Shown here piece after piece: positions 1-64,000 of a DNA stretch of 64,000 nucleotides. Position 1 is the first letter of the stretch, and every line of letters begins with the position of its first letter. The notes under the pieces are model-generated. The model made no database searches. It was given only the letters and a program-made list of their open reading frames with translations, and had not been told where the DNA came from. Source of the DNA: Thermoleophilum album (GTDB lineage: Bacteria > Actinomycetota > Thermoleophilia > Solirubrobacterales > Thermoleophilaceae); contig NZ_FNWJ01000002.1 of NCBI RefSeq assembly GCF_900108055.1, forward strand, positions 72,382 to 136,381. Reading direction: 5' to 3'. Made by a program: the position numbers and the translations under genes.

Positions 1-447
1 TGGCAGAGTGCCGGTTTCTTCCTCTACTTGGGTCGCCATATCGGCCTGCCCGTGTGCCTCGAGGGCGCCCTCAAGCTCAAGGAGATCTCGTACGTACCGA
101 CCGACGCCTACGCGGCCGGCGAGATGAAGCATGGGCCGATCGCCCTGCTCGACGAGCGCACACCGGTGGTCTGTGTTGCCTGCGACTCGCCGGTGCTCGA
201 GAAAGTGCTGTCCAACATCGCCGAGGTACGTGCCCGCGGGGCGCATGTCGTTGCGGTCGCAACGGAAGGGCGCAAAGAGGTGGCGGAGCACGCCGAGGAG
301 GTGATCTACGTTCCCCGCACCGACTGGATGCTGCAGCCGATCCCGGCGATCGTGCCGCTCCAACTGCTTGCCTACGAGATCGCGAGGCTGCGCGGCCTCA
401 ACGTCGACCAGCCCCGCAACCTCGCGAAGACGGTGACCGTCGAGTGA
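1..447 (+). CDS. glmS: Glutamine-fructose-6-phosphate aminotransferase, C-terminal part
   Basis: This is the 3' end of GlmS, the cytoplasmic enzyme that makes glucosamine-6-phosphate from fructose-6-phosphate and glutamine for peptidoglycan precursors. The frame is open from base 1, so the glutaminase domain and first SIS domain lie outside the window. What is seen is the second isomerase (SIS) domain, with the family signature ALKLKEISY followed by [15 protein letters not shown], and the highly conserved C-terminal tail [13 protein letters not shown], which holds the catalytic lysine. The stop codon overlaps the acpS start by 4 nt (GTGA), so the two genes are probably translationally coupled. 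Confidence 0.97.
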
Positions 448-845
448 TCGACGCGGTGGCGCTCGGCGTCGGCATCGACGTGCTCGAGATCCGGCGCCTG
501 GAGCGTGCTCTGGCGCGCACGCCACGGCTTGAGGAGCGGCTCTTCAGTCCCGCCGAGCGCGCCTACGCGCGCCGTCGCGCACGGCCAGCGCGACACCTGG
601 CGGCACGCTTCTGCGCGAAGGAGGCAGTCGCCAAGGCCCTCGGACTGGGTGGTCTCGCGTTTACGGAGGTCGAGGTCGCTGCGACTGGCGCAGCGCCAGA
701 GGTACGTCTGCGTGGCGCCGCCGCGGAGCGCGCACGCGAGCTCGGGGTGGAGCCCTTGATATCGCTCACGCACGGCGACGAAGTCGCCGCCGCGGTCTGT
801 GTGCTGCGGCCGTGCAGTGGCAGCGGGAGCGGGAGCCTGCGGTGA
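444..845 (+). CDS. acpS: Holo-[acyl-carrier-protein] synthase
   Basis: AcpS transfers 4'-phosphopantetheine from CoA to acyl carrier protein. The 133-residue length fits the family. The metal-binding motif GIDVLEI sits at residues 10-16 (Asp12), the [12 protein letters not shown] motif at 56-67 with the second acidic ligand Glu60, and [12 protein letters not shown] near 107-118. I chose the GTG at 444 because it gives the usual N-terminus and overlaps the glmS stop; the frame stays open far upstream but that part is not AcpS-like. The stop overlaps the next GTG start, continuing the coupled operon. Confidence 0.95.
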
Positions 846-2467
846 GTCCCCTCGGCGACGGCCAGGCGAGCAGCGACGGCCAGGCGAGCAGCGACGGCTC
901 TCTGCCGAGATGGTTGCGGCCCCTCTACGAGGCCGAGGAGATGCGCGCCGCCGACGCATACACGATCGAGCAGGTCTCGGTGCCCTCGCTCGAACTGATG
1001 GAGCGAGCGGGGACGGGGTTGGCACGGGTCTGCGCGGAGCGCGCGCATCGCGATCCGATCGTGGTCGTCATCGGCAAGGGCAACAACGCCGGCGATGGCC
1101 TTGTCTGCGCACGCCACTTGCGCGCCGAGGGCCGCGAGGTGGAGGTTCTGGCGCTGTTTGCGCCGGAGGAGCTGTCGGGCGATGCCCGCACCAATCTTGA
1201 ACGGCTGCCTGGTGACCGGCCAAAGCCGTTCGCGCGAGAGCGGTTGGAGGGGGCGGCGCTGATCTGCGACGCCCTCCTCGGTACCGGCGCACGGGGCGCT
1301 CCGCGGCCCCCGTTCGATGCCGCGATCGCGGCGATCAACGACAGCGGCGCGCCGATCGTGGCCTGCGACATTCCCTCCGGTGTCGACGCGACCACGGGTG
1401 AAGTCCCGGGGGCCGCCGTGCGTGCGCACGCCACCGCCACCTTCCACGCGTCGAAGGTCGGTCTGCACGTCCGCCCTGGCGCTGAGCACGCGGGCGAGGT
1501 CGTGGAGATCGAGATCGGGATTGCCCGCGATGCGCCGCGGCCGCGGCGCTGCGGGCTGATCAGCGAAGAGGTGGCGCGCCTCTATCCGCCACGCTCGCGC
1601 TACGGCCACAAGTTCCGCACTGGCTTCGTGCTGGTGGTTGGCGGTTCCGTAGGGCTGACGGGTGCGCCCGCGCTTGCCGCGTTGGCTGCGCAACGGGCGG
1701 GCGCCGGTTACGTGCAGCTCGCCCTGCCAGCATCGGTGCGCGACGTCGTCGACGCGCGCCTTTTGGAGCAGATGTGTCTCGCCTTCCCGGAACGCGACGG
1801 CACGCACGACCCCGTATCGGTCGAGCGTTTGGGCGAGCTCGCGGCGCGGGTCGGTTGCGTCGCGCTCGGCCCGGGGCTCGGTCGCACCGAGGCGGCGATC
1901 GCCTTCGCCCGGGCGGCCGCCGCGGCGCTCCCAGTCCCGATCGTGCTCGACGCCGACGGGCTCGGCGCCCACGCCGGCGAGCTCGAGCTGCTGGCGACCC
2001 GCCGCGCGCCGACCGTGCTCACACCGCACGAGGGCGAACTCGCGCGGCTGTTGGCTGTCGATGTCGACGAGGTGCGGGCGCACCGGCTCCGCAGCGCACG
2101 CGAAGCGGCGCGGCGCGCGCAGGCGATCTGCCTGCTGAAGGGCGACGACACGCTGGTCGCGCTGCCGGATGGGCGGGTCGCGATCAGCGCGGGTGGCAGC
2201 CCCGCGCTTGCCACCGCCGGCACCGGCGACGTCCTGACCGGCATCATCGCGGCGTTCGTCGCCCGCGGCATGGAGCCGCTCGCCGCTACTTGCTTCGCGG
2301 TTCTCGCACACGCTCGCGCAGGCGCGGCCGCGGCGCGCCGGCTTGGCGCCGACCACGTCATAGCGCGCGACGTGATCGATGAGCTACCGGCCGCGATCGC
2401 CGGGCCAGGGGGGCCGGCGCCGCCCGCCGAGGTCGGCGGACCGCGGTTCCCGCGCCGCCTCGGGTAG
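842..2467 (+). CDS. nnr: Bifunctional NAD(P)H-hydrate epimerase / ADP-dependent dehydratase
   Basis: Repairs damaged NADHX/NADPHX. The N-terminal YjeF_N (epimerase) domain carries GKGNNAGDGLVCARHL near residues 78-93 and DALLGTGARG further on. The C-terminal ribokinase-like dehydratase domain starts near residue 240 and contains GGSPALATAGTGDVLTGI near 450-468, the nucleotide-binding signature. At 541 residues it is a normal length for the fusion. GTG 842 overlaps the acpS stop; a GTG at 812 would add ten residues. Oddity: codons just after the start contain an 18-bp tandem duplication (860-895) encoding repeated GQASSD. Gene order acpS-nnr is common in bacteria. Confidence 0.93.
   Translation: MSPLGDGQASSDGQASSDGSLPRWLRPLYEAEEMRAADAYTIEQVSVPSLELMERAGTGLARVCAERAHRDPIVVVIGKGNNAGDGLVCARHLRAEGREVEVLALFAPEELSGDARTNLERLPGDRPKPFARERLEGAALICDALLGTGARGAPRPPFDAAIAAINDSGAPIVACDIPSGVDATTGEVPGAAVRAHATATFHASKVGLHVRPGAEHAGEVVEIEIGIARDAPRPRRCGLISEEVARLYPPRSRYGHKFRTGFVLVVGGSVGLTGAPALAALAAQRAGAGYVQLALPASVRDVVDARLLEQMCLAFPERDGTHDPVSVERLGELAARVGCVALGPGLGRTEAAIAFARAAAAALPVPIVLDADGLGAHAGELELLATRRAPTVLTPHEGELARLLAVDVDEVRAHRLRSAREAARRAQAICLLKGDDTLVALPDGRVAISAGGSPALATAGTGDVLTGIIAAFVARGMEPLAATCFAVLAHARAGAAAARRLGADHVIARDVIDELPAAIAGPGGPAPPAEVGGPRFPRRLG
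860..895 (+). repeat. 18-bp tandem duplication inside nnr
   Basis: Two perfect copies of GGCCAGGCGAGCAGCGAC (860-877 and 878-895) encode GQASSD twice in the poorly conserved N-terminal linker before the first recognisable YjeF_N residues. The copies are in frame, so the protein is only lengthened. Confidence 0.95.
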
Positions 2468-2470
2468 GGT
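2465..2470 (+). promoter_or_regulatory. Possible -10 box (TAGGGT) before the CBS gene
   Basis: TAGGGT ends 10 nt before the ATG at 2481, and no Shine-Dalgarno sequence lies between. It matches the TAnnnT boxes seen before several other genes here. No good -35 is visible and the gene could equally be read from the upstream operon. Confidence 0.35.
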
Positions 2471-2480
2471 CGCGTGCGAG

Positions 2481-2942
2481 ATGAGCAAGGTGGTGGCCGA
2501 CGTCATGGATCGTGAGCCGGTCGCGGTGCGTCCCGATACACCAGTAACGGAGGTGATCCGCACGCTACGCGAGCACGAGCTGCAAGGCGTGCCGGTGGTC
2601 GACGACGAGGGGCGGGTGGTCGGGATCATTACCGAGTCCGACCTTGTGATCCCCGACCCGCAGGGCGACCTTCACCTACCGCACTTTGTGGAGCTGTTCG
2701 GCGGTGTGATCTTCCTGGAGCCGCTGAAGCGCTTCGAGGAGAAACTGCGCAAGGCGTTCGCGCAGACCGCGTCCGACTTGATGACGCCCAACCCTGACAC
2801 GGTCCGTCCCGACACACCGGTCGAGGAGGCGGCAAGGCTTATCCACCGGACCGGTCACAACCGCCTGCCGGTCGTCGACTCCGACGGCCGGCTCGTCGGT
2901 GTCGTAACCCGCGTCGACCTGCTCGGCGCGCTCGTCTCCTGA
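2481..2942 (+). CDS. CBS-domain pair protein
   Basis: A 153-residue protein made almost only of two CBS domains (roughly residues 5-60 and 95-152), each with the typical ...V.P.TPV.E....L.....GVPVVD..G.VVGI pattern. Such pairs bind adenosine nucleotides and act as free-standing energy or redox sensors. The middle segment with FVELFGGVIFLEPLKRF is shared by many stand-alone bacterial CBS proteins. The frame extends upstream to 2379, but residues before MSKVVADVMD look like nnr shadow, so ATG 2481 is preferred. It sits between nnr and alr (2-nt gap to alr); its partner is unknown. Confidence 0.85.
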   Translation: MSKVVADVMDREPVAVRPDTPVTEVIRTLREHELQGVPVVDDEGRVVGIITESDLVIPDPQGDLHLPHFVELFGGVIFLEPLKRFEEKLRKAFAQTASDLMTPNPDTVRPDTPVEEAARLIHRTGHNRLPVVDSDGRLVGVVTRVDLLGALVS

Positions 2943-2944
2943 CG

Positions 2945-4138
2945 GTGCCGGTGGGGGCTCCCGCGGCGCGAGCGACGGCCTGGGTAGACACCGACGCGCT
3001 GGCCCGGAACTGTCGTCGCCTGGCCGATCGGCTAGGCCCGCGGCGCCTGCTGTGCGCGGTCGTCAAGGCGAACGGTTACGGCCACGGCTTCGAACTCGCG
3101 GCCCGCGCGGCCCTAGCCGGCGGTGCCCGCTGGCTAGCCGTGGCGAGTGCCGACGAGGCGCTGGCGCTGCGCGACGCTGGCTTGGACGCGCGCACCCTGG
3201 TGATGGGCGCGCTGAGCGAGCGCGAGCTTGCCGACGCGTTGCGTTGTAGCGCCGACGTGGTGGTTTGGGAGCTGGGCTTCGTGGAGCGCGTCGCGCAGGT
3301 TGCGCAGCGGCTCGGTGTGGTCGCACGCTGTCACATCAAGCTCGATACCGGCATGGGGCGCCTGGGCACGCGCAGCGAACGCACGGCGTTGGCCTGCGCG
3401 GAGCTCGTCGCCACCCGCCCGAGCCTCGAACTCGCCGGCGCCATGACCCACTTTGCGACCGCCGACGAGCTCGACGACGACGGCTACTTCGACGCGCAGC
3501 TGGAGCGCTTTACGCGCTTGGTCGCGATTTTGCGGGAGGCGCTGGGCAGTCGCTTCGTTGCCCACGCCGCCAACAGCGCTGCTGTGTTCAGGGACCCGCG
3601 CTCCCACTTCGACATGGCGCGTTGCGGCATCGCGATCTACGGCCTCGACCCCTTCCACGAGGACGCCCACGCGCGCGGCCTCGAGCCGGTGCTCACCCTC
3701 GAGTCCTACCTCGCTTGCGTGAAGCAGCTCGACAGGGGCGAGAGCGTGGGGTACGGACGGACCTGGCGAGCCGAGCGGCCGACCCGGGTGGGGATCGTTC
3801 CGATCGGCTATGGCGACGGAATCCGTAGAGCCCTCTCGAATCGTGGCTGGGTGCTGGTGGGCGGTCGCCGACGGCCGATCGTAGGCACTATCAGCATGGA
3901 CAATCTGGCGGTCGACCTCGGGCCGCGGCCGGAGGGGGAGCGCATCGGGGAGCCGGTCGTTTTGATCGGAGGCCAGGGGGAGGAGCGAATCAGTGCTGAG
4001 GAGGTCGCGCGTTTGCTCGGCACCATCAACTACGAAGTGGCGACCGCGCTCGCCGCGCGCGTGCGGCGGCTGCCGCTCTCGCGCCGTGCTGCCGAGCTAC
4101 CACCGGGTGCGGGGTCGGCTCGCTGCGAACATGGCTGA
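2945..4138 (+). CDS. alr: Alanine racemase
   Basis: A PLP enzyme interconverting L- and D-alanine for peptidoglycan. The pyridoxal lysine is in VVKANGYGHG (Lys41). The catalytic tyrosine of the C-terminal domain is in SVGYGRTW (near residue 270), followed by GIVPIGYGDG and GTISMDN, all hallmark motifs. At 397 residues it is full length. GTG 2945 follows the CBS stop by 2 nt. The 3' end overlaps the ATG of the next gene by 8 nt. Position downstream of acpS and nnr resembles the acpS-nnr-alr order of many genomes. Confidence 0.96.
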   Translation: MPVGAPAARATAWVDTDALARNCRRLADRLGPRRLLCAVVKANGYGHGFELAARAALAGGARWLAVASADEALALRDAGLDARTLVMGALSERELADALRCSADVVVWELGFVERVAQVAQRLGVVARCHIKLDTGMGRLGTRSERTALACAELVATRPSLELAGAMTHFATADELDDDGYFDAQLERFTRLVAILREALGSRFVAHAANSAAVFRDPRSHFDMARCGIAIYGLDPFHEDAHARGLEPVLTLESYLACVKQLDRGESVGYGRTWRAERPTRVGIVPIGYGDGIRRALSNRGWVLVGGRRRPIVGTISMDNLAVDLGPRPEGERIGEPVVLIGGQGEERISAEEVARLLGTINYEVATALAARVRRLPLSRRAAELPPGAGSARCEHG

Positions 4139-5624
4139 GCCGACTGGCAGCATTGCTCCGCGCACCGACGCGGCGCTCGCGCGACTCGCCCGCCACCCGG
4201 GCGTGAGCGCCGCGGCCGCGGTAATCGGCCCCGGTGCGCAGGGATGGGTGGTTGGTGGGGCGGTTCGCGATGCGCTGCTCGGGCGCTCGCTCTCGGACAT
4301 CGACGTGGTGGTGCGAGGAGCCGATCCGGCAGTCGTCGCGCGAACCGTCGCGCGCCGACTGCGTGCGCCGGCCTTCGAGCTCTCGCGTGAGTTCGGCCAG
4401 TGGCGGGTCGATGCCCGGCGCGGCGAGCGCGGGACGGCGGGCTTCACCCTCGATGTCGCGCCGCTGCAGGGCGCGAGCCTCGTCGAAGACCTGCGCCGCC
4501 GCGACTTCACGGTCAACGCGATCGCTGTCGCGCTAAGCGCGCCGCCGCAGCTCGAGGACCCGCTTGGGGGTCTCGATGACCTGCGTCGTGGTGCCCTGGT
4601 CTTGGCTTCGGAAGAGGCTTTCCGCGACGACCCCGTGCGGCTTCTGCGGCTCGCCCGCTTCCGCGCCGAGCTCGCCTTTGAACCGACGGCTGAGGTGCTG
4701 GCGCGCGCTCGCGCCGACGCACAGCTGCTTGCCCGGGCGGCTCCAGAACGCCTCCTGCAGGAGCTCCGCAAGACGGTCGCGGCGGAAGGCGTGCTCGCGG
4801 GCCTCGAGCTGATGGACCGCGCCTCTCTCACTGAGCGCGTACTGCCCGAGCTAGCGGCCCTGCGCGGGGTCGAGCAGAGCCACTTTCACCATCTCGACGT
4901 CTACGACCACACGCTCGAAGTCCTGCGCCAGCTTTTGCTGCTCGAACGCCAACTCGCCGAGTTCTTCGGGCGCGAGGTCGCTGAGGAGCTCGCGCGCGAG
5001 CTCGGCCGACCGCTTGCGGACGACTTCACGCGCGGCCAAGCAGTTCGCTTGGCGGCGCTGTTGCACGACATCGGCAAGCCGCGGACGCGCGCGGTGCGCC
5101 CGGATGGCCGCGTCACCTTCATCGGCCACGACGAGGTCGGGGCCGAGATGACGCTCACGCTCTGTCGCCGTTTGCGTACCTCGACGACGCTCGCTCGCTT
5201 CCTCGCCGAGATCGTCCGGAACCACCTGGCACTCGGTTTCTTGGTGCACGAGCGGCCGCTCTCGCGGCGCCGCGTCTACGACTACCTGCGGCGCTGCGAG
5301 CCGGTCGAGGTGGAAGTCACGTATCTCTCGTGCGCCGATCGCCTCGCCACCCGGGGGCGGAACGCGGAACAGGCGATCGCCGTCCACCTCGAGCTTGCGC
5401 GTGAGCTGATGGCGGCGGCGCTCGCCTGGCGGCGGGCAGGTGGCGCGCCGCGCCCGCCGCTGCGCGGCGACGAGTTGGCACGCGTGCTCGGGATCACACC
5501 TGGTCCGCTTTTGGGAGAGCTCTTGGAAGAGCTGCGGGCAGCGGTTTACGCGGGCGAGGTCGCGGATCCCCAGGAAGCGATCGCACACGCGCGGCGCCGA
5601 CTCGAGGCCATTGCCGCCGACTGA
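4131..5624 (+). CDS. cca: CCA tRNA nucleotidyltransferase / poly(A) polymerase family with HD domain
   Basis: Class II nucleotidyltransferase, most likely the CCA-adding enzyme for tRNA 3' ends. The head domain has GGAVRD at 42-47, the catalytic DID at 56-58 and RRRDFTVNAIAVAL, which is the conserved flexible-loop motif. RLLRLARF belongs to the RNA-binding region. A C-terminal HD phosphohydrolase domain contains LLHDIGKPRT near residues 310-320 and a later HDEVGAEMT. The protein has 497 residues from ATG 4131. The track-length frame reaches back into alr, but that part is alr shadow. Poly(A) polymerase activity cannot be excluded from sequence. Confidence 0.88.
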   Translation: MAEPTGSIAPRTDAALARLARHPGVSAAAAVIGPGAQGWVVGGAVRDALLGRSLSDIDVVVRGADPAVVARTVARRLRAPAFELSREFGQWRVDARRGERGTAGFTLDVAPLQGASLVEDLRRRDFTVNAIAVALSAPPQLEDPLGGLDDLRRGALVLASEEAFRDDPVRLLRLARFRAELAFEPTAEVLARARADAQLLARAAPERLLQELRKTVAAEGVLAGLELMDRASLTERVLPELAALRGVEQSHFHHLDVYDHTLEVLRQLLLLERQLAEFFGREVAEELARELGRPLADDFTRGQAVRLAALLHDIGKPRTRAVRPDGRVTFIGHDEVGAEMTLTLCRRLRTSTTLARFLAEIVRNHLALGFLVHERPLSRRRVYDYLRRCEPVEVEVTYLSCADRLATRGRNAEQAIAVHLELARELMAAALAWRRAGGAPRPPLRGDELARVLGITPGPLLGELLEELRAAVYAGEVADPQEAIAHARRRLEAIAAD

Positions 5625-5680
5625 ATCGCCGCGCTCGTCGAGCAGCTGTCGTAGCCCTCAGCTAACACCGGCCGCGCTCG

Positions 5681-6904
5681 TCAGCGCAGCGCCGCACCGC
5701 CCGCGATGCGTTCCAGCATCAGCGCCACCAACTCGACGCAGTCGGCGACCGTTCCGTAGTCGACGCGATCGGGTGTGTCAGTCGGCCAGTGGTAGTTGGA
5801 GGGGATCTTGTAGCGGTCGCACGACCCGATCGCCAGCGCGGGGAAGCCGTGCCGCAGCGCGATCAGCCCGTCGGTGGCGTTGCGCAGACGCAGACCCCGC
5901 CACAGGAAGATCCCGAGCTCGCGCGCGCACTCGTGCGCGAGTTCGATGAGCGCGCGCGAGTAGCGGTTAATCCAGACCATGCCTTCGCCCTCCAACGCCA
6001 ACAGGTGTGGAGAGCCAACGGTGTCGAGGCAGATCACGGCCGTGCGCTCGCGGTCGAAAGCCGCGAAGTGCCGACGCGCAAAGGCCTGCATTCCCTCCAT
6101 GAAGGACTCCTCGGAGCCCGTCGAGACGAGCACGACGCGCAGCCCCGCCGGCGGGCCGTGCTGTGCCAAGCGCCGACCAAGTGCCCAGATCGCGGCGACA
6201 CCGCTGAGGTTGTCGTTGGCGCCCGGCACCGGTTTGCGCAGCGCTATGTCGGCCATCGCCAGCACATAGCCCGCGTTCACCACGCCGCCCAACGCTCGCA
6301 CCAGCTGGTTTTTGAAGAGCGCTCCGAGCGCTACTGCCAACGGTCCCGCCACCGCGCCCCACATGGTCGGCGGTGTCGCATTGAGATGGCGGTGCACGCG
6401 CGGGAAAGTGCGGGCCAGGGTGCGCGGCAGCTCGGGGTGGAAGACCAGCCCGGGATGGGCAGCGTCGTGGTGGGCGACGACGATCACCGTGCGCGCTGCG
6501 TCCGGCGGTCCGATCTCGGCCACGAAGTTCCAGGTATCGCGTCGCGGCAGGAGCGTGCGCCTGAAGAGCTGCTTGCCGCCGGTGATGTCGTCGACGACGG
6601 CAGCGGCCGCGAGCGTGCCGACGAGCGCAGCCCAGGGTCGTCGCGCGCGCCAAGCGGCTAGCGCGCTCGCCAAGGTGGGAATCCCGACCGGCCACCAGTA
6701 GGTGCCGTGCGCCTTCTCGCGTTCGACGCGACCCTCGACGCCGAAGGCCGCGAACTCCTCACGTAACAACTCGGCTGCGGCTCGTTCGCCGCTGCTCGCC
6801 GACGGGCGTTCAATCGCTGCCAAGCGCTCGACGAGCGCACGTAGCTCGCGCTCGAGCGGGGGATCGGTCGGGGGCTGCGGTTGGCTCGGTGCCTCGGCGG
6901 TCAC
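5681..6904 (-). CDS. M28-family zinc aminopeptidase-like protein
   Basis: A 407-residue M28 peptidase-fold protein. Metal and catalytic motifs are in order: VVAHHDAAH (His/Asp ligand region, about residues 140-148), PGANDNLSGVAA (Asp ligand bridging the zincs), STGSEESFMEG (catalytic Glu pair), CLDTVG and the late SNYHWPTDTPD (His ligand). Two hydrophobic segments near residues 75-105 and 185-215 suggest association with the membrane, which is unusual for a simple secreted aminopeptidase. No signal peptide is obvious. GTG 6904 is the first start after the shared promoter with the HIT gene. Substrate unknown. Confidence 0.82.
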   Translation of the reverse strand: MTAEAPSQPQPPTDPPLERELRALVERLAAIERPSASSGERAAAELLREEFAAFGVEGRVEREKAHGTYWWPVGIPTLASALAAWRARRPWAALVGTLAAAAVVDDITGGKQLFRRTLLPRRDTWNFVAEIGPPDAARTVIVVAHHDAAHPGLVFHPELPRTLARTFPRVHRHLNATPPTMWGAVAGPLAVALGALFKNQLVRALGGVVNAGYVLAMADIALRKPVPGANDNLSGVAAIWALGRRLAQHGPPAGLRVVLVSTGSEESFMEGMQAFARRHFAAFDRERTAVICLDTVGSPHLLALEGEGMVWINRYSRALIELAHECARELGIFLWRGLRLRNATDGLIALRHGFPALAIGSCDRYKIPSNYHWPTDTPDRVDYGTVADCVELVALMLERIAGGAALR

Positions 6905-6912
6905 GGGCGGGG

Positions 6913-6919
6913 TAGGCTA
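6913..6919. promoter_or_regulatory. Overlapping divergent -10 boxes (bidirectional promoter)
   Basis: TAGGCTA reads TAGGCT on the plus strand (ends 8 nt before the HIT ATG at 6927) and TAGCCT on the minus strand (ends 9 nt before the M28 GTG at 6904). The whole intergenic space is 22 bp and holds no Shine-Dalgarno sequence for either gene, so both mRNAs are probably leaderless and share one -10 region. Confidence 0.6.
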
Positions 6920-6926
6920 GCCGCCG

Positions 6927-7382
6927 ATGTTCGCTAGTGAAGCCGCAGCTTCGCCGCCACCTCCAGAGTCAGCAGCGCGCTCCGATTGCGTCTTCTGCGG
7001 CATCGTCGCCGGCCGGCTGCCCGCCCAGCGGATCGACGAAGACGAGCGCACGGTCGCGTTCCTCGATATCAACCCCTGGACGCGCGGGCACACGCTGGTC
7101 GTGCCGCGTGCTCACTCGGAGAGCATCCTCGACGCACCCGACGACGATCTCGCGGCGGTCGCGTTGGCGACCCGGCGCGTGGCTGAGCGGCTGCGTCGCA
7201 AGCTCGGCTGCGCGGGCGTCAACGTCTTCAGCGCGGCGGGGAGCGTGGCCTGGCAAACCGTCTTCCACTTCCATGTCCATGTCATTCCGCGCTACCGCGA
7301 CGATGGCCTCGAGCCGCCGATCACGCCACGACCGGCCGATGCCGAGCAGCTCGCGGCACTTGCGGAGCAGTTGCGCGGTTGA
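6927..7382 (+). CDS. HIT-family nucleotide hydrolase
   Basis: A 151-residue histidine-triad protein, probably hydrolysing nucleoside phosphoramidates or dinucleotides. The triad HFHVHVIPR lies at residues 114-122. The N-terminal CVFCGIVAGRLPAQRI and later LDINPWTRGHTLVVPR are typical of the Hint branch, and the two N-terminal cysteines are the usual zinc-knuckle remnant of that branch. It is followed 18 nt later by an enoyl-CoA hydratase gene and is transcribed divergently from the M28 peptidase. Confidence 0.93.
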   Translation: MFASEAAASPPPPESAARSDCVFCGIVAGRLPAQRIDEDERTVAFLDINPWTRGHTLVVPRAHSESILDAPDDDLAAVALATRRVAERLRRKLGCAGVNVFSAAGSVAWQTVFHFHVHVIPRYRDDGLEPPITPRPADAEQLAALAEQLRG

Positions 7383-7400
7383 ATCGCGAGGAGGTTTCGT

Positions 7401-8183
7401 TTGTCGTCGAACAAGGCGTTCTTCGAGCGTGATGGCGACGTCGGCTTTCTGACGATCGACGCTCCGCCCCTCAATCTCTTCGATCGCGAGCTGTTCGCGG
7501 CGGTGCGCGAGGTGATCGAGCGCGCACGGCAGGAGCAGGTGCGGGCGCTGGTCGTGCGCGCGAAGGGCAAGGTCTTCACCGGCGGGGCAGACGTTCATGT
7601 CTTCGATGGCCTACAGGGAGAGGCGGCGCGTCGCTTCGTTGAGGAGATCCTCGGGGTGACTCACGCGGTCGAAGATCTCCCATTTCCGACCGTGGCGTCC
7701 GTGCACGCCCTGTGCTTGACCGCCGGACTCGAGCTGGCTCTCGCCTGCGACCTGATCGTTGCCGCCGAGTCGGCGCAGTTCGGTCTGGTCGAGCGCGTCG
7801 TCGGCCTGACGCCGCTGATGGGCGGAACGCAGCGCATCGCCGAGCGCGCGGGTCCGGCGCGTGCCCGCGAGTTCGTGATGACTGGGGCGATTCTGCCCGC
7901 CCGCACACTGCACGAGTGGGGGGTCGTGAATCGTGTTGTTGCCGACCACGAGCTAGAAGCGGCAACGCTCGCGCTCGCTCGCGATCTCGCGGCCGGTCCG
8001 ACCCGTGCTCACTACGCGACCAAGCGGATCGTGAGGGCCGTGGTCGACGAGGGCGTGCGCGCCGCCGATGCCCTCACGCCCGCGCTTGGGGAGGAAGTGT
8101 TCGGCACCGAGGACCTTCGTCAGGGTGTGCGCGCCTTCCTCGAGCACGGGGGCCCCGGTCACGCTCGTTTCCGCGGCCGCTGA
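7401..8183 (+). CDS. Enoyl-CoA hydratase/isomerase family protein
   Basis: A 260-residue crotonase-fold enzyme. The oxyanion-hole segment is FTGGADVHVFDGL. Both positions of the hydratase glutamate pair are kept: GLELALACDL and FGLVERVVGL, followed by MGGTQRIAERAG. It therefore probably hydrates 2-enoyl-CoA, although the C-terminal EDLRQGVRAFLEHG is general to the family. TTG 7401 is used because it is preceded by a strong AGGAGG at a good distance. Not beside other beta-oxidation genes; two further crotonases occur at 38.5 and 55.8 kb. Confidence 0.85.
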   Translation: MSSNKAFFERDGDVGFLTIDAPPLNLFDRELFAAVREVIERARQEQVRALVVRAKGKVFTGGADVHVFDGLQGEAARRFVEEILGVTHAVEDLPFPTVASVHALCLTAGLELALACDLIVAAESAQFGLVERVVGLTPLMGGTQRIAERAGPARAREFVMTGAILPARTLHEWGVVNRVVADHELEAATLALARDLAAGPTRAHYATKRIVRAVVDEGVRAADALTPALGEEVFGTEDLRQGVRAFLEHGGPGHARFRGR

Positions 8184-8238
8184 CCCCCGTTGCAGGGCAC
8201 CAGCGGTTGCCGTGTTCCCGTTCTGCCGCGCCGGCTGC

Positions 8239-8244
8239 TAGCGT
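8239..8244 (+). promoter_or_regulatory. Weak -10 candidate (TAGCGT) for the cold-shock gene
   Basis: TAGCGT would start an mRNA near 8251 with a leader of about 90 nt, in keeping with the long structured leaders of many cold-shock mRNAs. No -35 is recognisable. Confidence 0.25.
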
Positions 8245-8256
8245 CGTGGCCGCAGG

Positions 8257-8272
8257 GCCGGACACGTCCGGC
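8257..8272 (+). terminator. Hairpin between enoyl-CoA hydratase and cold-shock gene
   Basis: GCCGGAC-AC-GTCCGGC, a perfect 7-bp stem with a 2-nt loop, lies 73 nt after the hydratase stop. There is no U-tract. It may be a terminator of the upstream gene or a structure at the 5' end of the cold-shock leader. Confidence 0.4.
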
Positions 8273-8340
8273 AAATCGAAGTTGCCGTAGCTCGGGAGTA
8301 CAGCTCCGTGCGGCATGCGGCAGGAAGGGGCAGTAAAGCC

Positions 8341-8544
8341 ATGCCGACCGGAACCGTGAAGTGGTTCAACGAGGAAAAGGGCTATGGGTTCATCACGCCG
8401 GACGACGGCCGGCGGGACCTGTTCGTCCACTACACCGGCATCGCCGGTGATGGGTTCCGCTCTCTTCGCGAGAACGCGAAGGTGGAGTACGAGGAGGAGT
8501 CAGGGGCCAAGGGTCCCAAGGCGGTCAACGTTCGGCTGATCTAG
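8341..8544 (+). CDS. cspA: Cold-shock domain protein
   Basis: A 67-residue single OB-fold RNA/DNA-binding protein of the CspA family. [20 protein letters not shown] holds RNP1 (KGYGFI) and DLFVHYTGI holds RNP2. The GFRSL...KVEYE end is standard. ATG 8341 is preceded by GGAAGGGG, a plausible ribosome site; the in-frame extension to 8308 is not family-like. A 26-bp gap leads to infA, so the two translation-related genes probably share an mRNA. Confidence 0.96.
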
Positions 8545-8570
8545 CCGACGAGGGGGCGCTGCGGCGAGTC

Positions 8571-8789
8571 GTGGGCAAGGAAGAGAAGATCGAGCTCGAG
8601 GGCGAAGTGATAGAGGCGCTACCAAACACGATGTTCAAGGTGCGCCTCGACAACGGTCACGAAGTCCTCGGGCACATCTCGGGCAAGATGCGGCGTCACT
8701 ACATCCGGATCCTGCCCGGTGATCGCGTGAAGATCGAGCTTTCTCCCTACGACCTCAGCCGCGGGCGCATCACTTACCGCTACAAGTGA
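8571..8789 (+). CDS. infA: Translation initiation factor IF-1
   Basis: A 72-residue S1/OB-fold protein that occupies the ribosomal A site during initiation. [40 protein letters not shown] and [13 protein letters not shown] are diagnostic along its whole length. GTG start at 8571. Oddity: in most Actinobacteria infA lies between map and rpmJ in the ribosomal protein cluster, whereas here it follows a cold-shock gene and no ribosomal protein gene is near. It could be a relocated single copy or a paralogue. Confidence 0.97.
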
Positions 8790-8851
8790 GCGCCGCCGTC
8801 ACGGTTATCGCGGGCGCAACTCCCGACCGGCGCGCGTGTTCGAACGGTCCG

Positions 8852-9709
8852 ATGGCACCTGAGACACGCAATTTTCGGGTCGGTTGTTCCGTGAAGGCTG
8901 TGGCGGCGGCTCTCGCGGTCTGCGGGTCGCTCTTGTTGACCCCGGCGCTGGCCTCAGCGCGCGTGATCGAGCTCGGCGAACGAGCCCCACAGGTGAAGTC
9001 GGCCTGCCCGAACCTGCCGTGCGCGGTGCTTGCTGCGGCCACCGGCTATCAGGGGCGCTCCGACACGTTGGCGCAACCGTTTCAGGTGCCTGCCGACGGC
9101 TACGTCGTCGCTTTCACGGTGACTCTCTCGAACCTTGCCGACAACCAGATCCAGTTCTTCAACGACACCTACGGGTCGCCGGCACGTGTGCGACTCGCAA
9201 TCCTGCGCCAAGGTCGCACCCGCAAGACGCGACGCGACTTCCGTCTGTTGGCGCAGTCGGAGTGGTTCAACGTCGAGCAGTACCTCGGCTCGTCGCCGAC
9301 CTTCGTTCTGCAAAAGCCGCTGCGCGTGCGCAAGGGCTGGATCATCGGCATCACCACCGACACCTGGGTGCCAGCTTTCGTGACCGGTATCAGCGGCCGC
9401 AACTGGTGGCGTGCGTCTCGCGCGCGCGACAAGTGCCGCCAAGACGTCTTCGAGCAGGCAGCGCACCTGCAGATCAACCTGGTGCGCCAGTACATGTGCG
9501 ACTACCACGGCGACCGCCTGATGTACACGGCGACTTTCGTGCCCGACCCCAAGCCGACCCGCGAGACGTCGTCGGGGACGGTGACGACCCCCGGTGGCGG
9601 TAGCCGCCCAGGTAGCGGCGGGACACGCAGCGGCACGCGCACCACGCCGACCACTCAGCCGCGAACGTCGACGAGCGCCGCGGCCGCCGCACCGCAAGCG
9701 CAGCGCTAG
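8852..9709 (+). CDS. Secreted protein of unknown function
   Basis: I do not recognise the family. An N-terminal hydrophobic stretch, AVAAALAVCGSLLLTPALASA, followed by a cleavage-like ASA site, marks it as exported. The mature part (about 210 residues) is rich in aromatic residues and beta-type patterns (DGYVVAFTVTLSN, WWRASRARDKCR) with four scattered cysteines. The last 55 residues are a low-complexity Gly/Thr/Ser/Pro tail. ATG 8852 is taken; GTG 8891 would give a shorter, textbook signal peptide, and GTG 8786 overlaps the infA stop. The start is uncertain. Confidence 0.7.
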   Translation: MAPETRNFRVGCSVKAVAAALAVCGSLLLTPALASARVIELGERAPQVKSACPNLPCAVLAAATGYQGRSDTLAQPFQVPADGYVVAFTVTLSNLADNQIQFFNDTYGSPARVRLAILRQGRTRKTRRDFRLLAQSEWFNVEQYLGSSPTFVLQKPLRVRKGWIIGITTDTWVPAFVTGISGRNWWRASRARDKCRQDVFEQAAHLQINLVRQYMCDYHGDRLMYTATFVPDPKPTRETSSGTVTTPGGGSRPGSGGTRSGTRTTPTTQPRTSTSAAAAAPQAQR

Positions 9710-9717
9710 CGTCGCGC

Positions 9718-9737
9718 CGGCGCCCAGGCAGGCGCCG
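9718..9737 (+). terminator. Intrinsic-type terminator after the secreted-protein gene
   Basis: CGGCGCC-CAGGCA-GGCGCCG forms a perfect 7-bp stem with a 6-nt loop 9 nt after the stop codon, followed by CTT and, slightly later, a T-rich stretch at about 9751-9763. Confidence 0.6.
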
Positions 9738-9761
9738 CTTGTGACTCTTCGGTTGTTTCTT

Positions 9762-9789
9762 TTGCAACCCCGTCCGGCGGCGCTAGCAT
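9762..9789 (+). promoter_or_regulatory. Sigma-70-type promoter for the 112-aa membrane protein
   Basis: TTGCAA (9762-9767), 16-bp spacer, TAGCAT (9784-9789). The GTG start follows 6 nt later at 9796 without a Shine-Dalgarno sequence, so the transcript is predicted to be leaderless. This is the best-formed -35/-10 pair among the leaderless candidates. Confidence 0.6.
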
Positions 9790-9795
9790 CGAACC

Positions 9796-10134
9796 GTGAC
9801 CACGGAGGGGTGGATCTTCCTGGTCGGCTTCCGCATCTTTGATGTTGGGCTGTTGATCCTCTGGCTGATTTGGTTCTTCCGGCGGCGCAACGACGACGAG
9901 CCGGGCAGCGAGGGGAGCGACGGCGGTGGGGGCGGCCCGCCACGCGGGCCGCGCGATCCAGCACCGTCGGACGGCGGCTTGCGGTTGCTCCTGCCGCTCG
10001 GACGTTGGCGTCAGGGGCGCGCACGTGTGCGGTCCCACCGACCGCGCGTGCGGAGAGGTGGGCGGCGAGCGCTGCCGTCACCGGCGCGGGTGCGTAGTCC
10101 GCGGGTGCCGCTCCCGACGCGCACCCACCACTAG
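9796..10134 (+). CDS. Small single-pass membrane protein, unknown function
   Basis: A 112-residue protein, not recognised. One membrane helix (GWIFLVGFRIFDVGLLILWL, residues 5-24) is followed by IWFFRRR, then an acidic Gly/Asp-rich linker and a strongly basic Arg/Pro-rich tail, so the tail is probably cytoplasmic and could bind nucleic acid or lipid head groups. The gene has its own promoter just upstream. The C-terminal half is low complexity and could include frame-shadow composition, so the exact end is less certain than the helix. Confidence 0.6.
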   Translation: MTTEGWIFLVGFRIFDVGLLILWLIWFFRRRNDDEPGSEGSDGGGGGPPRGPRDPAPSDGGLRLLLPLGRWRQGRARVRSHRPRVRRGGRRALPSPARVRSPRVPLPTRTHH

Positions 10135-10193
10135 CTGCGCCGCTGCGGCGGGAGGCGCGATTCAGGGCAGCGCCCAGCCCGGGCGGGGCGTCG

Positions 10194-10484
10194 TCAGGAA
10201 CTCTCGACGGCGGGCAGCCGCTGACCGCAATAGGGGCAGTCGTTGAGGTCCTTCTGGACCAGCTGCTCCTCGGAACATCCGCAGAGTCGCAGGTTCTCGG
10301 GCGCCCACGGCAAGTTGCTGGGCGACGGCGCTAGCGGCAGCAGCTTTCCGACCACTTCGAGCTCCTCGCCGGTTTCGTGGTCGACGTAGGTGAGACCCGG
10401 CTCGACCTCCGCGATCAGCTCGTGGCCGCGGCGCGAGCGCAATCGGTAACGCTGATGAAGCGGCACGTCGCGGCACGTTATCAA
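10194..10484 (-). CDS. Small zinc-ribbon-like protein, unknown function
   Basis: A 96-residue protein, not recognised. LCGCSEEQLVQKDLNDCPYC carries two Cys pairs (CGC and CPYC) of a probable zinc ribbon near the C-terminus. The N-terminal half looks like a small beta domain (RYRLRSRRGHELIAEVEPG). Start uncertain: TTG 10484 or GTG 10466, neither with a clear ribosome site. It is divergent from the glycosyltransferase gene. Confidence 0.6.
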   Translation of the reverse strand: MITCRDVPLHQRYRLRSRRGHELIAEVEPGLTYVDHETGEELEVVGKLLPLAPSPSNLPWAPENLRLCGCSEEQLVQKDLNDCPYCGQRLPAVESS

Positions 10485-10536
10485 GGACCGTGCGAAGCTT
10501 GCTCGGCGTCACCCGCTGACCGCGACGCCCTGGCCG

Positions 10537-12153
10537 GTGATACTGCGGAGCGAGTTGCGGATCCTCGTGTTTCACGCCTATCTGCTGCGCGGTACCGGCA
10601 GCAACATCTACAACGCCGAGCTCGCCCGCGCGCTCGCCGCGGCGGGCCACGAGGTCCACCTGATCTGCCAAGAGCATCGAGCGCGCGAGCTTGGCTTCGT
10701 CAATCGCGTGATCGAAGCGGTTCGCGACGAACGTGACGTTGCGGCTGCCACCGACTCTGGAGCAGGCTCGGGGGGCGGCTCGGTGAGCGTGTGGATACCG
10801 GAGATAGGGGAGACGCTGCCGGTCTACGTTGCCGACCACTACGAACGCTTCCGAGCGGTACCGCTGCCACAGCTCGACGACAACGCGATCAAGCGCTACG
10901 TGCACACGAACGTGGTCGCCGTGAGGGCGATCGCGCAGCGTGTGCGTCCAGACGCGGCACTGGCCAACCACCTGGTGATGGGGCCGGTGATCGTCAGACG
11001 CGCGCTGCGCGGGCTCGGGGTGCCTTACGTGGTCAAGATTCACGGCAGCGCTCTCGAGTACGTGGTTCGACCCCACCCCGAGCGTTTTCTCAGCTATGCG
11101 CGTGAAGGACTGGAAGAGGCGACTTGTGTGCTCGTGGGGTCCTCGAATTTGGGTCGTCGCCTGCTCGAGGTGGTAGCGCTGCCAGGCCTCGAGAGGAAGC
11201 TGCGGCTGGCGCCGCCGGGGGTTCGCACCGATCTCTTCCGGCCGCTCGGACGTAACGCCGCCCGAGCGCGTCTACGTAGCGCCTGGGCCGCGCCGAGCCC
11301 TCGCGGGGACGGCGGATGGGGCGAAGATCCGCGGGCTGGCGAGGCGATCCGCCGCTTCGCTGCGAGCGACGGTCCACTAGCGGCCTACGTCGGCAAGCTG
11401 ATTCCCCAGAAAGGCGTGCACACCGCGATTCTCGCTTGGCCCTTGGTGGCCTCCCGCGTTCCGGACGCGCGGCTTGCGATCGTCGGGTTCGGGTCGGGGC
11501 GCGAGTCGCTCGAACGGCTGCGCGAGGCTATCGCGGGATGCGACTTCGAGGCCGCTGAGCGAGCACTGCTCGAGTTTGCCGCTGCTGGCAGCGCCTCCGA
11601 CGTTGGTGCGTTGCCCGACGAGATACGCGCGCGCACCCCGCCCGCGACCCTGGTCGACGCGGCGCTTGCCTCACTCCGCCGCGTGCTCGCACGCCAGGCC
11701 GACGAGTACGTTCGTGGCGCTCCGGCTGCCGCTGCCATCGAGTTCACCGGCGCGCTGCCTCATGAACGCCTTGCCTGGCTGCTGCCCGCGCTCGACGCTG
11801 TTCTCGTGCCTAGCCTTCTGGAGGAGGCGTTCGGCATGATCGCCGTGGAAGCCGCCGCTTGCGGGTGCCCACCGATCGTCGCCGACCACTCGGGCCTTGC
11901 AGAGATCGCCGTCGAGCTCGAGTCGGCGCTGCCCGAGCGCGTTCCCCCTTTGCGCATAGCGGGTCGCACGCCGCAGATCGAGGCGCTCGCCGGGCGCACT
12001 GTGCAGTGGCTGACGCTGGACGAGCGGGCGAGGGAAGAGGCTCGCCGTCGTCTGGCCGCGGCTGCGCAGCGCTGGTCGTGGGAGCGCGTGGCGGCTGACG
12101 TGGCAGCAGCGCTCGCCGGGCGGGTCGAAGCACTTCCCTCGCCGCGTCTCTGA
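10537..12153 (+). CDS. GT4-family glycosyltransferase
   Basis: A 538-residue GT-B glycosyltransferase with the N-terminal RILVFHAYLLRGTGSNIYNA and HEVHLICQ, a central AYVGKLIPQKGVHTAI (start of the nucleotide-sugar domain, near residue 290) and the donor-binding PSLLEEAFGMIAVEA close to residue 430. Oddity: between IVGFGSGRESLERL and IEFTGALPHERL there is an insertion of about 70 mainly helical residues that most GT4 enzymes lack. Start could be GTG 10537 or TTG 10555 (MRILVFHAY). Acceptor unknown; no polysaccharide genes are adjacent. Confidence 0.82.
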   Translation: MILRSELRILVFHAYLLRGTGSNIYNAELARALAAAGHEVHLICQEHRARELGFVNRVIEAVRDERDVAAATDSGAGSGGGSVSVWIPEIGETLPVYVADHYERFRAVPLPQLDDNAIKRYVHTNVVAVRAIAQRVRPDAALANHLVMGPVIVRRALRGLGVPYVVKIHGSALEYVVRPHPERFLSYAREGLEEATCVLVGSSNLGRRLLEVVALPGLERKLRLAPPGVRTDLFRPLGRNAARARLRSAWAAPSPRGDGGWGEDPRAGEAIRRFAASDGPLAAYVGKLIPQKGVHTAILAWPLVASRVPDARLAIVGFGSGRESLERLREAIAGCDFEAAERALLEFAAAGSASDVGALPDEIRARTPPATLVDAALASLRRVLARQADEYVRGAPAAAAIEFTGALPHERLAWLLPALDAVLVPSLLEEAFGMIAVEAAACGCPPIVADHSGLAEIAVELESALPERVPPLRIAGRTPQIEALAGRTVQWLTLDERAREEARRRLAAAAQRWSWERVAADVAAALAGRVEALPSPRL

Positions 12154-12235
12154 GCAGCGGCCCGCCGACCCGCCACCCCGTCGAGCTGCCAGCCGCTCGT
12201 TCCGGGGCGTGCGTGCGCGCGTCGGGTTCGCGCGT

Positions 12236-12241
12236 TAGGCT
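12236..12241 (+). promoter_or_regulatory. Possible -10 box (TAGGCT) of the cytochrome c gene
   Basis: TAGGCT lies about 38 nt before the preferred start, leaving a short leader that includes the GGGAGGA ribosome site at 12263-12269. No clear -35. Confidence 0.35.
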
Positions 12242-12278
12242 TGCGGCCACCGTGTTCGCCGAGGGAGGAATGGCACGG

Positions 12279-12953
12279 ATGCGGGCGCTCTGCTTGGCGC
12301 TGCTGGCACTCGTGATCGCAGCGAGCGGTTGCGGACAACGCTCGCCCGACCTCGTCAAGGGCAAGGCCCTGTTTGTCGAGCGTTGCGGGTCCTGTCACAA
12401 GCTGGCGCGGGCCGGGACGCAGGGCACAACCGGTCCCTCGCTCGACGCGGCGTTTGCGCAGGCCCGTCGCGACGGCATGGACAGCGACACGATCGCTGGC
12501 ATCGTGCGTTACCAGATCGCCCACCCGCGTCGTGGCAGCGTGATGCCGGCGAACCTCGTTCGTGGCGAAGACGCTGAGGACGTCGCCGCCTACGTGGCCC
12601 ACGTAGCGGCGGTGCGGGGCGAGGACACCGGTGCCCTGGCGCAGGCTGGGCTTGCCGGCGCCACCGACGGCCGCCAGATCTTTGTGGCGGCTGGCTGTGG
12701 TGGCTGCCACCAGCTATCGCGGGCGGGAACGAACGGGCGGATCGGCCCGAGCCTCGACGATCTCGCCGCTTCGGCACGCCGTTATGGGCGGGCGCGTGGC
12801 GAGACGCCGGAGCAGTATGTACGCGAATCGATCGTTCGTCCGGACGCTTTCGTCGTGCCGGGCTTTCGGCGCGGGATCATGCCTTCGGGGTACGACAAGC
12901 GTCTGACGCGCCAACAGATCGACGCGCTTGTGCGCTTCCTACTGGGGCGTTAG
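12279..12953 (+). CDS. Dihaem cytochrome c lipoprotein
   Basis: A 224-residue exported cytochrome. The N-terminus is a lipoprotein signal ending in ASGC (Cys18), so the protein should be anchored to the outer face of the membrane. Two class-I cytochrome c domains follow: CGSCH at 36-40 with Met89 (VMP) as likely axial ligand, and CGGCH at 140-144 with Met201 (IMP). ATG 12279 is preferred because GGAGGA lies 9 nt upstream; ATG 12270 abuts that site. It could deliver electrons to one of the oxidases in this window, which is inference. Confidence 0.88.
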   Translation: MRALCLALLALVIAASGCGQRSPDLVKGKALFVERCGSCHKLARAGTQGTTGPSLDAAFAQARRDGMDSDTIAGIVRYQIAHPRRGSVMPANLVRGEDAEDVAAYVAHVAAVRGEDTGALAQAGLAGATDGRQIFVAAGCGGCHQLSRAGTNGRIGPSLDDLAASARRYGRARGETPEQYVRESIVRPDAFVVPGFRRGIMPSGYDKRLTRQQIDALVRFLLGR

Positions 12954-12977
12954 CGACACCGCCGCACGAGAGGCGCG

Positions 12978-13008
12978 GCGGCGCCGTCGTTGCCCCACGC
13001 GGCGCCGC
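12978..13008. terminator. Hairpin between convergent genes
   Basis: GCGGCGCCG (12978-12986) and CGGCGCCGC (13000-13008) form a 9-bp stem with a 13-nt loop between the stops of the cytochrome gene and the inositol-phosphatase-type gene. It can serve both directions; no U-tract. Confidence 0.5.
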
Positions 13009-13016
13009 TTCGCGCG

Positions 13017-13832
13017 CTAGGCGACGAGCTCGAGCAAGGCGCCCAACAAGCGCGGGTGCGCGACAGCGATCCCGTACGGCTGCCCCGGCAGCTCCGCGAC
13101 GGCGGCGCCCGCCTCTTCGGCGATCAGCCTGCCCGCTGCCCAGTCCCACGGTTTGAGGCCGCGTTCGTAGTAGGCGTCGACACGTCCGGCAGCGAGCCAC
13201 GCGAGGTCGAGCGCTGCGGCGCCCGCGCGTCGGATGTCGCGGACCTGCGGCAACAGTCGGGCGACGGTCTGGCCTTGGCGGGCGCGGAGGTCGGGTGAGT
13301 AGCTGAAGCCCGTCGCCACGAGGGCCCGCTCGAGCGGCGGGGGGTCTGCTAAGAGCAGCCGCTGTCCGCCGAGGAATGCGCCGCGGCCGCGTTCGGCAGT
13401 CCAGGTCTCACCGCGCAGCGGATCGTGAACAACGCCGACGAGGGCTCCACGATCGTCCAACAGCGCGATGCTCACGCACCAGGCGGGGAAGCGATAGAGG
13501 AAGTTGACGGTCCCGTCGAGCGGGTCGACCACCCAGCGGCGACCACTGCGGGCGGGACGCGCCGACCCCTCCTCGGCGAGGATGCCGTCCTCCGGTCGCT
13601 CCGCCTCGAGCAGTTCGGCGACTGTCCGCTCAGCCGTGCGGTCGGCCTCCGACACCGGATCGGTGGCCGAGGTCTTGCTAGTGACCTCCCTCGCCGGCCG
13701 CTGGTAGCGCTGCAGCAGGAGGTCACCGGCGGCGTGCGCGGCCCGCACCGCTAGCTCGGCATCGGAGCTGAGAGCGAAGGCCAGCGGACGTTCTGCGCTG
13801 TGCGTTCCGGTCGTTGCCTCGGCGGATGGCAC
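13017..13832 (-). CDS. Inositol monophosphatase family phosphatase
   Basis: A 271-residue metal-dependent phosphatase of the IMPase/FBPase fold. DPVSEADRTAE, ILAEEGS, WVVDPLDGTVNF (metal-binding WxxDPLDGT) and LKPWDWAAGRLIAEEAG (second IMPase signature) occur in the right order. It could act on inositol-1-phosphate, histidinol phosphate or fructose-1,6-bisphosphate; sequence alone does not decide. It lies 106 bp downstream of the oxidase operon on the same strand, separated by a hairpin. GTG start at 13832. Confidence 0.9.
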   Translation of the reverse strand: MPSAEATTGTHSAERPLAFALSSDAELAVRAAHAAGDLLLQRYQRPAREVTSKTSATDPVSEADRTAERTVAELLEAERPEDGILAEEGSARPARSGRRWVVDPLDGTVNFLYRFPAWCVSIALLDDRGALVGVVHDPLRGETWTAERGRGAFLGGQRLLLADPPPLERALVATGFSYSPDLRARQGQTVARLLPQVRDIRRAGAAALDLAWLAAGRVDAYYERGLKPWDWAAGRLIAEEAGAAVAELPGQPYGIAVAHPRLLGALLELVA

Positions 13833-13872
13833 GAACGCAAGGATCGAGCATCAGCGGTGATTTGTCACGCGT

Positions 13873-13890
13873 CGGCGGACCTTTCCGCCG
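13873..13890 (-). terminator. Hairpin at the end of the first oxidase operon
   Basis: CGGCGGA-CCTT-TCCGCCG, a perfect 7-bp stem with a 4-nt loop, lies about 50 nt after the last small gene of the oxidase operon and about 40 nt before the phosphatase start. Confidence 0.45.
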
Positions 13891-13938
13891 TTCGCGGGGT
13901 CCTTCGCGGCCGGTCGGGTCAGTTTGCGGCCGGTCGAG

Positions 13939-14085
13939 TCAGGCGATGGCTCTAGCGGCGGCCAACAGGGCGAGGGCGACGACGACGACGGCCGCGACCC
14001 CCAGCAACAGGCGGAAGGCGTCCTGCTCCCGGCGCAGCGGATCGAAGCGCCGCCGCCGGCCAACCTCGGGTTCGCTCTCGGTCAC
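13939..14085 (-). CDS. 48-residue membrane peptide, possible small oxidase subunit
   Basis: A very short gene starting with GTG 14085, 4 nt after the coxC stop. It reads MTESEPEVGRRRRFDPLRRE, then QDAFRLL and a clean hydrophobic helix (GVAAVVVVALALLAAARA, about residues 29-46) and stops at 13939. A charged N-terminus plus one C-terminal helix is the layout of the small fourth subunit of aa3-type oxidases, but similarity is only in shape. Spacing after coxC and absence of any other reading argue that it is real. Confidence 0.6.
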   Translation of the reverse strand: MTESEPEVGRRRRFDPLRREQDAFRLLLGVAAVVVVALALLAAARAIA

Positions 14086-14089
14086 CGTC

Positions 14090-14725
14090 TCACAGCAAGT
14101 AGAGGCTGGAAAACACGAAGATCCACATGATGTCGACGAAGTGCCAGTAGATGCCGGGCACTTCGACGCCGCGGTGCGCTTTCGCCGAGTAGTGGCCGCG
14201 GAAGCTGCGGATCGTCGCGAACGTCAAAAGCATCAGGCCCACCAACACGTGCGCGCCGTGCAGCCCGGTGAGGCCGTAGAAGATCGAGCCCTGGGCGTTG
14301 TCATGTGGAGCCCAACCGAGGTGCACGTACTCGTTGATCTGGATCGATAGGAACGTGGCACCGAGCGCAAGCGTTGTCACCAGCCCAGCTTTGAGTGCCC
14401 GGCGGTTCTCGTTGCGGATACCGGTGAGCGCCCAGTGCATGGTCAGGCTCGAGGAGAGCAGGATCGCGGTGTTGACGGCGGCCACGTCGACCGGGATTTC
14501 CTTGCCGGGAGGTGGCCACTCGGCGCCGCTCACGACCCGGATGAAGAAGTAGGCCGTGAAGAACGCCATGAAGAGCATCAGCTCGGAGATGATGAAAAGC
14601 AGCATTCCGAGCGTGGCTGGCTCGGCGCCCGAGGAGTAGTGGATTTCGGGCGGGTGCTCGTCGGCGTGAGCGTGGAAGGCAGCGTCGGCGGCGAGCGCGC
14701 CCGCCTGGGCAGGGGGCGCGCTCAC
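14090..14725 (-). CDS. coxC: Cytochrome c oxidase subunit III
   Basis: A 211-residue membrane protein with about five helices. GMLLFIISELMLFMAFF carries the conserved Ser-Glu, NTAILLSSSLTMHWAL, YGLTGLHGAHVLVGL and YWHFVDIMWIFVFSSLYLL are standard COX3 motifs. It is the short form without the first two helices, as in many bacterial caa3 oxidases where those helices are carried by subunit I; the subunit I gene here does have two extra N-terminal helices. ATG 14725 overlaps the stop of the USP-like gene by 4 nt. Confidence 0.95.
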   Translation of the reverse strand: MSAPPAQAGALAADAAFHAHADEHPPEIHYSSGAEPATLGMLLFIISELMLFMAFFTAYFFIRVVSGAEWPPPGKEIPVDVAAVNTAILLSSSLTMHWALTGIRNENRRALKAGLVTTLALGATFLSIQINEYVHLGWAPHDNAQGSIFYGLTGLHGAHVLVGLMLLTFATIRSFRGHYSAKAHRGVEVPGIYWHFVDIMWIFVFSSLYLL

Positions 14726-15558
14726 CGAGCCACCTCCGCGGGCGCCGGTTCGGCCACGACGTGTTCAACAGGCCGCGAGGTCAGCTGCCGCACGCGGTTC
14801 ACGAGATCCGCGCGCAACCACCCGGAGCGCGTCTCCGGCAGCGTCGAGATGACTATTTCGTCGGGGTCGTAGAACTGGATCGCATTGCGGATGGCGGTGT
14901 AGGGGTCGGGGTGCACTACCTGTCCGATCGCCTCGAGACCCTCGCGCCTCAGCATCTCCAGCGTGCGGGCGAGACGCTCGTGCGCTTCGTCGCTGCTGCT
15001 GGCGTCACCAAGCGGCACCAGAACGATGAAGCGCCGGCGCCCCTGGCGGGCCTTTTCGCGCAAAAGATCGAGCAGCTCGCGGCTCGCGACCGTCTGATTG
15101 GCGACCACCAGCGTGCGTTTGACCTGCTCACGCTCGTGGTCGAGGTCGACGACCACGTGTTCGACGGGAATGTCGGTCGCGGCCCGCACGCGGTCGACGA
15201 GCCCTTGGCGGAGCCACCCGGAGCGTGTCTGCGGGTGCGTCGAAATGATGATCTCGTCATAACGGCGCTCACGCAACGCGTCCATCACGGCGGTGTAAGG
15301 GTCCGGATCGACGACCGCGCCGGACGCCTCGATGCCCGCCTCGCGCAGCTGAGCGAGCGTCAACGCAAGCCTGTTCTCGGCCGCCTCGCGGACCGTCTCG
15401 TCGTAGATCACAAGACCGTGTTTGGGGGCGTTTTGCGGGCAGATCACGTGGACCTCAACCGGTCCTTGTTCGGCACGCCGGCGCACCGCATCGATCAGTG
15501 GCATCCCGGCCACCGTCTCGTTCGCGACTACCAGCAGTCGCCGCGTGTTCTCGCTCAC
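14722..15558 (-). CDS. Tandem universal-stress-like (Usp-type) domain protein
   Basis: A 278-residue protein made of two similar halves of about 135 residues. The first begins RRLLVVANETVAGMPLIDAV, the second RTLVVANQTVASRELLDLL. Each half has a DPDPYTA or HPDPYTA motif, an EI(I/V)ISTxP(Q/E)TRSGWLR motif and ends xRxxVEHVV. The fold resembles Usp-type alpha/beta domains, but the classical ATP-binding G-2x-G-9x-G(S/T) is not evident. It is inserted between coxA and coxC, coupled to coxC by ATGA overlap, so it may have a role in oxidase control or assembly. Confidence 0.75.
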   Translation of the reverse strand: MSENTRRLLVVANETVAGMPLIDAVRRRAEQGPVEVHVICPQNAPKHGLVIYDETVREAAENRLALTLAQLREAGIEASGAVVDPDPYTAVMDALRERRYDEIIISTHPQTRSGWLRQGLVDRVRAATDIPVEHVVVDLDHEREQVKRTLVVANQTVASRELLDLLREKARQGRRRFIVLVPLGDASSSDEAHERLARTLEMLRREGLEAIGQVVHPDPYTAIRNAIQFYDPDEIVISTLPETRSGWLRADLVNRVRQLTSRPVEHVVAEPAPAEVAR

Positions 15559-15579
15559 TCCTCCACCCTCCTTGTTAGC

Positions 15580-17547
15580 TCAACTGTCCCTCGGGGTGGC
15601 GCCGCCACCGGCAGCGACCGCAGCGGGCCTGCGGCTCGGGAAGTAGGCGTGCACAGCACCCGGCGTCCCGAACGGATAAGGACCAGCAACCACCGTTGGT
15701 ACCTCAGCGAAGTTGAACTTCGGGGGAGGCGACGGCACCAGCCATTCGATCGTATGGGCCTGCCACGGATTAGCAGGTGCCGGAGGCCCAAACCGCCAAC
15801 TCACGATCATGTTGTAAAGGAAAACGAGGAACGACAGCCCGAAGATGAAGCCCGATACGGATACCACCGCGTTCAAGGCCGCGAACTCTGAAGCGTAGTC
15901 TGCCACGCGGCGCGGCATTCCTTCGATGCCCAGCAAGTGCATCGGGCCGAACGTCAAGTTGAAGAAGATGAACGACAACCAGAAGTGAACCTTGCCTAGC
16001 GTCTCGTCGTACATGCGACCAGTCATCTTCGGGAACCAGTGATAAATGCCAGCGAAAATCGTGAACACCGAGCCTCCGAACAGCACGTAGTGGATATGGG
16101 CGACGACATAGTAAGTGTCGGAGACGTGAATGTCGAAGGGGACGATCGCGAGCGTGACACCACTGATGCCACCGAGCGTGAACATCGTGATGAACCCGAG
16201 TGAGAACAGTAGGGGCGTGCGCAAGTGAATCACGCCACGCCAAAGCGTTCCCAGCCAGTTGAAGATCTTTACGCCGGTAGGCACTGCAATCAGCATCGTC
16301 GTCAGCATCATCGGGATCCGGATCCACGCCTGCATCCCGGATACGAACATGTGGTGCGCCCACACTGCGAAGCCGAGAACGACGATCGCGATCAGCGCGT
16401 AGGCCATCATCTTGTAACCGAACACGGGTTTACGCGCGTGGGCCGAAATCACTTCGCTAACGATGCCGAAGCCCGGCAACATCATGATGTAGACGGCCGG
16501 ATGCGAGTAGAACCAGAAGACGTGCTGATACATCAGCACGTCGCCGCCGAGCTGGGGTGTGAAGAAGTGCGTGCCTAGTGCGCGATCAAAGAGCACAAAG
16601 AACTGCGAGGCGGCGATAAAGGGCGTGGCTATAACGACCAGCAGTGACGTCGCGAAGTTCGCCCAGACGAGCAAGGGCATACGCCAGAACGTCATGTCCG
16701 GAGCACGCATCGTGATGATCGTGACCAGGAAGTTCAGGGCGGTGGCGATCGATGACGCTCCGGCGAACTGCACGGCGAGCGTGAAGAACTGTTGCCCGAG
16801 CGGCATGTCGACGGACAGCGGTGCGTAGGCCGTCCACCCAGTAGCGAAGGGGCCACCGGGAGCAAAAAAGCTGAGCAGCATCATCACGCCAGCGATCGGG
16901 AGGAACCAGTAAGAGAGGGCATTGAGGCGGGGGAACGCCATGTCTGGCGCGCCGATCATCAACGGCACCACGTAGTTAGCGATGCCCGCAAATACCGGGA
17001 TGATGAATAGGAAGATCATCAAGGAGGCGTGCACGGAGAACAGACCGTTGAAGGTATTGGCGTCGACAAACTGCTCACCCGGAGCCAGCAACTCAGCGCG
17101 CATCAACATCGCCATTAAGCCGCCAAGTACGAAGAAGAAGAAAGTCGTGCAGATGTATTGGATTCCGATGACCTTGTGGTCGGTATTTACGCGGAAGTAG
17201 TCGCGCCAACTGTCGGCGCCGTGGCCGGAATGATCCTCGGGCTCAGTGGGTGCGCCGAACGCCCAGCGCAGCCAGTAGTCGAAGCAGCCCATCCCGAGCA
17301 GGAAGGCGAGCGGGACGGTGATCAGCGCGACGGTCGTGATCGCCTCGCCTTTGAACAGTGGCTGCCAACCGTAGGCCGCACGGACTGCCACGACGAGGGC
17401 CACCGCAAGCGCGAAGCCCAGTGGCATCGCTACGAGCGCGCGCCACCAGCCGGGACGCATGAGTCGTCGCCAACCACGCTGCTGGCGGCCTTGCGGCGCT
17501 GTTCCGGCTTCGCCGTGGCTCCGCTCGTGCTCGACCGCTACGGCCAC
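15580..17547 (-). CDS. coxA: Cytochrome c oxidase subunit I, A2 type
   Basis: A 655-residue haem-copper oxidase core. Haem a ligands are His173 (SVHASLM) and His486, haem a3 ligand His484 (AHIHYVLFGG). CuB ligands are His349 with the cross-linked Tyr353, and His398-His399 (WAHHMF). The helix VI motif is YSHPAVY, so the A1 glutamate is absent and replaced by the Tyr-Ser pair that defines A2 oxidases such as Thermus and Rhodothermus caa3. Two extra helices (about residues 40-60 and 69-90) precede the usual core. It sits 28 bp after coxB. Confidence 0.96.
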   Translation of the reverse strand: MAVAVEHERSHGEAGTAPQGRQQRGWRRLMRPGWWRALVAMPLGFALAVALVVAVRAAYGWQPLFKGEAITTVALITVPLAFLLGMGCFDYWLRWAFGAPTEPEDHSGHGADSWRDYFRVNTDHKVIGIQYICTTFFFFVLGGLMAMLMRAELLAPGEQFVDANTFNGLFSVHASLMIFLFIIPVFAGIANYVVPLMIGAPDMAFPRLNALSYWFLPIAGVMMLLSFFAPGGPFATGWTAYAPLSVDMPLGQQFFTLAVQFAGASSIATALNFLVTIITMRAPDMTFWRMPLLVWANFATSLLVVIATPFIAASQFFVLFDRALGTHFFTPQLGGDVLMYQHVFWFYSHPAVYIMMLPGFGIVSEVISAHARKPVFGYKMMAYALIAIVVLGFAVWAHHMFVSGMQAWIRIPMMLTTMLIAVPTGVKIFNWLGTLWRGVIHLRTPLLFSLGFITMFTLGGISGVTLAIVPFDIHVSDTYYVVAHIHYVLFGGSVFTIFAGIYHWFPKMTGRMYDETLGKVHFWLSFIFFNLTFGPMHLLGIEGMPRRVADYASEFAALNAVVSVSGFIFGLSFLVFLYNMIVSWRFGPPAPANPWQAHTIEWLVPSPPPKFNFAEVPTVVAGPYPFGTPGAVHAYFPSRRPAAVAAGGGATPRDS

Positions 17548-17574
17548 TTTGTCCCTCCTAGCTGAGCCCTCTGA

Positions 17575-18360
17575 TCAACCATTCGGCGCGGCTGACCGCG
17601 GTTTTTCGCCCAAGAGCTGTGAAGTGACGCTGTTGCGCGCGGCGACCGCGTGGCCGCGGCGCAACGTTCGCAACCAGGCCTGGAACCGCTCGGGCTCGAC
17701 CACCCGCACTTGTTGGCGCATGGTGGTGTGGCCCACACCGCAGAGCTCGGCGCACACCAGCGCGTAGCTACCCGGCCGCGTCGCTGTGATCCGGAGATGG
17801 GTAGTGAGGCCTGGCACGGCGTCCTGCTTCATGCGCATCGCCGGCACCCAGAAAGAGTGAATGACGTCGCGCGTGCGGATGCGCAGCTCGGCTTGCCGGC
17901 CGCGCGGCAACACCAGTTCCGTGGACATCGCGCCCCCAGCTTGCGGGTAGCGAAACGTCCAGGTGAACTGCTGCGCGGTCACTTCGATCGGTACCGCGTC
18001 GGGCTTCTTGGCCTCGATGTCCGCGAGCACGACCAGCCCGTAGGCAGCCAGCGCGGCGACGATCACGAAGGGAATCGACACCCACAGCACCTCGAGCGCG
18101 GTGTTGCCGTGAAGGGGCGCGCCGTCGCCCTCGTGGCCGGGACGCGCTCGGAACTTCACGACCGAGTAGATCGCGATCGTCATCACGAGCACGAAGATCG
18201 GGATCGAGCAGAGGATGACGACGTCGTAGAGGGTGTCGATGTCGTCGGCAGCGGTGCTTGCGGCCGGTGGGAACCAGTCGATCACTAGCGCCAAGGCAGT
18301 GATAACGACCGACGCAACCGCGCCGATCACGAACATCTGGAGCACGGGGTGCCTACGCAC
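17575..18360 (-). CDS. coxB: Cytochrome c oxidase subunit II
   Basis: A 261-residue subunit with two N-terminal helices (residues 8-30 and 44-68) and a periplasmic cupredoxin domain. The CuA site is complete: His168 (VIHSFWVP) and CAELCGVGHTTM with Cys203, Glu205, Cys207, His211 and Met214. No cytochrome c domain is fused, so an external donor is required. GTG 18360 is chosen because GGAGGGAGGAGG lies just upstream; the frame extends further back but without membrane or family features. First gene of the operon coxB-coxA-usp-coxC-48aa. Confidence 0.95.
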   Translation of the reverse strand: MRRHPVLQMFVIGAVASVVITALALVIDWFPPAASTAADDIDTLYDVVILCSIPIFVLVMTIAIYSVVKFRARPGHEGDGAPLHGNTALEVLWVSIPFVIVAALAAYGLVVLADIEAKKPDAVPIEVTAQQFTWTFRYPQAGGAMSTELVLPRGRQAELRIRTRDVIHSFWVPAMRMKQDAVPGLTTHLRITATRPGSYALVCAELCGVGHTTMRQQVRVVEPERFQAWLRTLRRGHAVAARNSVTSQLLGEKPRSAAPNG

Positions 18361-18389
18361 CTGCCTCCTCCCTCCGGAGCACGAGGGAG

Positions 18390-18408
18390 AGTCTATTTCC
18401 TGCGCAGG
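18390..18408 (-). promoter_or_regulatory. Candidate promoter of the coxB operon with adjacent palindrome
   Basis: TAGACT (minus strand, 18395-18390) lies 29 nt before the coxB start, giving a short leader with a strong ribosome site. Immediately upstream is the 10-bp palindrome CCTGCGCAGG (18399-18408), which could be an operator in the spacer. No convincing -35. Confidence 0.4.
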
Positions 18409-18468
18409 CGTTTGGCGAGGCCGACGACAGGAGGGAGCCCACGGCAGGACGGAGGTGGCGCAACGCGG

Positions 18469-18487
18469 TAGGATCGCAACGATCGTT
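18469..18487 (+). promoter_or_regulatory. Candidate promoter and palindrome of the CBS gene at 18.5 kb
   Basis: TAGGAT (18469-18474) is followed by the 10-bp palindrome AACGATCGTT (18478-18487), which would cover the transcription start. The start codon is 30 nt further down behind GAGGAGG. Confidence 0.4.
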
Positions 18488-18517
18488 ACGAGCGCGGAAG
18501 GCGTGCGAGGAGGTGCG

Positions 18518-18952
18518 ATGCAGGTCAGCGAGGCGATGACGAGCGTGGTGGTGACGGTTGGTCCACAACACACGCTGCGCGCAGCGGCACGGTTGATGGC
18601 GGAGCGCGGTGTCGGCGCGGCGGTGGTCGTCGACCCCGATCAGCCCGGCTACGGCATCTTCACTGAGCGCGACCTGATGCTCTCGATCGGCAAAGGCCAG
18701 GATCCCGACCGAGAGCGGGTGGCCGACCATCTCTCGAGCGACCTGACCTTCGCAGCGCCCGAGTGGTCGCTCGAACGCGCTGCCGCCGCGATGATCGCGG
18801 GTGGCTTCCGTCACCTCGTGGTCGTCGACGGTGGCGAACTCGCGGGCATCATCTCGATGCGCGACATCGTTCGCGCTTGGGTGCAAGACGGCGCTAGCTG
18901 CGAACTGCCCGGGGCTGCGCAGCCCAGCGCGACGTCTAGGGCTGAGGGCTGA
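18518..18952 (+). CDS. CBS-domain pair protein
   Basis: A 144-residue protein with two CBS domains (about residues 5-60 and 68-125). VSEAMTSVVVTVGPQHTLRA, GYGIFTERDLM and GGELAGIISMRDIVRAW are typical. ATG 18518 has GGAGG 5 nt away. It is divergent from the oxidase operon, so the two transcripts share a 157-bp regulatory region; an energy-sensing role next to respiration is plausible but not shown. It resembles the CBS protein at 2.5 kb in size only. Confidence 0.88.
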   Translation: MQVSEAMTSVVVTVGPQHTLRAAARLMAERGVGAAVVVDPDQPGYGIFTERDLMLSIGKGQDPDRERVADHLSSDLTFAAPEWSLERAAAAMIAGGFRHLVVVDGGELAGIISMRDIVRAWVQDGASCELPGAAQPSATSRAEG

Positions 18953-18994
18953 CCTGGCGCGACGTCGTACGGCTGACCTGGCGCGACGTCGCAG
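18947..18994 (+). repeat. 24-bp tandem repeat at the end of the CBS gene
   Basis: GGCTGACCTGGCGCGACGTC starts two adjacent 24-bp units (18947-18970 and 18971-18994), followed by a degenerate third copy. The first unit contains the CBS gene's stop codon (TGA 18950-18952). Confidence 0.85.
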
Positions 18995-19013
18995 GGCCGA
19001 GTTGGCGCGGGCC

Positions 19014-19265
19014 TTAATGCTGCTCGTGCTCGAGCGGTAGCTCCGCCATCTCTTGGCGGACCTTGCGGATCCAGATGACGACCGCGACACCAGCGATCAC
19101 CGCACCGAGGGCCGACACGATCCACGAAAAAACGATGCCCACCAGCAGCAGTGTCACGCCGAACGCGGTAGTCGCCGGTAGGTACGAAGGCTCGGGCATG
19201 TGCACGAGCTCTCCGCGCGGCGGCGCCGGATCAAGGATCTTGCGTACGCGACCTTCCTCGGACAT
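19014..19265 (-). CDS. 83-residue two-helix membrane protein, possible oxidase subunit IV
   Basis: The N-terminal half is hydrophilic and ends HMPEPSYLPATTAFGV, followed by two closely spaced helices (about residues 32-48 and 50-66) and a charged tail. A Pro-Ser-Tyr-x-Pro segment ahead of a helical hairpin is what I associate with small subunit-IV-type proteins of bacterial oxidases, but this is recalled likeness, not proof. ATG 19265 overlaps the stop of the preceding 34-residue gene by 4 nt. It lies 650 bp from coxB on the same strand. Confidence 0.55.
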   Translation of the reverse strand: MSEEGRVRKILDPAPPRGELVHMPEPSYLPATTAFGVTLLLVGIVFSWIVSALGAVIAGVAVVIWIRKVRQEMAELPLEHEQH

Positions 19266-19369
19266 CAGTAGCTGAGCCCGGCGATCCAGGCGGCGGCGAA
19301 GATCAACAAGGAGATCGCTAGCGCGATCAGGGCGCTGCGGATGTTTTTCTGCGCCAAACGCCGATCCAT
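19265..19369 (-). CDS. 34-residue single-helix membrane peptide
   Basis: ATG 19369 lies 11 nt after the galK stop. The peptide reads MDRRLAQKNIRSALIALAIS and continues with a hydrophobic helix to AGLSY. The basic start and single helix fit a small respiratory-complex subunit. ATGA overlap with the following two-helix gene indicates translational coupling. Too short for ordinary gene calling, but the tight spacing on both sides supports it. Confidence 0.5.
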   Translation of the reverse strand: MDRRLAQKNIRSALIALAISLLIFAAAWIAGLSY

Positions 19370-19380
19370 GAGCGCCTTTA

Positions 19381-20535
19381 TTACCAGATCACGAGCCCGT
19401 CCGCCGCTCGCACCGGCCGCGCTTCCTTCGGTAGGGGGCGCGCGGCGGGAAACAGCGCGAGCACGACGCCACCGAAACCGCCACCGAGAAGCCGCGCACC
19501 GATCGCCCCGGCGGTGCGGGCGTACGCGCGGGTGCGCTCGAGCGCGGGGGTAGACACCTCGAAGAGGTCGCGAAGGCTGCGGTGAGAGGCATCGAGCAGC
19601 TCGCCCAGCCGTTCCACGTCGCCGCCCCTCAGCGCACTTGCTGCGGCGTGCACGCGCGCCGTTTCTTCGACCACGTGGCGAGCCCGTGAGCGCAGCGGCT
19701 CCGGCAACTCCGTGACGCCTTCCAACGGTGCGCGCGCGAGGTGCTGGACGCCCAGTAGCTGGGCGGCCTGAGCGCACTCCTCGACGCGGGCGCGATAAGC
19801 CGAAGCACCCAGCGCGCGCCGCTCGCCGCTGGGCAGAATCGCCAAACGCGCGCCTGGCAGCGTCAGCGGGACGGCCTCGACCTGGTTCGTGGCGAAGTCG
19901 ATGAGGCTCGCCGTCCCTGGTGATCCCGCGAGGATCGCGAGCTGGTCGAGGAGTCCGCCGGGTGCGCCGCCGGCACGGTGCTCGACGCGGCTCGCCAGGC
20001 GCGCAAGGTCGAGGCGGTCCGGGAAGCTCACTCCCGCCAAGGCTGCGAGTGCCACCAGCAGCCCCAAACAAAGCGCGGCCGAGGAGGAGAGACCGACTCC
20101 CGGCGGCAGGTCGCCGTCGATCTCGAGCCGTGCGCTCGGGAGCTCGATGCCGCGAGCAGCGAGCTCGGCGATGGCGGCGCGCACGAACTGGTCGAGTTGC
20201 GGCGAGCGCGCCCTGCTCGCCGGCCCGAAGGGCTCGTCGGCGAGCGGCAGTTCGACATGCACGCGTTCGCCGGTTGCGCGCGAGCGCACCACGATGCACG
20301 CGCCCCGTGACGGTGTCTCGGGATCTGGCCGCGGCGACCGCTCGGCGACGACGCGCAAGGCGAGATCGGTCGCGAAAGGCAGCGCGAGGCCGCCGCTGTG
20401 ATCGGTGTGTTCGCCGATCAGGTTCACGCGTCCCGGGGCCCGCACCACCAGTTGCTGCGAACGCGAGTGATCCGTCTGGCGTCTCGCATCGGCAGGGGTG
20501 CGGGTCTCGAAGTGCGCTCGCGAGTGCTCGGTCAT
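19381..20535 (-). CDS. galK: Galactokinase
   Basis: A 384-residue GHMP kinase converting galactose to galactose-1-phosphate. The signature GRVNLIGEHTDHSGGLALPF is near residues 35-54, the phosphate-binding LPPGVGLSSSAAL near 150, and GARLLGGGFGGVVLAL near the C-terminus is GHMP motif 3. The final residues are shorter than in E. coli. No galT or galE is adjacent; the neighbours are two small membrane genes downstream and a divergent ROK sugar kinase upstream, 44 bp away. Confidence 0.93.
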   Translation of the reverse strand: MTEHSRAHFETRTPADARRQTDHSRSQQLVVRAPGRVNLIGEHTDHSGGLALPFATDLALRVVAERSPRPDPETPSRGACIVVRSRATGERVHVELPLADEPFGPASRARSPQLDQFVRAAIAELAARGIELPSARLEIDGDLPPGVGLSSSAALCLGLLVALAALAGVSFPDRLDLARLASRVEHRAGGAPGGLLDQLAILAGSPGTASLIDFATNQVEAVPLTLPGARLAILPSGERRALGASAYRARVEECAQAAQLLGVQHLARAPLEGVTELPEPLRSRARHVVEETARVHAAASALRGGDVERLGELLDASHRSLRDLFEVSTPALERTRAYARTAGAIGARLLGGGFGGVVLALFPAARPLPKEARPVRAADGLVIW

Positions 20536-20567
20536 CTGCCGCTCTCGTCCTCGCCGGGCCGCCCGCG

Positions 20568-20573
20568 ATACTA
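20568..20573 (-). promoter_or_regulatory. Possible -10 box (TAGTAT) for galK
   Basis: On the minus strand TAGTAT lies 32 nt before the galK ATG, in the 44-bp space shared with the ROK kinase. On the other strand GATACT (20567-20572) lies 7 nt before the GTG of the ROK kinase, so this may be a second bidirectional promoter. Confidence 0.4.
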
Positions 20574-20579
20574 CGGCCG

Positions 20580-21626
20580 GTGGCTAGCGGAGACGTACGG
20601 CTGAGCGAGCGGGGCGGCGAGGCTGCGGCGGCCGAGGAGGGTCCGGCCAGCGGTTTCGTTGTCGGCATCGACGTCGGGGGCACGAAGATCGCGGCGGCCG
20701 CCTACCCCGCCGCAGAGCTGCGCACGGTAGCCGAGCTACGGCAAGCGCCCAGTCCACGGCTCGCCGAGCGCTGGGAGACGCCGGACGACGCCGAAGCTCT
20801 GCTCGACTTGATGAGCGAGCTGGTCGAACGGGTCGCTCGCCAATGCGGTCCGGTCAGCGCCCTCGGGGTCGGCTTTCCGGGGGGTATCGAGCAGGCAACC
20901 GGACGCGCTGTTGGCGCCGTCAACATCCGGGTCGGAGATCTGCCGCTGCGCGCCGAGCTCGAGCGGCGGCTGCCCGGTTGCCGGGTTGCGATCGACAACG
21001 ACGCCAACGTGGCGGCGTTCGCGGAGGCTGCCGTGCGCGACTGCTCGGAGCTCCTTTTGCTGACCCTCGGGACCGGCGTGGGCGGTGGCGTGGTGAGCGG
21101 CGGCCGCCTGTTGCGAGGCGCCGACGGCCTCGGTGCCGAGCTCGGGCATTTCCCGATCCGCGCTGACGGGCCGCCCTGTCCCGGGCGCTGCCCGAACTAC
21201 GGCTGCGTCGAGGCTCTCTGCTCGGGTCAGGCACTCGAGCGCGACGCTCAGCAACTAGCCGAGGCGCATCCGGACGGTCAGATCGGTCGCCTGTTGGCCG
21301 CGCACGGCCGGGTAAGCGCACGCGAGCTGGCGGCGGCGGCACGCGCCGGCGACGCCGACGCTCTTTGGTTGTTCGAGCGCTTCGCGCGCGACCTCGGGAT
21401 TGCGCTGGCGGGTTACGCCAACGTCTTCCAGCCGCGCGTGATTGCGCTCGGCGGAGGCCTCGGATCAGCGCACGATCTGTTCTTACCGCGGGCTCTCGAG
21501 GAAGCAAGGCAGCGAGCTTTGCCTCACATTTGGGAGCGCTGCGCGGTGGAACCGGCGCGCGCCGGAGAGGCAGCGGGAACGCTCGGCGCCGCGTTGCTCG
21601 CGGCGGCAGGCGCTATCAATCCATGA
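20580..21626 (+). CDS. ROK-family sugar kinase, probable glucokinase
   Basis: A 348-residue ROK protein. FVVGIDVGGTKIAAAAY is the ATP phosphate-binding motif near residue 24; VAIDNDANVAAFAEA carries the catalytic Asp; TLGTGVGGGVVSGG and the zinc cluster GPPCPGRCPNYGCVEALCSG with three cysteines follow. Absence of an N-terminal winged helix means kinase rather than repressor. First gene of the pentose phosphate operon, which favours glucose as substrate. GTG 20580 is used; the long upstream open frame is antisense to galK. Confidence 0.87.
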   Translation: MASGDVRLSERGGEAAAAEEGPASGFVVGIDVGGTKIAAAAYPAAELRTVAELRQAPSPRLAERWETPDDAEALLDLMSELVERVARQCGPVSALGVGFPGGIEQATGRAVGAVNIRVGDLPLRAELERRLPGCRVAIDNDANVAAFAEAAVRDCSELLLLTLGTGVGGGVVSGGRLLRGADGLGAELGHFPIRADGPPCPGRCPNYGCVEALCSGQALERDAQQLAEAHPDGQIGRLLAAHGRVSARELAAAARAGDADALWLFERFARDLGIALAGYANVFQPRVIALGGGLGSAHDLFLPRALEEARQRALPHIWERCAVEPARAGEAAGTLGAALLAAAGAINP

Positions 21627-21666
21627 GAGGGCACAAGCGGCTAGCAGCAACCCCTAGGGAGGGCGC

Positions 21667-23739
21667 GTGAGCGACGGCGAGCAACGAGCGGACACGGCGG
21701 CCATCGATCGGCTCTGCATCGACACGATCCGGACACTCGCGATCGACGCCGTCGAGCACGCAAAGTCCGGTCACCCGGGGACGCCGATGGCGCTCGCCCC
21801 GCTCGCTTACACGCTGTACACGCGGATCCTCCGGCACAGCCCGCAGCACCCGGAATGGTTCAACCGCGATCGCCTCGTGCTTTCGGCGGGGCACGCCTCG
21901 ATGCTGCTCTACGCGATCCTCTACCTGACCGGCTACGGACTCGAGCTCGAAGACATCAAGCGTTTCCGACAGCTCGGGTCGCGTACCCCCGGCCACCCGG
22001 AGTACGGCGTAACGCCCGGTGTCGAGGTGACCACCGGACCGCTCGGTCAGGGGATCGGCAACGCCGTCGGCTTGGCGCTGGCCGAGCGCTGGGCGGCCGA
22101 ACGGTTAAACCGCCCCGGTTTCCAAATCGTCGACCACTACACCTACGCGATCTGCTCCGACGGCGACATCCAGGAGGGCGTATCCAACGAGGCCTGCGCG
22201 CTTGCCGGTCACCTCGGTCTCGGGCGGCTGATCGTCTTCTACGACCAGAACCACATCTCGATCGACGGCGACACCGCGCTCGCCATGTCCGAGGACGTAG
22301 GCGCGCGCTTCGCGGCCCTCGGCTGGCACGTTCAGCACCTCGGCGAAGACGTCACGCCGGCGCGCATCTGTAGCGCCGTCGAGGCCGCCAAAGCCGAAGG
22401 CGAGAGGCCTTCCCTGGTGATTTTGCGGACGCACATCGCCGAAGGCAGCCCAAACAAGCGCGACACCCCCCAGGCTCACGGTGCGCCGCTGGGCGAAGAG
22501 GAGGTCCGTCTCACCAAGCGCAACCTCGGGTGGCCGACCGAGGAGCCGTTCTGGGTCCCGCAGGAAGCGCTCGACCACTGTCGTCGCTGCATCGAGCGTG
22601 GTCGCCAGTGGGTGGCGGCGTGGGAGCAGTTGGTCGCTGCCTACGAGCGCGAGCATCCCGAGGGCTACCGGCTGCTCGAGCTTCTGCGCCAGCGACAGCT
22701 ACCGGAGGGCTGGGACCGTGGCCAGATGCCCCGCTTCGAAAAAAGTTCTCCGGCGATTGCGACACGCAAGGCCTCGCACGAGGCGCTGCAGTGGTTCGCC
22801 GCCCGCGTGCCGCACCTGGTCGGCGGTTCCGCGGACCTAGCGAGCTCGACGCTCGCGAAGATCGACGAGGGCGGCAGCGTGCAGCGCGGTAGGTGGGGTG
22901 CCCGCAACATCCATTTCGGTGTTCGCGAGCACGCGATGGGGACGATCGTCAACGGACTCGTCCTGCACGGCCTGCGTGCCTTCGGCGCGACCTTCCTGGT
23001 CTTCAGCGACTACATGAAGCCACCCATCCGGCTCGCGGCGCTGATGGGGATCCCTTCGACGTTCGTGTTCTCGCACGATTCGATCGGGCTGGGCGAGGAT
23101 GGCCCCACGCACCAGCCGATCGAGCACCTGCCGCACCTGAGGGCGCTACCGAACCTCTACGTAGTGCGGCCCGCCGGCGCCAACGAGACGGTTTTGGCCT
23201 GGCGGTTTGCGCTGCGCACGAGCGATCGTCCGGTAGCGCTGGTTCTCACCCGTCAGGGGGTACCGGTCGACGATCCCGATCTGGTGCCCGACGACGCGAT
23301 CGAGCGCGGCGCGTGGATCGTCAGCGACCCGCACGACAGCGAGCCCGACGCGGTGCTGATCGCTACCGGGTCGGAAGTACACGTAGCGCTGGCGGCGGCC
23401 GAGATGCTCGCAGCCGAAGGACTCGCCGTGCGCGTCGTCTCGATGCCCTGCGTCGAGCGTTTCCTGGAGCAGCCCCTCGACTGGCGTGAGCGTGTGCTAC
23501 CGAGCTCCTGCCGCGCGCGCGTGGCCGTGGAGGCGGCGGCGCCCCTGGGCTGGGAGCGTTTCGTCGGCACCGATGGCGCGGTGGTCGCGATCGATCGCTT
23601 CGGGGAGTCCGGACCCGGAAAGGAAGTCCTGGCCCACTTCGGGTTCACGCCCGAACACGTCGCGGAAGTCGTGCGCAGCGTGGTGGAGCGGGTGGCACGC
23701 GGCTCGCTGGCGGAGTCGCAGGCAAGCCGAGACTCCTAG
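21667..23739 (+). CDS. tkt: Transketolase
   Basis: A 690-residue thiamine-diphosphate enzyme moving two-carbon units between sugar phosphates. [19 protein letters not shown] near residue 35, the ThDP motif [13 protein letters not shown] near 165, the catalytic Glu region in [10 protein letters not shown] near 420 and [20 protein letters not shown] near 475 are all diagnostic. Full length. GTG start 40 nt after the ROK kinase gene, followed 49 nt later by tal-pgi. Confidence 0.98.
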
Positions 23740-23788
23740 GGTTGAGACCGAAGGTTGATCCCGACCGACACCGGGCGAGGAGGCTCCG

Positions 23789-26485
23789 ATGACCGATTCG
23801 ACGACGCAGGTCGCCGCCAACGGGCGTCTCGCCGCCCTGATCGAGCTGGGGACGAGCGTCTGGCTCGACGAGCTTGGTCGCGAGCTGCTCGAGCGCGGCG
23901 AGCTGGAGCGGCTGATCGCCGAGGACGGGCTGCGCGGTGTCACCTCCAACCCAGCGATCTTCGAGCGCGCGATCCTCGCCGGATCGAGCTACGACCAACA
24001 GATCGCCGAGCTGGCGGCTTCCGGGCTGGATGCCGAGGCGATCCTCGAGGAGCTCGTCATCAGCGACGTACGCGCCGCCTGCGACCGTTTGCGGCCCGTG
24101 TATGAAGCCCTTGGCGGAGCCGACGGCTTCGTCTCGCTGGAGGTCTCCCCGCACCTAGCGCGCGACACCGAGGGGACCTTGCGCCAGGCACGGGACTTTT
24201 GGCGGCGGGTCGCGCGACCCAACCTGATGATCAAGATCCCGGGCACCGAGGAGGGGCTCGCCGCGATCGAGCAGGCGACCTACGAGGGGATCAACGTCAA
24301 CGTCACCCTGCTGTTCTCGGTAGCTGCCTACGAGCGCGTCGCCGAGGCCTACATCCGAGGGATGGAACGACGCCTACGTGAGGGGTTGTCGCTCGACGTG
24401 CGATCGGTCGCTTCGTTCTTCGTCTCGCGCGTCGACACCGAAGTCGATCGGCGACTCGCGGCGAGCGGTCGGGAAGACCTGCGTGGTCGGGCGGCGGTCG
24501 CTAACGCGCGGGCGGCTTACCGCTCCTTCCTACGGATCTTCCGGGGCGAGCGCTTCGCCGCCCTCCGCGCTGCCGGATGCCCCGTCCAGCGGCCCCTGTG
24601 GGCGTCCACCGGGGTGAAGGATCCGGCCTACCCCGAAACCTTTTACGTCGCTGCGCTCGCCGGTCCCGACACGGTCTCGACGATGCCGCTGAAGACGCTG
24701 CGGGCGTGCGAGCGCGAGCTCGAGGTCTCGGGACCGACGGTGGAGATCGACCCCAGCCCGGATCTGACGGCGCTTGCCGAGGCCGGTATTGACCTCGAGG
24801 AAGTCGCGGCGCTCCTGCTCGAGGAGGGGATCGACAAGTTCGTGCGGCCGTTCGAGCAGACGCTGGCTGGCGTCGCCCGCAAGGCTGCCCGGGCGCTTGC
24901 GCGGGACCGTGCTGCGGCGGTCGCGCTCGATCGACGCGCGCGGGTCGCGGCGGCCGATTGGCTCGAACGCGGTCGCAGCGAACGGCTCGTCGAGAGGCTT
25001 TTGGAGCGCGACGCCAGCGCCGTCGGCGACCCGTCCTGGCCGGAGCTCGCCGACCGCCTCGGTTGGGTCGACGCACCGGCGCGTTCGCTGGCGGAGCTGC
25101 CGAGGCTCCGTGAACTCGCGGCGCGCCTGACCGCGCCGGGTATCGACGACGTCGTGCTGCTCGGCATGGGCGGTTCCAGCCTCGGTGCGGCCGCGCTGGT
25201 CACACTCGGCGCGCGCGACGCCGCGAGCCAGCAGCGCCGTTTCCACGTCCTCGACTCAACGCACCCGCGGGCGGTTGCCGCGCTCGCCGCGACGATCGAA
25301 CCCCAGCGCACCCTGCTGATCTGCGCGTCGAAGTCCGGCACGACCCTCGAGACCATCTCGCACCTGCGGTTCTTTGCCGAACGGATCGGTGATCCGGGGC
25401 GCATCGTGGCGATCACCGATCCGGGCACGCCGCTCGCAGAGCAAGCGCGACGTGACGGCTTCGCGGCGATCGTGGCGGGAGACCCCGAAGTCGGCGGGCG
25501 CTACTCGGTGCTGACCGTTTTCGGGCTCGTGCCGGCTCTGCTCGCGGGCGTTGATCCGGAGCCGGAGCTCAAGTCTGCAGAGAGCGTGCGGGAGGCATTG
25601 CTCGCGGACCCGACCGCTGCGCTTGCGCTTGGTGCCGCGGTCGGTGCGCTCGCCGCCGATCGGCGCTACCGACTGCTGCTGCCGATCGACGAACCCACCC
25701 GCGTGTTCACGATGTGGCTCGAGCAGCTGCTCGCTGAGTCGAGCGGCAAGCAGGGTCGCGGCATCTTGCCGGTGCCGGTTGTCGCGGCTGACGGTCGGGA
25801 ACTCGCGCCGCGCGACGCTGTCCGGTGCTTGCATGCCGCAAGCGAGGGTGCGCGCTTCCCGAGCGCCCCGGAGGGCACCTACGACTCCCCGCTGCCGACC
25901 GTCGCGGTCGCCGGCCAAGGTCTCGGCGGCGCGTTCTTCTTGTGGGAGACAGCAACGGCAGTCGCTTGCCGAGTGCTCGAGGTCAACCCGTTCGACCAAC
26001 CGAACGTGCAAGAGGCCAAGGAGGCCACGAAAAGCGCGCTTGCTCAGGGTTCGCGGGCGCCCAGCGAAGAAAGCGAAGCAGCGCTCAGGCTGCTGCGCTC
26101 GACGCGTCCGCCCAGTTACGTCGCGTTCCAAGCGTTCCTACCGCCTAGCCCGCAGCTCGATCGTGCGGGGGACGAGCTTTGCGCGGCGGTGATGCGGGCC
26201 ACTGGATGCGCCGCCACCTTCGGTTACGGTCCCCGCTACCTGCACTCCACCGGACAGCTGCACAAAGGAGGGCCGCCGGAGGGCGTCTTCGTGCAGCTGC
26301 TCGACGACGATCCTTACGACCTCGCGATCCCCGGTGCCGACTACGGTTTCCGGGCGTTGATCGAGGCGCAGGCAGCTGGTGACCGCGCGGCGCTCGAGGC
26401 GCGGGGGCGTCCGGTGGTCTCGCTGCGCCTTACCGGTGACCCCGCTGCCGCGCTCGCCGCTCTCGCCCGCGAGATCACAGTGTGA
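23789..26485 (+). CDS. tal-pgi: Fused transaldolase / glucose-6-phosphate isomerase
   Basis: An 898-residue fusion. Residues 1 to about 375 are transaldolase: GVTSNPAIFERAIL near 50, the Schiff-base lysine in NLMIKIPGTEEG (Lys149) and WASTGVKDPAYPETFYVAAL. Residues from about 430 are phosphoglucose isomerase: LLGMGGSSLGAAAL, ICASKSGTTLET, SSGKQGRGILPVP and LHSTGQLHKGGPPEGVFVQL. The fusion joins two steps around fructose-6-phosphate. GAGGAGG precedes ATG 23789. It is known in several phyla but uncommon; stop overlaps the gnd start. Confidence 0.95.
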   Translation: MTDSTTQVAANGRLAALIELGTSVWLDELGRELLERGELERLIAEDGLRGVTSNPAIFERAILAGSSYDQQIAELAASGLDAEAILEELVISDVRAACDRLRPVYEALGGADGFVSLEVSPHLARDTEGTLRQARDFWRRVARPNLMIKIPGTEEGLAAIEQATYEGINVNVTLLFSVAAYERVAEAYIRGMERRLREGLSLDVRSVASFFVSRVDTEVDRRLAASGREDLRGRAAVANARAAYRSFLRIFRGERFAALRAAGCPVQRPLWASTGVKDPAYPETFYVAALAGPDTVSTMPLKTLRACERELEVSGPTVEIDPSPDLTALAEAGIDLEEVAALLLEEGIDKFVRPFEQTLAGVARKAARALARDRAAAVALDRRARVAAADWLERGRSERLVERLLERDASAVGDPSWPELADRLGWVDAPARSLAELPRLRELAARLTAPGIDDVVLLGMGGSSLGAAALVTLGARDAASQQRRFHVLDSTHPRAVAALAATIEPQRTLLICASKSGTTLETISHLRFFAERIGDPGRIVAITDPGTPLAEQARRDGFAAIVAGDPEVGGRYSVLTVFGLVPALLAGVDPEPELKSAESVREALLADPTAALALGAAVGALAADRRYRLLLPIDEPTRVFTMWLEQLLAESSGKQGRGILPVPVVAADGRELAPRDAVRCLHAASEGARFPSAPEGTYDSPLPTVAVAGQGLGGAFFLWETATAVACRVLEVNPFDQPNVQEAKEATKSALAQGSRAPSEESEAALRLLRSTRPPSYVAFQAFLPPSPQLDRAGDELCAAVMRATGCAATFGYGPRYLHSTGQLHKGGPPEGVFVQLLDDDPYDLAIPGADYGFRALIEAQAAGDRAALEARGRPVVSLRLTGDPAAALAALAREITV

Positions 26486-27456
26486 TGAGCGCCGAGCTGC
26501 GCGGCCTCGGAATCGTCGGGCTCGGACGCATGGGCCGCGGCATGGCGGGGCGCGTCGCGGAACGCGCACCCGAGCTCGCAGTCGTCGGCTTCGACCGTAG
26601 CGCTGAAGCGCGCCAACAGGCGGCGGGCGAGGGTCTCGTCGTCGCCGCCTCGCTCGGCGAGCTGGTTGCGCGCCTGCCGCGTCCGCGCGCGCTGTGGCTG
26701 ATGGTGCCCGCAGGCGAGGCGACCGATGCCGCACTCGCTGAGGCGGCGGCCCTTGTCGAGCGCGGCGAATTACTCGTTGACGGCGGCAACTCCCGCTACA
26801 CCGACACCCTCCGGCGGGCCGAGGAGCTGCGGCGAGCGGGCATCCTCTTCGCCGACGTCGGGGTCAGCGGTGGCGTTTGGGGCCGTGAAGTCGGCTACTG
26901 CCTGATGGTCGGCGGCGAGTCGCAGGCCTTCGAACTGCTCGAGCCGGCGCTACGAGCGCTCGCACCCGACCCGCACCCGCAGTTCGGGGCGGGCTATGCG
27001 CACGTCGGTCCGATCGGCGCCGGCCACTTCGTGAAGATGGTCCACAACGGCATCGAGTACGCCTTGATGCAGGGCTATGCGGAAGGGTTTGCGCTGCTGC
27101 GCGAAGGCCCGTTCGAGCTCGACCTCGAGCAGGTGGCGCGACTCTGGATGCAGGGGTCGGTGGTGCGCTCGTGGCTGCTCGAGCTGATCGCCCGGGCATT
27201 GCACGACGGGGGCATCGACGAGCTCGAACCGTGGGTGGAGGATTCAGGCGAGGGTCGCTGGACGCTCCAGCAGGCGCTCGACGACGCCGTGCCGACGCCC
27301 GCGATCGCCGCCGCCCTGTTCGCGCGTTTCGCCTCGCGCGGCCGCGACGACTTCCAGGGACGCCTGCTGGCGGCGCTGCGCAACCAGTTCGGCGGGCACC
27401 CGGTGCGACGCGCCGAACGCGCGATCCCCGGCGATCAAGCGCACGGAGCCGGCTAG
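26485..27456 (+). CDS. gnd: 6-phosphogluconate dehydrogenase (decarboxylating), short type
   Basis: A 323-residue enzyme making ribulose-5-phosphate. GLGIVGLGRMGRGMAGRVAE is the dinucleotide fold; LLVDGGNSRYTDTLRR and FADVGVSGGVWG are substrate motifs; HFVKMVHNGIEYALMQGYAE holds the catalytic Lys and the conserved Asn-Gly-Ile-Glu-Tyr. The length matches the short bacterial (GndA/YqeC-like) class rather than the 470-residue form, a class that often uses NAD. ATG 26485 overlaps the tal-pgi stop; GTG 26482 is an alternative. Confidence 0.94.
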   Translation: MSAELRGLGIVGLGRMGRGMAGRVAERAPELAVVGFDRSAEARQQAAGEGLVVAASLGELVARLPRPRALWLMVPAGEATDAALAEAAALVERGELLVDGGNSRYTDTLRRAEELRRAGILFADVGVSGGVWGREVGYCLMVGGESQAFELLEPALRALAPDPHPQFGAGYAHVGPIGAGHFVKMVHNGIEYALMQGYAEGFALLREGPFELDLEQVARLWMQGSVVRSWLLELIARALHDGGIDELEPWVEDSGEGRWTLQQALDDAVPTPAIAAALFARFASRGRDDFQGRLLAALRNQFGGHPVRRAERAIPGDQAHGAG

Positions 27457-27460
27457 CACG

Positions 27461-28987
<1,527 letters not shown>

Positions 28988-28994
28988 GGTCACG

Positions 28995-30128
28995 GTGTTG
29001 GCAGCTACGCGCGCGCATCTCCGCCGCTCGGTCGCTGGTCCTGCTGATGCCGCCGAAGCGCTGCGCGAACTCGGTCGGCGAGCATTCCAGGAGCTCGGGG
29101 TTGTGCCGGCACGCGCGCTTACGCTGGTCGTCGCGGCACCCGCCGAGCGGGTCGGCGAGGTTCTCGCGCGGCTGCGCGAGACCGGACGCAATCACCCCTC
29201 ACGGGTCGTTCTGCTTGCTGTGTTGGAGGGCGAACAGAGCGACGACGGTGAAATCGCCGCGTTCGCCGAAGTAGCCGGGGCGCCCGGTGACGAGACGGGG
29301 CGCGGAATGCTCCGCGAACGTGTGTTGCTCCCGGTGGCGGCCGCAGCACGTGGACGGATCGGTTCGCTGGTGGCGCCGCTTCTGGTTGAGGACGTGCCGA
29401 CGGTCGCCTGGGCCCCCGACCTCGACGATGCTTGGCTGGATCCGCTACGCGGGCTGTGCGGCGCGATTCTCTTCGACGCCCGCGATCGGGAGCGTCCCGC
29501 AGCTGCTCTCGAACGCGCCCAGCGCCTGGCGATGGCCGCCCACGTCGTCGACCTCGAGTGGTTGCGTTCGGAGCCATGGCGTCTGCGTGTCGCTGAGCTT
29601 TTCGATCCACCGCCGCTGCGCCGCGAGCTGTGGCGGATGACGAGCGTCGAGGTGCGGCACGCGCCCGAGTCGCGCACCGCGGCGCTGTTGTTCTGCGGCT
29701 GGCTAGCGTCCCGCCTTGGCTGGGAGGTGGCCCCTCGTACGAGCGGCGGCGAAGCTGCGCGGGGTGACGGCGGAGGCGCTACGCGCCGCCGGGCGCGTGT
29801 GGTCGGTAGCGAGCTCGCCGTGTCGCTCCGCCCCGACCGTGAGATGCCGGTTCCAGGTCTCGCCGGCGTGTCGATCGCGACCGAAGGGGGCGTGGCGATG
29901 CGGCTCGACCGCGGGCCCGGCGGTCTCGTGCTGGAACGCACGCTGCCGGGCCCGAAACGCCTGCGGTCGGTCGTGCTCGGGGCGTCGCGCGGCGAGCGCG
30001 GCATCCTCGCCGAGGCTTTGCGACAGGCGCTTTTGCGGGATCCGAGCTACCGGCCGGCGTTGGGCGAGGCGCTGCGGCTGGAAGGAGCGGTGAGCGACGG
30101 CGAGTCGTTGCCGGGAGGGGCTGTTTAG
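28995..30128 (+). CDS. opcA: Glucose-6-phosphate dehydrogenase assembly/activator protein OpcA
   Basis: A 377-residue OpcA-family protein, known in cyanobacteria and Actinobacteria to tune the oligomeric state and activity of glucose-6-phosphate dehydrogenase. VLLAVLEGE, RERVLLPVAAAARGRIGSLV, EDVPTVAWAPDLDDAWLDPL and WRMTSVEVRHAPESRTAALL match the family order. GTG 28995 with GAGG 5 nt upstream is taken; the longer frame is zwf shadow. Position between zwf and pgl is the standard actinobacterial order. Confidence 0.92.
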   Translation: MLAATRAHLRRSVAGPADAAEALRELGRRAFQELGVVPARALTLVVAAPAERVGEVLARLRETGRNHPSRVVLLAVLEGEQSDDGEIAAFAEVAGAPGDETGRGMLRERVLLPVAAAARGRIGSLVAPLLVEDVPTVAWAPDLDDAWLDPLRGLCGAILFDARDRERPAAALERAQRLAMAAHVVDLEWLRSEPWRLRVAELFDPPPLRRELWRMTSVEVRHAPESRTAALLFCGWLASRLGWEVAPRTSGGEAARGDGGGATRRRARVVGSELAVSLRPDREMPVPGLAGVSIATEGGVAMRLDRGPGGLVLERTLPGPKRLRSVVLGASRGERGILAEALRQALLRDPSYRPALGEALRLEGAVSDGESLPGGAV

Positions 30129-30129
30129 C

Positions 30130-30869
30130 GTGCCCGTGCACGTGGTCACCACGCCTGATCCGGTGGAGGTGGTCGCGGAAATGATGGCTGCCGCGGCGAA
30201 GCTGGGGGGTCGCATTTGCACGACCGGGGGGCGCGCGGCGGCGCTCGTCTATCGACGGCTTGCCAACGCCGTCGTCGACCTCGCGGCGGTCGAACTGTGG
30301 CTGTCCGACGAGCGTTGCGTTCCGCTTGCGGACGAGCGGTCGAACGGCGGTCTTGTGCAACGCGCGCTGATCGAGCGGCTGCCCGTAGAGCGCCGACCGC
30401 GCTTGCGGGCGGTGGCGGTCGGCGAGGGCGCGCAGCAGGCTGCCGCCGTCTACGAGCGCGAGCTCGCGATCGCCTCCGGCTCTGCGCAGCGACCGCCGCT
30501 CTTCGAACTCGTCGTGCTGAGCCTCGGGCGCGACGGTCACATCGCTTCGCTGTTTCCCGATCGCCCTGAGGCGCGCGAGGCGGCGCGTTGGGCGGTCGCG
30601 GTCGAGCGCCCGGGGCTGGAACCGCTGGTGCCACGCGTCAGCCTGACGCTGCCGGTGCTGCTCGCTGGCAAACGGATCTTGCTGCTGGCGGTCGGCGAGG
30701 AGAAACGGGCGGCTCTCGAGCACGCCTTGTCAGCAGCTGCGGCCGGTTCCGAGGAGGCGCGCGAGCCGGGCGCCGCGCTGCTTTCCCGCTGCTTGCGCTC
30801 AGCCCCCGAGCTTTCGCTGGTGACCGACCTTGCGGGAGTCGGTCAGCCCGGGCAGGGGGGCAGCGAGCG

Positions 30870-30873
<4 letters not shown>
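30130..30873 (+). CDS. pgl: 6-phosphogluconolactonase
   Basis: A 247-residue lactonase of the DevB/SOL family. ICTTGGRAAALVYRRL, VELWLSDERCVPLADERSNG (conserved SDER) and LSLGRDGHIASLFPD (catalytic GxDGHxASLFP) are clear. It completes the oxidative pentose phosphate route between zwf and gnd. The start follows opcA by 1 nt, and the stop overlaps the next GTG (GTGA). Confidence 0.95.
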
Positions 30874-32792
<1,919 letters not shown>

Positions 32793-32808
32793 GGGCGCGA
32801 GCTCGCGG

Positions 32809-33870
32809 TCAGCGCTCGAAACCTTCGCCCGCACGCAGGGAAAGGGCGAAGGCGGTTACCAGCGCCACGCACGCCTCGACGTCGTCGAGGTCGGCGATCT
32901 CGACCGGCTGGTGCATGTAGCGGAGAGGGATCGAAACGACGCCACAGGCGACGCCGTGACGGGTGAGGTGGATGGCATCGGCGTCGGTGCCGGTGGAACG
33001 TCCTGTCGCCTCGACCGTGTAGCGGATCCCTTCGCGCTCGGCGCTCGCTTGCAGCCGCTCGTAGACGGCCGGAGCGATCGTCGCGCCACGTGCGATGACC
33101 GCTCCCGAGCCCAGTGGATGGCTACCGACCTCGCCCTCGTCGATACCCGGCACGTCGGTCGCGTGGGTGACGTCGACGATCAGCGCGACGTCCGGCTCTA
33201 CGGCGTACGCCGCGGTGCGCGCGCCGGCGAACGTGATCTCTTCTTGGGTGGATGCGATCGCCACCACCTCGACTTCGGCGCCACCGGCGGCGGCGACGCG
33301 GCGGGCTGCTTCCAGCGCAACGTAGGCACCGAGACGGTTGTCGAACGCGCGGCTCGCGACCCGGCCGTCGGCGAGCGCTCGTGGCTCGGCGTCGATCACC
33401 GCGACGTCACCGATCCGTACCAGCTGTTCGGCGTGCTCGCGGTCGCGCGCTCCGACGTCGATGTGTAGGTCGCGGATCTCGGGCGCCCGTTTTGCGTCGT
33501 CGCCTCGCTGCAGGTGTCGGGGCTTGCCGCCGATCACGCCCGGCACGACGCCTTGGCGGGTGACGATGCTGACCCGTTGACCGACGAGCACCTGGGGATC
33601 CCAGCCGCCGAGAGCGGCTACCCGCAGCAGCCCGCGCTCAGTGATGTGCGTGACGATCAAGCCGATCTCGTCGATGTGGCCGACGATCGCCAGGCGTGGT
33701 CGGGCGCCGCCGCCGCGCACCAGCGCCAGCGAAGATCCGAGCACGTCGCCGCGCACCTCGTCGGCGAAGCTTGCCGCTGCCTCCCGCCAGATCCGAGCCG
33801 GCTGCTCTTCGTAACCCGGCGGCCCGACGCTCTCCAGGAGTGCGCGGAGGGTTGCCGGTAGCTGCGTCAC
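32809..33870 (-). CDS. M42-family aminopeptidase
   Basis: A 353-residue dizinc aminopeptidase. IVGHIDEIGLIV (first His/Asp), ASRAFDNRLGAY (bridging Asp), ASTQEEITFAGAR (catalytic Glu pair), IVDVTHATDVPG (Asp ligand) and YMHQPVEI (last His) appear in family order, with the inserted PDZ-like beta domain between about residues 70 and 160. Often annotated as endoglucanase by old error. It follows ctaB by 12 nt on the same strand, apparently as the tail of the haem A/oxidase operon. Confidence 0.92.
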   Translation of the reverse strand: MTQLPATLRALLESVGPPGYEEQPARIWREAAASFADEVRGDVLGSSLALVRGGGARPRLAIVGHIDEIGLIVTHITERGLLRVAALGGWDPQVLVGQRVSIVTRQGVVPGVIGGKPRHLQRGDDAKRAPEIRDLHIDVGARDREHAEQLVRIGDVAVIDAEPRALADGRVASRAFDNRLGAYVALEAARRVAAAGGAEVEVVAIASTQEEITFAGARTAAYAVEPDVALIVDVTHATDVPGIDEGEVGSHPLGSGAVIARGATIAPAVYERLQASAEREGIRYTVEATGRSTGTDADAIHLTRHGVACGVVSIPLRYMHQPVEIADLDDVEACVALVTAFALSLRAGEGFER

Positions 33871-33882
33871 TGGGCGCTGCGC

Positions 33883-34815
33883 TCAGAGCCGCACGTCGGC
33901 GACCATCGCCGCGAACAGCAGAGCTAGGTAGAGGAGCGAGAAGAGGTAGAGGCGCAGAGCGGTGGTGCGGTCGCGACGCCGCACGAGCAGGATCGCGCCG
34001 CCGATGAAGAGGGCACCGAGCAGCAGCGACACCGCGAGGTAGAGCCAACCGAAGGCGCCGGCGCAGAACGGCAGCTGCGTGACGGCGTACAGCAGGATCG
34101 CATAGAGGAGCACCTGCCGCCGCGTCTCCTGCTCACCGCGAACGACCGGCAACATCGGCACGCCGGCGCGCGCGTACTCGTCTTTCATCAAAAGTGACAG
34201 CGACCAGAAGTGGGGCGGCGTCCAGAAGAAGATGATCGCGAACAAGTAGAGGGGTGTGCCACTGAGTCCCCCGGTGACCGCCGCCCAACCGACCAGCGGC
34301 GGTACTGCCCCGGCGGCTCCGCCGATCACGATGTTTTGGGGCGTGCGTCGCTTCAACCACGCGGTGTAAACGCCGACGTAGCCGACGAGACCGGCGGCCG
34401 ACAGCACCGCCGCGAGCGGGTTGACAGCGACAGCGAGCAGCACGAACGCGGCGATCCCGAGCAGCGCTCCGAAGGCCGTTGCGCGGGCCACCGAGACGCG
34501 TCCCGCCGCCACTGGTCGGTCGGCCGTGCGGCTCATCACGCGGTCGATGTCGCGGTCGAGAACGTGGTTCAGGGCGCCTGCTCCGCCGGCCGACAGCGCG
34601 CCACCCAGGCAGGTGACCGCCACCAGCCACGGGGACGGATCGCCTGCGACGTACATCGTGGTGGCGGTGGTGAAAAGCAGCAGCGACTGGACGCCGGGCT
34701 TGGTCATCGAGAGGTAGTCGGCGATGCGCGCGCGGAGGCCGCTGGCAGCGGCGCTTGCGCGGGTGGCGCGCGCGCCCCCGACCGATGCCGTTGCACCCTC
34801 GAGGGGAGCGCTCAT
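33883..34815 (-). CDS. ctaB: Protohaem IX farnesyltransferase (haem O synthase)
   Basis: A 310-residue UbiA-type membrane prenyltransferase with about nine helices. SMTKPGVQSLLLF, the first acidic motif in LNHVLDRDIDRVMSRTADRP, and the second acidic region in FFWTPPHFWSLSL...KDEYARAGVPMLPV identify CtaB. It makes haem O for the oxidases. It lies 3 nt after ctaA on the same strand. Confidence 0.96.
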   Translation of the reverse strand: MSAPLEGATASVGGARATRASAAASGLRARIADYLSMTKPGVQSLLLFTTATTMYVAGDPSPWLVAVTCLGGALSAGGAGALNHVLDRDIDRVMSRTADRPVAAGRVSVARATAFGALLGIAAFVLLAVAVNPLAAVLSAAGLVGYVGVYTAWLKRRTPQNIVIGGAAGAVPPLVGWAAVTGGLSGTPLYLFAIIFFWTPPHFWSLSLLMKDEYARAGVPMLPVVRGEQETRRQVLLYAILLYAVTQLPFCAGAFGWLYLAVSLLLGALFIGGAILLVRRRDRTTALRLYLFSLLYLALLFAAMVADVRL

Positions 34816-34818
34816 CGC

Positions 34819-35832
34819 TTAGCTGGCCCTGGCCGCCGCCGGTCGCACAGCGGGTTGCGCGGCGGTCGGCTCAGCGACGGTTGCGCGCACCAAAGAGCTG
34901 GCGAGGGCGGTGTCGAGCGCTGCTGCCCACACCAGCGTTCCGAGCGCGAGGTGGGCGACGATCAACAGCTCGTATTCGTCGAGCCACACGTTGAGAGCCC
35001 CCAGCAGCACCTGAAGCACCACGAGCAGGCCGAGGATGCGTGCCCGGCGGGCCACCAGCGGAGCCGTCGCGCGACGCCGCTGCGCTGCTACCACCAAGGC
35101 GATCGTGAGAAGTACCGCGAGATACATGAAGGCGCGGTGGGTGAGGTGGATGTCCACCAACCGCGACTGGCCGAACGGCATGAAGTCGCCGTTGCAGGTC
35201 GGGAACTCCTTGCCGCAGGCGTGGTGCGCGCCGTCCCCGAGGCGGTAGTCGGGCCGGCCGTAGTTCTGTGTTCCCGCCATGTAGCCGCCGGCAACGATCG
35301 TCGCGAGCACGATCACCGCGGTCGCCCAGGCGAGCCAGCGCACGCCTTTGCTCGACCGTCGGTGGTCGGCGCTCGTCGAGCGCGCGGATGCGCTCATGCG
35401 AACGAGCAACAAAAGGCCCCCGAGCAGCAGCATCGCAAGCCCCAGATGCGCGGCGACGAGGCGCTCGTCGAGACCCTCCTCGACCGTCAAGCCACCGAGG
35501 CCGGCCTGTGCGACCACCAACACCAGCAGCCCTGCGGTCAGGGGGCGCAGCCCCCGCGCCTCGACGCGGCGGCTTTGGGCGAGCAGAAAGAGGCTGAGAA
35601 TCATCAGACCGACGAGGCCAGCCGCGACGCGGTGCGCGTACTCGATCACGGCGTTGAGATCGAGACCAGGCACGAGATCGCCGTTGCAGAACGGCCACCC
35701 GTGGAAGCCGGAGCCTTCCGGACCGCAGCCGAGACCCGAGCCGGAGACGCGAACGATCCCGCCGAGCACGATCAGGACGAAGGTCGCGACCCAGGTCGCG
35801 ACCGCCAGCCGTCGGAAGCCAGCAGCGTTCAC
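34819..35832 (-). CDS. ctaA: Haem A synthase
   Basis: A 337-residue COX15/CtaA membrane protein with eight helices. IVRVSGSGLGCGPEGSGFHG, the catalytic EYAHRVAAGLVGL (Glu-x-x-His), a later HLGLAML, HLTHRAFMYLAVLL and HLALGTLVW supply the four haem-ligand histidines. Cys pairs occur in the extracytoplasmic loops (GCGPEG...PFCNGD and HACGKEFPTCNGD). ATG 35832 overlaps the coxA stop by 4 nt. Confidence 0.96.
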   Translation of the reverse strand: MNAAGFRRLAVATWVATFVLIVLGGIVRVSGSGLGCGPEGSGFHGWPFCNGDLVPGLDLNAVIEYAHRVAAGLVGLMILSLFLLAQSRRVEARGLRPLTAGLLVLVVAQAGLGGLTVEEGLDERLVAAHLGLAMLLLGGLLLLVRMSASARSTSADHRRSSKGVRWLAWATAVIVLATIVAGGYMAGTQNYGRPDYRLGDGAHHACGKEFPTCNGDFMPFGQSRLVDIHLTHRAFMYLAVLLTIALVVAAQRRRATAPLVARRARILGLLVVLQVLLGALNVWLDEYELLIVAHLALGTLVWAAALDTALASSLVRATVAEPTAAQPAVRPAAARAS

Positions 35833-37556
35833 CGCGTGGGTGCGAGCGGTTGGGCGACGGTGTCGGCCGGCCGCCCCTGGGTGGCTCGCACCTGTTCGCG
35901 GATGTCACGCATCGGCTCGACCGACCGCACGCGCGGGATCACATCGAAGTTGTTCTCGGGCGGCGGCGAGGTCACGAACCACTCCAAGGTGTTGCCGTGC
36001 CACGGATCGTTGCCGGCACGCTGACCGCGCTTCAGGCTGATGATCGCGTTGATCATCGTTACGACGATGCCGATGCCGAGGATCCACGAACCGATCGTGG
36101 AGATCAGGTTGTAGTCGCCCCAGCCCGACGAAGCGCTGTAGTCGTAGATACGCCGCGGCATGCCCGACAGTCCGGCCGAGTGCTGCACGAGGAACGTCAT
36201 GTTGAAGCCGATGAACATCAGCCAGAACGAGAGCTTGCCAAGGCGTTCGGACATCAGGCGCCCGGTCATCTTCGGGTACCAGTAGTAGAGGCCACCGATC
36301 AACGCGAAGGCGCCGCCGCCGAACAGCACATAGTGGAAGTGCGCGACGACGAAGTAGGTGTCGTGCACCTGCCAGTCGATCGGGAAGATCGCCAGCATCA
36401 CGCCGGAGATGCCGCCGATCACGAACAGCGCCGGCAGCGCAGCAGCGAACATCAGCGGCGTCTTGAAGACGATCGAGCCGCGCCAGAGCGTGGCGATCCA
36501 GTTGAAGATCTTGATGCCGGTGGGCACGGCGATCACGAACGACGAGAGCATGAAGAAGGCGAGGACGACCTTCGCGGTGGGCGTTGTGAACATGTGGTGA
36601 GCCCACACGAGGACGCTGAGGAACGCGATCGCGACGGTCGAGGCGGCAATCGCCTTGTAGCCGAAGATCGGTTTGCGCGCGAACACGGGCAGGATCTCCG
36701 ACACAATCCCGAACATCGGCAGGATCATGATGTAGACCTCGGGATGCCCGAAGAACCAGAAGAGGTGCTGCCAAAGCAGCGGTGAACCGCCACCCGCAGG
36801 GTCGAAGAAGGCAGTGCCGAAGTGGCGGTCGGTGAGCAGCATGGTGGCGGCAGCCGACAACGAGGGCAGGGCCAGCACCAGCAGGTAGCTGTAGATCAGG
36901 ATCGACCAAACGAACAGCGGCAGCCGGCCCCAGGTCATCCCCGGCGCGCGCATGTTGTGGATCGTGGCGATGAAGTTGACGGCGCCAGCCAGCGACGAAA
37001 TCGTCGTCAGGTGGATCATCAGGATCCACGCATCGATGCCGCCGTCGGGCGAGAAGGCGTTGTCGGAGAGCGGGGTGTAGGAAGTCCAGCCGGCCGCCGG
37101 GGGATCGAAGAAGAGGCTCGCGTAGAAGGTGATGCCACCGAACAGCAGCGTCCAGAAGGAGAAGGCGTTGAGGCGCGGGAACGCCATATCGCGAGCACCG
37201 ATCATCAGCGGAACCAGGTAGTTACCGAAGGCCGCCGCTACCGGCACGAAGAACAGGAAGATCATCGTCGACCCGTGCATGGTCACGAGCGCGTTGTAGG
37301 CCTCGGGTGTGACCAGCGTGTTGTCGGGCCGCGCAAGCTGGAGGCGGATGATCAGCGCCTCGACCCCACCGATCAGGAAGAACAGGAAGGTGAGGACGAG
37401 GTACATCACACCGATCCGTTTGTGATCGGTGGTGGTGAGCCAGGAAAGCCAACCGCGCGGTGCCGGGCGCAGCCCGTGCATTACGACCTCGGGCGGGGAC
37501 TGCACGCTACGGACCGTCCTGACCGCGTCTGCCGGTGCGACCGTTGCTGCCTCCAC
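35829..37556 (-). CDS. coxA: Cytochrome c oxidase subunit I, A1 type
   Basis: A 575-residue haem-copper oxidase core with twelve helices. The helix VI motif is FWFFGHPEVYIMILP with Glu273, the proton-donor glutamate of A1 oxidases, and the cross-linked His271/Tyr275. TMHGSTMIF, WAHHMFT and AHFHYVLFGG hold the other haem and CuB ligands. It differs from the A2 enzyme at 15.6-17.5 kb both in this motif and in lacking the two extra N-terminal helices. It is followed directly by ctaA. Confidence 0.97.
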   Translation of the reverse strand: MEAATVAPADAVRTVRSVQSPPEVVMHGLRPAPRGWLSWLTTTDHKRIGVMYLVLTFLFFLIGGVEALIIRLQLARPDNTLVTPEAYNALVTMHGSTMIFLFFVPVAAAFGNYLVPLMIGARDMAFPRLNAFSFWTLLFGGITFYASLFFDPPAAGWTSYTPLSDNAFSPDGGIDAWILMIHLTTISSLAGAVNFIATIHNMRAPGMTWGRLPLFVWSILIYSYLLVLALPSLSAAATMLLTDRHFGTAFFDPAGGGSPLLWQHLFWFFGHPEVYIMILPMFGIVSEILPVFARKPIFGYKAIAASTVAIAFLSVLVWAHHMFTTPTAKVVLAFFMLSSFVIAVPTGIKIFNWIATLWRGSIVFKTPLMFAAALPALFVIGGISGVMLAIFPIDWQVHDTYFVVAHFHYVLFGGGAFALIGGLYYWYPKMTGRLMSERLGKLSFWLMFIGFNMTFLVQHSAGLSGMPRRIYDYSASSGWGDYNLISTIGSWILGIGIVVTMINAIISLKRGQRAGNDPWHGNTLEWFVTSPPPENNFDVIPRVRSVEPMRDIREQVRATQGRPADTVAQPLAPTR

Positions 37557-37582
37557 GGACCTTCCTTTCCGCTCCTAGCTCG

Positions 37583-38449
37583 CTACTGCACTTCGCCCCG
37601 ACGCGCGCGTTCGCGCCGCTGTTTCGAGAGGTCCTCCTGGGCGGCGAGGATCTCGGCCCGCTGACGCCGCAGCCACGCTTCGAACTCGGCCGGCTCGACC
37701 GCCCTCACGACCGCCCGCATGTCGGCGTGATTGGGCCCGCAAAGCTCGGCGCACTGACCGACGTAGCGACCGGGCTTCGAGATCCGGAACCAAGTCTTGT
37801 TGACGTAGCCAGGAACGGCGTCGACCTTGCCGCCGAGCTTCGGGATCCACCAGGAGTGGATGACGTCGGAGGCGGTGACCTCAAGCACGACCGTGGTGCG
37901 GATCGGGACGACAAGCTCGTAGTACGAGTAGTTGGGGCCCGGCAGGTCGGGGTACTCGTAACGCCACAGGTACTGCTGTCCGTTGACGCGCACGCGCAGC
38001 GTCGGACCGCCGGTGCGGGGTGGCGCGGGTTGGTCGATGGAGGCGAACTGCGCGTTCTGGAGACCGCCCGGGAGCGACGGTGGCGGGTTCGTGATGTCGC
38101 CGAGGTACACGAAGGTGATGACCGAAAGCACCACGAGAATCAGCGCCGCACCGACCGTCCAGCTCAACTCGAGCGGTGTGTTGCCGCGGATTTGGGCAGG
38201 CGGCGGCCCACCGCGCCGCCGCCGGTAGCGCACGAGCGACCAGATCAGCGTGCCCTCGACGATCAGAAAGATTGGGATCGCGATTACGAAGACGATCCAG
38301 TAGAGGGTCCGGATGTCGTCGGCGTTCGGCGAGCCACCCGCTTCCGGGGCGAGGACGCCCGCCAACGCTGCTGGCGCGAGAACGAGCGGCAGCAGGATCC
38401 CGACCGCCAGGGCGGCGATCAAGCGCGCTTTGCTGGCACTGCGTCGCAA
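37583..38449 (-). CDS. coxB: Cytochrome c oxidase subunit II
   Basis: A 288-residue subunit II. An N-terminal signal-like helix (residues 8-32, ending APAALAG), two membrane helices (about 46-75 and 95-118) and a cupredoxin domain with a full CuA site: His198 (VIHSWWIP), Cys233, Glu235, Cys237, His241 and Met244. TTG 38449 is the best start; the frame runs on to 38962 but is antisense to the crotonase gene. TATGAT on the minus strand ends 9 nt before this TTG and may be a -10 box. No fused cytochrome c. Confidence 0.93.
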   Translation of the reverse strand: MRRSASKARLIAALAVGILLPLVLAPAALAGVLAPEAGGSPNADDIRTLYWIVFVIAIPIFLIVEGTLIWSLVRYRRRRGGPPPAQIRGNTPLELSWTVGAALILVVLSVITFVYLGDITNPPPSLPGGLQNAQFASIDQPAPPRTGGPTLRVRVNGQQYLWRYEYPDLPGPNYSYYELVVPIRTTVVLEVTASDVIHSWWIPKLGGKVDAVPGYVNKTWFRISKPGRYVGQCAELCGPNHADMRAVVRAVEPAEFEAWLRRQRAEILAAQEDLSKQRRERARRGEVQ

Positions 38450-38532
38450 GGCCGGCGGATCATAACCCGCTCGGCGCCGCCGCCTCCAGCTAGTGACGCC
38501 CGCAGCGAACTCCGCCGCCCGCCGGCGCCCGC

Positions 38533-39324
38533 CTAGCGCCCCTTGAACACCGGTGGCCGTTTCTCGATGAAGGCGCGCACGCCCTCCTGGAAGTCGTCGC
38601 TGCGGGCGAGCTCGTGCTGGAGGTCGGCTTCGAGCCGCAGTTGGCGGTCGAGCTGCGCAAACAAGGCCTCGTTCAACGCGCGCTTGGCGGCTGCGTACGC
38701 ACGGGTGGGTCCGCTCGCGAGACGCTCGGCGAGAGCTCGTGCTTCGGCAAGCAGACGGTCGTCGGGATGCACGAAGTTGACGAGTCCCCACTCGAGCGCC
38801 GTGTGCGCCGGCACCCGCTCGGCAAGCAGCGCCATCTGGAAGGCGCGTGCCTTGCCCACCGCCGCCGGCACCAGGAGCGTCGAGCCGCCGTCGGGTGCGA
38901 GCCCGATCTCCACGAAAGCCAGCGAGATGAACGCCGACTCGGCCATCGCCACCAAGTCGCAAGCCAGCGCTAGCGACGCCCCGATGCCGACCGCCGGACC
39001 GTTCACGGCCGCCACCACCGGCTTGTCGAGTCGCCGGATCGCGGTGATCACCGGGTGGTAGCGCTCGTCGAGCTCGCGGCGGATGTCGGGCATGCCGTCG
39101 TCGGCCGCCTCAAACCCCGCCTTGAGGTCCGCTCCCGCCGAGAAGGCGCGGCCGGCCCCCGTCAAGAGCACTGCGCGCACGTCCGCGTTCGAGCCCGCCC
39201 GCCTAAGAAGGGACCGCAATTCATCTGCCAGCTCGTCGGTCCAAGCGTTTAACCGGTCCGGTCGGTTGAGCGTGATTGTCGCGACCGCTCCCTCCTGGGC
39301 CCAGCTGACCGTTGCGTCGCTCAC
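38533..39324 (-). CDS. PaaG-like enoyl-CoA hydratase/isomerase
   Basis: A 263-residue crotonase. FSAGADLKAGFE gives the oxyanion hole. The first hydratase glutamate position reads GPAVGIGASLALACD (no Glu) and the second region is FVEIGLAPDGGSTLL, with the Asp of the APDGGS motif typical of PaaG-type isomerases. It is therefore more likely to act as an isomerase or on branched/aromatic CoA esters than as a plain hydratase. It lies 84 bp upstream of the second coxB on the same strand; functional connection is doubtful. Confidence 0.85.
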   Translation of the reverse strand: MSDATVSWAQEGAVATITLNRPDRLNAWTDELADELRSLLRRAGSNADVRAVLLTGAGRAFSAGADLKAGFEAADDGMPDIRRELDERYHPVITAIRRLDKPVVAAVNGPAVGIGASLALACDLVAMAESAFISLAFVEIGLAPDGGSTLLVPAAVGKARAFQMALLAERVPAHTALEWGLVNFVHPDDRLLAEARALAERLASGPTRAYAAAKRALNEALFAQLDRQLRLEADLQHELARSDDFQEGVRAFIEKRPPVFKGR

Positions 39325-39383
39325 TCCGTCCTCCTACTCGTCTCGCTGCTTCGCGCCATTGGGTGGCGCCGGCGGCGCGAGCC

Positions 39384-39389
39384 TACCCT
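39384..39389 (+). promoter_or_regulatory. -10 box (TACCCT) of the MBL gene, leaderless
   Basis: TACCCT ends 6 nt before ATG 39396 with no ribosome site between. TTGGGT at 39359-39364 could be a -35 with a 19-bp spacer. Confidence 0.45.
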
Positions 39390-39395
39390 TCGCTC

Positions 39396-40067
39396 ATGCT
39401 GCTCGAACCGGTCGAGTGGCTGGGGCACGCGGGCTTTCGGCTGAGACTCGGTCGCGCGTGGGTCTACATCGACCCGTATCGGGTGCCGCAGCCCGCGCCT
39501 CGCGCCGACCTGATCCTCGTCACCCACGACCACTACGACCACTTCTCGCCGCGCGACGTGGAGGCGTTGGCACGCAGCGAAACCTGGCTCGTCGGACCGG
39601 CGACGGTGGTCGAACGGGTGCGCGGGCGCTCGCTATCGCTGGCGCCGGGCGAGGTCATCGAAGACGAACTGCTGCGCGGACTCGAGGTGCGCGGCGTCGC
39701 CGCCTACAACACCTCGAAGCGCAACGCCGAAGGCCGGCCTTTCCACCCGCGCGAGGCCGGCTGGCTCGGGTTCGAGCTGCGCTGGCAGGGATGGCGGCTC
39801 TACCACGCCGGCGACACCGACGTGATCCCCGAAATGGATCAGGTCACCGGCTGTGACGTCGCTCTGCTGCCCGTCAGCGGGGGCTACGTGATGACCGCCG
39901 AGGAGGCCGCCGAGGCGGCGCGGCGGATCCAGCCGCGGGTTGCCGTGCCGATGCATTGGGGCGCGGAAGTCGGCAGCCGCCAGGACGCCGAGCGCTTCCG
40001 GCGGCTCGCGCCCACGCGCGTGGAGATCCTGAAGCCAGCAGCGGCGGTCTCCGGGAAGCCCGATTAG
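39396..40067 (+). CDS. Metallo-beta-lactamase-fold metal-dependent hydrolase (UlaG/UPF0173 type)
   Basis: A 223-residue MBL-fold protein. VEWLGHAGFRL begins the fold, THDHYDHFSP (near residues 47-56) gives the metal ligands, YHAGDTDVIPEM and VPMHWGAEVG complete the set. Similar to UPF0173/UlaG-like lactonases. ATG 39396 is used because a -10-like box lies just before it; the frame is open further upstream but without family residues. Substrate unknown. Confidence 0.88.
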   Translation: MLLEPVEWLGHAGFRLRLGRAWVYIDPYRVPQPAPRADLILVTHDHYDHFSPRDVEALARSETWLVGPATVVERVRGRSLSLAPGEVIEDELLRGLEVRGVAAYNTSKRNAEGRPFHPREAGWLGFELRWQGWRLYHAGDTDVIPEMDQVTGCDVALLPVSGGYVMTAEEAAEAARRIQPRVAVPMHWGAEVGSRQDAERFRRLAPTRVEILKPAAAVSGKPD

Positions 40068-40072
40068 GGGGA

Positions 40073-40089
40073 CCCTGGCGGCGCCAGGG
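40073..40089 (+). terminator. Hairpin after the MBL gene
   Basis: CCCTGGC-GGC-GCCAGGG, a perfect 7-bp stem with a 3-nt loop, starts 6 nt after the stop. No U-tract. Confidence 0.5.
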
Positions 40090-40095
40090 GCCAGG

Positions 40096-40101
40096 TACAC
40101 T
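40096..40101 (+). promoter_or_regulatory. Possible -10 box (TACACT) of the PAP2 operon
   Basis: TACACT lies 24 nt before GTG 40126, directly after the hairpin, with GGGGAT between as a ribosome site. Confidence 0.35.
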
Positions 40102-40125
40102 GCCGCCGCCTTGCGGGGATCGAGA

Positions 40126-41082
40126 GTGCTGCGCGCGGCTGGCTACGTCGCGTTGGCGGCGGGCGTCGCCGCGCCGCTAGCCCGGCGCCGCCTGCGCTTG
40201 CCGCCGCTCGCTCTGTCGGCGCTTTGCTGGCAGATGCCTGCGACCGCAGCGGCGCTTGCGCCGCCCGGACGAACGCGCGCCGTTGCTGCCTATCTCGCGC
40301 AGATGTGGGCCTACTACGTCCACTACGACATGCCCGACGACGATCCCGAGCGCCTGTTGCGGCGACTGCGGGTCGACTACCCGATCGCTATCGACCGCGC
40401 GCTCGGGGGCGGCGTCTGCCCGACCGTGCGTCTGCAGCGGGCGCTCGCCGGGGGCGGCCGCTTGCGTCCCCACGACTATTTGCTGGCGGCTGCGCATTGG
40501 GCGTGGTTTGCAGTGCCGCATGGCACTGTCGCCTACACCCTGTGGCGGCATCCACAGCGCTTCCCGCGCACGGCGGTGGCCGTCGCGTTCTGCTTCGACC
40601 TGGGGCTGGTCGGCTACTGGGCGGTGCCGACCGCTCCCCCCTGGTGGGCGGCGCGTCAGGGTCGCCTGCCGGCGGTGCGCCGGATCATGGCTGAGGTCGG
40701 GGAACGCGTCTGGGGACGGCTTTGGCAGCCGCTTTACCATTCGGTCGAGGGCAACCCATTCGCGGCGATGCCGTCCCTGCACTTCGGAACATCGGTGGTC
40801 GCGGCGCGCGCTCTCGCCGAGATCGACCGTCGCCACGGAGCCGTCGGCTGGGGTTACGCGCTGACGCTTGGCTTCGCGCTCGTGTATCTCGCGGAGCACT
40901 ACGTCGCTGACCTGATCGCTGGGGCTGTCGTCGCGGAGCTTGCCTGGCAACTCGCGGGCCGCGTGGTTCGCGAGCGCGCCGCCTTCCAACTCGATCCTCA
41001 GGCGGCGACCAACGGCCGCGTCCCGCGAGCCCTGCTTGCTAGCGCGCAAGCGGGCCCGCGCTCGGCGGGCGCAGCGCGATGA
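40126..41082 (+). CDS. PAP2-superfamily membrane protein (inositolphosphotransferase-like)
   Basis: A 318-residue integral membrane protein. The phosphatase/transferase core is AMPSLHFGTSVVAARAL and LAEHYVADLIAGAVVAEL, the second and third PAP2 motifs, near residues 220-285. The arrangement resembles the PAP2_3 group, which includes inositol phosphorylceramide synthase and related inositolphosphotransferases. GTG 40126 has GGGGAT upstream; TTG 40111 is an alternative. The 3' end overlaps the flippase-like gene by 4 nt, suggesting joint action on a lipid-linked substrate. Confidence 0.78.
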   Translation: MLRAAGYVALAAGVAAPLARRRLRLPPLALSALCWQMPATAAALAPPGRTRAVAAYLAQMWAYYVHYDMPDDDPERLLRRLRVDYPIAIDRALGGGVCPTVRLQRALAGGGRLRPHDYLLAAAHWAWFAVPHGTVAYTLWRHPQRFPRTAVAVAFCFDLGLVGYWAVPTAPPWWAARQGRLPAVRRIMAEVGERVWGRLWQPLYHSVEGNPFAAMPSLHFGTSVVAARALAEIDRRHGAVGWGYALTLGFALVYLAEHYVADLIAGAVVAELAWQLAGRVVRERAAFQLDPQAATNGRVPRALLASAQAGPRSAGAAR

Positions 41083-42293
41083 GCGAGCACGGCGACGATC
41101 CTCGCCGCGCCAGCGTCCCGGGGAGCACCTCGCCGAACACGCCGCCTCCCGCCACGGCTGAGGAAGAACTCGACGTCGGTCGACTGCAGACGCTGCTCGG
41201 TGATTGGCAGCGGGTGCTCACCGTTTTCTTCGCTCTGATCGGCGCGCTGGCGGCCGTCTACGTGCTGCTGCCCCGGATCGTCGGTCTCGACGACGCCCTC
41301 GCTCGCCTCGACGACGCGGAACCCCGCTGGCTGGTCGTCGCGCTGCTCTTCAACGTCGCCGCGTTCGGCGCCTACGTGGCGCTGTTTCGTGGTGTTTTGA
41401 TCGGCGTCGAGGATCCCGGCGGGCGCTTGCGCGAGCGGCTCGGACTGCGCGCGTCCTACCAGATCACGATGGCCGGGCTAGCCGCCACACGCCTGTTCTC
41501 AGCCGCCGGCGCGGGCGGCCTTGTCCTCACCTACTGGGCTTTGCGCAAAGCGGGCATCGGGCGCCGCGTAGCGGCCTCGCGGATGGTGGCTTTCCTGGTC
41601 GTGACCTACAGCGTCTACGCCGCCGCAGTGATCGTCTTCGGCTTGCTTTTGCACTTCCATCTGCTGGCCGGTCAGGCGCCACTCGCGGGCACGCTCCTGC
41701 CGGCGCTGTTCGCGGTCGTCGCGAGCGCTGCCTGTCTTTTGGTTGCGCTGATTCCCGAAGACGTCGACCGCCGCATCGCGGCGCTCGCCACGAAACCGCG
41801 CACGGCGCGCTTCGCGCGGCGACTCGGGAGCGTCCCGGCGACCGTCTCCGACGGCGTGCGCGCAGCGATCGAGTTCGCGCGCGACCCGCGGCGCGGAGCG
41901 CTTGCGGTGGGCGGGGCGATTGGCTTCTGGGGCGCGAACATCGGCGTGCTGTGGGCCTGCTTTAAGGCTTACGGAGGAAGCGTGCCGCTGGCCGTTCTGG
42001 TCCAGGGGTTCTTCCTCGGGATGTTCGCGAACGTGATTCCGTCGCCCGCCGCCGGCGCCGGTCCCGTCGATGCGGGCATGATTGCGGCCTTCGCGATGTT
42101 CGGCTTGCCCGCGGCGATTGTCTTTCCGGCCGTGCTTGTCTACCGACTGATCGCGTTCTGGCTGCCGGTGCCCTTGGGGGTGATCGCCTACCTTCAGTTG
42201 CGCCGCACGGTTGCGGCCTGGGAGCGGGAAGACGGGACGGGACGTTATGCTCCTACTTCACAAAGTGAAGTAGCGGCCGCGGAGGCGCGATGA
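41079..42293 (+). CDS. UPF0104/LPG-synthase transmembrane-domain protein (flippase-like)
   Basis: A 404-residue membrane protein with about eight helices of the YbhN/lysylphosphatidylglycerol-synthase N-terminal family, thought to move lipid-linked molecules across the membrane. LRASYQITMAGLAATRLFSA and GMFANVIPSPAAGAGPVDAG are the conserved family motifs. No aminoacyltransferase domain is attached. It is coupled to the PAP2 gene and overlaps the trxB start by 4 nt. A 21-bp palindrome lies inside its last codons. Confidence 0.82.
   Translation: MSEHGDDPRRASVPGSTSPNTPPPATAEEELDVGRLQTLLGDWQRVLTVFFALIGALAAVYVLLPRIVGLDDALARLDDAEPRWLVVALLFNVAAFGAYVALFRGVLIGVEDPGGRLRERLGLRASYQITMAGLAATRLFSAAGAGGLVLTYWALRKAGIGRRVAASRMVAFLVVTYSVYAAAVIVFGLLLHFHLLAGQAPLAGTLLPALFAVVASAACLLVALIPEDVDRRIAALATKPRTARFARRLGSVPATVSDGVRAAIEFARDPRRGALAVGGAIGFWGANIGVLWACFKAYGGSVPLAVLVQGFFLGMFANVIPSPAAGAGPVDAGMIAAFAMFGLPAAIVFPAVLVYRLIAFWLPVPLGVIAYLQLRRTVAAWEREDGTGRYAPTSQSEVAAAEAR
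42246..42273 (+). promoter_or_regulatory. Candidate trxB promoter with perfect 21-bp inverted repeat
   Basis: TATGCT (42246-42251) is followed by CTACTTCAC-AAA-GTGAAGTAG (42253-42273), a perfect inverted repeat with 9-bp arms. It ends 16 nt before the trxB ATG and GGAGG sits between. If TATGCT is a -10, the repeat covers the transcription start as a repressor site would. Confidence 0.5.
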
Positions 42294-43282
42294 GCGAAAC
42301 GCACGAGTACCGGGACCTCGAGAACGTAGTGATCATCGGCAGCGGGCCGGCGGGCTACACGGCCGCGATCTACGCCGCTCGCGCCGATCTCCAACCGCTC
42401 TGCGTGGAGGGGTTCCAGTGGGGCGGTCTGCTGCAACTAACGACTGACGTCGAGAACTACCCCGGGTACCCGGACGGCGTGCAAGGACCACAGATGATGG
42501 CCGACTTCAGGCGCCAGGCCGAGCGCTTCGGGACCCGCTTCCTGAGCGAGGACGCGACCGCCTTGCGGCTCTCGCGGGAGACCGGTGTGCCCCACCTTGT
42601 GGAAGTGGGGGAGCGTTCGATCCGCGCCCGCGCCGTGATCGTCGCTACCGGTACGGAGCCGAAGAAACTCGGTGTTCCGGGTGAAGACGAGTTCGCTGCG
42701 CGCGGCGTCAGCTACTGCGCGACCTGCGACGCCGCGTTTTTCCGCGGTCGCGACACGATCGTCGTCGGTGGGGGCGACACGGCGATGGAGGACGCGACCT
42801 TCCTCGCCAAGTTCGCGCGCAAGGTCACGATCGTGCATCGCCGGCGCGAGTTCCGCGCCTCCGCGATCATGGTCGATCGCGCACGGGCGACCGAGAACAT
42901 CGAGTTCCTCACGCCGTACGTAGTCGAGCGGTTCGAAGGCTCTGAAGCTCTCGAACGGGTTGTGCTCCGCAACCGCGAGGATGGATCGGAGCTGGTGCTC
43001 GAGGCGCAGGGAGCCTTCATCGCGATCGGCCACCGTCCGCGCTCGGAGCTGGTCGCCGATCAGCTGCGCCTCGACGAGCAGGGTTACGTGATCGTTGAAG
43101 ATCGCTCGACGCGCACCGGTGTGCCCGGCGTGTTCGCCTGCGGTGACCTCATCGATCCGGTCTACCGGCAGGCGGTCACGGCGGCCGGCAGCGGCTGTAT
43201 GGCGGCGCTCGACTGCGAGGCTTACCTGCGCGACACAGCTCCCGAGCTGGCGCGAATGAAGGCGGCGGTGGCTCGCGGCTAA
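42290..43282 (+). CDS. trxB: Thioredoxin reductase
   Basis: A 330-residue NADPH-dependent flavoprotein. IIGSGPAGYTAAIYAARADL binds FAD near residue 15; the redox-active dithiol is SYCATCDAAFFRG (CATC near residue 142); VVGGGDTAMEDA binds NADPH; VFACGDLIDPVYRQAVTAAG is the C-terminal FAD motif. Full length. No thioredoxin gene is adjacent. It overlaps the flippase gene by 4 nt yet seems to have its own regulated promoter. Confidence 0.96.
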   Translation: MSETHEYRDLENVVIIGSGPAGYTAAIYAARADLQPLCVEGFQWGGLLQLTTDVENYPGYPDGVQGPQMMADFRRQAERFGTRFLSEDATALRLSRETGVPHLVEVGERSIRARAVIVATGTEPKKLGVPGEDEFAARGVSYCATCDAAFFRGRDTIVVGGGDTAMEDATFLAKFARKVTIVHRRREFRASAIMVDRARATENIEFLTPYVVERFEGSEALERVVLRNREDGSELVLEAQGAFIAIGHRPRSELVADQLRLDEQGYVIVEDRSTRTGVPGVFACGDLIDPVYRQAVTAAGSGCMAALDCEAYLRDTAPELARMKAAVARG

Positions 43283-43288
43283 CGCAGC

Positions 43289-44593
43289 GTGTTGCCGACC
43301 TGGCGCAACTGGTCGCGACTGGTCTCTGCACGACCGGCTGCCCTGCTCGAACCGCGCGCGGAGGAGGAAGTCGCGCGTGTCGTAGCGGCTGCTCAGAGCA
43401 TCAAGGCGGTCGGTCGCGGCCACTCCTTCACGGCGATCGCGGAGACGAGCGGGGTCGCCCTCGACCTGCGGCGAATGCGGCGGGTAGTGGCAATCGAGGG
43501 CGACGTCGCTACCTGCGAGGCCGGGATCACGATCGGCGAGCTCGCACGACGCCTGGCAGCAGTGGGCCTGGCGCTCGCCAACCAGGGCGACATCGATCGC
43601 CAGACCGTCGCCGGCGCGATTGCGACCGGTACGCACGGCACCGGCGCCCGCTTCCACAGCCTTTCGCAGCAGGTAGCGGCGCTCCGGCTGGTGGATGCGG
43701 CCGGCCGTGTGCGGACGATCGCAGGCGGCGAAGATCTGCTGGCGGCTCGCGTCGGGCTTGGCGCGCTCGGTGTGGTGACGCGGGTGAGCTTTCGCTGCGT
43801 GCCGTTGTTCGGACTGCGACGCATCGAGGAGCCGATCGACCGGCAGCGCGTGCTGAGCGCCTTCGACGCGTTCGCCGACTCGGCTGACCACTTCGAGATC
43901 TTCGCGCTGCCCTACGCGCGTCGATGCCTGGTCTTGCGCGCCGACCGGACCGCGCCGCCGCGCGGCACCCACCTCTCACGGGCGCGCAAGCTGGCCAGTG
44001 ATCTGCTGCTCGCCAACGGGCTTTTCGGGCTTCACTGCCGCGCCGCGCGCCGCTGGCCGCGAGCGGTGCCGCGGCTGAACCGGTTGCTCGCCGGCGGCTT
44101 CGGCCGCGCGCAACATCACGACGTCGCCTACCGAATCTACGCGCACCCGCGCCTGGTCCGCTTCAACGAAATGGAGTACGCGCTACCACGGGCTGCCGGT
44201 CCTGAGGCGGTGCAGCGAGTGCTCGAGTTGATCGAGCGGCGGCGCCTACCGATCTGCTTCCCGATCGAGGTTCGTGTGAGCGCTGCCGAAGAAGCCTTGC
44301 TATCGCCCGCCCACCAGCGCGACACCACCTGGATCGCGGTGCACCAGTACGCGCCGATGGCGCACGAGGACTTCTTCCGCGCGGTCGAAGAGGAGGTGAT
44401 GCGTCCGCTCGGCGGACGCCCGCACTGGGGGAAGCTGCACTACCGCGAGGCCAACGAGCTCGCCCAGCTTTACCCCGGCTGGACGCGCTTCCAGGCGCTG
44501 CGTGCGCGCTTCGACCCGACCGGGAAGTTCGAGAACGCGTACCTGCGCCGCGTCCTCGGGCCTGTGCGCGCTGGCGGCGACGACGGCCGCTAG
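43289..44593 (+). CDS. FAD-linked aldonolactone/alditol oxidase family protein
   Basis: A 434-residue VAO-family flavoprotein. VGRGHSFTAIAET holds the histidine that usually carries covalent FAD; IATGTHGTGARFHSLSQQV is the pyrophosphate-binding part. The C-terminal ALO domain ends RPHWGKLHY, a motif of D-arabinono-1,4-lactone and L-gulonolactone oxidases. Alditol oxidase is an alternative. GTG 43289 is 6 nt after trxB. The stop overlaps that of the convergent PLP gene by 4 nt. Confidence 0.85.
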   Translation: MLPTWRNWSRLVSARPAALLEPRAEEEVARVVAAAQSIKAVGRGHSFTAIAETSGVALDLRRMRRVVAIEGDVATCEAGITIGELARRLAAVGLALANQGDIDRQTVAGAIATGTHGTGARFHSLSQQVAALRLVDAAGRVRTIAGGEDLLAARVGLGALGVVTRVSFRCVPLFGLRRIEEPIDRQRVLSAFDAFADSADHFEIFALPYARRCLVLRADRTAPPRGTHLSRARKLASDLLLANGLFGLHCRAARRWPRAVPRLNRLLAGGFGRAQHHDVAYRIYAHPRLVRFNEMEYALPRAAGPEAVQRVLELIERRRLPICFPIEVRVSAAEEALLSPAHQRDTTWIAVHQYAPMAHEDFFRAVEEEVMRPLGGRPHWGKLHYREANELAQLYPGWTRFQALRARFDPTGKFENAYLRRVLGPVRAGGDDGR

Positions 44594-45816
44594 AGGAAAC
44601 AGCGGCCCTCGCCGCGGTAGGTGGGAACCTTGTCGACCACTCGCCCGCCGGAGAGCAGGTACAGCTCGTCGAAGCGCTCGCACAGTTCCCCCGCCTTGGC
44701 GTGCCGCAGGTAGACCCGGTCGCCGACCGCGAGTTGCCGCGCGGCGCGACCGCGCAGCGGCGTCTGCACCTCGCCCGCCCCCTCCAGGGGGTCGAAGCGC
44801 AGGCCGCTTGGCGCGTGCACGACCGGCAACCGGTCGCGGCCGGCGGGGCCGGATGCCACGTAACCGCCACCGAGCAGGGTGACGGTCGTGCGGTCCGGCT
44901 TGCGCACCACCGGGAGCGCGAAAAACGCGGCCGGCTCGAGCGCGAGGTCGCGGTAGCCGTCGAATAGCGCTGGCGCGTAGAAGCCAGACCCCGCCGCTAC
45001 CTCCGTGACCACCGCTTCCGCGGCCGTGGTTCGCAAACTGCCGGTGCCCCCGCCGTTGACGATCGACACCTCCGCGACCTCGCGCACCGCGGCCACACAT
45101 GCCTCGCGCAGCTCGCGCGCGTACGCCCGCGAGCGGCGCTTGATCCACGCGATCGCTGGCGCCGCCAGCCGCTTGCCGGCCGGTAGGTCGGGAACGCCCG
45201 CGACCTGCGCCTCGTAGGCCATCAGCGCACACAGCTCGAACCCTCGGCGACGCGCAATCTCCTCGGCCAACGCCCGGGCTTGTTGTGGGGTGCGGATCGG
45301 CGAACGACGCGCGCCGATCCGTAGCCGCCCACCAAACAGCGGCAGGCTCACATCGACCTCGATGCAAAGGCGGATCGGACGCTTCGGTGTTCCCACCACC
45401 CGCTCGATGAAGTCGAGCTGCGCCGGCGAGTCGCACATCACGATCGGTGGTTCGGGGAGGTCGCTGTGCGCCAGCTCGCGAAGCGCCGAGCGGTCGGTCG
45501 TCGGGTAGGCGCACAGCAGGTCCGAGAAGCCGCAGCGCGCCAGCCACAAAGCCTCCGGCAAGGTGAAGCACAAAAGCCCTCGCAGACGCGAATCGAGAGC
45601 TAGCAGATGCTCAAGCAGGGCCCTGGAGCGCACCGATTTGGTGGCGATCCGCAGTGGCTTGGGCGCCGCGCTAGCGAGCATCCGCTCCGCGTTGCGCCGC
45701 ATCGCGTCGAGGTCGACGAACGCGAACGGAGCGTCGAGGTCACCGAACGCCCGCTCGAACCGCTCGCGGTCGCGGGCCCGCGCACCCCGCGCCGACATCC
45801 GGTGATTCTCGCTCAT
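44590..45816 (-). CDS. PLP fold-type III enzyme (D-amino acid deaminase / D-threonine aldolase-like)
   Basis: A 408-residue protein with an alanine-racemase-like N-terminal barrel. LRIATKSVRSRALLEHLL holds the PLP lysine near residue 60, and SIVNGGGTGSL the phosphate-binding loop. The C-terminal domain ends with YLRHAKAGELCERFDELYLL, where the His and Cys match the metal site of D-serine dehydratase/DSD1-like enzymes. Substrate is open. ATGA overlap couples it to the upstream GMC oxidoreductase. Confidence 0.8.
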   Translation of the reverse strand: MSENHRMSARGARARDRERFERAFGDLDAPFAFVDLDAMRRNAERMLASAAPKPLRIATKSVRSRALLEHLLALDSRLRGLLCFTLPEALWLARCGFSDLLCAYPTTDRSALRELAHSDLPEPPIVMCDSPAQLDFIERVVGTPKRPIRLCIEVDVSLPLFGGRLRIGARRSPIRTPQQARALAEEIARRRGFELCALMAYEAQVAGVPDLPAGKRLAAPAIAWIKRRSRAYARELREACVAAVREVAEVSIVNGGGTGSLRTTAAEAVVTEVAAGSGFYAPALFDGYRDLALEPAAFFALPVVRKPDRTTVTLLGGGYVASGPAGRDRLPVVHAPSGLRFDPLEGAGEVQTPLRGRAARQLAVGDRVYLRHAKAGELCERFDELYLLSGGRVVDKVPTYRGEGRCFL

Positions 45817-47534
45817 ACCGTGCTTACGACCGCCTGCGGACGCCCTGCTGCGAGCTCCTCGGCGCCCTTCGGCGGTACGTGGCTCAGCGCATGCTCAGCG
45901 AGGGCGGTGATCGTCAGACTCGGGTTGACGCCCGGGTTGGCCGGAACCGTCGAGCCGTCGCAGATCAACAGGTTCTCGTAGCCGTAGGCGCGAAGCTGCG
46001 CGTCGACCACCCCATGGTCGGGATCGCGGCCGATCACTGCGCCGCCGAGGATGTGGGCGGTGGTCGGCACGCCGAAGAGCGCTTCCATTGTCGAGCTCTG
46101 GGCGATACCGCCGGTGCGCCGCTCGAACCACTTCGCCGCTTCGTTGGCGATCGGAATGAAGGTCGGTATCGGACGCTCCGGATCCTGCTCGGTCTGCAGC
46201 CCGAACCCCCCGAAGCGACGCCGCTTGAGCCGCAGCGCGATGGCGTTGTCGAGGGTCTGCATGACGAGCAGGATGATCGTCCGCTCCGACCAGCCGGGCG
46301 CGAACAGCAGTCGCAGCCAGGCGTGCGGCCGGCGCGCGATCGCCGCGACCAGCTTGAGCGGCCTCACGAAGCGCCCACCGCCGCCGACCAGCATCGTGAA
46401 CAGGAAGCGCATCGCCCCGCCCTTTGTGCCGTAGGTGACGGTCTCGATGTGCGTGTCAGGGTCGGGGTAGATGCTCGAGGTGATCGCGACGCGGCGAACC
46501 AGCGCCGGGTCGGACTCGGGCAGCGTGACGGCGAGGATTGCCTCGCTGTTGGTCCGTACTAGCTCCCCGAGACGCCGCGACAGATTGGGCAGCGACCCCT
46601 GCGCGCGACAGCGCTGGAGAAGCAGGTTCGTGCCGAGGGTGCCGGCAGCCACCACCACGCCGCGGGCGCGCAGCGAGCGGCGACGTTTACGGACCCAGGC
46701 GCCCGAGCGTTCGCTCACCACCTCGTAGCCGTCGCGCCCGTCCCCGCGGCCGAGCGGGCGGACGTCGACGACGGTGCGCTCCGGCTGCACCTCGACGCCG
46801 AGCTTCTCGGCGAACCACAGATAGTTCTTGACGAGCGTGTTCTTGGCGCCGACCGGGCAGCCGACCATGCAGCGACCGCAGGTCGTGCAGCCGGTGCGCG
46901 ACGGACCGGCGCCGCCAAAGTAGGGATCGGGCACGGTCACGCCCGGAGGTCCCAAGAAGACGCCGACCGGGGTCTTGCGATAGGTGTCGGCGCAGCCGAT
47001 CTCCTCGGCGAACTCTCGCAGCAGCATGTCGGCGCGGTCGTCACCGCGCCACTCGGTTACGCCGAGCATCCGCTGCGCTTCCTCGTAGTGCGGTGCGAGC
47101 TCGCTCTGCCAGTCGGCCAGATCGCGCCACTGTTGGTCCTCAAAGAAGCGGCGGGGAGGTACGTAGAGGGTGTTCGCGTAGCCAAGCGAGCCGCCGCCGA
47201 CGCCCGACCCGCTAACCACCGTGACGTCCTTGAACAGGGTCAACCGGAAGATGCCGCGCCAACCGAGCTTCGGCACCCACCAGTAGCGCCGCACGTCCCA
47301 GGTTGAACGCGGTAGTTCGTGGTCGCGGAAACGACGTCCGGCCTCCAGCACGCACACTCGGTAGCCCTTTTCGGCGAGACGCAGGGCGGCGACGCTGCCA
47401 CCGAAGCCGGAGCCGATCACCACCCAGTCGTAGTCGAAGTGCTCGCTTGCAGACGGCTGCACCGCACCCGCTCGGGGTGTCGAGCGCCCGTCGCTCGCTC
47501 GGCGATCACTTTGGCTCGAGCCGCTTCCCTCCAT
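45813..47534 (-). CDS. GMC-family FAD oxidoreductase (cholesterol-oxidase-like)
   Basis: A 573-residue flavoprotein. YDWVVIGSGFGGSVAALRLA binds FAD near residue 35; GSGVGGGSLGYANTL, TCGRCMVGCPVGAKNTLVKN and ILGGAVIGRDPDHGVVDAQL are motifs of the cholesterol oxidase/GMC branch common in Actinobacteria; VPANPGVNPSLTITALAEHA closes the FAD site. The CTTCGRCMVGCP stretch looks like a ferredoxin-type cysteine cluster and may bind an Fe-S centre. GGAGGGAGC precedes ATG 47534. Substrate likely a sterol-like or long-chain alcohol, by inference. Confidence 0.86.
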   Translation of the reverse strand: MEGSGSSQSDRRASDGRSTPRAGAVQPSASEHFDYDWVVIGSGFGGSVAALRLAEKGYRVCVLEAGRRFRDHELPRSTWDVRRYWWVPKLGWRGIFRLTLFKDVTVVSGSGVGGGSLGYANTLYVPPRRFFEDQQWRDLADWQSELAPHYEEAQRMLGVTEWRGDDRADMLLREFAEEIGCADTYRKTPVGVFLGPPGVTVPDPYFGGAGPSRTGCTTCGRCMVGCPVGAKNTLVKNYLWFAEKLGVEVQPERTVVDVRPLGRGDGRDGYEVVSERSGAWVRKRRRSLRARGVVVAAGTLGTNLLLQRCRAQGSLPNLSRRLGELVRTNSEAILAVTLPESDPALVRRVAITSSIYPDPDTHIETVTYGTKGGAMRFLFTMLVGGGGRFVRPLKLVAAIARRPHAWLRLLFAPGWSERTIILLVMQTLDNAIALRLKRRRFGGFGLQTEQDPERPIPTFIPIANEAAKWFERRTGGIAQSSTMEALFGVPTTAHILGGAVIGRDPDHGVVDAQLRAYGYENLLICDGSTVPANPGVNPSLTITALAEHALSHVPPKGAEELAAGRPQAVVSTV

Positions 47535-47606
47535 GCTCCCTCCGTTTCGACGCGGGCGCCGCTTGCGCGCGTGCTCTAGGACGCGTAATGGCGACGACCG
47601 GCGAGT

Positions 47607-48284
47607 CTACTCCGCCGCTGTCTCCAAATCGATTCCGAGCTCGTCGATTGACCGCAGCAATTCAGCCGGGTCGCGGTAGACGCGAAAGGCGCCGGTGCGC
47701 ACTAACTCGTCTTCCCCGTAACCACCTGAGAGCAACCCGATGCCGAGCATGCCGGCGCGGCGTGCTGCCAAGAGATCCCAGACGGCGTCGCCGACCGCGT
47801 AGCAGGCTCCGGCCTCGATACCTAGTCGCTCGGCGGCGGCGAGGAAGAGATCCGGCTCCGGCTTTGCCCGCGGAACGTCGCCGCGTTCGACGACCGCCAC
47901 TTCGTGATCGATCCCGAGCACCTCGAGCGAAGCGTCGATCTCCGGCCGACGGCCGGACGTCGCAATGGCGAAGGGAACGCCCGCCCGTCGCAGGGTTGCA
48001 AGCAGCTCCCGGGCGCCGGGCAGTGGTCGTCGCCGTGGCAAGAGCGCTCGGAACAGCTGGCTGTGGCGGTCACGCAGGCGCTCGGCCTCGTCGGGACGCA
48101 ACGGACGTCCGATCTCGCGGGCGACCGCCCGCGTGAAAAGACCGCCGCTCATGCCGATTCGTCGGTGGATCCGCCAGCCGTCGATCGGCAGGCCCGCCTC
48201 CTCGAGCGCCAGCTGCCAGGCGAGTACGTGCGCGTAGACCGTGTCGACGAGCGTTCCGTCGAGATCGAAGACGAGCGCACGCAC
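47607..48284 (-). CDS. HAD-superfamily phosphatase (phosphoglycolate-phosphatase-like)
   Basis: A 225-residue HAD hydrolase with motif I VFDLDGTLVDT at residues 4-14, motif II IATSGRR, motif III Lys in RAKPEPDLFLAAAERLG, and motif IV in YAVGDAVWDLLAARRAG. The cap domain type is C1. Substrate not determined. GTG 48284 follows the PHP gene stop by 7 nt, so the two are co-transcribed. Confidence 0.88.
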   Translation of the reverse strand: MRALVFDLDGTLVDTVYAHVLAWQLALEEAGLPIDGWRIHRRIGMSGGLFTRAVAREIGRPLRPDEAERLRDRHSQLFRALLPRRRPLPGARELLATLRRAGVPFAIATSGRRPEIDASLEVLGIDHEVAVVERGDVPRAKPEPDLFLAAAERLGIEAGACYAVGDAVWDLLAARRAGMLGIGLLSGGYGEDELVRTGAFRVYRDPAELLRSIDELGIDLETAAE

Positions 48285-48291
48285 CGCCCGC

Positions 48292-49380
48292 TTACTCCCC
48301 GCCCGGTGGCTCGTCGCGTCGCACGTAAATGGGGTTGGTTAGCACCCATGTTCGTGGCCGACCGTCGACCTCCAGCTGCGCCTCGACGCGCCAGACGCCG
48401 GGCCCCTCGATGCGGCGCGCGAGCGCCGGCGCCCAGTGTTGGTCCACGACCGCGCCGTCGCGCAGGAGCCGCAAAAGCGCTGGGCGCGGGGCAACGGCGC
48501 GCAGTGTCCAACCGTTCCCCCGCACCTCGCCGCCCATCGCGACCGTTTGCTCCCCACGTTCCGCCCAGAAGCGGAAGCCGCGGGTCGGCCCGAAGCAGTC
48601 GGTGGCAACGAAGCACCGACCCTCCCGCAGTGCGTCAAAGATCAAGGCGCGGTCGCGGTCGAGATCCCCGCGCAACGGTTCGGTCGTCAACACATGGGTG
48701 CGCAAGAAGCGGAAGCTTCGCCGATAGGCCATCAAGCGGACCGGCACCCGCCGACCGACGCGCAGACCCACTTGGTGCGCGTCGACACCGCCGATGGCCG
48801 GGCAGCGGCGGTGCTGACCGAGCGCGTCCCACTCTTTGAGTACCTCCTCGCGCGGGTGTTCGAGCCAGTGCGCGGGTCGGGCGAGGAAGCTAGGTATCGA
48901 ACGCGCGCCCGGCAGGCGCTCGACCGTGTCCGTGACGAAGCTCCAGACCTCCACGCCGTCGGCCCCAGCCGTCGCGAGCTCGGCGAACGGCATCGGGCGG
49001 GCGACCGGCCCGAGGCGCGGCACGCCCCGCGATGCGGGGTGGGCAGCGAACCCGAAACCCCCTTGCTCGCGCACCTCGCTGCAAATCTCGGCGATCGTCC
49101 GCGCCTGGGGGTCGATCGGTCGCTCGAGACCGAACGCCAGGTAGTGGTTGCCGCCGCGCGGCGAGATCTCGCAGCCGACCAGCACCAACACGCGGTCCCA
49201 CCAGCGCTCCTCGCCGGCATCGCGCGCGGCGAGGGTGTCGTGGTCAGTCAGCAGCACCACATCGACGTCGGCCTGGGCGGCCGCTTGCGCGATCTCGGCA
49301 ACGGTGCCGGTGCCGTCCGAGTGGAGCGAGTGGACGTGCGCGACACAGACGTACTCGTGCAGTTCGGGCGGGCGCCTCAC
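48292..49380 (-). CDS. PHP-domain phosphoesterase, CehA/McbA type
   Basis: A 362-residue protein whose N-terminal two thirds is a PHP metal-dependent phosphoesterase. VAHVHSLHSDGTGTVAEIAQ (near residue 10) and VVLLTDHDTLAARDAGEE supply the first metal ligands, HPAS and GGVDAHQVGL later ones. A C-terminal beta domain (about residues 265-362) resembles that of CehA/McbA-type enzymes. GTG 49380 is chosen since TACGCT lies 7 nt upstream; the much longer open frame is antisense to aconitase. Confidence 0.82.
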   Translation of the reverse strand: MRRPPELHEYVCVAHVHSLHSDGTGTVAEIAQAAAQADVDVVLLTDHDTLAARDAGEERWWDRVLVLVGCEISPRGGNHYLAFGLERPIDPQARTIAEICSEVREQGGFGFAAHPASRGVPRLGPVARPMPFAELATAGADGVEVWSFVTDTVERLPGARSIPSFLARPAHWLEHPREEVLKEWDALGQHRRCPAIGGVDAHQVGLRVGRRVPVRLMAYRRSFRFLRTHVLTTEPLRGDLDRDRALIFDALREGRCFVATDCFGPTRGFRFWAERGEQTVAMGGEVRGNGWTLRAVAPRPALLRLLRDGAVVDQHWAPALARRIEGPGVWRVEAQLEVDGRPRTWVLTNPIYVRRDEPPGGE

Positions 49381-49387
49381 GGGTGCG

Positions 49388-49393
49388 AGCGTA
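49388..49393 (-). promoter_or_regulatory. -10 box (TACGCT) of the PHP/HAD operon, leaderless
   Basis: On the minus strand TACGCT ends 7 nt before GTG 49380, with no Shine-Dalgarno sequence between. Confidence 0.45.
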
Positions 49394-49487
49394 GATGGTC
49401 GGCGGTGCGCGAGCCGTGCCCGGCCTGAGCATCGGTGGCGAGCCGTGCCGCCAGCGCCGCGGCCGCCACGTTGTCGCCGAACGCAAG

Positions 49488-49493
49488 TAGTGT
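49488..49493 (+). promoter_or_regulatory. -10 box (TAGTGT) of aconitase, leaderless
   Basis: TAGTGT ends 7 nt before ATG 49501. A GGAG overlaps the last bases before the ATG but is too close to act as a ribosome site. Confidence 0.45.
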
Positions 49494-49500
49494 TCGGAGC

Positions 49501-52302
<2,802 letters not shown>

Positions 52303-52329
52303 CGGCGGCGGTCGCAAGCACTGTTCGTA

Positions 52330-52341
52330 CCCGGCGCCGGG
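52330..52341. terminator. GC palindrome between convergent genes
   Basis: CCCGGCGCCGGG, a 12-bp perfect palindrome 28 nt after the aconitase stop, in the 100-bp space before the stop of the convergent small membrane gene. Weak terminator candidate without U-tract. Confidence 0.3.
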
Positions 52342-52402
52342 CGTCGCTCGTCGGTCGCACGCCCCCGGCGCGACACGCAGCAGGCCAGGTTAGCCCGGCG
52401 CT

Positions 52403-52654
52403 TCAGTGCGGCGCGTGGCTTTCGCGGTCACCGGAGTCGAGCATCCGCATGATGAAGTCGAGCACCACCAGGGTGACCGCCACGTGCACGATCATCACCG
52501 CGGCCAGCAGTCCGTAGCCCGGCGCCAGCGCCAGCACCACCACCAGCCCGGTGATCAAGAACGCAGCGACCGTGAAGTGGGGGAGCGGTCCGGCGTCCGC
52601 GCCCGAGGCGCGCCTGGCGGCGACATCCAGAATCCGGCTGAGCCTGTCTCTCAT
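52403..52654 (-). CDS. Small two-helix membrane protein, unknown function
   Basis: An 83-residue protein, not recognised. A charged N-terminal part (MRDRLSRILDVAARRA) is followed by HFTVAAFLITGLVVVLALAP and YGLLAAVMIVHVAVTLVVLD, two helices forming a hairpin, and a short His-rich end. ATG 52654 is preferred to 52675 because AGGAGGA lies 7 nt upstream. It follows the ferredoxin gene by 56 bp on the same strand. Confidence 0.65.
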   Translation of the reverse strand: MRDRLSRILDVAARRASGADAGPLPHFTVAAFLITGLVVVLALAPGYGLLAAVMIVHVAVTLVVLDFIMRMLDSGDRESHAPH

Positions 52655-52710
52655 CGGGCGTCCTCCTGACCCCATGCGGGCGCTGTCTCAGCGACCCCAG
52701 TTGCAAGCGG

Positions 52711-52980
52711 TCAAGCCGCCTGCTGCTTGTAGTAGTCGGCGTTCTTCTGGATGAACGAAGTCCACTCCTCGGGGACTTGATCCTCGGGGAAGATCGCGTC
52801 AACCGGGCAGGCCTCTACGCAGGCATCGCAGTCGATGCACTCGTCGGGGTCGATGTAGAGCTGGTCGACGGTCTCGAACTCCGGTTCCTCGGGAGTGGGG
52901 TGGATGCAGTCGACCGGGCAGACCTCGACGCACGAGGAGTCCTTGACGCCGATGCAAGGCTCTGCGATTACGTAGGCCAC
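52711..52980 (-). CDS. fdxA: 7Fe ferredoxin
   Basis: An 89-residue FdxA-type ferredoxin with one 3Fe-4S and one 4Fe-4S cluster. The first half reads MAYVIAEPCIGVKDSSCVEV and continues CPVDCI, the second has ECIDCDACVEACPVDAIF. The tail WTSFIQKNADYY is typical of actinobacterial FdxA. GTG 52980 gives the family N-terminus and places AAAGGGG 6 nt upstream; GTG 52986 is possible. The gene is divergent from a cysteine-containing regulator. Confidence 0.95.
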   Translation of the reverse strand: MAYVIAEPCIGVKDSSCVEVCPVDCIHPTPEEPEFETVDQLYIDPDECIDCDACVEACPVDAIFPEDQVPEEWTSFIQKNADYYKQQAA

Positions 52981-53036
52981 GGGCACCCCTTTCTGTCGTT
53001 GAAGGCTTCCAGGCCGCTATCGGCGGCGGCGGCCTG

Positions 53037-53058
53037 TATTTTTACACACGCGAGTGTG
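53037..53058. promoter_or_regulatory. Inverted repeat and -10 candidate between ferredoxin and regulator
   Basis: TATTTT (53037-53042) is a likely -10 for the regulator. It is followed by CACAC-GCGA-GTGTG (53045-53058), which would cover its transcription start. The run is a rare AT-rich spot in this GC-rich window. The repeat is a good candidate for autoregulation. Confidence 0.45.
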
Positions 53059-53083
53059 GGAAACGGCGAAGTGATCTGCGGAG

Positions 53084-53842
53084 ATGATCGACCGGGACGC
53101 TAGCGCCCGCGCAGGCGAGTCGGTCGGCGAAGGGCTCGGCCCGACGGCGGCACGGATCCTCGGCGAGCTTGTCGCCGCTCCGCGACCACAGGCGACCGAG
53201 GCGATCGCCGAACGGCTCGGCTTGCACCCGAACGGCGTGCGCCAACACCTGACGAGGCTGCAGCGGCGCGGCCTGGTGGAGCGGTTGCGGGAGCGGCGCC
53301 CGCGCGGACGACCACGCGATCTTTGGCGAGCGGCCGCCGCGGCGCCGCGTGCGCTGCCCGGGTCGGCCGAGGAGTACCGCGCCTTGGCCCTCTGGCTCGC
53401 GCAGGCGCTCGAGAGCAACCCGCAGACGCTGGAGCCGGTCGGTCGGGCGATCGGCCGTCGGCTTGCCGAACACGACCTGCGCGCCCAGCCGGCTGCGGTC
53501 GCTGATGAGCCCGCTGAAGGTCCCGGTGGCGATCCGGGTGGCGATGCGGGCGAAGGTTGTCCGGCAGGCGCGGAGCCCCCGGAGTTCGCTCGACTGGCGC
53601 GCCTAGTTTCGTCGCTGGGCTTCGCGCCGACCGTCGAGCTCCAAGGGCGCGGCCTGCGGATGCGCCTTTGCCGGTGTCCGTACGCGGAGGTCGCGGCCGC
53701 AAGCCCGCGCGTGGTTTGCGGACTTCACCGCGCGATCACCGAGGGCGTCGTCGAACGTCTGTTGCCAGGGGGTCGGGTCGAGCGCTTCGAGGCGCGCGAC
53801 CCGCGCGAGGCCGGTTGCGTGGTGGAAGCGAGCGTCGACTAG
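53084..53842 (+). CDS. Winged-helix regulator with C-terminal cysteine cluster (SufR-like)
   Basis: A 252-residue protein. Residues about 20-75 form a winged helix (ATEAIAERLGLHPNGVRQHL, RRGLVERLRERRPRGRP). The C-terminal domain has RLCRCPYAEVAAASPRVVCG...H with Cys196, Cys198 and Cys212 and a last Cys245, resembling the Fe-S-binding region of SufR-type repressors. A low-complexity Gly/Asp/Pro linker (about 140-165) joins them. It is divergent from fdxA, so it probably senses cluster or redox state. Stop overlaps the convergent gene by 4 nt. Confidence 0.8.
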   Translation: MIDRDASARAGESVGEGLGPTAARILGELVAAPRPQATEAIAERLGLHPNGVRQHLTRLQRRGLVERLRERRPRGRPRDLWRAAAAAPRALPGSAEEYRALALWLAQALESNPQTLEPVGRAIGRRLAEHDLRAQPAAVADEPAEGPGGDPGGDAGEGCPAGAEPPEFARLARLVSSLGFAPTVELQGRGLRMRLCRCPYAEVAAASPRVVCGLHRAITEGVVERLLPGGRVERFEARDPREAGCVVEASVD

Positions 53843-54255
53843 TCGCCTGCTGGCTCGCGTTCAACCGCACTGACCTCGCGCTCCGTCGCACTGACCTCGC
53901 GCTCCGTCGCACTGACCTCGCGCTCCGTCGCGGGGACCTCGCGCTCCACGGCGCGGAGCTCGCGTTCCACCGCGCGCACCTTGTCCTCGAGCGTCTGCTG
54001 CGGCCGGTCGCGCCGCTCGTCGAGTTTGAGGACCGTGTACACCCGTGGGTAGCCGAGCTCGAAGGGAACGCGGTGCAGCTCTGCGACCAAGGCGAGGATG
54101 TCGGTGGTCTCGCCCTCGAGCTCGGTGCCCATCGCATGCAGTCGGTACCGCACCCGCTGCTGGCGCGCCAGGCGCCGATGGATCTCGGCGACCACGTGAC
54201 TTACGCTCGGGTCGGGCGAGCCGATCGGGACGACACTGAGCTCGGCGGTGGCCAC
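53839..54255 (-). CDS. MTH1187-family thiamine-binding-type protein with heptad tail
   Basis: A 138-residue protein. Residues 1 to about 92 form the small ferredoxin-like fold of the MTH1187/YkoF family (AELSVVPIGSPDPSVSHVV, YRLHAMGTELEGETTDILAL, VYTVLKLDERRD), reported to bind thiamine-type ligands. The last 45 residues are six heptads of the type A(V/T)EREV(S/P), encoded partly by three perfect 21-bp repeats, and should form a coiled coil not found in ordinary family members. GTG 54255; convergent with the regulator. Confidence 0.85.
   Translation of the reverse strand: MATAELSVVPIGSPDPSVSHVVAEIHRRLARQQRVRYRLHAMGTELEGETTDILALVAELHRVPFELGYPRVYTVLKLDERRDRPQQTLEDKVRAVERELRAVEREVPATEREVSATEREVSATEREVSAVEREPAGD
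53869..53931 (-). repeat. Three perfect 21-bp tandem repeats encoding heptads
   Basis: Copies at 53869-53889, 53890-53910 and 53911-53931, each starting ACTGACCTCGCGCTCCGTCG on the plus strand. They encode SATEREV units on the minus strand. Flanking heptads are diverged copies. Confidence 0.95.
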
Positions 54256-54260
54256 GGGCG

Positions 54261-55817
54261 CTACCGGGGCTGCGAGAGCTCGCGCAAGCCACGTCCCAGT
54301 GCAACCGCGCGACGCAACAGGGGAGCCGCGCGGTAGCGCTCCTCACGCCGTTCCTCGAAGAGCGCGTCGAGTACTGCGAGAGCGTGTGCGGGACCGATCT
54401 CCTCGCTCCAGCGCACCGGCCCGCGAGGATGGTTGAGACCGAGCTCAAGGCCGGCGTCGATGTCTTCCGCCGAGCCGACGCCCTCGCCGAGCGCGAAAGC
54501 TGCTTCGTTGACAAGCTGGGAGACGATTCGTCCGAGTACTAGGCCAGGGGCGTCGTCGACCCACTGGTGGTGGAAGCCGAGCGCCCGGAAGGCGCTTTCG
54601 ATCGCCTGTTTGGCGAAGCCTGGCGCGGTCGGCAGCGCGGCGAGCTCGACTAGCTGCGCGTTGTCGAGCGGAGGCACAAGGTGAAAGCCGATCGCTTGCG
54701 TCTCGCCGCGCGCGGCGAGCGACGGCCCGGCCAACAGCACCGCCGCCGGCGCACCGCCACGCAGCGGTTGAGCAGTCCCCGCCCCCGCGTAGATGTAGAG
54801 CTCGCCCGGCCCCTCGGCACGCAGATCGAAGCCGGCCCGACGCGCGCGCTCACGCAAGCCGTTGGCGACCGCGCCGTCGCCCTCGATAACCAGGGCGGTG
54901 CCCTCGCCGCCCGACGGCTCGAGCGGCTCGGGGTCGGGCGGCCGGTACCGCTCCTGCGAGTAGTCGTAGAAACCGCGTCCGCTCTTGCGTCCAAGCCTGC
55001 CAGCGGCGACCAGTCGCGCTTGGATCGGACTCGGTCGCCAACGCGGCTCGCCGAACGACAGCTCGGCGAAAGAGCGCGCGACCGCGTAACCGGTGTCGAC
55101 ACCGACGAGGTCCATCAGCTCGAACGGCCCCATCCGGAAACCGCCGCCGAGCCGCACGATGCGGTCGATCTCTTGGTGCGTTGCAAGCCGCTCCTGCAGG
55201 CAGCGCAGGGCCTCCCCGTTGAAGGGCCGCCCGCAACGGTTGACGAGGAAGCCCGGTCCGTCCTGAGCGAGGATCACGTGCTTGCCCATCTGCCGGCCGG
55301 TGGCGAAGGCGACGGCGAGCGCCCGCTCACCGGTCTGGTCAGCCGCGATCACCTCGAGCAGCTGCATCAAGGGTGCTGGGTTGAAGAAGTGCATGCCGCA
55401 CACGCGCTCGGGGTTGCTGGCGGCGCTGGCGATCTGCGTGACCGGGATCGACGAGGTGTTGGTGGCGAGCACGGCGTGGGGCGCACACACCGCCGACAGG
55501 CGCCGGAACAGGTCGTGCTTGAGCTCAAGCTGCTCGGGGGCGGCCTCGATCACCAGCTCGCAGGGCGCGAGCCGCTCGAGTTCACTGGTGGTCTCAAGCA
55601 ACGCCAGCGCGCCGTCTGCCTGCTCCGGCGAGAGTCGGCCGTTTTCGCGCCACTTCTCGATCCCCTTGCGCACGCGCTCGGCGCCCCGCTCGAGCGCCTC
55701 CGGTAGCGGGTCGTAGAGGATCGTGCGCATCCCGCAGCCCACCCCGAGCTGGGCGATGCCGGCACCCATCGTCCCGGCACCGCAGACGCCGAGCACCTCC
55801 GGCAGCTCGCCGCGCAC
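54261..55817 (-). CDS. 3-hydroxyacyl-CoA dehydrogenase
   Basis: A 518-residue enzyme oxidising L-3-hydroxyacyl-CoA with NAD. LGVCGAGTMGAGIAQLGVGC is the dinucleotide motif near residue 10; NTSSIPVTQIASAASNPERV and GMHFFNPAPLMQLLEVI belong to the catalytic region with the active His. A first C-terminal domain holds GFRMGPFELMDLVGVDTGYA, and a second, degenerate copy near the end has NEAAFALGEGVGSAEDIDAG. This two-C-domain layout resembles PaaH/PaaC-type dehydrogenases. GTG 55817, with GGGAGG upstream, follows the crotonase stop by 2 nt. Confidence 0.93.
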   Translation of the reverse strand: MRGELPEVLGVCGAGTMGAGIAQLGVGCGMRTILYDPLPEALERGAERVRKGIEKWRENGRLSPEQADGALALLETTSELERLAPCELVIEAAPEQLELKHDLFRRLSAVCAPHAVLATNTSSIPVTQIASAASNPERVCGMHFFNPAPLMQLLEVIAADQTGERALAVAFATGRQMGKHVILAQDGPGFLVNRCGRPFNGEALRCLQERLATHQEIDRIVRLGGGFRMGPFELMDLVGVDTGYAVARSFAELSFGEPRWRPSPIQARLVAAGRLGRKSGRGFYDYSQERYRPPDPEPLEPSGGEGTALVIEGDGAVANGLRERARRAGFDLRAEGPGELYIYAGAGTAQPLRGGAPAAVLLAGPSLAARGETQAIGFHLVPPLDNAQLVELAALPTAPGFAKQAIESAFRALGFHHQWVDDAPGLVLGRIVSQLVNEAAFALGEGVGSAEDIDAGLELGLNHPRGPVRWSEEIGPAHALAVLDALFEERREERYRAAPLLRRAVALGRGLRELSQPR

Positions 55818-55819
55818 GG

Positions 55820-56602
55820 CTACCTCCCGACGAACCGCGCTGGTCGCTTCTCGAGGAAGGCGCGCGTGCCCTCGCGGCGATCCTCGGTCGCCATCGCGAG
55901 CTCGAACAGGCGTCGCTCGTGGGCGAGTCCCGCCGAGAGTGGCAGCTCGTCGGCGGCCAGCACGGCGTCCTTGGCGAGTCGGGCCGCCAGCGGTGCCCGG
56001 CGGGCGACCGTTTGGGCTAGGTCGAGGGCCTCCTCGAGCCAGCGGTCGGCGGGGGCGACGCGGTTGACGAAGCCCAGCCGCTGGGCTTCCTCGGCGGGGA
56101 TCCTGCGGCCCGTCAGCACCAGCTCCATCGTCCGTTGTTTGCCGATCACCCGCGCGAGTCGCTGCGTACCGCCGCCGCCAGGAATGATCCCCAGCCGGAT
56201 CTCGGGTTGGCCGAACTGAGCAGTCTCGGAGGCGACGATCATGTCGCAGGCCAGCGCCAGTTCGCAGCCACCGCCGAGGGCGTAGCCCGAGACCGCTGCG
56301 ATGAGCGGCGTGCGGCAAGCGGCGAGCACCTCCCAAAGGCTTGCGCCGCCAGCTTCCTGGAGCAGATCAGCGAGCTCGCGCTCGCTGAGTTGGGCGATGT
56401 CCGCGCCGGCTGCGAAGTGCTCGTCGTGGCCGGCGATCACGATGCACCGCACCGAGGGGTCGGCATCGTTGCGCCGCAGAGCTGCCGCGAGCTGCTCGCG
56501 CAGCTCGGGCGAAAGGGCGTTGCGCGCCTCGGGACGGTTGAGGCGCAGCAGCACGACGGCGTCGTGCCGCTCCTGGATCAAGACCTTGCGTTCGGCATCC
56601 AC
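55820..56602 (-). CDS. Enoyl-CoA hydratase
   Basis: A 260-residue crotonase with both catalytic glutamates: GYALGGGCELALACDM and FGQPEIRLGIIPGGGGTQRL. FAAGADIAQLSE gives the oxyanion hole. This is the most canonical of the three crotonases in the window. GTG 56602 is chosen because GGGAGGGGGG precedes it; the open frame continues upstream into acyl-CoA dehydrogenase shadow. It lies between acyl-CoA dehydrogenase (20 nt) and hydroxyacyl-CoA dehydrogenase (2 nt) and catalyses the step between them. Confidence 0.95.
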   Translation of the reverse strand: MDAERKVLIQERHDAVVLLRLNRPEARNALSPELREQLAAALRRNDADPSVRCIVIAGHDEHFAAGADIAQLSERELADLLQEAGGASLWEVLAACRTPLIAAVSGYALGGGCELALACDMIVASETAQFGQPEIRLGIIPGGGGTQRLARVIGKQRTMELVLTGRRIPAEEAQRLGFVNRVAPADRWLEEALDLAQTVARRAPLAARLAKDAVLAADELPLSAGLAHERRLFELAMATEDRREGTRAFLEKRPARFVGR

Positions 56603-56622
56603 GTGGCCCCCCTCCCGCGCGC

Positions 56623-57780
56623 TCAGGCGAGCGCGTTGATGCCGGTCAGTGCGCGTCCAATGATCATCTTCTGGATCTGCGAGGTGCCCTCGTAGAGGGT
56701 GGTTACCCGCGCGTCGCGCAGGTAGCGCTCGACCGGATAGTCGTCGACGTAGCCCGATCCGCCGTGCACCTGGATTGCCAGGTTGGCGCAGCGCACAGCT
56801 GCCTCGGTGGCGTAGAGCTTGGCGATCGAAGTCTCGGTGGTGTTCGGCAGCCCCTTGTCTTTCAGCCAGCCGGCACGCCACACCAGCCCGCGCGCCGCTT
56901 CCGTTTCGACCTTGATGTCGGCAAGCATCTCCTGGACGAGCTGGAAGGAGGCAATCGGGCGCCCGAACTGGATCCGCTCCTTGGCGTACTTGACGGCGGC
57001 GTCGAGCGATCCCTGGCAGATCCCGACGCAGCCGGCGGCGACGCTGTAGCGACCGGCGTCGAGCGCCGTCATTGCCACCTTGAAGCCGTCTCCGACCCGT
57101 CCGAGCAGCGCCTCGTCAGGAACCTCGACGCCGTCGAGCGATAGCTCAGCGGTGTCCGACGCGCGCAACCCGAGCTTGCCGTGGATCGGTTGCGAGTGGA
57201 AGCCGGGCGAGTCGGTTGGCACGAGAAACGCTGCGATCCCCTTATGGCGCTTCTCGGGATCGGTCTGGGCGAAGATCAGCGCCACCTTGGCGTAGTTGCC
57301 GAGCGAGATCCACATCTTCTGGCCGGTGATGCGCCAGCCGCCGTCGATCTTGGTGGCACGGGTCTGCAAGCTGGCCGCGTCGGAGCCAGTGTTCGGCTCG
57401 GTGAGGCCGAAGCAACCGAGCGCCTCGCCGGAGCACAGCTTCGGCAGCCACTCGCGCTTCTGCTGTTCAGTTCCCCATTTGTAGATCGGCGTGCCGACGA
57501 GCGAGGTGACGACCGAGATCACCGTGCGCATTGCCGAGTCGACCCGCCCGATCTCCTCGACGATCAACCCGTAGGTGAGGTAGTCGATGCCGCGACCGCC
57601 GTACTCCTCCGGGATCGTCGCCCCGACGTAGCCCATCGCCGCCATCTTCCTCGCGAGCTCGAGGTCGAAGCGCTCGTTGCGGTCGTTGTCACGCGCGCGG
57701 GGCAGGATCTCCTTCTCGGCGAACTCGCGTGCAGTCTCCCGAATCAGTTTCTGCTCATCTGTCAGCTCGAAGTCGATCAC
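56623..57780 (-). CDS. Acyl-CoA dehydrogenase
   Basis: A 385-residue FAD enzyme for the first step of beta-oxidation or a branched/glutaryl-type acyl-CoA. CFGLTEPNTGSDAASLQT and WRITGQKMWISLGNYA are the two signature regions; RIQFGRPIASFQLVQEMLAD and QVHGGSGYVDDYPVERYLRD follow; the catalytic base is Glu in TLYEGTSQIQKMIIGR. GTG 57780 lies 8 nt behind a -10-like TAGGCT. It leads the set ACAD-hydratase-dehydrogenase. Confidence 0.95.
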   Translation of the reverse strand: MIDFELTDEQKLIRETAREFAEKEILPRARDNDRNERFDLELARKMAAMGYVGATIPEEYGGRGIDYLTYGLIVEEIGRVDSAMRTVISVVTSLVGTPIYKWGTEQQKREWLPKLCSGEALGCFGLTEPNTGSDAASLQTRATKIDGGWRITGQKMWISLGNYAKVALIFAQTDPEKRHKGIAAFLVPTDSPGFHSQPIHGKLGLRASDTAELSLDGVEVPDEALLGRVGDGFKVAMTALDAGRYSVAAGCVGICQGSLDAAVKYAKERIQFGRPIASFQLVQEMLADIKVETEAARGLVWRAGWLKDKGLPNTTETSIAKLYATEAAVRCANLAIQVHGGSGYVDDYPVERYLRDARVTTLYEGTSQIQKMIIGRALTGINALA

Positions 57781-57788
57781 GGCCCGCG

Positions 57789-57818
57789 AGCCTATCCGAC
57801 CCCTGACCGGTCGGTCAG
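57789..57818 (-). promoter_or_regulatory. Acyl-CoA dehydrogenase promoter with TetR-type operator
   Basis: On the minus strand: CTGACC (-35 candidate, 57818-57813), 18-bp spacer, TAGGCT (-10, 57794-57789), then 8 nt to GTG 57780. The 16-bp inverted repeat CTGACC-GACC-GGTCAG (57818-57803) covers the -35. Short CTGACCG/CGGTCAG-like arms are common in operators of TetR-family regulators of fatty-acid degradation. Confidence 0.6.
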
Positions 57819-57830
57819 TCTCGTGTTACA

Positions 57831-57888
57831 GACCGGCGATGCGACTCGCCGCGCAGACGTTCTGGACCGGCGCTGTGACTCGCCGCGC
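57831..57888. repeat. 24-bp direct repeat between thiolase and acyl-CoA dehydrogenase genes
   Basis: Two 24-bp copies (57831-57854 and 57865-57888), both starting GACCGGCG and ending GACTCGCCGCGC, differ at two bases and are spaced 34 bp apart start to start. They lie upstream of the operator in the 122-bp gap. Confidence 0.7.
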
Positions 57889-57902
57889 TCGCGTACCGGC
57901 GC

Positions 57903-59102
<1,200 letters not shown>

Positions 59103-59110
59103 GGGGCGCG

Positions 59111-59116
59111 ATCGTA
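59111..59116 (-). promoter_or_regulatory. -10 box (TACGAT) of the thiolase gene, leaderless
   Basis: On the minus strand TACGAT ends 8 nt before ATG 59102; no ribosome site lies between. Confidence 0.5.
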
Positions 59117-59184
59117 ACGCCGAGGTCCGGCGATCGCGCGTTCGTGCGCTCGCGCGCTCGCGCGCGACCGCAGGCGCCCGCCGC

Positions 59185-59190
59185 TACTGT
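59185..59190 (+). promoter_or_regulatory. -10 box (TACTGT) of the small gene at 59.2 kb, leaderless
   Basis: TACTGT ends 7 nt before GTG 59198. No Shine-Dalgarno sequence and no clear -35. Confidence 0.4.
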
Positions 59191-59197
59191 CGCAGCC

Positions 59198-59695
59198 GTG
59201 GCGCGGGTACTTGTGTGTGTCGACCGGGCGCGCAGCGACGAGTTCGCACGAGCTTTCGCCGGCCAGCCATTCGATGTGCGGTTGGCCGTCGACGGCGGCA
59301 CACCCGGGGTGGGCGAGACGGTGGCGTTCGACGCGCTCCGGCTAGGCACGCTTTTGCCGTTGCTTGCTGAGACCAGCTGCCTCTGCTGGTGCTTCGGAAT
59401 GCCCGCGCGCCCCGCGGCCGAGCAGCGCGAGCTCCACACCACGCGTCTGCAGAGCGTGCTCGAGCGGATCGTCGATTCGCCGGTGCGAGCGTTCGTCTAC
59501 GAGGCGCCGGCGGTGGCCCCGGCGGCGGAGGGCGCTGTCGACTTACCGCCGAGCGGCGAGCTTGTGCGCTCGTGGTGTGAGCGCCTACGGATACGGCACG
59601 CGGTCGTCGGCACGGACTCGGCGGCGCAGGTTGCGGCGCGGCAGGTTGCTGCGGCCGCGCTCGCGCTGCTCGGTGTTGGGGATTCGGCGGCGTAG
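59198..59695 (+). CDS. Conserved-looking protein of unknown function
   Basis: A 165-residue protein I do not recognise. It begins ARVLVCVDRARSDEFARAFA, a beta-alpha unit like the start of a Rossmann-type or sugar-nucleotide fold, then LVGT-free loops, a SCLCWCFGMPARPAA segment with two cysteines and an Ala-rich last helix. No catalytic motif is visible. GTG 59198 is chosen because of the TACTGT box; the frame is open to 59144 but that part is Arg/Ala low complexity. Confidence 0.6.
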   Translation: MARVLVCVDRARSDEFARAFAGQPFDVRLAVDGGTPGVGETVAFDALRLGTLLPLLAETSCLCWCFGMPARPAAEQRELHTTRLQSVLERIVDSPVRAFVYEAPAVAPAAEGAVDLPPSGELVRSWCERLRIRHAVVGTDSAAQVAARQVAAAALALLGVGDSAA

Positions 59696-59724
59696 GCGGC
59701 GGGGCGCCTCGTTCCCCAAAAAGG

Positions 59725-59730
59725 TAGAAT
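59725..59730 (+). promoter_or_regulatory. -10 box (TAGAAT) of the rhodanese gene
   Basis: TAGAAT lies 49 nt before GTG 59780; the leader has an AT-rich stretch CCCTAAAACGGGG and a strong GAGGAGGAG ribosome site. Confidence 0.45.
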
Positions 59731-59779
59731 CCCGACCCTAAAACGGGGAGTTTGAGCGAGACGAGCGAGGAGGAGCACG

Positions 59780-60625
59780 GTGGGCGAGTACGCGAAGGAC
59801 GTCTTGGTTTCGACGCAGTGGGTGCAGGACCATCTAGATGACGGTTCGATCCGGATCGTCGAGGTCGACGAGAACCCCGACCTTTACCGCGAGGCACACA
59901 TCCCCGGTGCGATCGGGTTCGACTGGAAGAAGGACCTTCAGGATCCAGTGCGTCGTGACTTCCTCGGCCCGCGCGAGTTCGGCGAGCTGATGGGCAGCCG
60001 GGGGATCTCCAACGATCACACGGTGGTGCTCTACGGCGACCGCAACAACTGGTTCGCCGCCTACACGTACTGGTACTTCCGTTACTACGGCCACGACAAG
60101 GTGAAGCTGATGAACGGCCCGCGCGAGAAGTGGATCGCCGAGGGTCGTCCCACCACCACCGAGGTGCCGAACTACCCGCCGCAGACCTTCCACACCAAGG
60201 AGCCGGACGAGTCGATCCGCGCACGCCGCGACGAGGTGCTGGCGGCGCTCGGCAAGGACGTCAAGCTGGTCGATGTGCGCTCGCCAGCGGAGTTCGCCGG
60301 CGAGATCATCTCGCCCGCCGGCTACGAGCAGGAGGGCGCTCAGCGGGCCGGCCACATCCCCGGCGCGATCAACGTCCCGTGGGCGCAGGCGGTCAACGAG
60401 GACGGCACGTTCAAGTCGCGCGAGGAGCTTGAGCGCCTGTACCGCGAGAAGGGCGTGCTGGAAGACGACAAGCCGGTGATCGCCTACTGCCGAATCGGCG
60501 AGCGCTCGGCCCACACCTGGTTCGTGCTGCACGAACTGCTCGGCTACGACAAGGTCGAGAACTACGACGGCTCGTGGACCGAGTGGGGGAACATGGTTGC
60601 CATGCCGATCGAGCGCGGCAGCTAG
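59780..60625 (+). CDS. Thiosulfate sulfurtransferase (two rhodanese domains)
   Basis: A 281-residue two-domain rhodanese that moves sulfane sulfur to cyanide or other thiols. The N-terminal domain (VSTQWVQDHLDDGSIRIVEV, AHIPGAIGFDW) is inactive, with Asp/Arg in place of the Cys (LYGDRNNWFAAY). The C-terminal domain has LVDVRSPAEFAGE and the active CRIGERSA loop (Cys near residue 237, YCRIGERSAHTWFVL). GTG 59780 with GAGGAGGAG upstream. CRIGERS is the common actinobacterial form of the active loop. Confidence 0.95.
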   Translation: MGEYAKDVLVSTQWVQDHLDDGSIRIVEVDENPDLYREAHIPGAIGFDWKKDLQDPVRRDFLGPREFGELMGSRGISNDHTVVLYGDRNNWFAAYTYWYFRYYGHDKVKLMNGPREKWIAEGRPTTTEVPNYPPQTFHTKEPDESIRARRDEVLAALGKDVKLVDVRSPAEFAGEIISPAGYEQEGAQRAGHIPGAINVPWAQAVNEDGTFKSREELERLYREKGVLEDDKPVIAYCRIGERSAHTWFVLHELLGYDKVENYDGSWTEWGNMVAMPIERGS

Positions 60626-60682
60626 CGCTCGCGCGGCGGTTAGCGCCCACGCGGCAGCTAGCGCTCGCGCGGCGGTTAGCGC
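60615..60682. repeat. 32-bp direct repeat spanning two convergent gene ends
   Basis: Two perfect 32-bp copies (60615-60646 and 60651-60682) start GCGGCAGCTAGCGCTCGCGC with a 36-bp period. The first contains the rhodanese stop codon, the second the NUDIX stop codon. Confidence 0.9.
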
Positions 60683-61308
60683 TCGTCGAGTAGCGGCCCG
60701 AGCCGCCGCAAGAGCGCCCGCACGATGCGGGCGGTGGCACCCCACACGAGGTGCTCGCCGACCGTGTAGGTGGGCGTGCGAATCGGCACGCCCAACCGCA
60801 CCAGGCGCTGCAGCCGAAAGCCGGCGGCGAGGTCGCGCAGTCGCAGCTCGAGCACCTCGTCGACCTCGCCGTCCTGTGCTCGCCACGAGCGCGGCGGCGT
60901 CGCGATCCAGCCGACGAACGGTCGAATCCGAAAACCGGTGACGATCGTCCCGGTCGGTGGTAGCGCGCCGACGATCTCGACGCTCGCCGGATCCAGCGCG
61001 ATCTCCTCGCGCGCCTCGCGCAAGGCCGCATCGAGTGGCGTCTCGCCGGGCGCGAGTCGGCCGCCTGGAAACGAGATCTCGCCGCCGTGCTGCGGTAGGT
61101 CCCGCGCGCGGCGAGTGAAGACCGCGACTAGCTCGCCTTGGCGGCTGAGCAGCGGAACCAGCACGCCCGCTTCCTTGTTGCCGGGGGCGAACATGCGCAC
61201 GGTCTCCTCGGGCGGCAGCAAGAGCTCGCGCAGCCGAGTGGGCGAACAGGGGCTCGACGGCGCGTCGCGGGCGTCGGGTTGGGCGTGGCTGTCTTCGTGA
61301 GCAGTCAA
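60676..61308 (-). CDS. NUDIX hydrolase, CoA pyrophosphatase (NudL) type
   Basis: A 210-residue NUDIX protein. The box is GGRLAPGETPLDAALREARE followed by EIAL, with the metal-binding glutamates. GNKEAGVLVPLLSRQGEL and RDLPQHGGEISFPGGR ahead of it are typical of the NudL/CoAse group (UPF0035 signature), so CoA or CoA-ester cleavage is likely. TTG start at 61308, divergent from nicotinamidase. Its 3' end lies in the direct repeat. Confidence 0.88.
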   Translation of the reverse strand: MTAHEDSHAQPDARDAPSSPCSPTRLRELLLPPEETVRMFAPGNKEAGVLVPLLSRQGELVAVFTRRARDLPQHGGEISFPGGRLAPGETPLDAALREAREEIALDPASVEIVGALPPTGTIVTGFRIRPFVGWIATPPRSWRAQDGEVDEVLELRLRDLAAGFRLQRLVRLGVPIRTPTYTVGEHLVWGATARIVRALLRRLGPLLDER

Positions 61309-61433
61309 GGTCGGGGGCGCTCGTGGTTGGGCCGCCTATGATGGAGGGTGAGGCGGTTGCCCGTTACCAGCGGCTACGGTCCGGCACCGTCTCGCGCGTT
61401 TCGCACCCGACAGCAGCGACCGGGAGGTTTGCG

Positions 61434-62000
61434 ATGGCACGCGAGGCACTGGTCATCGTCGACTTCCAAAACGACTTCACGCCCGGCGGTGCGCTGCCGG
61501 TGCCTGATGGCGATGCAATCGCCGACCGTCTCAACGAGCTCGCGCAGGACCCGCGCTTCGATCTCGTGATCGCCACGCGCGACTGGCATCCCGAGAATCA
61601 CGGCTCGTTCCGGGAGCAGGGGGGTCCCTGGCCGCGGCACTGCGTGCAGGGCACCGAGGGTGCCGAGCTGCACCCCAAGCTCGACCGCTCGAAGATCGAT
61701 GTGATCATCGACAAGGGCCAGAACCCCGACACCGCTGGCTACTCGGCGTTCGAGAACCCCGAGCTCGAGCGCATCCTCCGTGAGCACGGCATCGAGAAGC
61801 TGACGGTGGTCGGTCTCGCCACCGACTACTGCGTCAAGAACACCGCTCTCGACGCGCTGCGCCGCGGCTTCCAGGTGGAGGTCGATACGACCGCGACGAA
61901 GGGCGTCGATGTCCAGCCGGGCGACTCGGAGCGCGCGCTAGAGGAGCTCCGACGGGCGGGCGCCGAGATCGCTGCCGGTAGCGCGAAGGGCGCCGTCTAG
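61434..62000 (+). CDS. pncA: Nicotinamidase (pyrazinamidase/nicotinamidase family)
   Basis: A 188-residue cysteine hydrolase deamidating nicotinamide for NAD salvage. The triad is Asp in VDFQNDFTPGGALPV (near residue 10), Lys in DVIIDKGQNPDTAGYSAF and Cys in GLATDYCVKNTALDA. ATRDWHPENHGSF and GGPWPRHCVQGTEGAEL hold the metal histidine/aspartate ligands. ATG 61434 has GGGAGG upstream. The last 63 bp overlap the convergent GGDEF/EAL gene. Confidence 0.95.
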   Translation: MAREALVIVDFQNDFTPGGALPVPDGDAIADRLNELAQDPRFDLVIATRDWHPENHGSFREQGGPWPRHCVQGTEGAELHPKLDRSKIDVIIDKGQNPDTAGYSAFENPELERILREHGIEKLTVVGLATDYCVKNTALDALRRGFQVEVDTTATKGVDVQPGDSERALEELRRAGAEIAAGSAKGAV

Positions 62001-64000
62001 CCGGTCCTCGGTGAGTTGACGCTCGCTGGCGGGCGTCGACGCCGGCGCGCCGAAGCGGCGCGGTGTGGCGCCGAGTCGCTGCGCGTAGTCGACACCCCAG
62101 GCGCGCAGCATCACGATCGCCTCGTCGTCGGCACCGGTGGCCGCCGAGCGCCGCCCGAGCGAGCGCGCGAGGTCGGCGATCGCGCGCACGACGAGGTGGC
62201 GGGTGCGGCTGCGAGCGAGCCCGGCGACCAGGTCGGGATCGATCTTCAGGTAGTCGAACGGCAGGTGCTCGAGCGCTCGGAACGACCCGAAGCCCGCACC
62301 GAAACCACTGAGGCCGGTTTCGATCCCGAGGTCGCGGAGGCGCCGTGCGACCAGGCGCGCGCGGTCAGCGCTGGCGATCGCGGCGCTCTCCGGCCACAGC
62401 AGCGCCAGCCCGCGCCCGTCGGTGCCGGCGTCGCGCAGCGCCCGCTCGACGAAGCTCGCGAACTCGCCGTCGGCGAGCGATTGCGGGGAGAGCTCGAGCT
62501 CGAAGGTCGGCGCGGGCTGCGACGCGCTGGCGGTGCGCCGCGCCTCGGCGAGCATCTCGAGGGCTTTGCGAACTGCCCAGCGGTCGATCTCAGCCGCTAG
62601 ACCGAAGCGCTCGGCGGCTGGCATGAAGGCGGCCGGTGGCACCAGCTCGCCCTCGTCACCAAGCATCCGTACGACCAGCTCGGCGCGCGGCGCGAGTTGC
62701 GGGGCGAGCGGCTCGAGCGGCTGAACGAGCAGCTCCAGGCGACCGTTGTCGATCGCCCGGCGCAGGCGCTCGCCCCAGGCGAGGCGCCGAGCTACGGCGC
62801 TGCCGTCGCCGGCGGCAGCGGTTGTGCAGACGGTGTTGCCGCCCCGCTCCTTGGCTTCCCAGAGGGCGCTTTCGGCGGCCACCAGCAGCTCGTCGGCGAG
62901 CGGCGGCGCACCGGCGAAGGCGGCCGCGCCGATGCTCGCGGTGAGCCTCAGCGGGCGACCCGCAAGCTCGGCCGCGCCCAGCGACTCGAGCGCCTCCAAG
63001 AGGCCCCGCGCGACCGTTTGCGCCTGCGCTAGGTCGCAGCGCGGGAGCAGCACAGCGAACTCGTCGCTGCCGGTCCGCGCCGCAATGTCGGTCGCCCGCA
63101 AGCGGCGCCGGAGCGCGTCGGCGATGCGCGCCAACAGCTCGTCCGCTGCCTCGTGGCCGAGCGCGCCGTTCAGGTAGCGGAAGCCGTCGATGTCGATCGC
63201 GAGCACCGCCGCGCCGCTTCCGTAGCGGGCGGCGGCGGCGAGTTCGCGCTCGAGCTCCTCGCGGAAGCGTTTGGCGTTGAACAGGCCGGTGAGCCCGTCG
63301 TGGTCGGTGAGGTGTTGCAGCTGCCCCTCGAAGCGCCGCCGCTCGCTCGCGTCCTGCACCCAGACGATCAGGCGCTGCGCGCGCCCGTCGGCAAGCGGTG
63401 CGGCGACGACCTCGGCCTCGAGTTCGCGCCCGGCGGCGTCGACCAGCCGCTGCGTCCAGCGCTCGGCGCTGCCGCTGGCCGCCCGAGCGAGCGCCTCGCG
63501 CAGTTGTTCGGCGTCGTCGGAGGCGGTGACTGCCGCCAGGCTCGAGCCGGCCAGCTGATCAGCGGGATAGCCGAGCGCTGTTGCGAACGCCGTGTTGGCG
63601 CGCAGGATCTGGCCGTCGGCGGCGACCAGCGCGATCCCCAGCGGCGCGTGCTCGAAGGCGGCGTCGAAGCGTGCGCGTGCCGCCCGTTCGCCGCTCTCGC
63701 GCTGGCGCAGCGCGCTGAGGTCGTCGAGCCACACCACGCGGTAGAGCTCCTCGCCGGAGCCGTCACGCACCGCGATGCCCTCTCCGGCGACCGGCACCGT
63801 CGACCCGTCGGCGCGCCGATGCTCGACTTCCCAGCGCACGTAGCCGGTTTTGCGGACCTCGCGGTCGAGGGCCGGCAGCAGCGCGGCGTGGCGGGGGGTA
63901 GCGAGGCTCGCGAAGGGCCGCCCGACGAGCTCCTCGGCGCGCCTGCCGTGCAGCTCGGCGAAGGCCTTGTTGACCTCGGCGATCCGTCCGCTGCCCGGCT
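61938..64000 (-). CDS. PAS-PAS-GGDEF-EAL protein, incomplete at the window edge
   Basis: The frame is open to base 64000, so the N-terminus is missing (687 codons seen). An incomplete PAS domain (IAEVNKAFAELHGRR...GYVRWEVEHRRADGS) and a second PAS (FDAAFEHAPLGIALVAADGQ) precede a GGDEF domain (LTDHDGLTGLFNAKRFREEL; signature GSDEF) and an EAL domain. The EAL part is degenerate: ELVVRM for EALxRW, FELELSPQSL without the metal Asn, SGFGAG for DDFGTG and no AEGVE. It likely binds rather than hydrolyses c-di-GMP; cyclase activity is uncertain. Confidence 0.9.
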   Translation of the reverse strand, partial: PGSGRIAEVNKAFAELHGRRAEELVGRPFASLATPRHAALLPALDREVRKTGYVRWEVEHRRADGSTVPVAGEGIAVRDGSGEELYRVVWLDDLSALRQRESGERAARARFDAAFEHAPLGIALVAADGQILRANTAFATALGYPADQLAGSSLAAVTASDDAEQLREALARAASGSAERWTQRLVDAAGRELEAEVVAAPLADGRAQRLIVWVQDASERRRFEGQLQHLTDHDGLTGLFNAKRFREELERELAAAARYGSGAAVLAIDIDGFRYLNGALGHEAADELLARIADALRRRLRATDIAARTGSDEFAVLLPRCDLAQAQTVARGLLEALESLGAAELAGRPLRLTASIGAAAFAGAPPLADELLVAAESALWEAKERGGNTVCTTAAAGDGSAVARRLAWGERLRRAIDNGRLELLVQPLEPLAPQLAPRAELVVRMLGDEGELVPPAAFMPAAERFGLAAEIDRWAVRKALEMLAEARRTASASQPAPTFELELSPQSLADGEFASFVERALRDAGTDGRGLALLWPESAAIASADRARLVARRLRDLGIETGLSGFGAGFGSFRALEHLPFDYLKIDPDLVAGLARSRTRHLVVRAIADLARSLGRRSAATGADDEAIVMLRAWGVDYAQRLGATPRRFGAPASTPASERQLTEDRLDGALRATGSDLGARPSELL

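Follow-up and report, generated by a model that had tools for sequence, protein, structure and literature searches.

A palindrome upstream of trxB as a probable operator of an HxlR/DUF24-family regulator in an actinobacterial order

In other actinobacteria, the thioredoxin system is controlled by SigR/RsrA. Regulators of the HxlR/DUF24 family are winged-helix dimers in which a cysteine near the N-terminus acts as the sensor. RsrA is described as a disulfide-stress sensor (PMC4960319). The N-terminal cysteine has been identified as the sensing residue in YodB, HypR, CatR and HxlR (PMC8063818, PMC6943732, PMC7835342), with conserved residues at the N-terminus of HypR, YodB and CatR (PMC6943732). 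YodB of Bacillus subtilis prefers the sequence TACT-N7-AGTA and releases DNA on alkylation of Cys6 (PMC8063818); the targets described for it are azoR1, yodC and catDE (PMC6943732, PMC6212828). Oxidation activates HypR, whose targets are hypR and hypO (PMC6943732), and HxlR is an activator that senses formaldehyde via Cys11 and Lys13 (PMC7835342). Here we describe a palindrome upstream of a thioredoxin reductase gene, which is probably the order-wide operator of a thiol-redox repressor of this family and has a lineage-specific half-site.

The trxB palindrome and its conservation

The window, a stretch of 64,000 nucleotides from Thermoleophilum album, carries the palindrome in the last codons of a flippase-like gene (Table 1). 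The first-pass annotation had reported a perfect 21-bp palindrome at this place, preceded by TATGCT and followed by trxB at a distance of 16 nt, and all of this was confirmed. The two 9-nt arms are 100% complementary and separated by the 3-nt spacer AAA, giving the full sequence CTACTTCACAAAGTGAAGTAG. At the end of the upstream reading frame the surrounding codons read Y-A-P-T-S-Q-S-E-V-A-A-A-E-A-R-stop. A consensus scan near the palindrome revealed neither a full sigma-70 promoter nor a consensus -35. The exact 21-mer occurs as a single copy in the genome.

Table 1. Features of the trxB locus and the candidate regulator gene. Positions are those of the window unless genome and contig are given.
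Feature	Position	Strand	Remarks
trxB operator (predicted role), palindrome CTACTTCAC-AAA-GTGAAGTAG	42253..42273	.	conserved core ACTTCA-N5-TGAAGT
-10-like TATGCT	42246..42251	+	putative promoter role
Shine-Dalgarno-like GGAGG of trxB	42281..42285	+	assigned by eye
trxB, thioredoxin-disulfide reductase, candidate regulated gene	42290..43282	+	ATG at 42290; TIGR01292, 370.2 bits vs cut-off 343.45
LPG_synthase_TM (flippase-like) gene	41079..42293	+	PF03706; putative operator within its frame, in the last codons
HxlR-family regulator gene	G000:C1:250367-250660	minus	PF01638, 74.7 bits vs cut-off 20.8

The argument that a perfect palindrome with 9-bp arms would be improbable unless selected was not upheld as stated. 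Perfect repeats with 9-nt arms and loops of 3-8 nt occurred 13 times in the window compared to 8.35 times in dinucleotide shuffles, and those with a loop of 3 nt four times compared to 1.45. As these counts are not significant, palindromicity alone was rejected as evidence of selection. The sole feature found to be unusual by shuffle statistics was the AT-rich arm, the like of which was absent from 20 shuffles. The significance of the trxB palindrome as a putative operator is based on comparative evidence, not on palindromicity. Further perfect inverted repeats of the window are GACGTGCTGATACATCAGCACGTC at 16519-16542, among its longer short-spaced palindromes, and GAAGCCCAGCCGCTGGGCTTC at 56069-56089 with a loop of 3 nt.

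Sequence comparison within the order covered 40 trxB copies from 39 genomes, and 35 of these copies are preceded by the core ACTTCA-N5-TGAAGT in a form that varies little; shuffled sequence gave no match. The relatives are not independent, so that the shuffle and Fisher figures overstate independence, and the genome counts include incomplete metagenome-derived genomes. The element typically reads GCTATACTTCAGAAAGTAAAGTGA or GCTACTATACAAAGTGAAGTAA. A degenerate palindrome, YACTWYANNNNNTRWAGTR, was found in 36 of 41 genomes, and its reversed control matched very few. Conservation upstream of trxB, proposed in the first-pass annotation as a check, is thus present across the order and fails in the two closest relatives, the same-genus genomes G001 and G002, which also lack the regulator described below. 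In G009, the trxB copy at C6:126746 has the site and the second copy (G009:C19:25039-25974, L024) does not.

The trxB sites of the relatives show no or next to no variation at positions ACT...A and T.AAGT, and positions 5 and 6 are TC, TT or AT. With AT the sequence becomes TACTAT, and where TA precedes the site TATACT arises; one or the other overlaps the upstream half of the site at the relatives' trxB genes. The variation therefore fits a -10 element that may be built into this half. A conserved -35 was not seen at trxB in the relatives. Within the class, the pattern occurred in 24 of the order's 33 genomes and in 6 of 116 genomes from outside it; the reversed control matched 10 of those 116. 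Since, in addition, nearly all of the regulator orthologues checked outside the order are devoid of the site, the predicted operator is order-specific.

A candidate HxlR regulator and its target genes

A scan of the genome for further copies, likewise suggested beforehand, returned only one other exact ACTTCA-N5-TGAAGT core, located at C1:250753-250771 just upstream of an HxlR (DUF24)-family gene. The genome has three HxlR-family genes, and the exact core precedes one of them. The encoded protein belongs to a single-copy orthologue group with the motif CPVC-x7-GKWT, which has members in 37 of the 41 genomes and scores over the PF01638 cut-off. Variants of the CPVC motif are CGVC, CPVS, CPVL and CPVG. 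A clear gap separates the group from the next-best HxlR proteins (<=45% identity); within it, the T. album protein is one of the orthologues that diverge most (62% identity). All group-1 HxlR sequences of the profile search contain the N-terminal cysteine, and the second cysteine of CPVC is not invariant.

The operator core, with 0-2 mismatches of 12, was found upstream of 37/37 orthologue genes, a count for which the search expression itself required the N-terminal cysteine. A putative palindromic operator near the own gene, by which autoregulation is recognized in the HxlR/DUF24 family, is therefore a feature of all 37. Most of the additional same-order orthologues also have the site upstream. 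Another HxlR class (CCSLYH/KRWTG, including G000:C2:848874) was rejected as the regulator, as 13 of its 13 genes lack the site and show 5-6 mismatches. G001, a 95% complete genome on one contig, and G002 contain only this other class, and both regulator and trxB operator are absent. This paired absence in two genomes of the same genus represents a natural experiment on regulon loss. Elsewhere the two were found apart: in G026 and G031 the regulator is encoded but trxB lacks the operator, and the incomplete genomes G007 and G008 have the trxB operator and no detected regulator. Outside the order, orthologues from the class share about 52-66% identity, and nearly all those checked (L277-L299, from other orders of the class) are without an upstream operator; the binding site may have changed there or the role may differ. 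The dedicated redox- or ligand-responsive repressor envisaged by the first-pass annotation thus gains support in the form of a putative HxlR/DUF24 regulator with its own copy of the site.

Apart from trxB and hxlR, the candidate targets in relatives are mostly thiol genes, namely the thioredoxin gene trxA in four genomes and a cysteine synthase gene (cysK/M) in four. Furthermore, a site was found before an ABC exporter of about 589 aa in 12 genomes, which is MsbA-like and under every equivalog cut-off shown, and before a VIT1-family transporter gene in one (G036:C97:3051-3069, L164). The latter possibly links metal handling to the thiol regulon. In T. album, clear sites were confined to trxB and hxlR. 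A one-mismatch core, GCTTCAGTGCTTGAAGT, lies at G000:C1:559781-559797 (L259:1501-1517), where a purH-like ORF ends and an ORF for an ArsR-like regulator follows about 26-42 bp downstream of the site.

At most target genes the operator shares bases with a -10 element of the form TATACT/TACTAT, which suggests repression, or sits just before a GTG start. In several of the genes for cysteine synthase and the exporter, its downstream half ends in or just before the GTG start. The loci at which such a gene appears to begin with a GTG directly at, or shortly beyond, the end of the operator are L162, L163, L166, L160, L174 and L177. This arrangement suggests leaderless transcripts with the operator spanning -10 to +1. 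The exporter and cysteine synthase mRNAs may accordingly be leaderless, with -10 and operator merged.

Repression and competing readings

In the mechanism we propose, a dimer of the HxlR/DUF24 winged-helix regulator would bind ACTTCA-N5-TGAAGT at trxB, where the operator would cover the -10/start region and the bound regulator would block RNA polymerase. Oxidation or alkylation of the conserved N-terminal cysteine, the first of CPVC, would release the regulator and induce trxB. The regulator would also repress its own gene via the same site, and the regulon in related genomes would include thioredoxin, cysteine synthase and the ABC exporter. Direct binding, repression over activation and redox or electrophile sensing are what we infer from the comparisons above. 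The location of the site over the -10/start region makes steric repression relieved by cysteine modification the best reading.

The main rival assumes the same operator and regulator, which would activate trxB upon cysteine modification, in the manner of HypR and HxlR at their targets. HypR is indeed activated on modification (PMC6943732), and HxlR binds DNA better after formaldehyde treatment (PMC7835342). The missing conserved -35 at trxB would suit an activator as well, and at the hxlR promoters the site precedes the -10, a location compatible with activation as well as repression. In contrast, the site overlaps the -10 and the start at trxB and at the genes for the exporter, thioredoxin and cysteine synthase. 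A protein bound there would normally obstruct polymerase, and we therefore consider activation unlikely.

Much less probable is a hairpin in the mRNA by which the ribosome binding site of trxB would be masked or adjusted, the second possibility raised in the first-pass annotation. The RNA of the window folds well just before the Shine-Dalgarno sequence (-21.3 kcal/mol, z -2.83), but of three copies folded only this one stands out from shuffles: a typical relative folds worse than its own shuffles (z +1.42), and another reaches z -1.35. Pairing is broken in most relatives, with pair 5-15 disrupted in 12 and pair 6-14 in 7 of 20 distinct sites. Moreover, the position of the site in the hxlR promoters implies that it is probably not transcribed there. 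Preservation of the site as code for the C-terminus of the upstream protein (T-S-x-S-x-V) would fit its identical phase in the upstream ORF of most relatives, but can practically be dismissed, as in G008, G010, G015, G025, G035 and G040 the phase differs or no long ORF covers the site, and unrelated genes such as hxlR and trxA are preceded by it as well.

Comparison with known systems

Repression by the HxlR/DUF24 regulator would differ from SigR/RsrA control in that the predicted element is an operator to which a regulator binds and not a promoter of the sigma-R type. None of 41 genomes contained RsrA over the TIGR03988 cut-off in the profile search, weaker sub-threshold matches being present. 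A broader proposal, whose chances we rate slightly below even, is that this cysteine-containing regulator instead of SigR/RsrA is the central thiol-stress switch of the order, directly controlling trxB, thioredoxin, cysteine synthase and exporter through a lineage-specific, -10-merged operator, often at apparently leaderless genes. The analysis provides an actinobacterial order with a candidate regulator, operator and regulon for the control of thioredoxin. If correct, a core system of thiol repair is under the direct control of the HxlR family, which is known for genes of the response to quinone, hypochlorite and formaldehyde. A literature search for HxlR with trxB or with Thermoleophilia, in which coverage of subscription journals was thin, yielded nothing relevant; the protein family is known, and the target set, operator and lineage are new to us.

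The structures of HypR, HxlR and YodB are significant sequence matches to the regulator. With YodB it shares family, size and an N-terminal cysteine as predicted sensor, and also the proposed repression of thiol/electrophile-stress genes from a palindromic operator with TACT...AGTA ends. The spacing differs, as the site described here has TACT-N11-AGTA with CTTCA-N5-TGAAG and does not conform to the YodB type. Unlike the candidate regulon, the YodB targets given in PMC6943732 and PMC6212828 do not include trxB, trxA or cysK. HypR (YybR, PDB 4a5m/4a5n) is among the closest solved sequences (E 6e-19), and its Cys14 aligns with the first cysteine of the CPV motif; activation by oxidation and the targets hypR and hypO set it apart from the proposed repressor. 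HxlR (PDB 7bze/7bzd) belongs to the same family and has its Cys11 at the same place, but the residue two positions after the cysteine is lysine in HxlR and valine in the regulator of this order.
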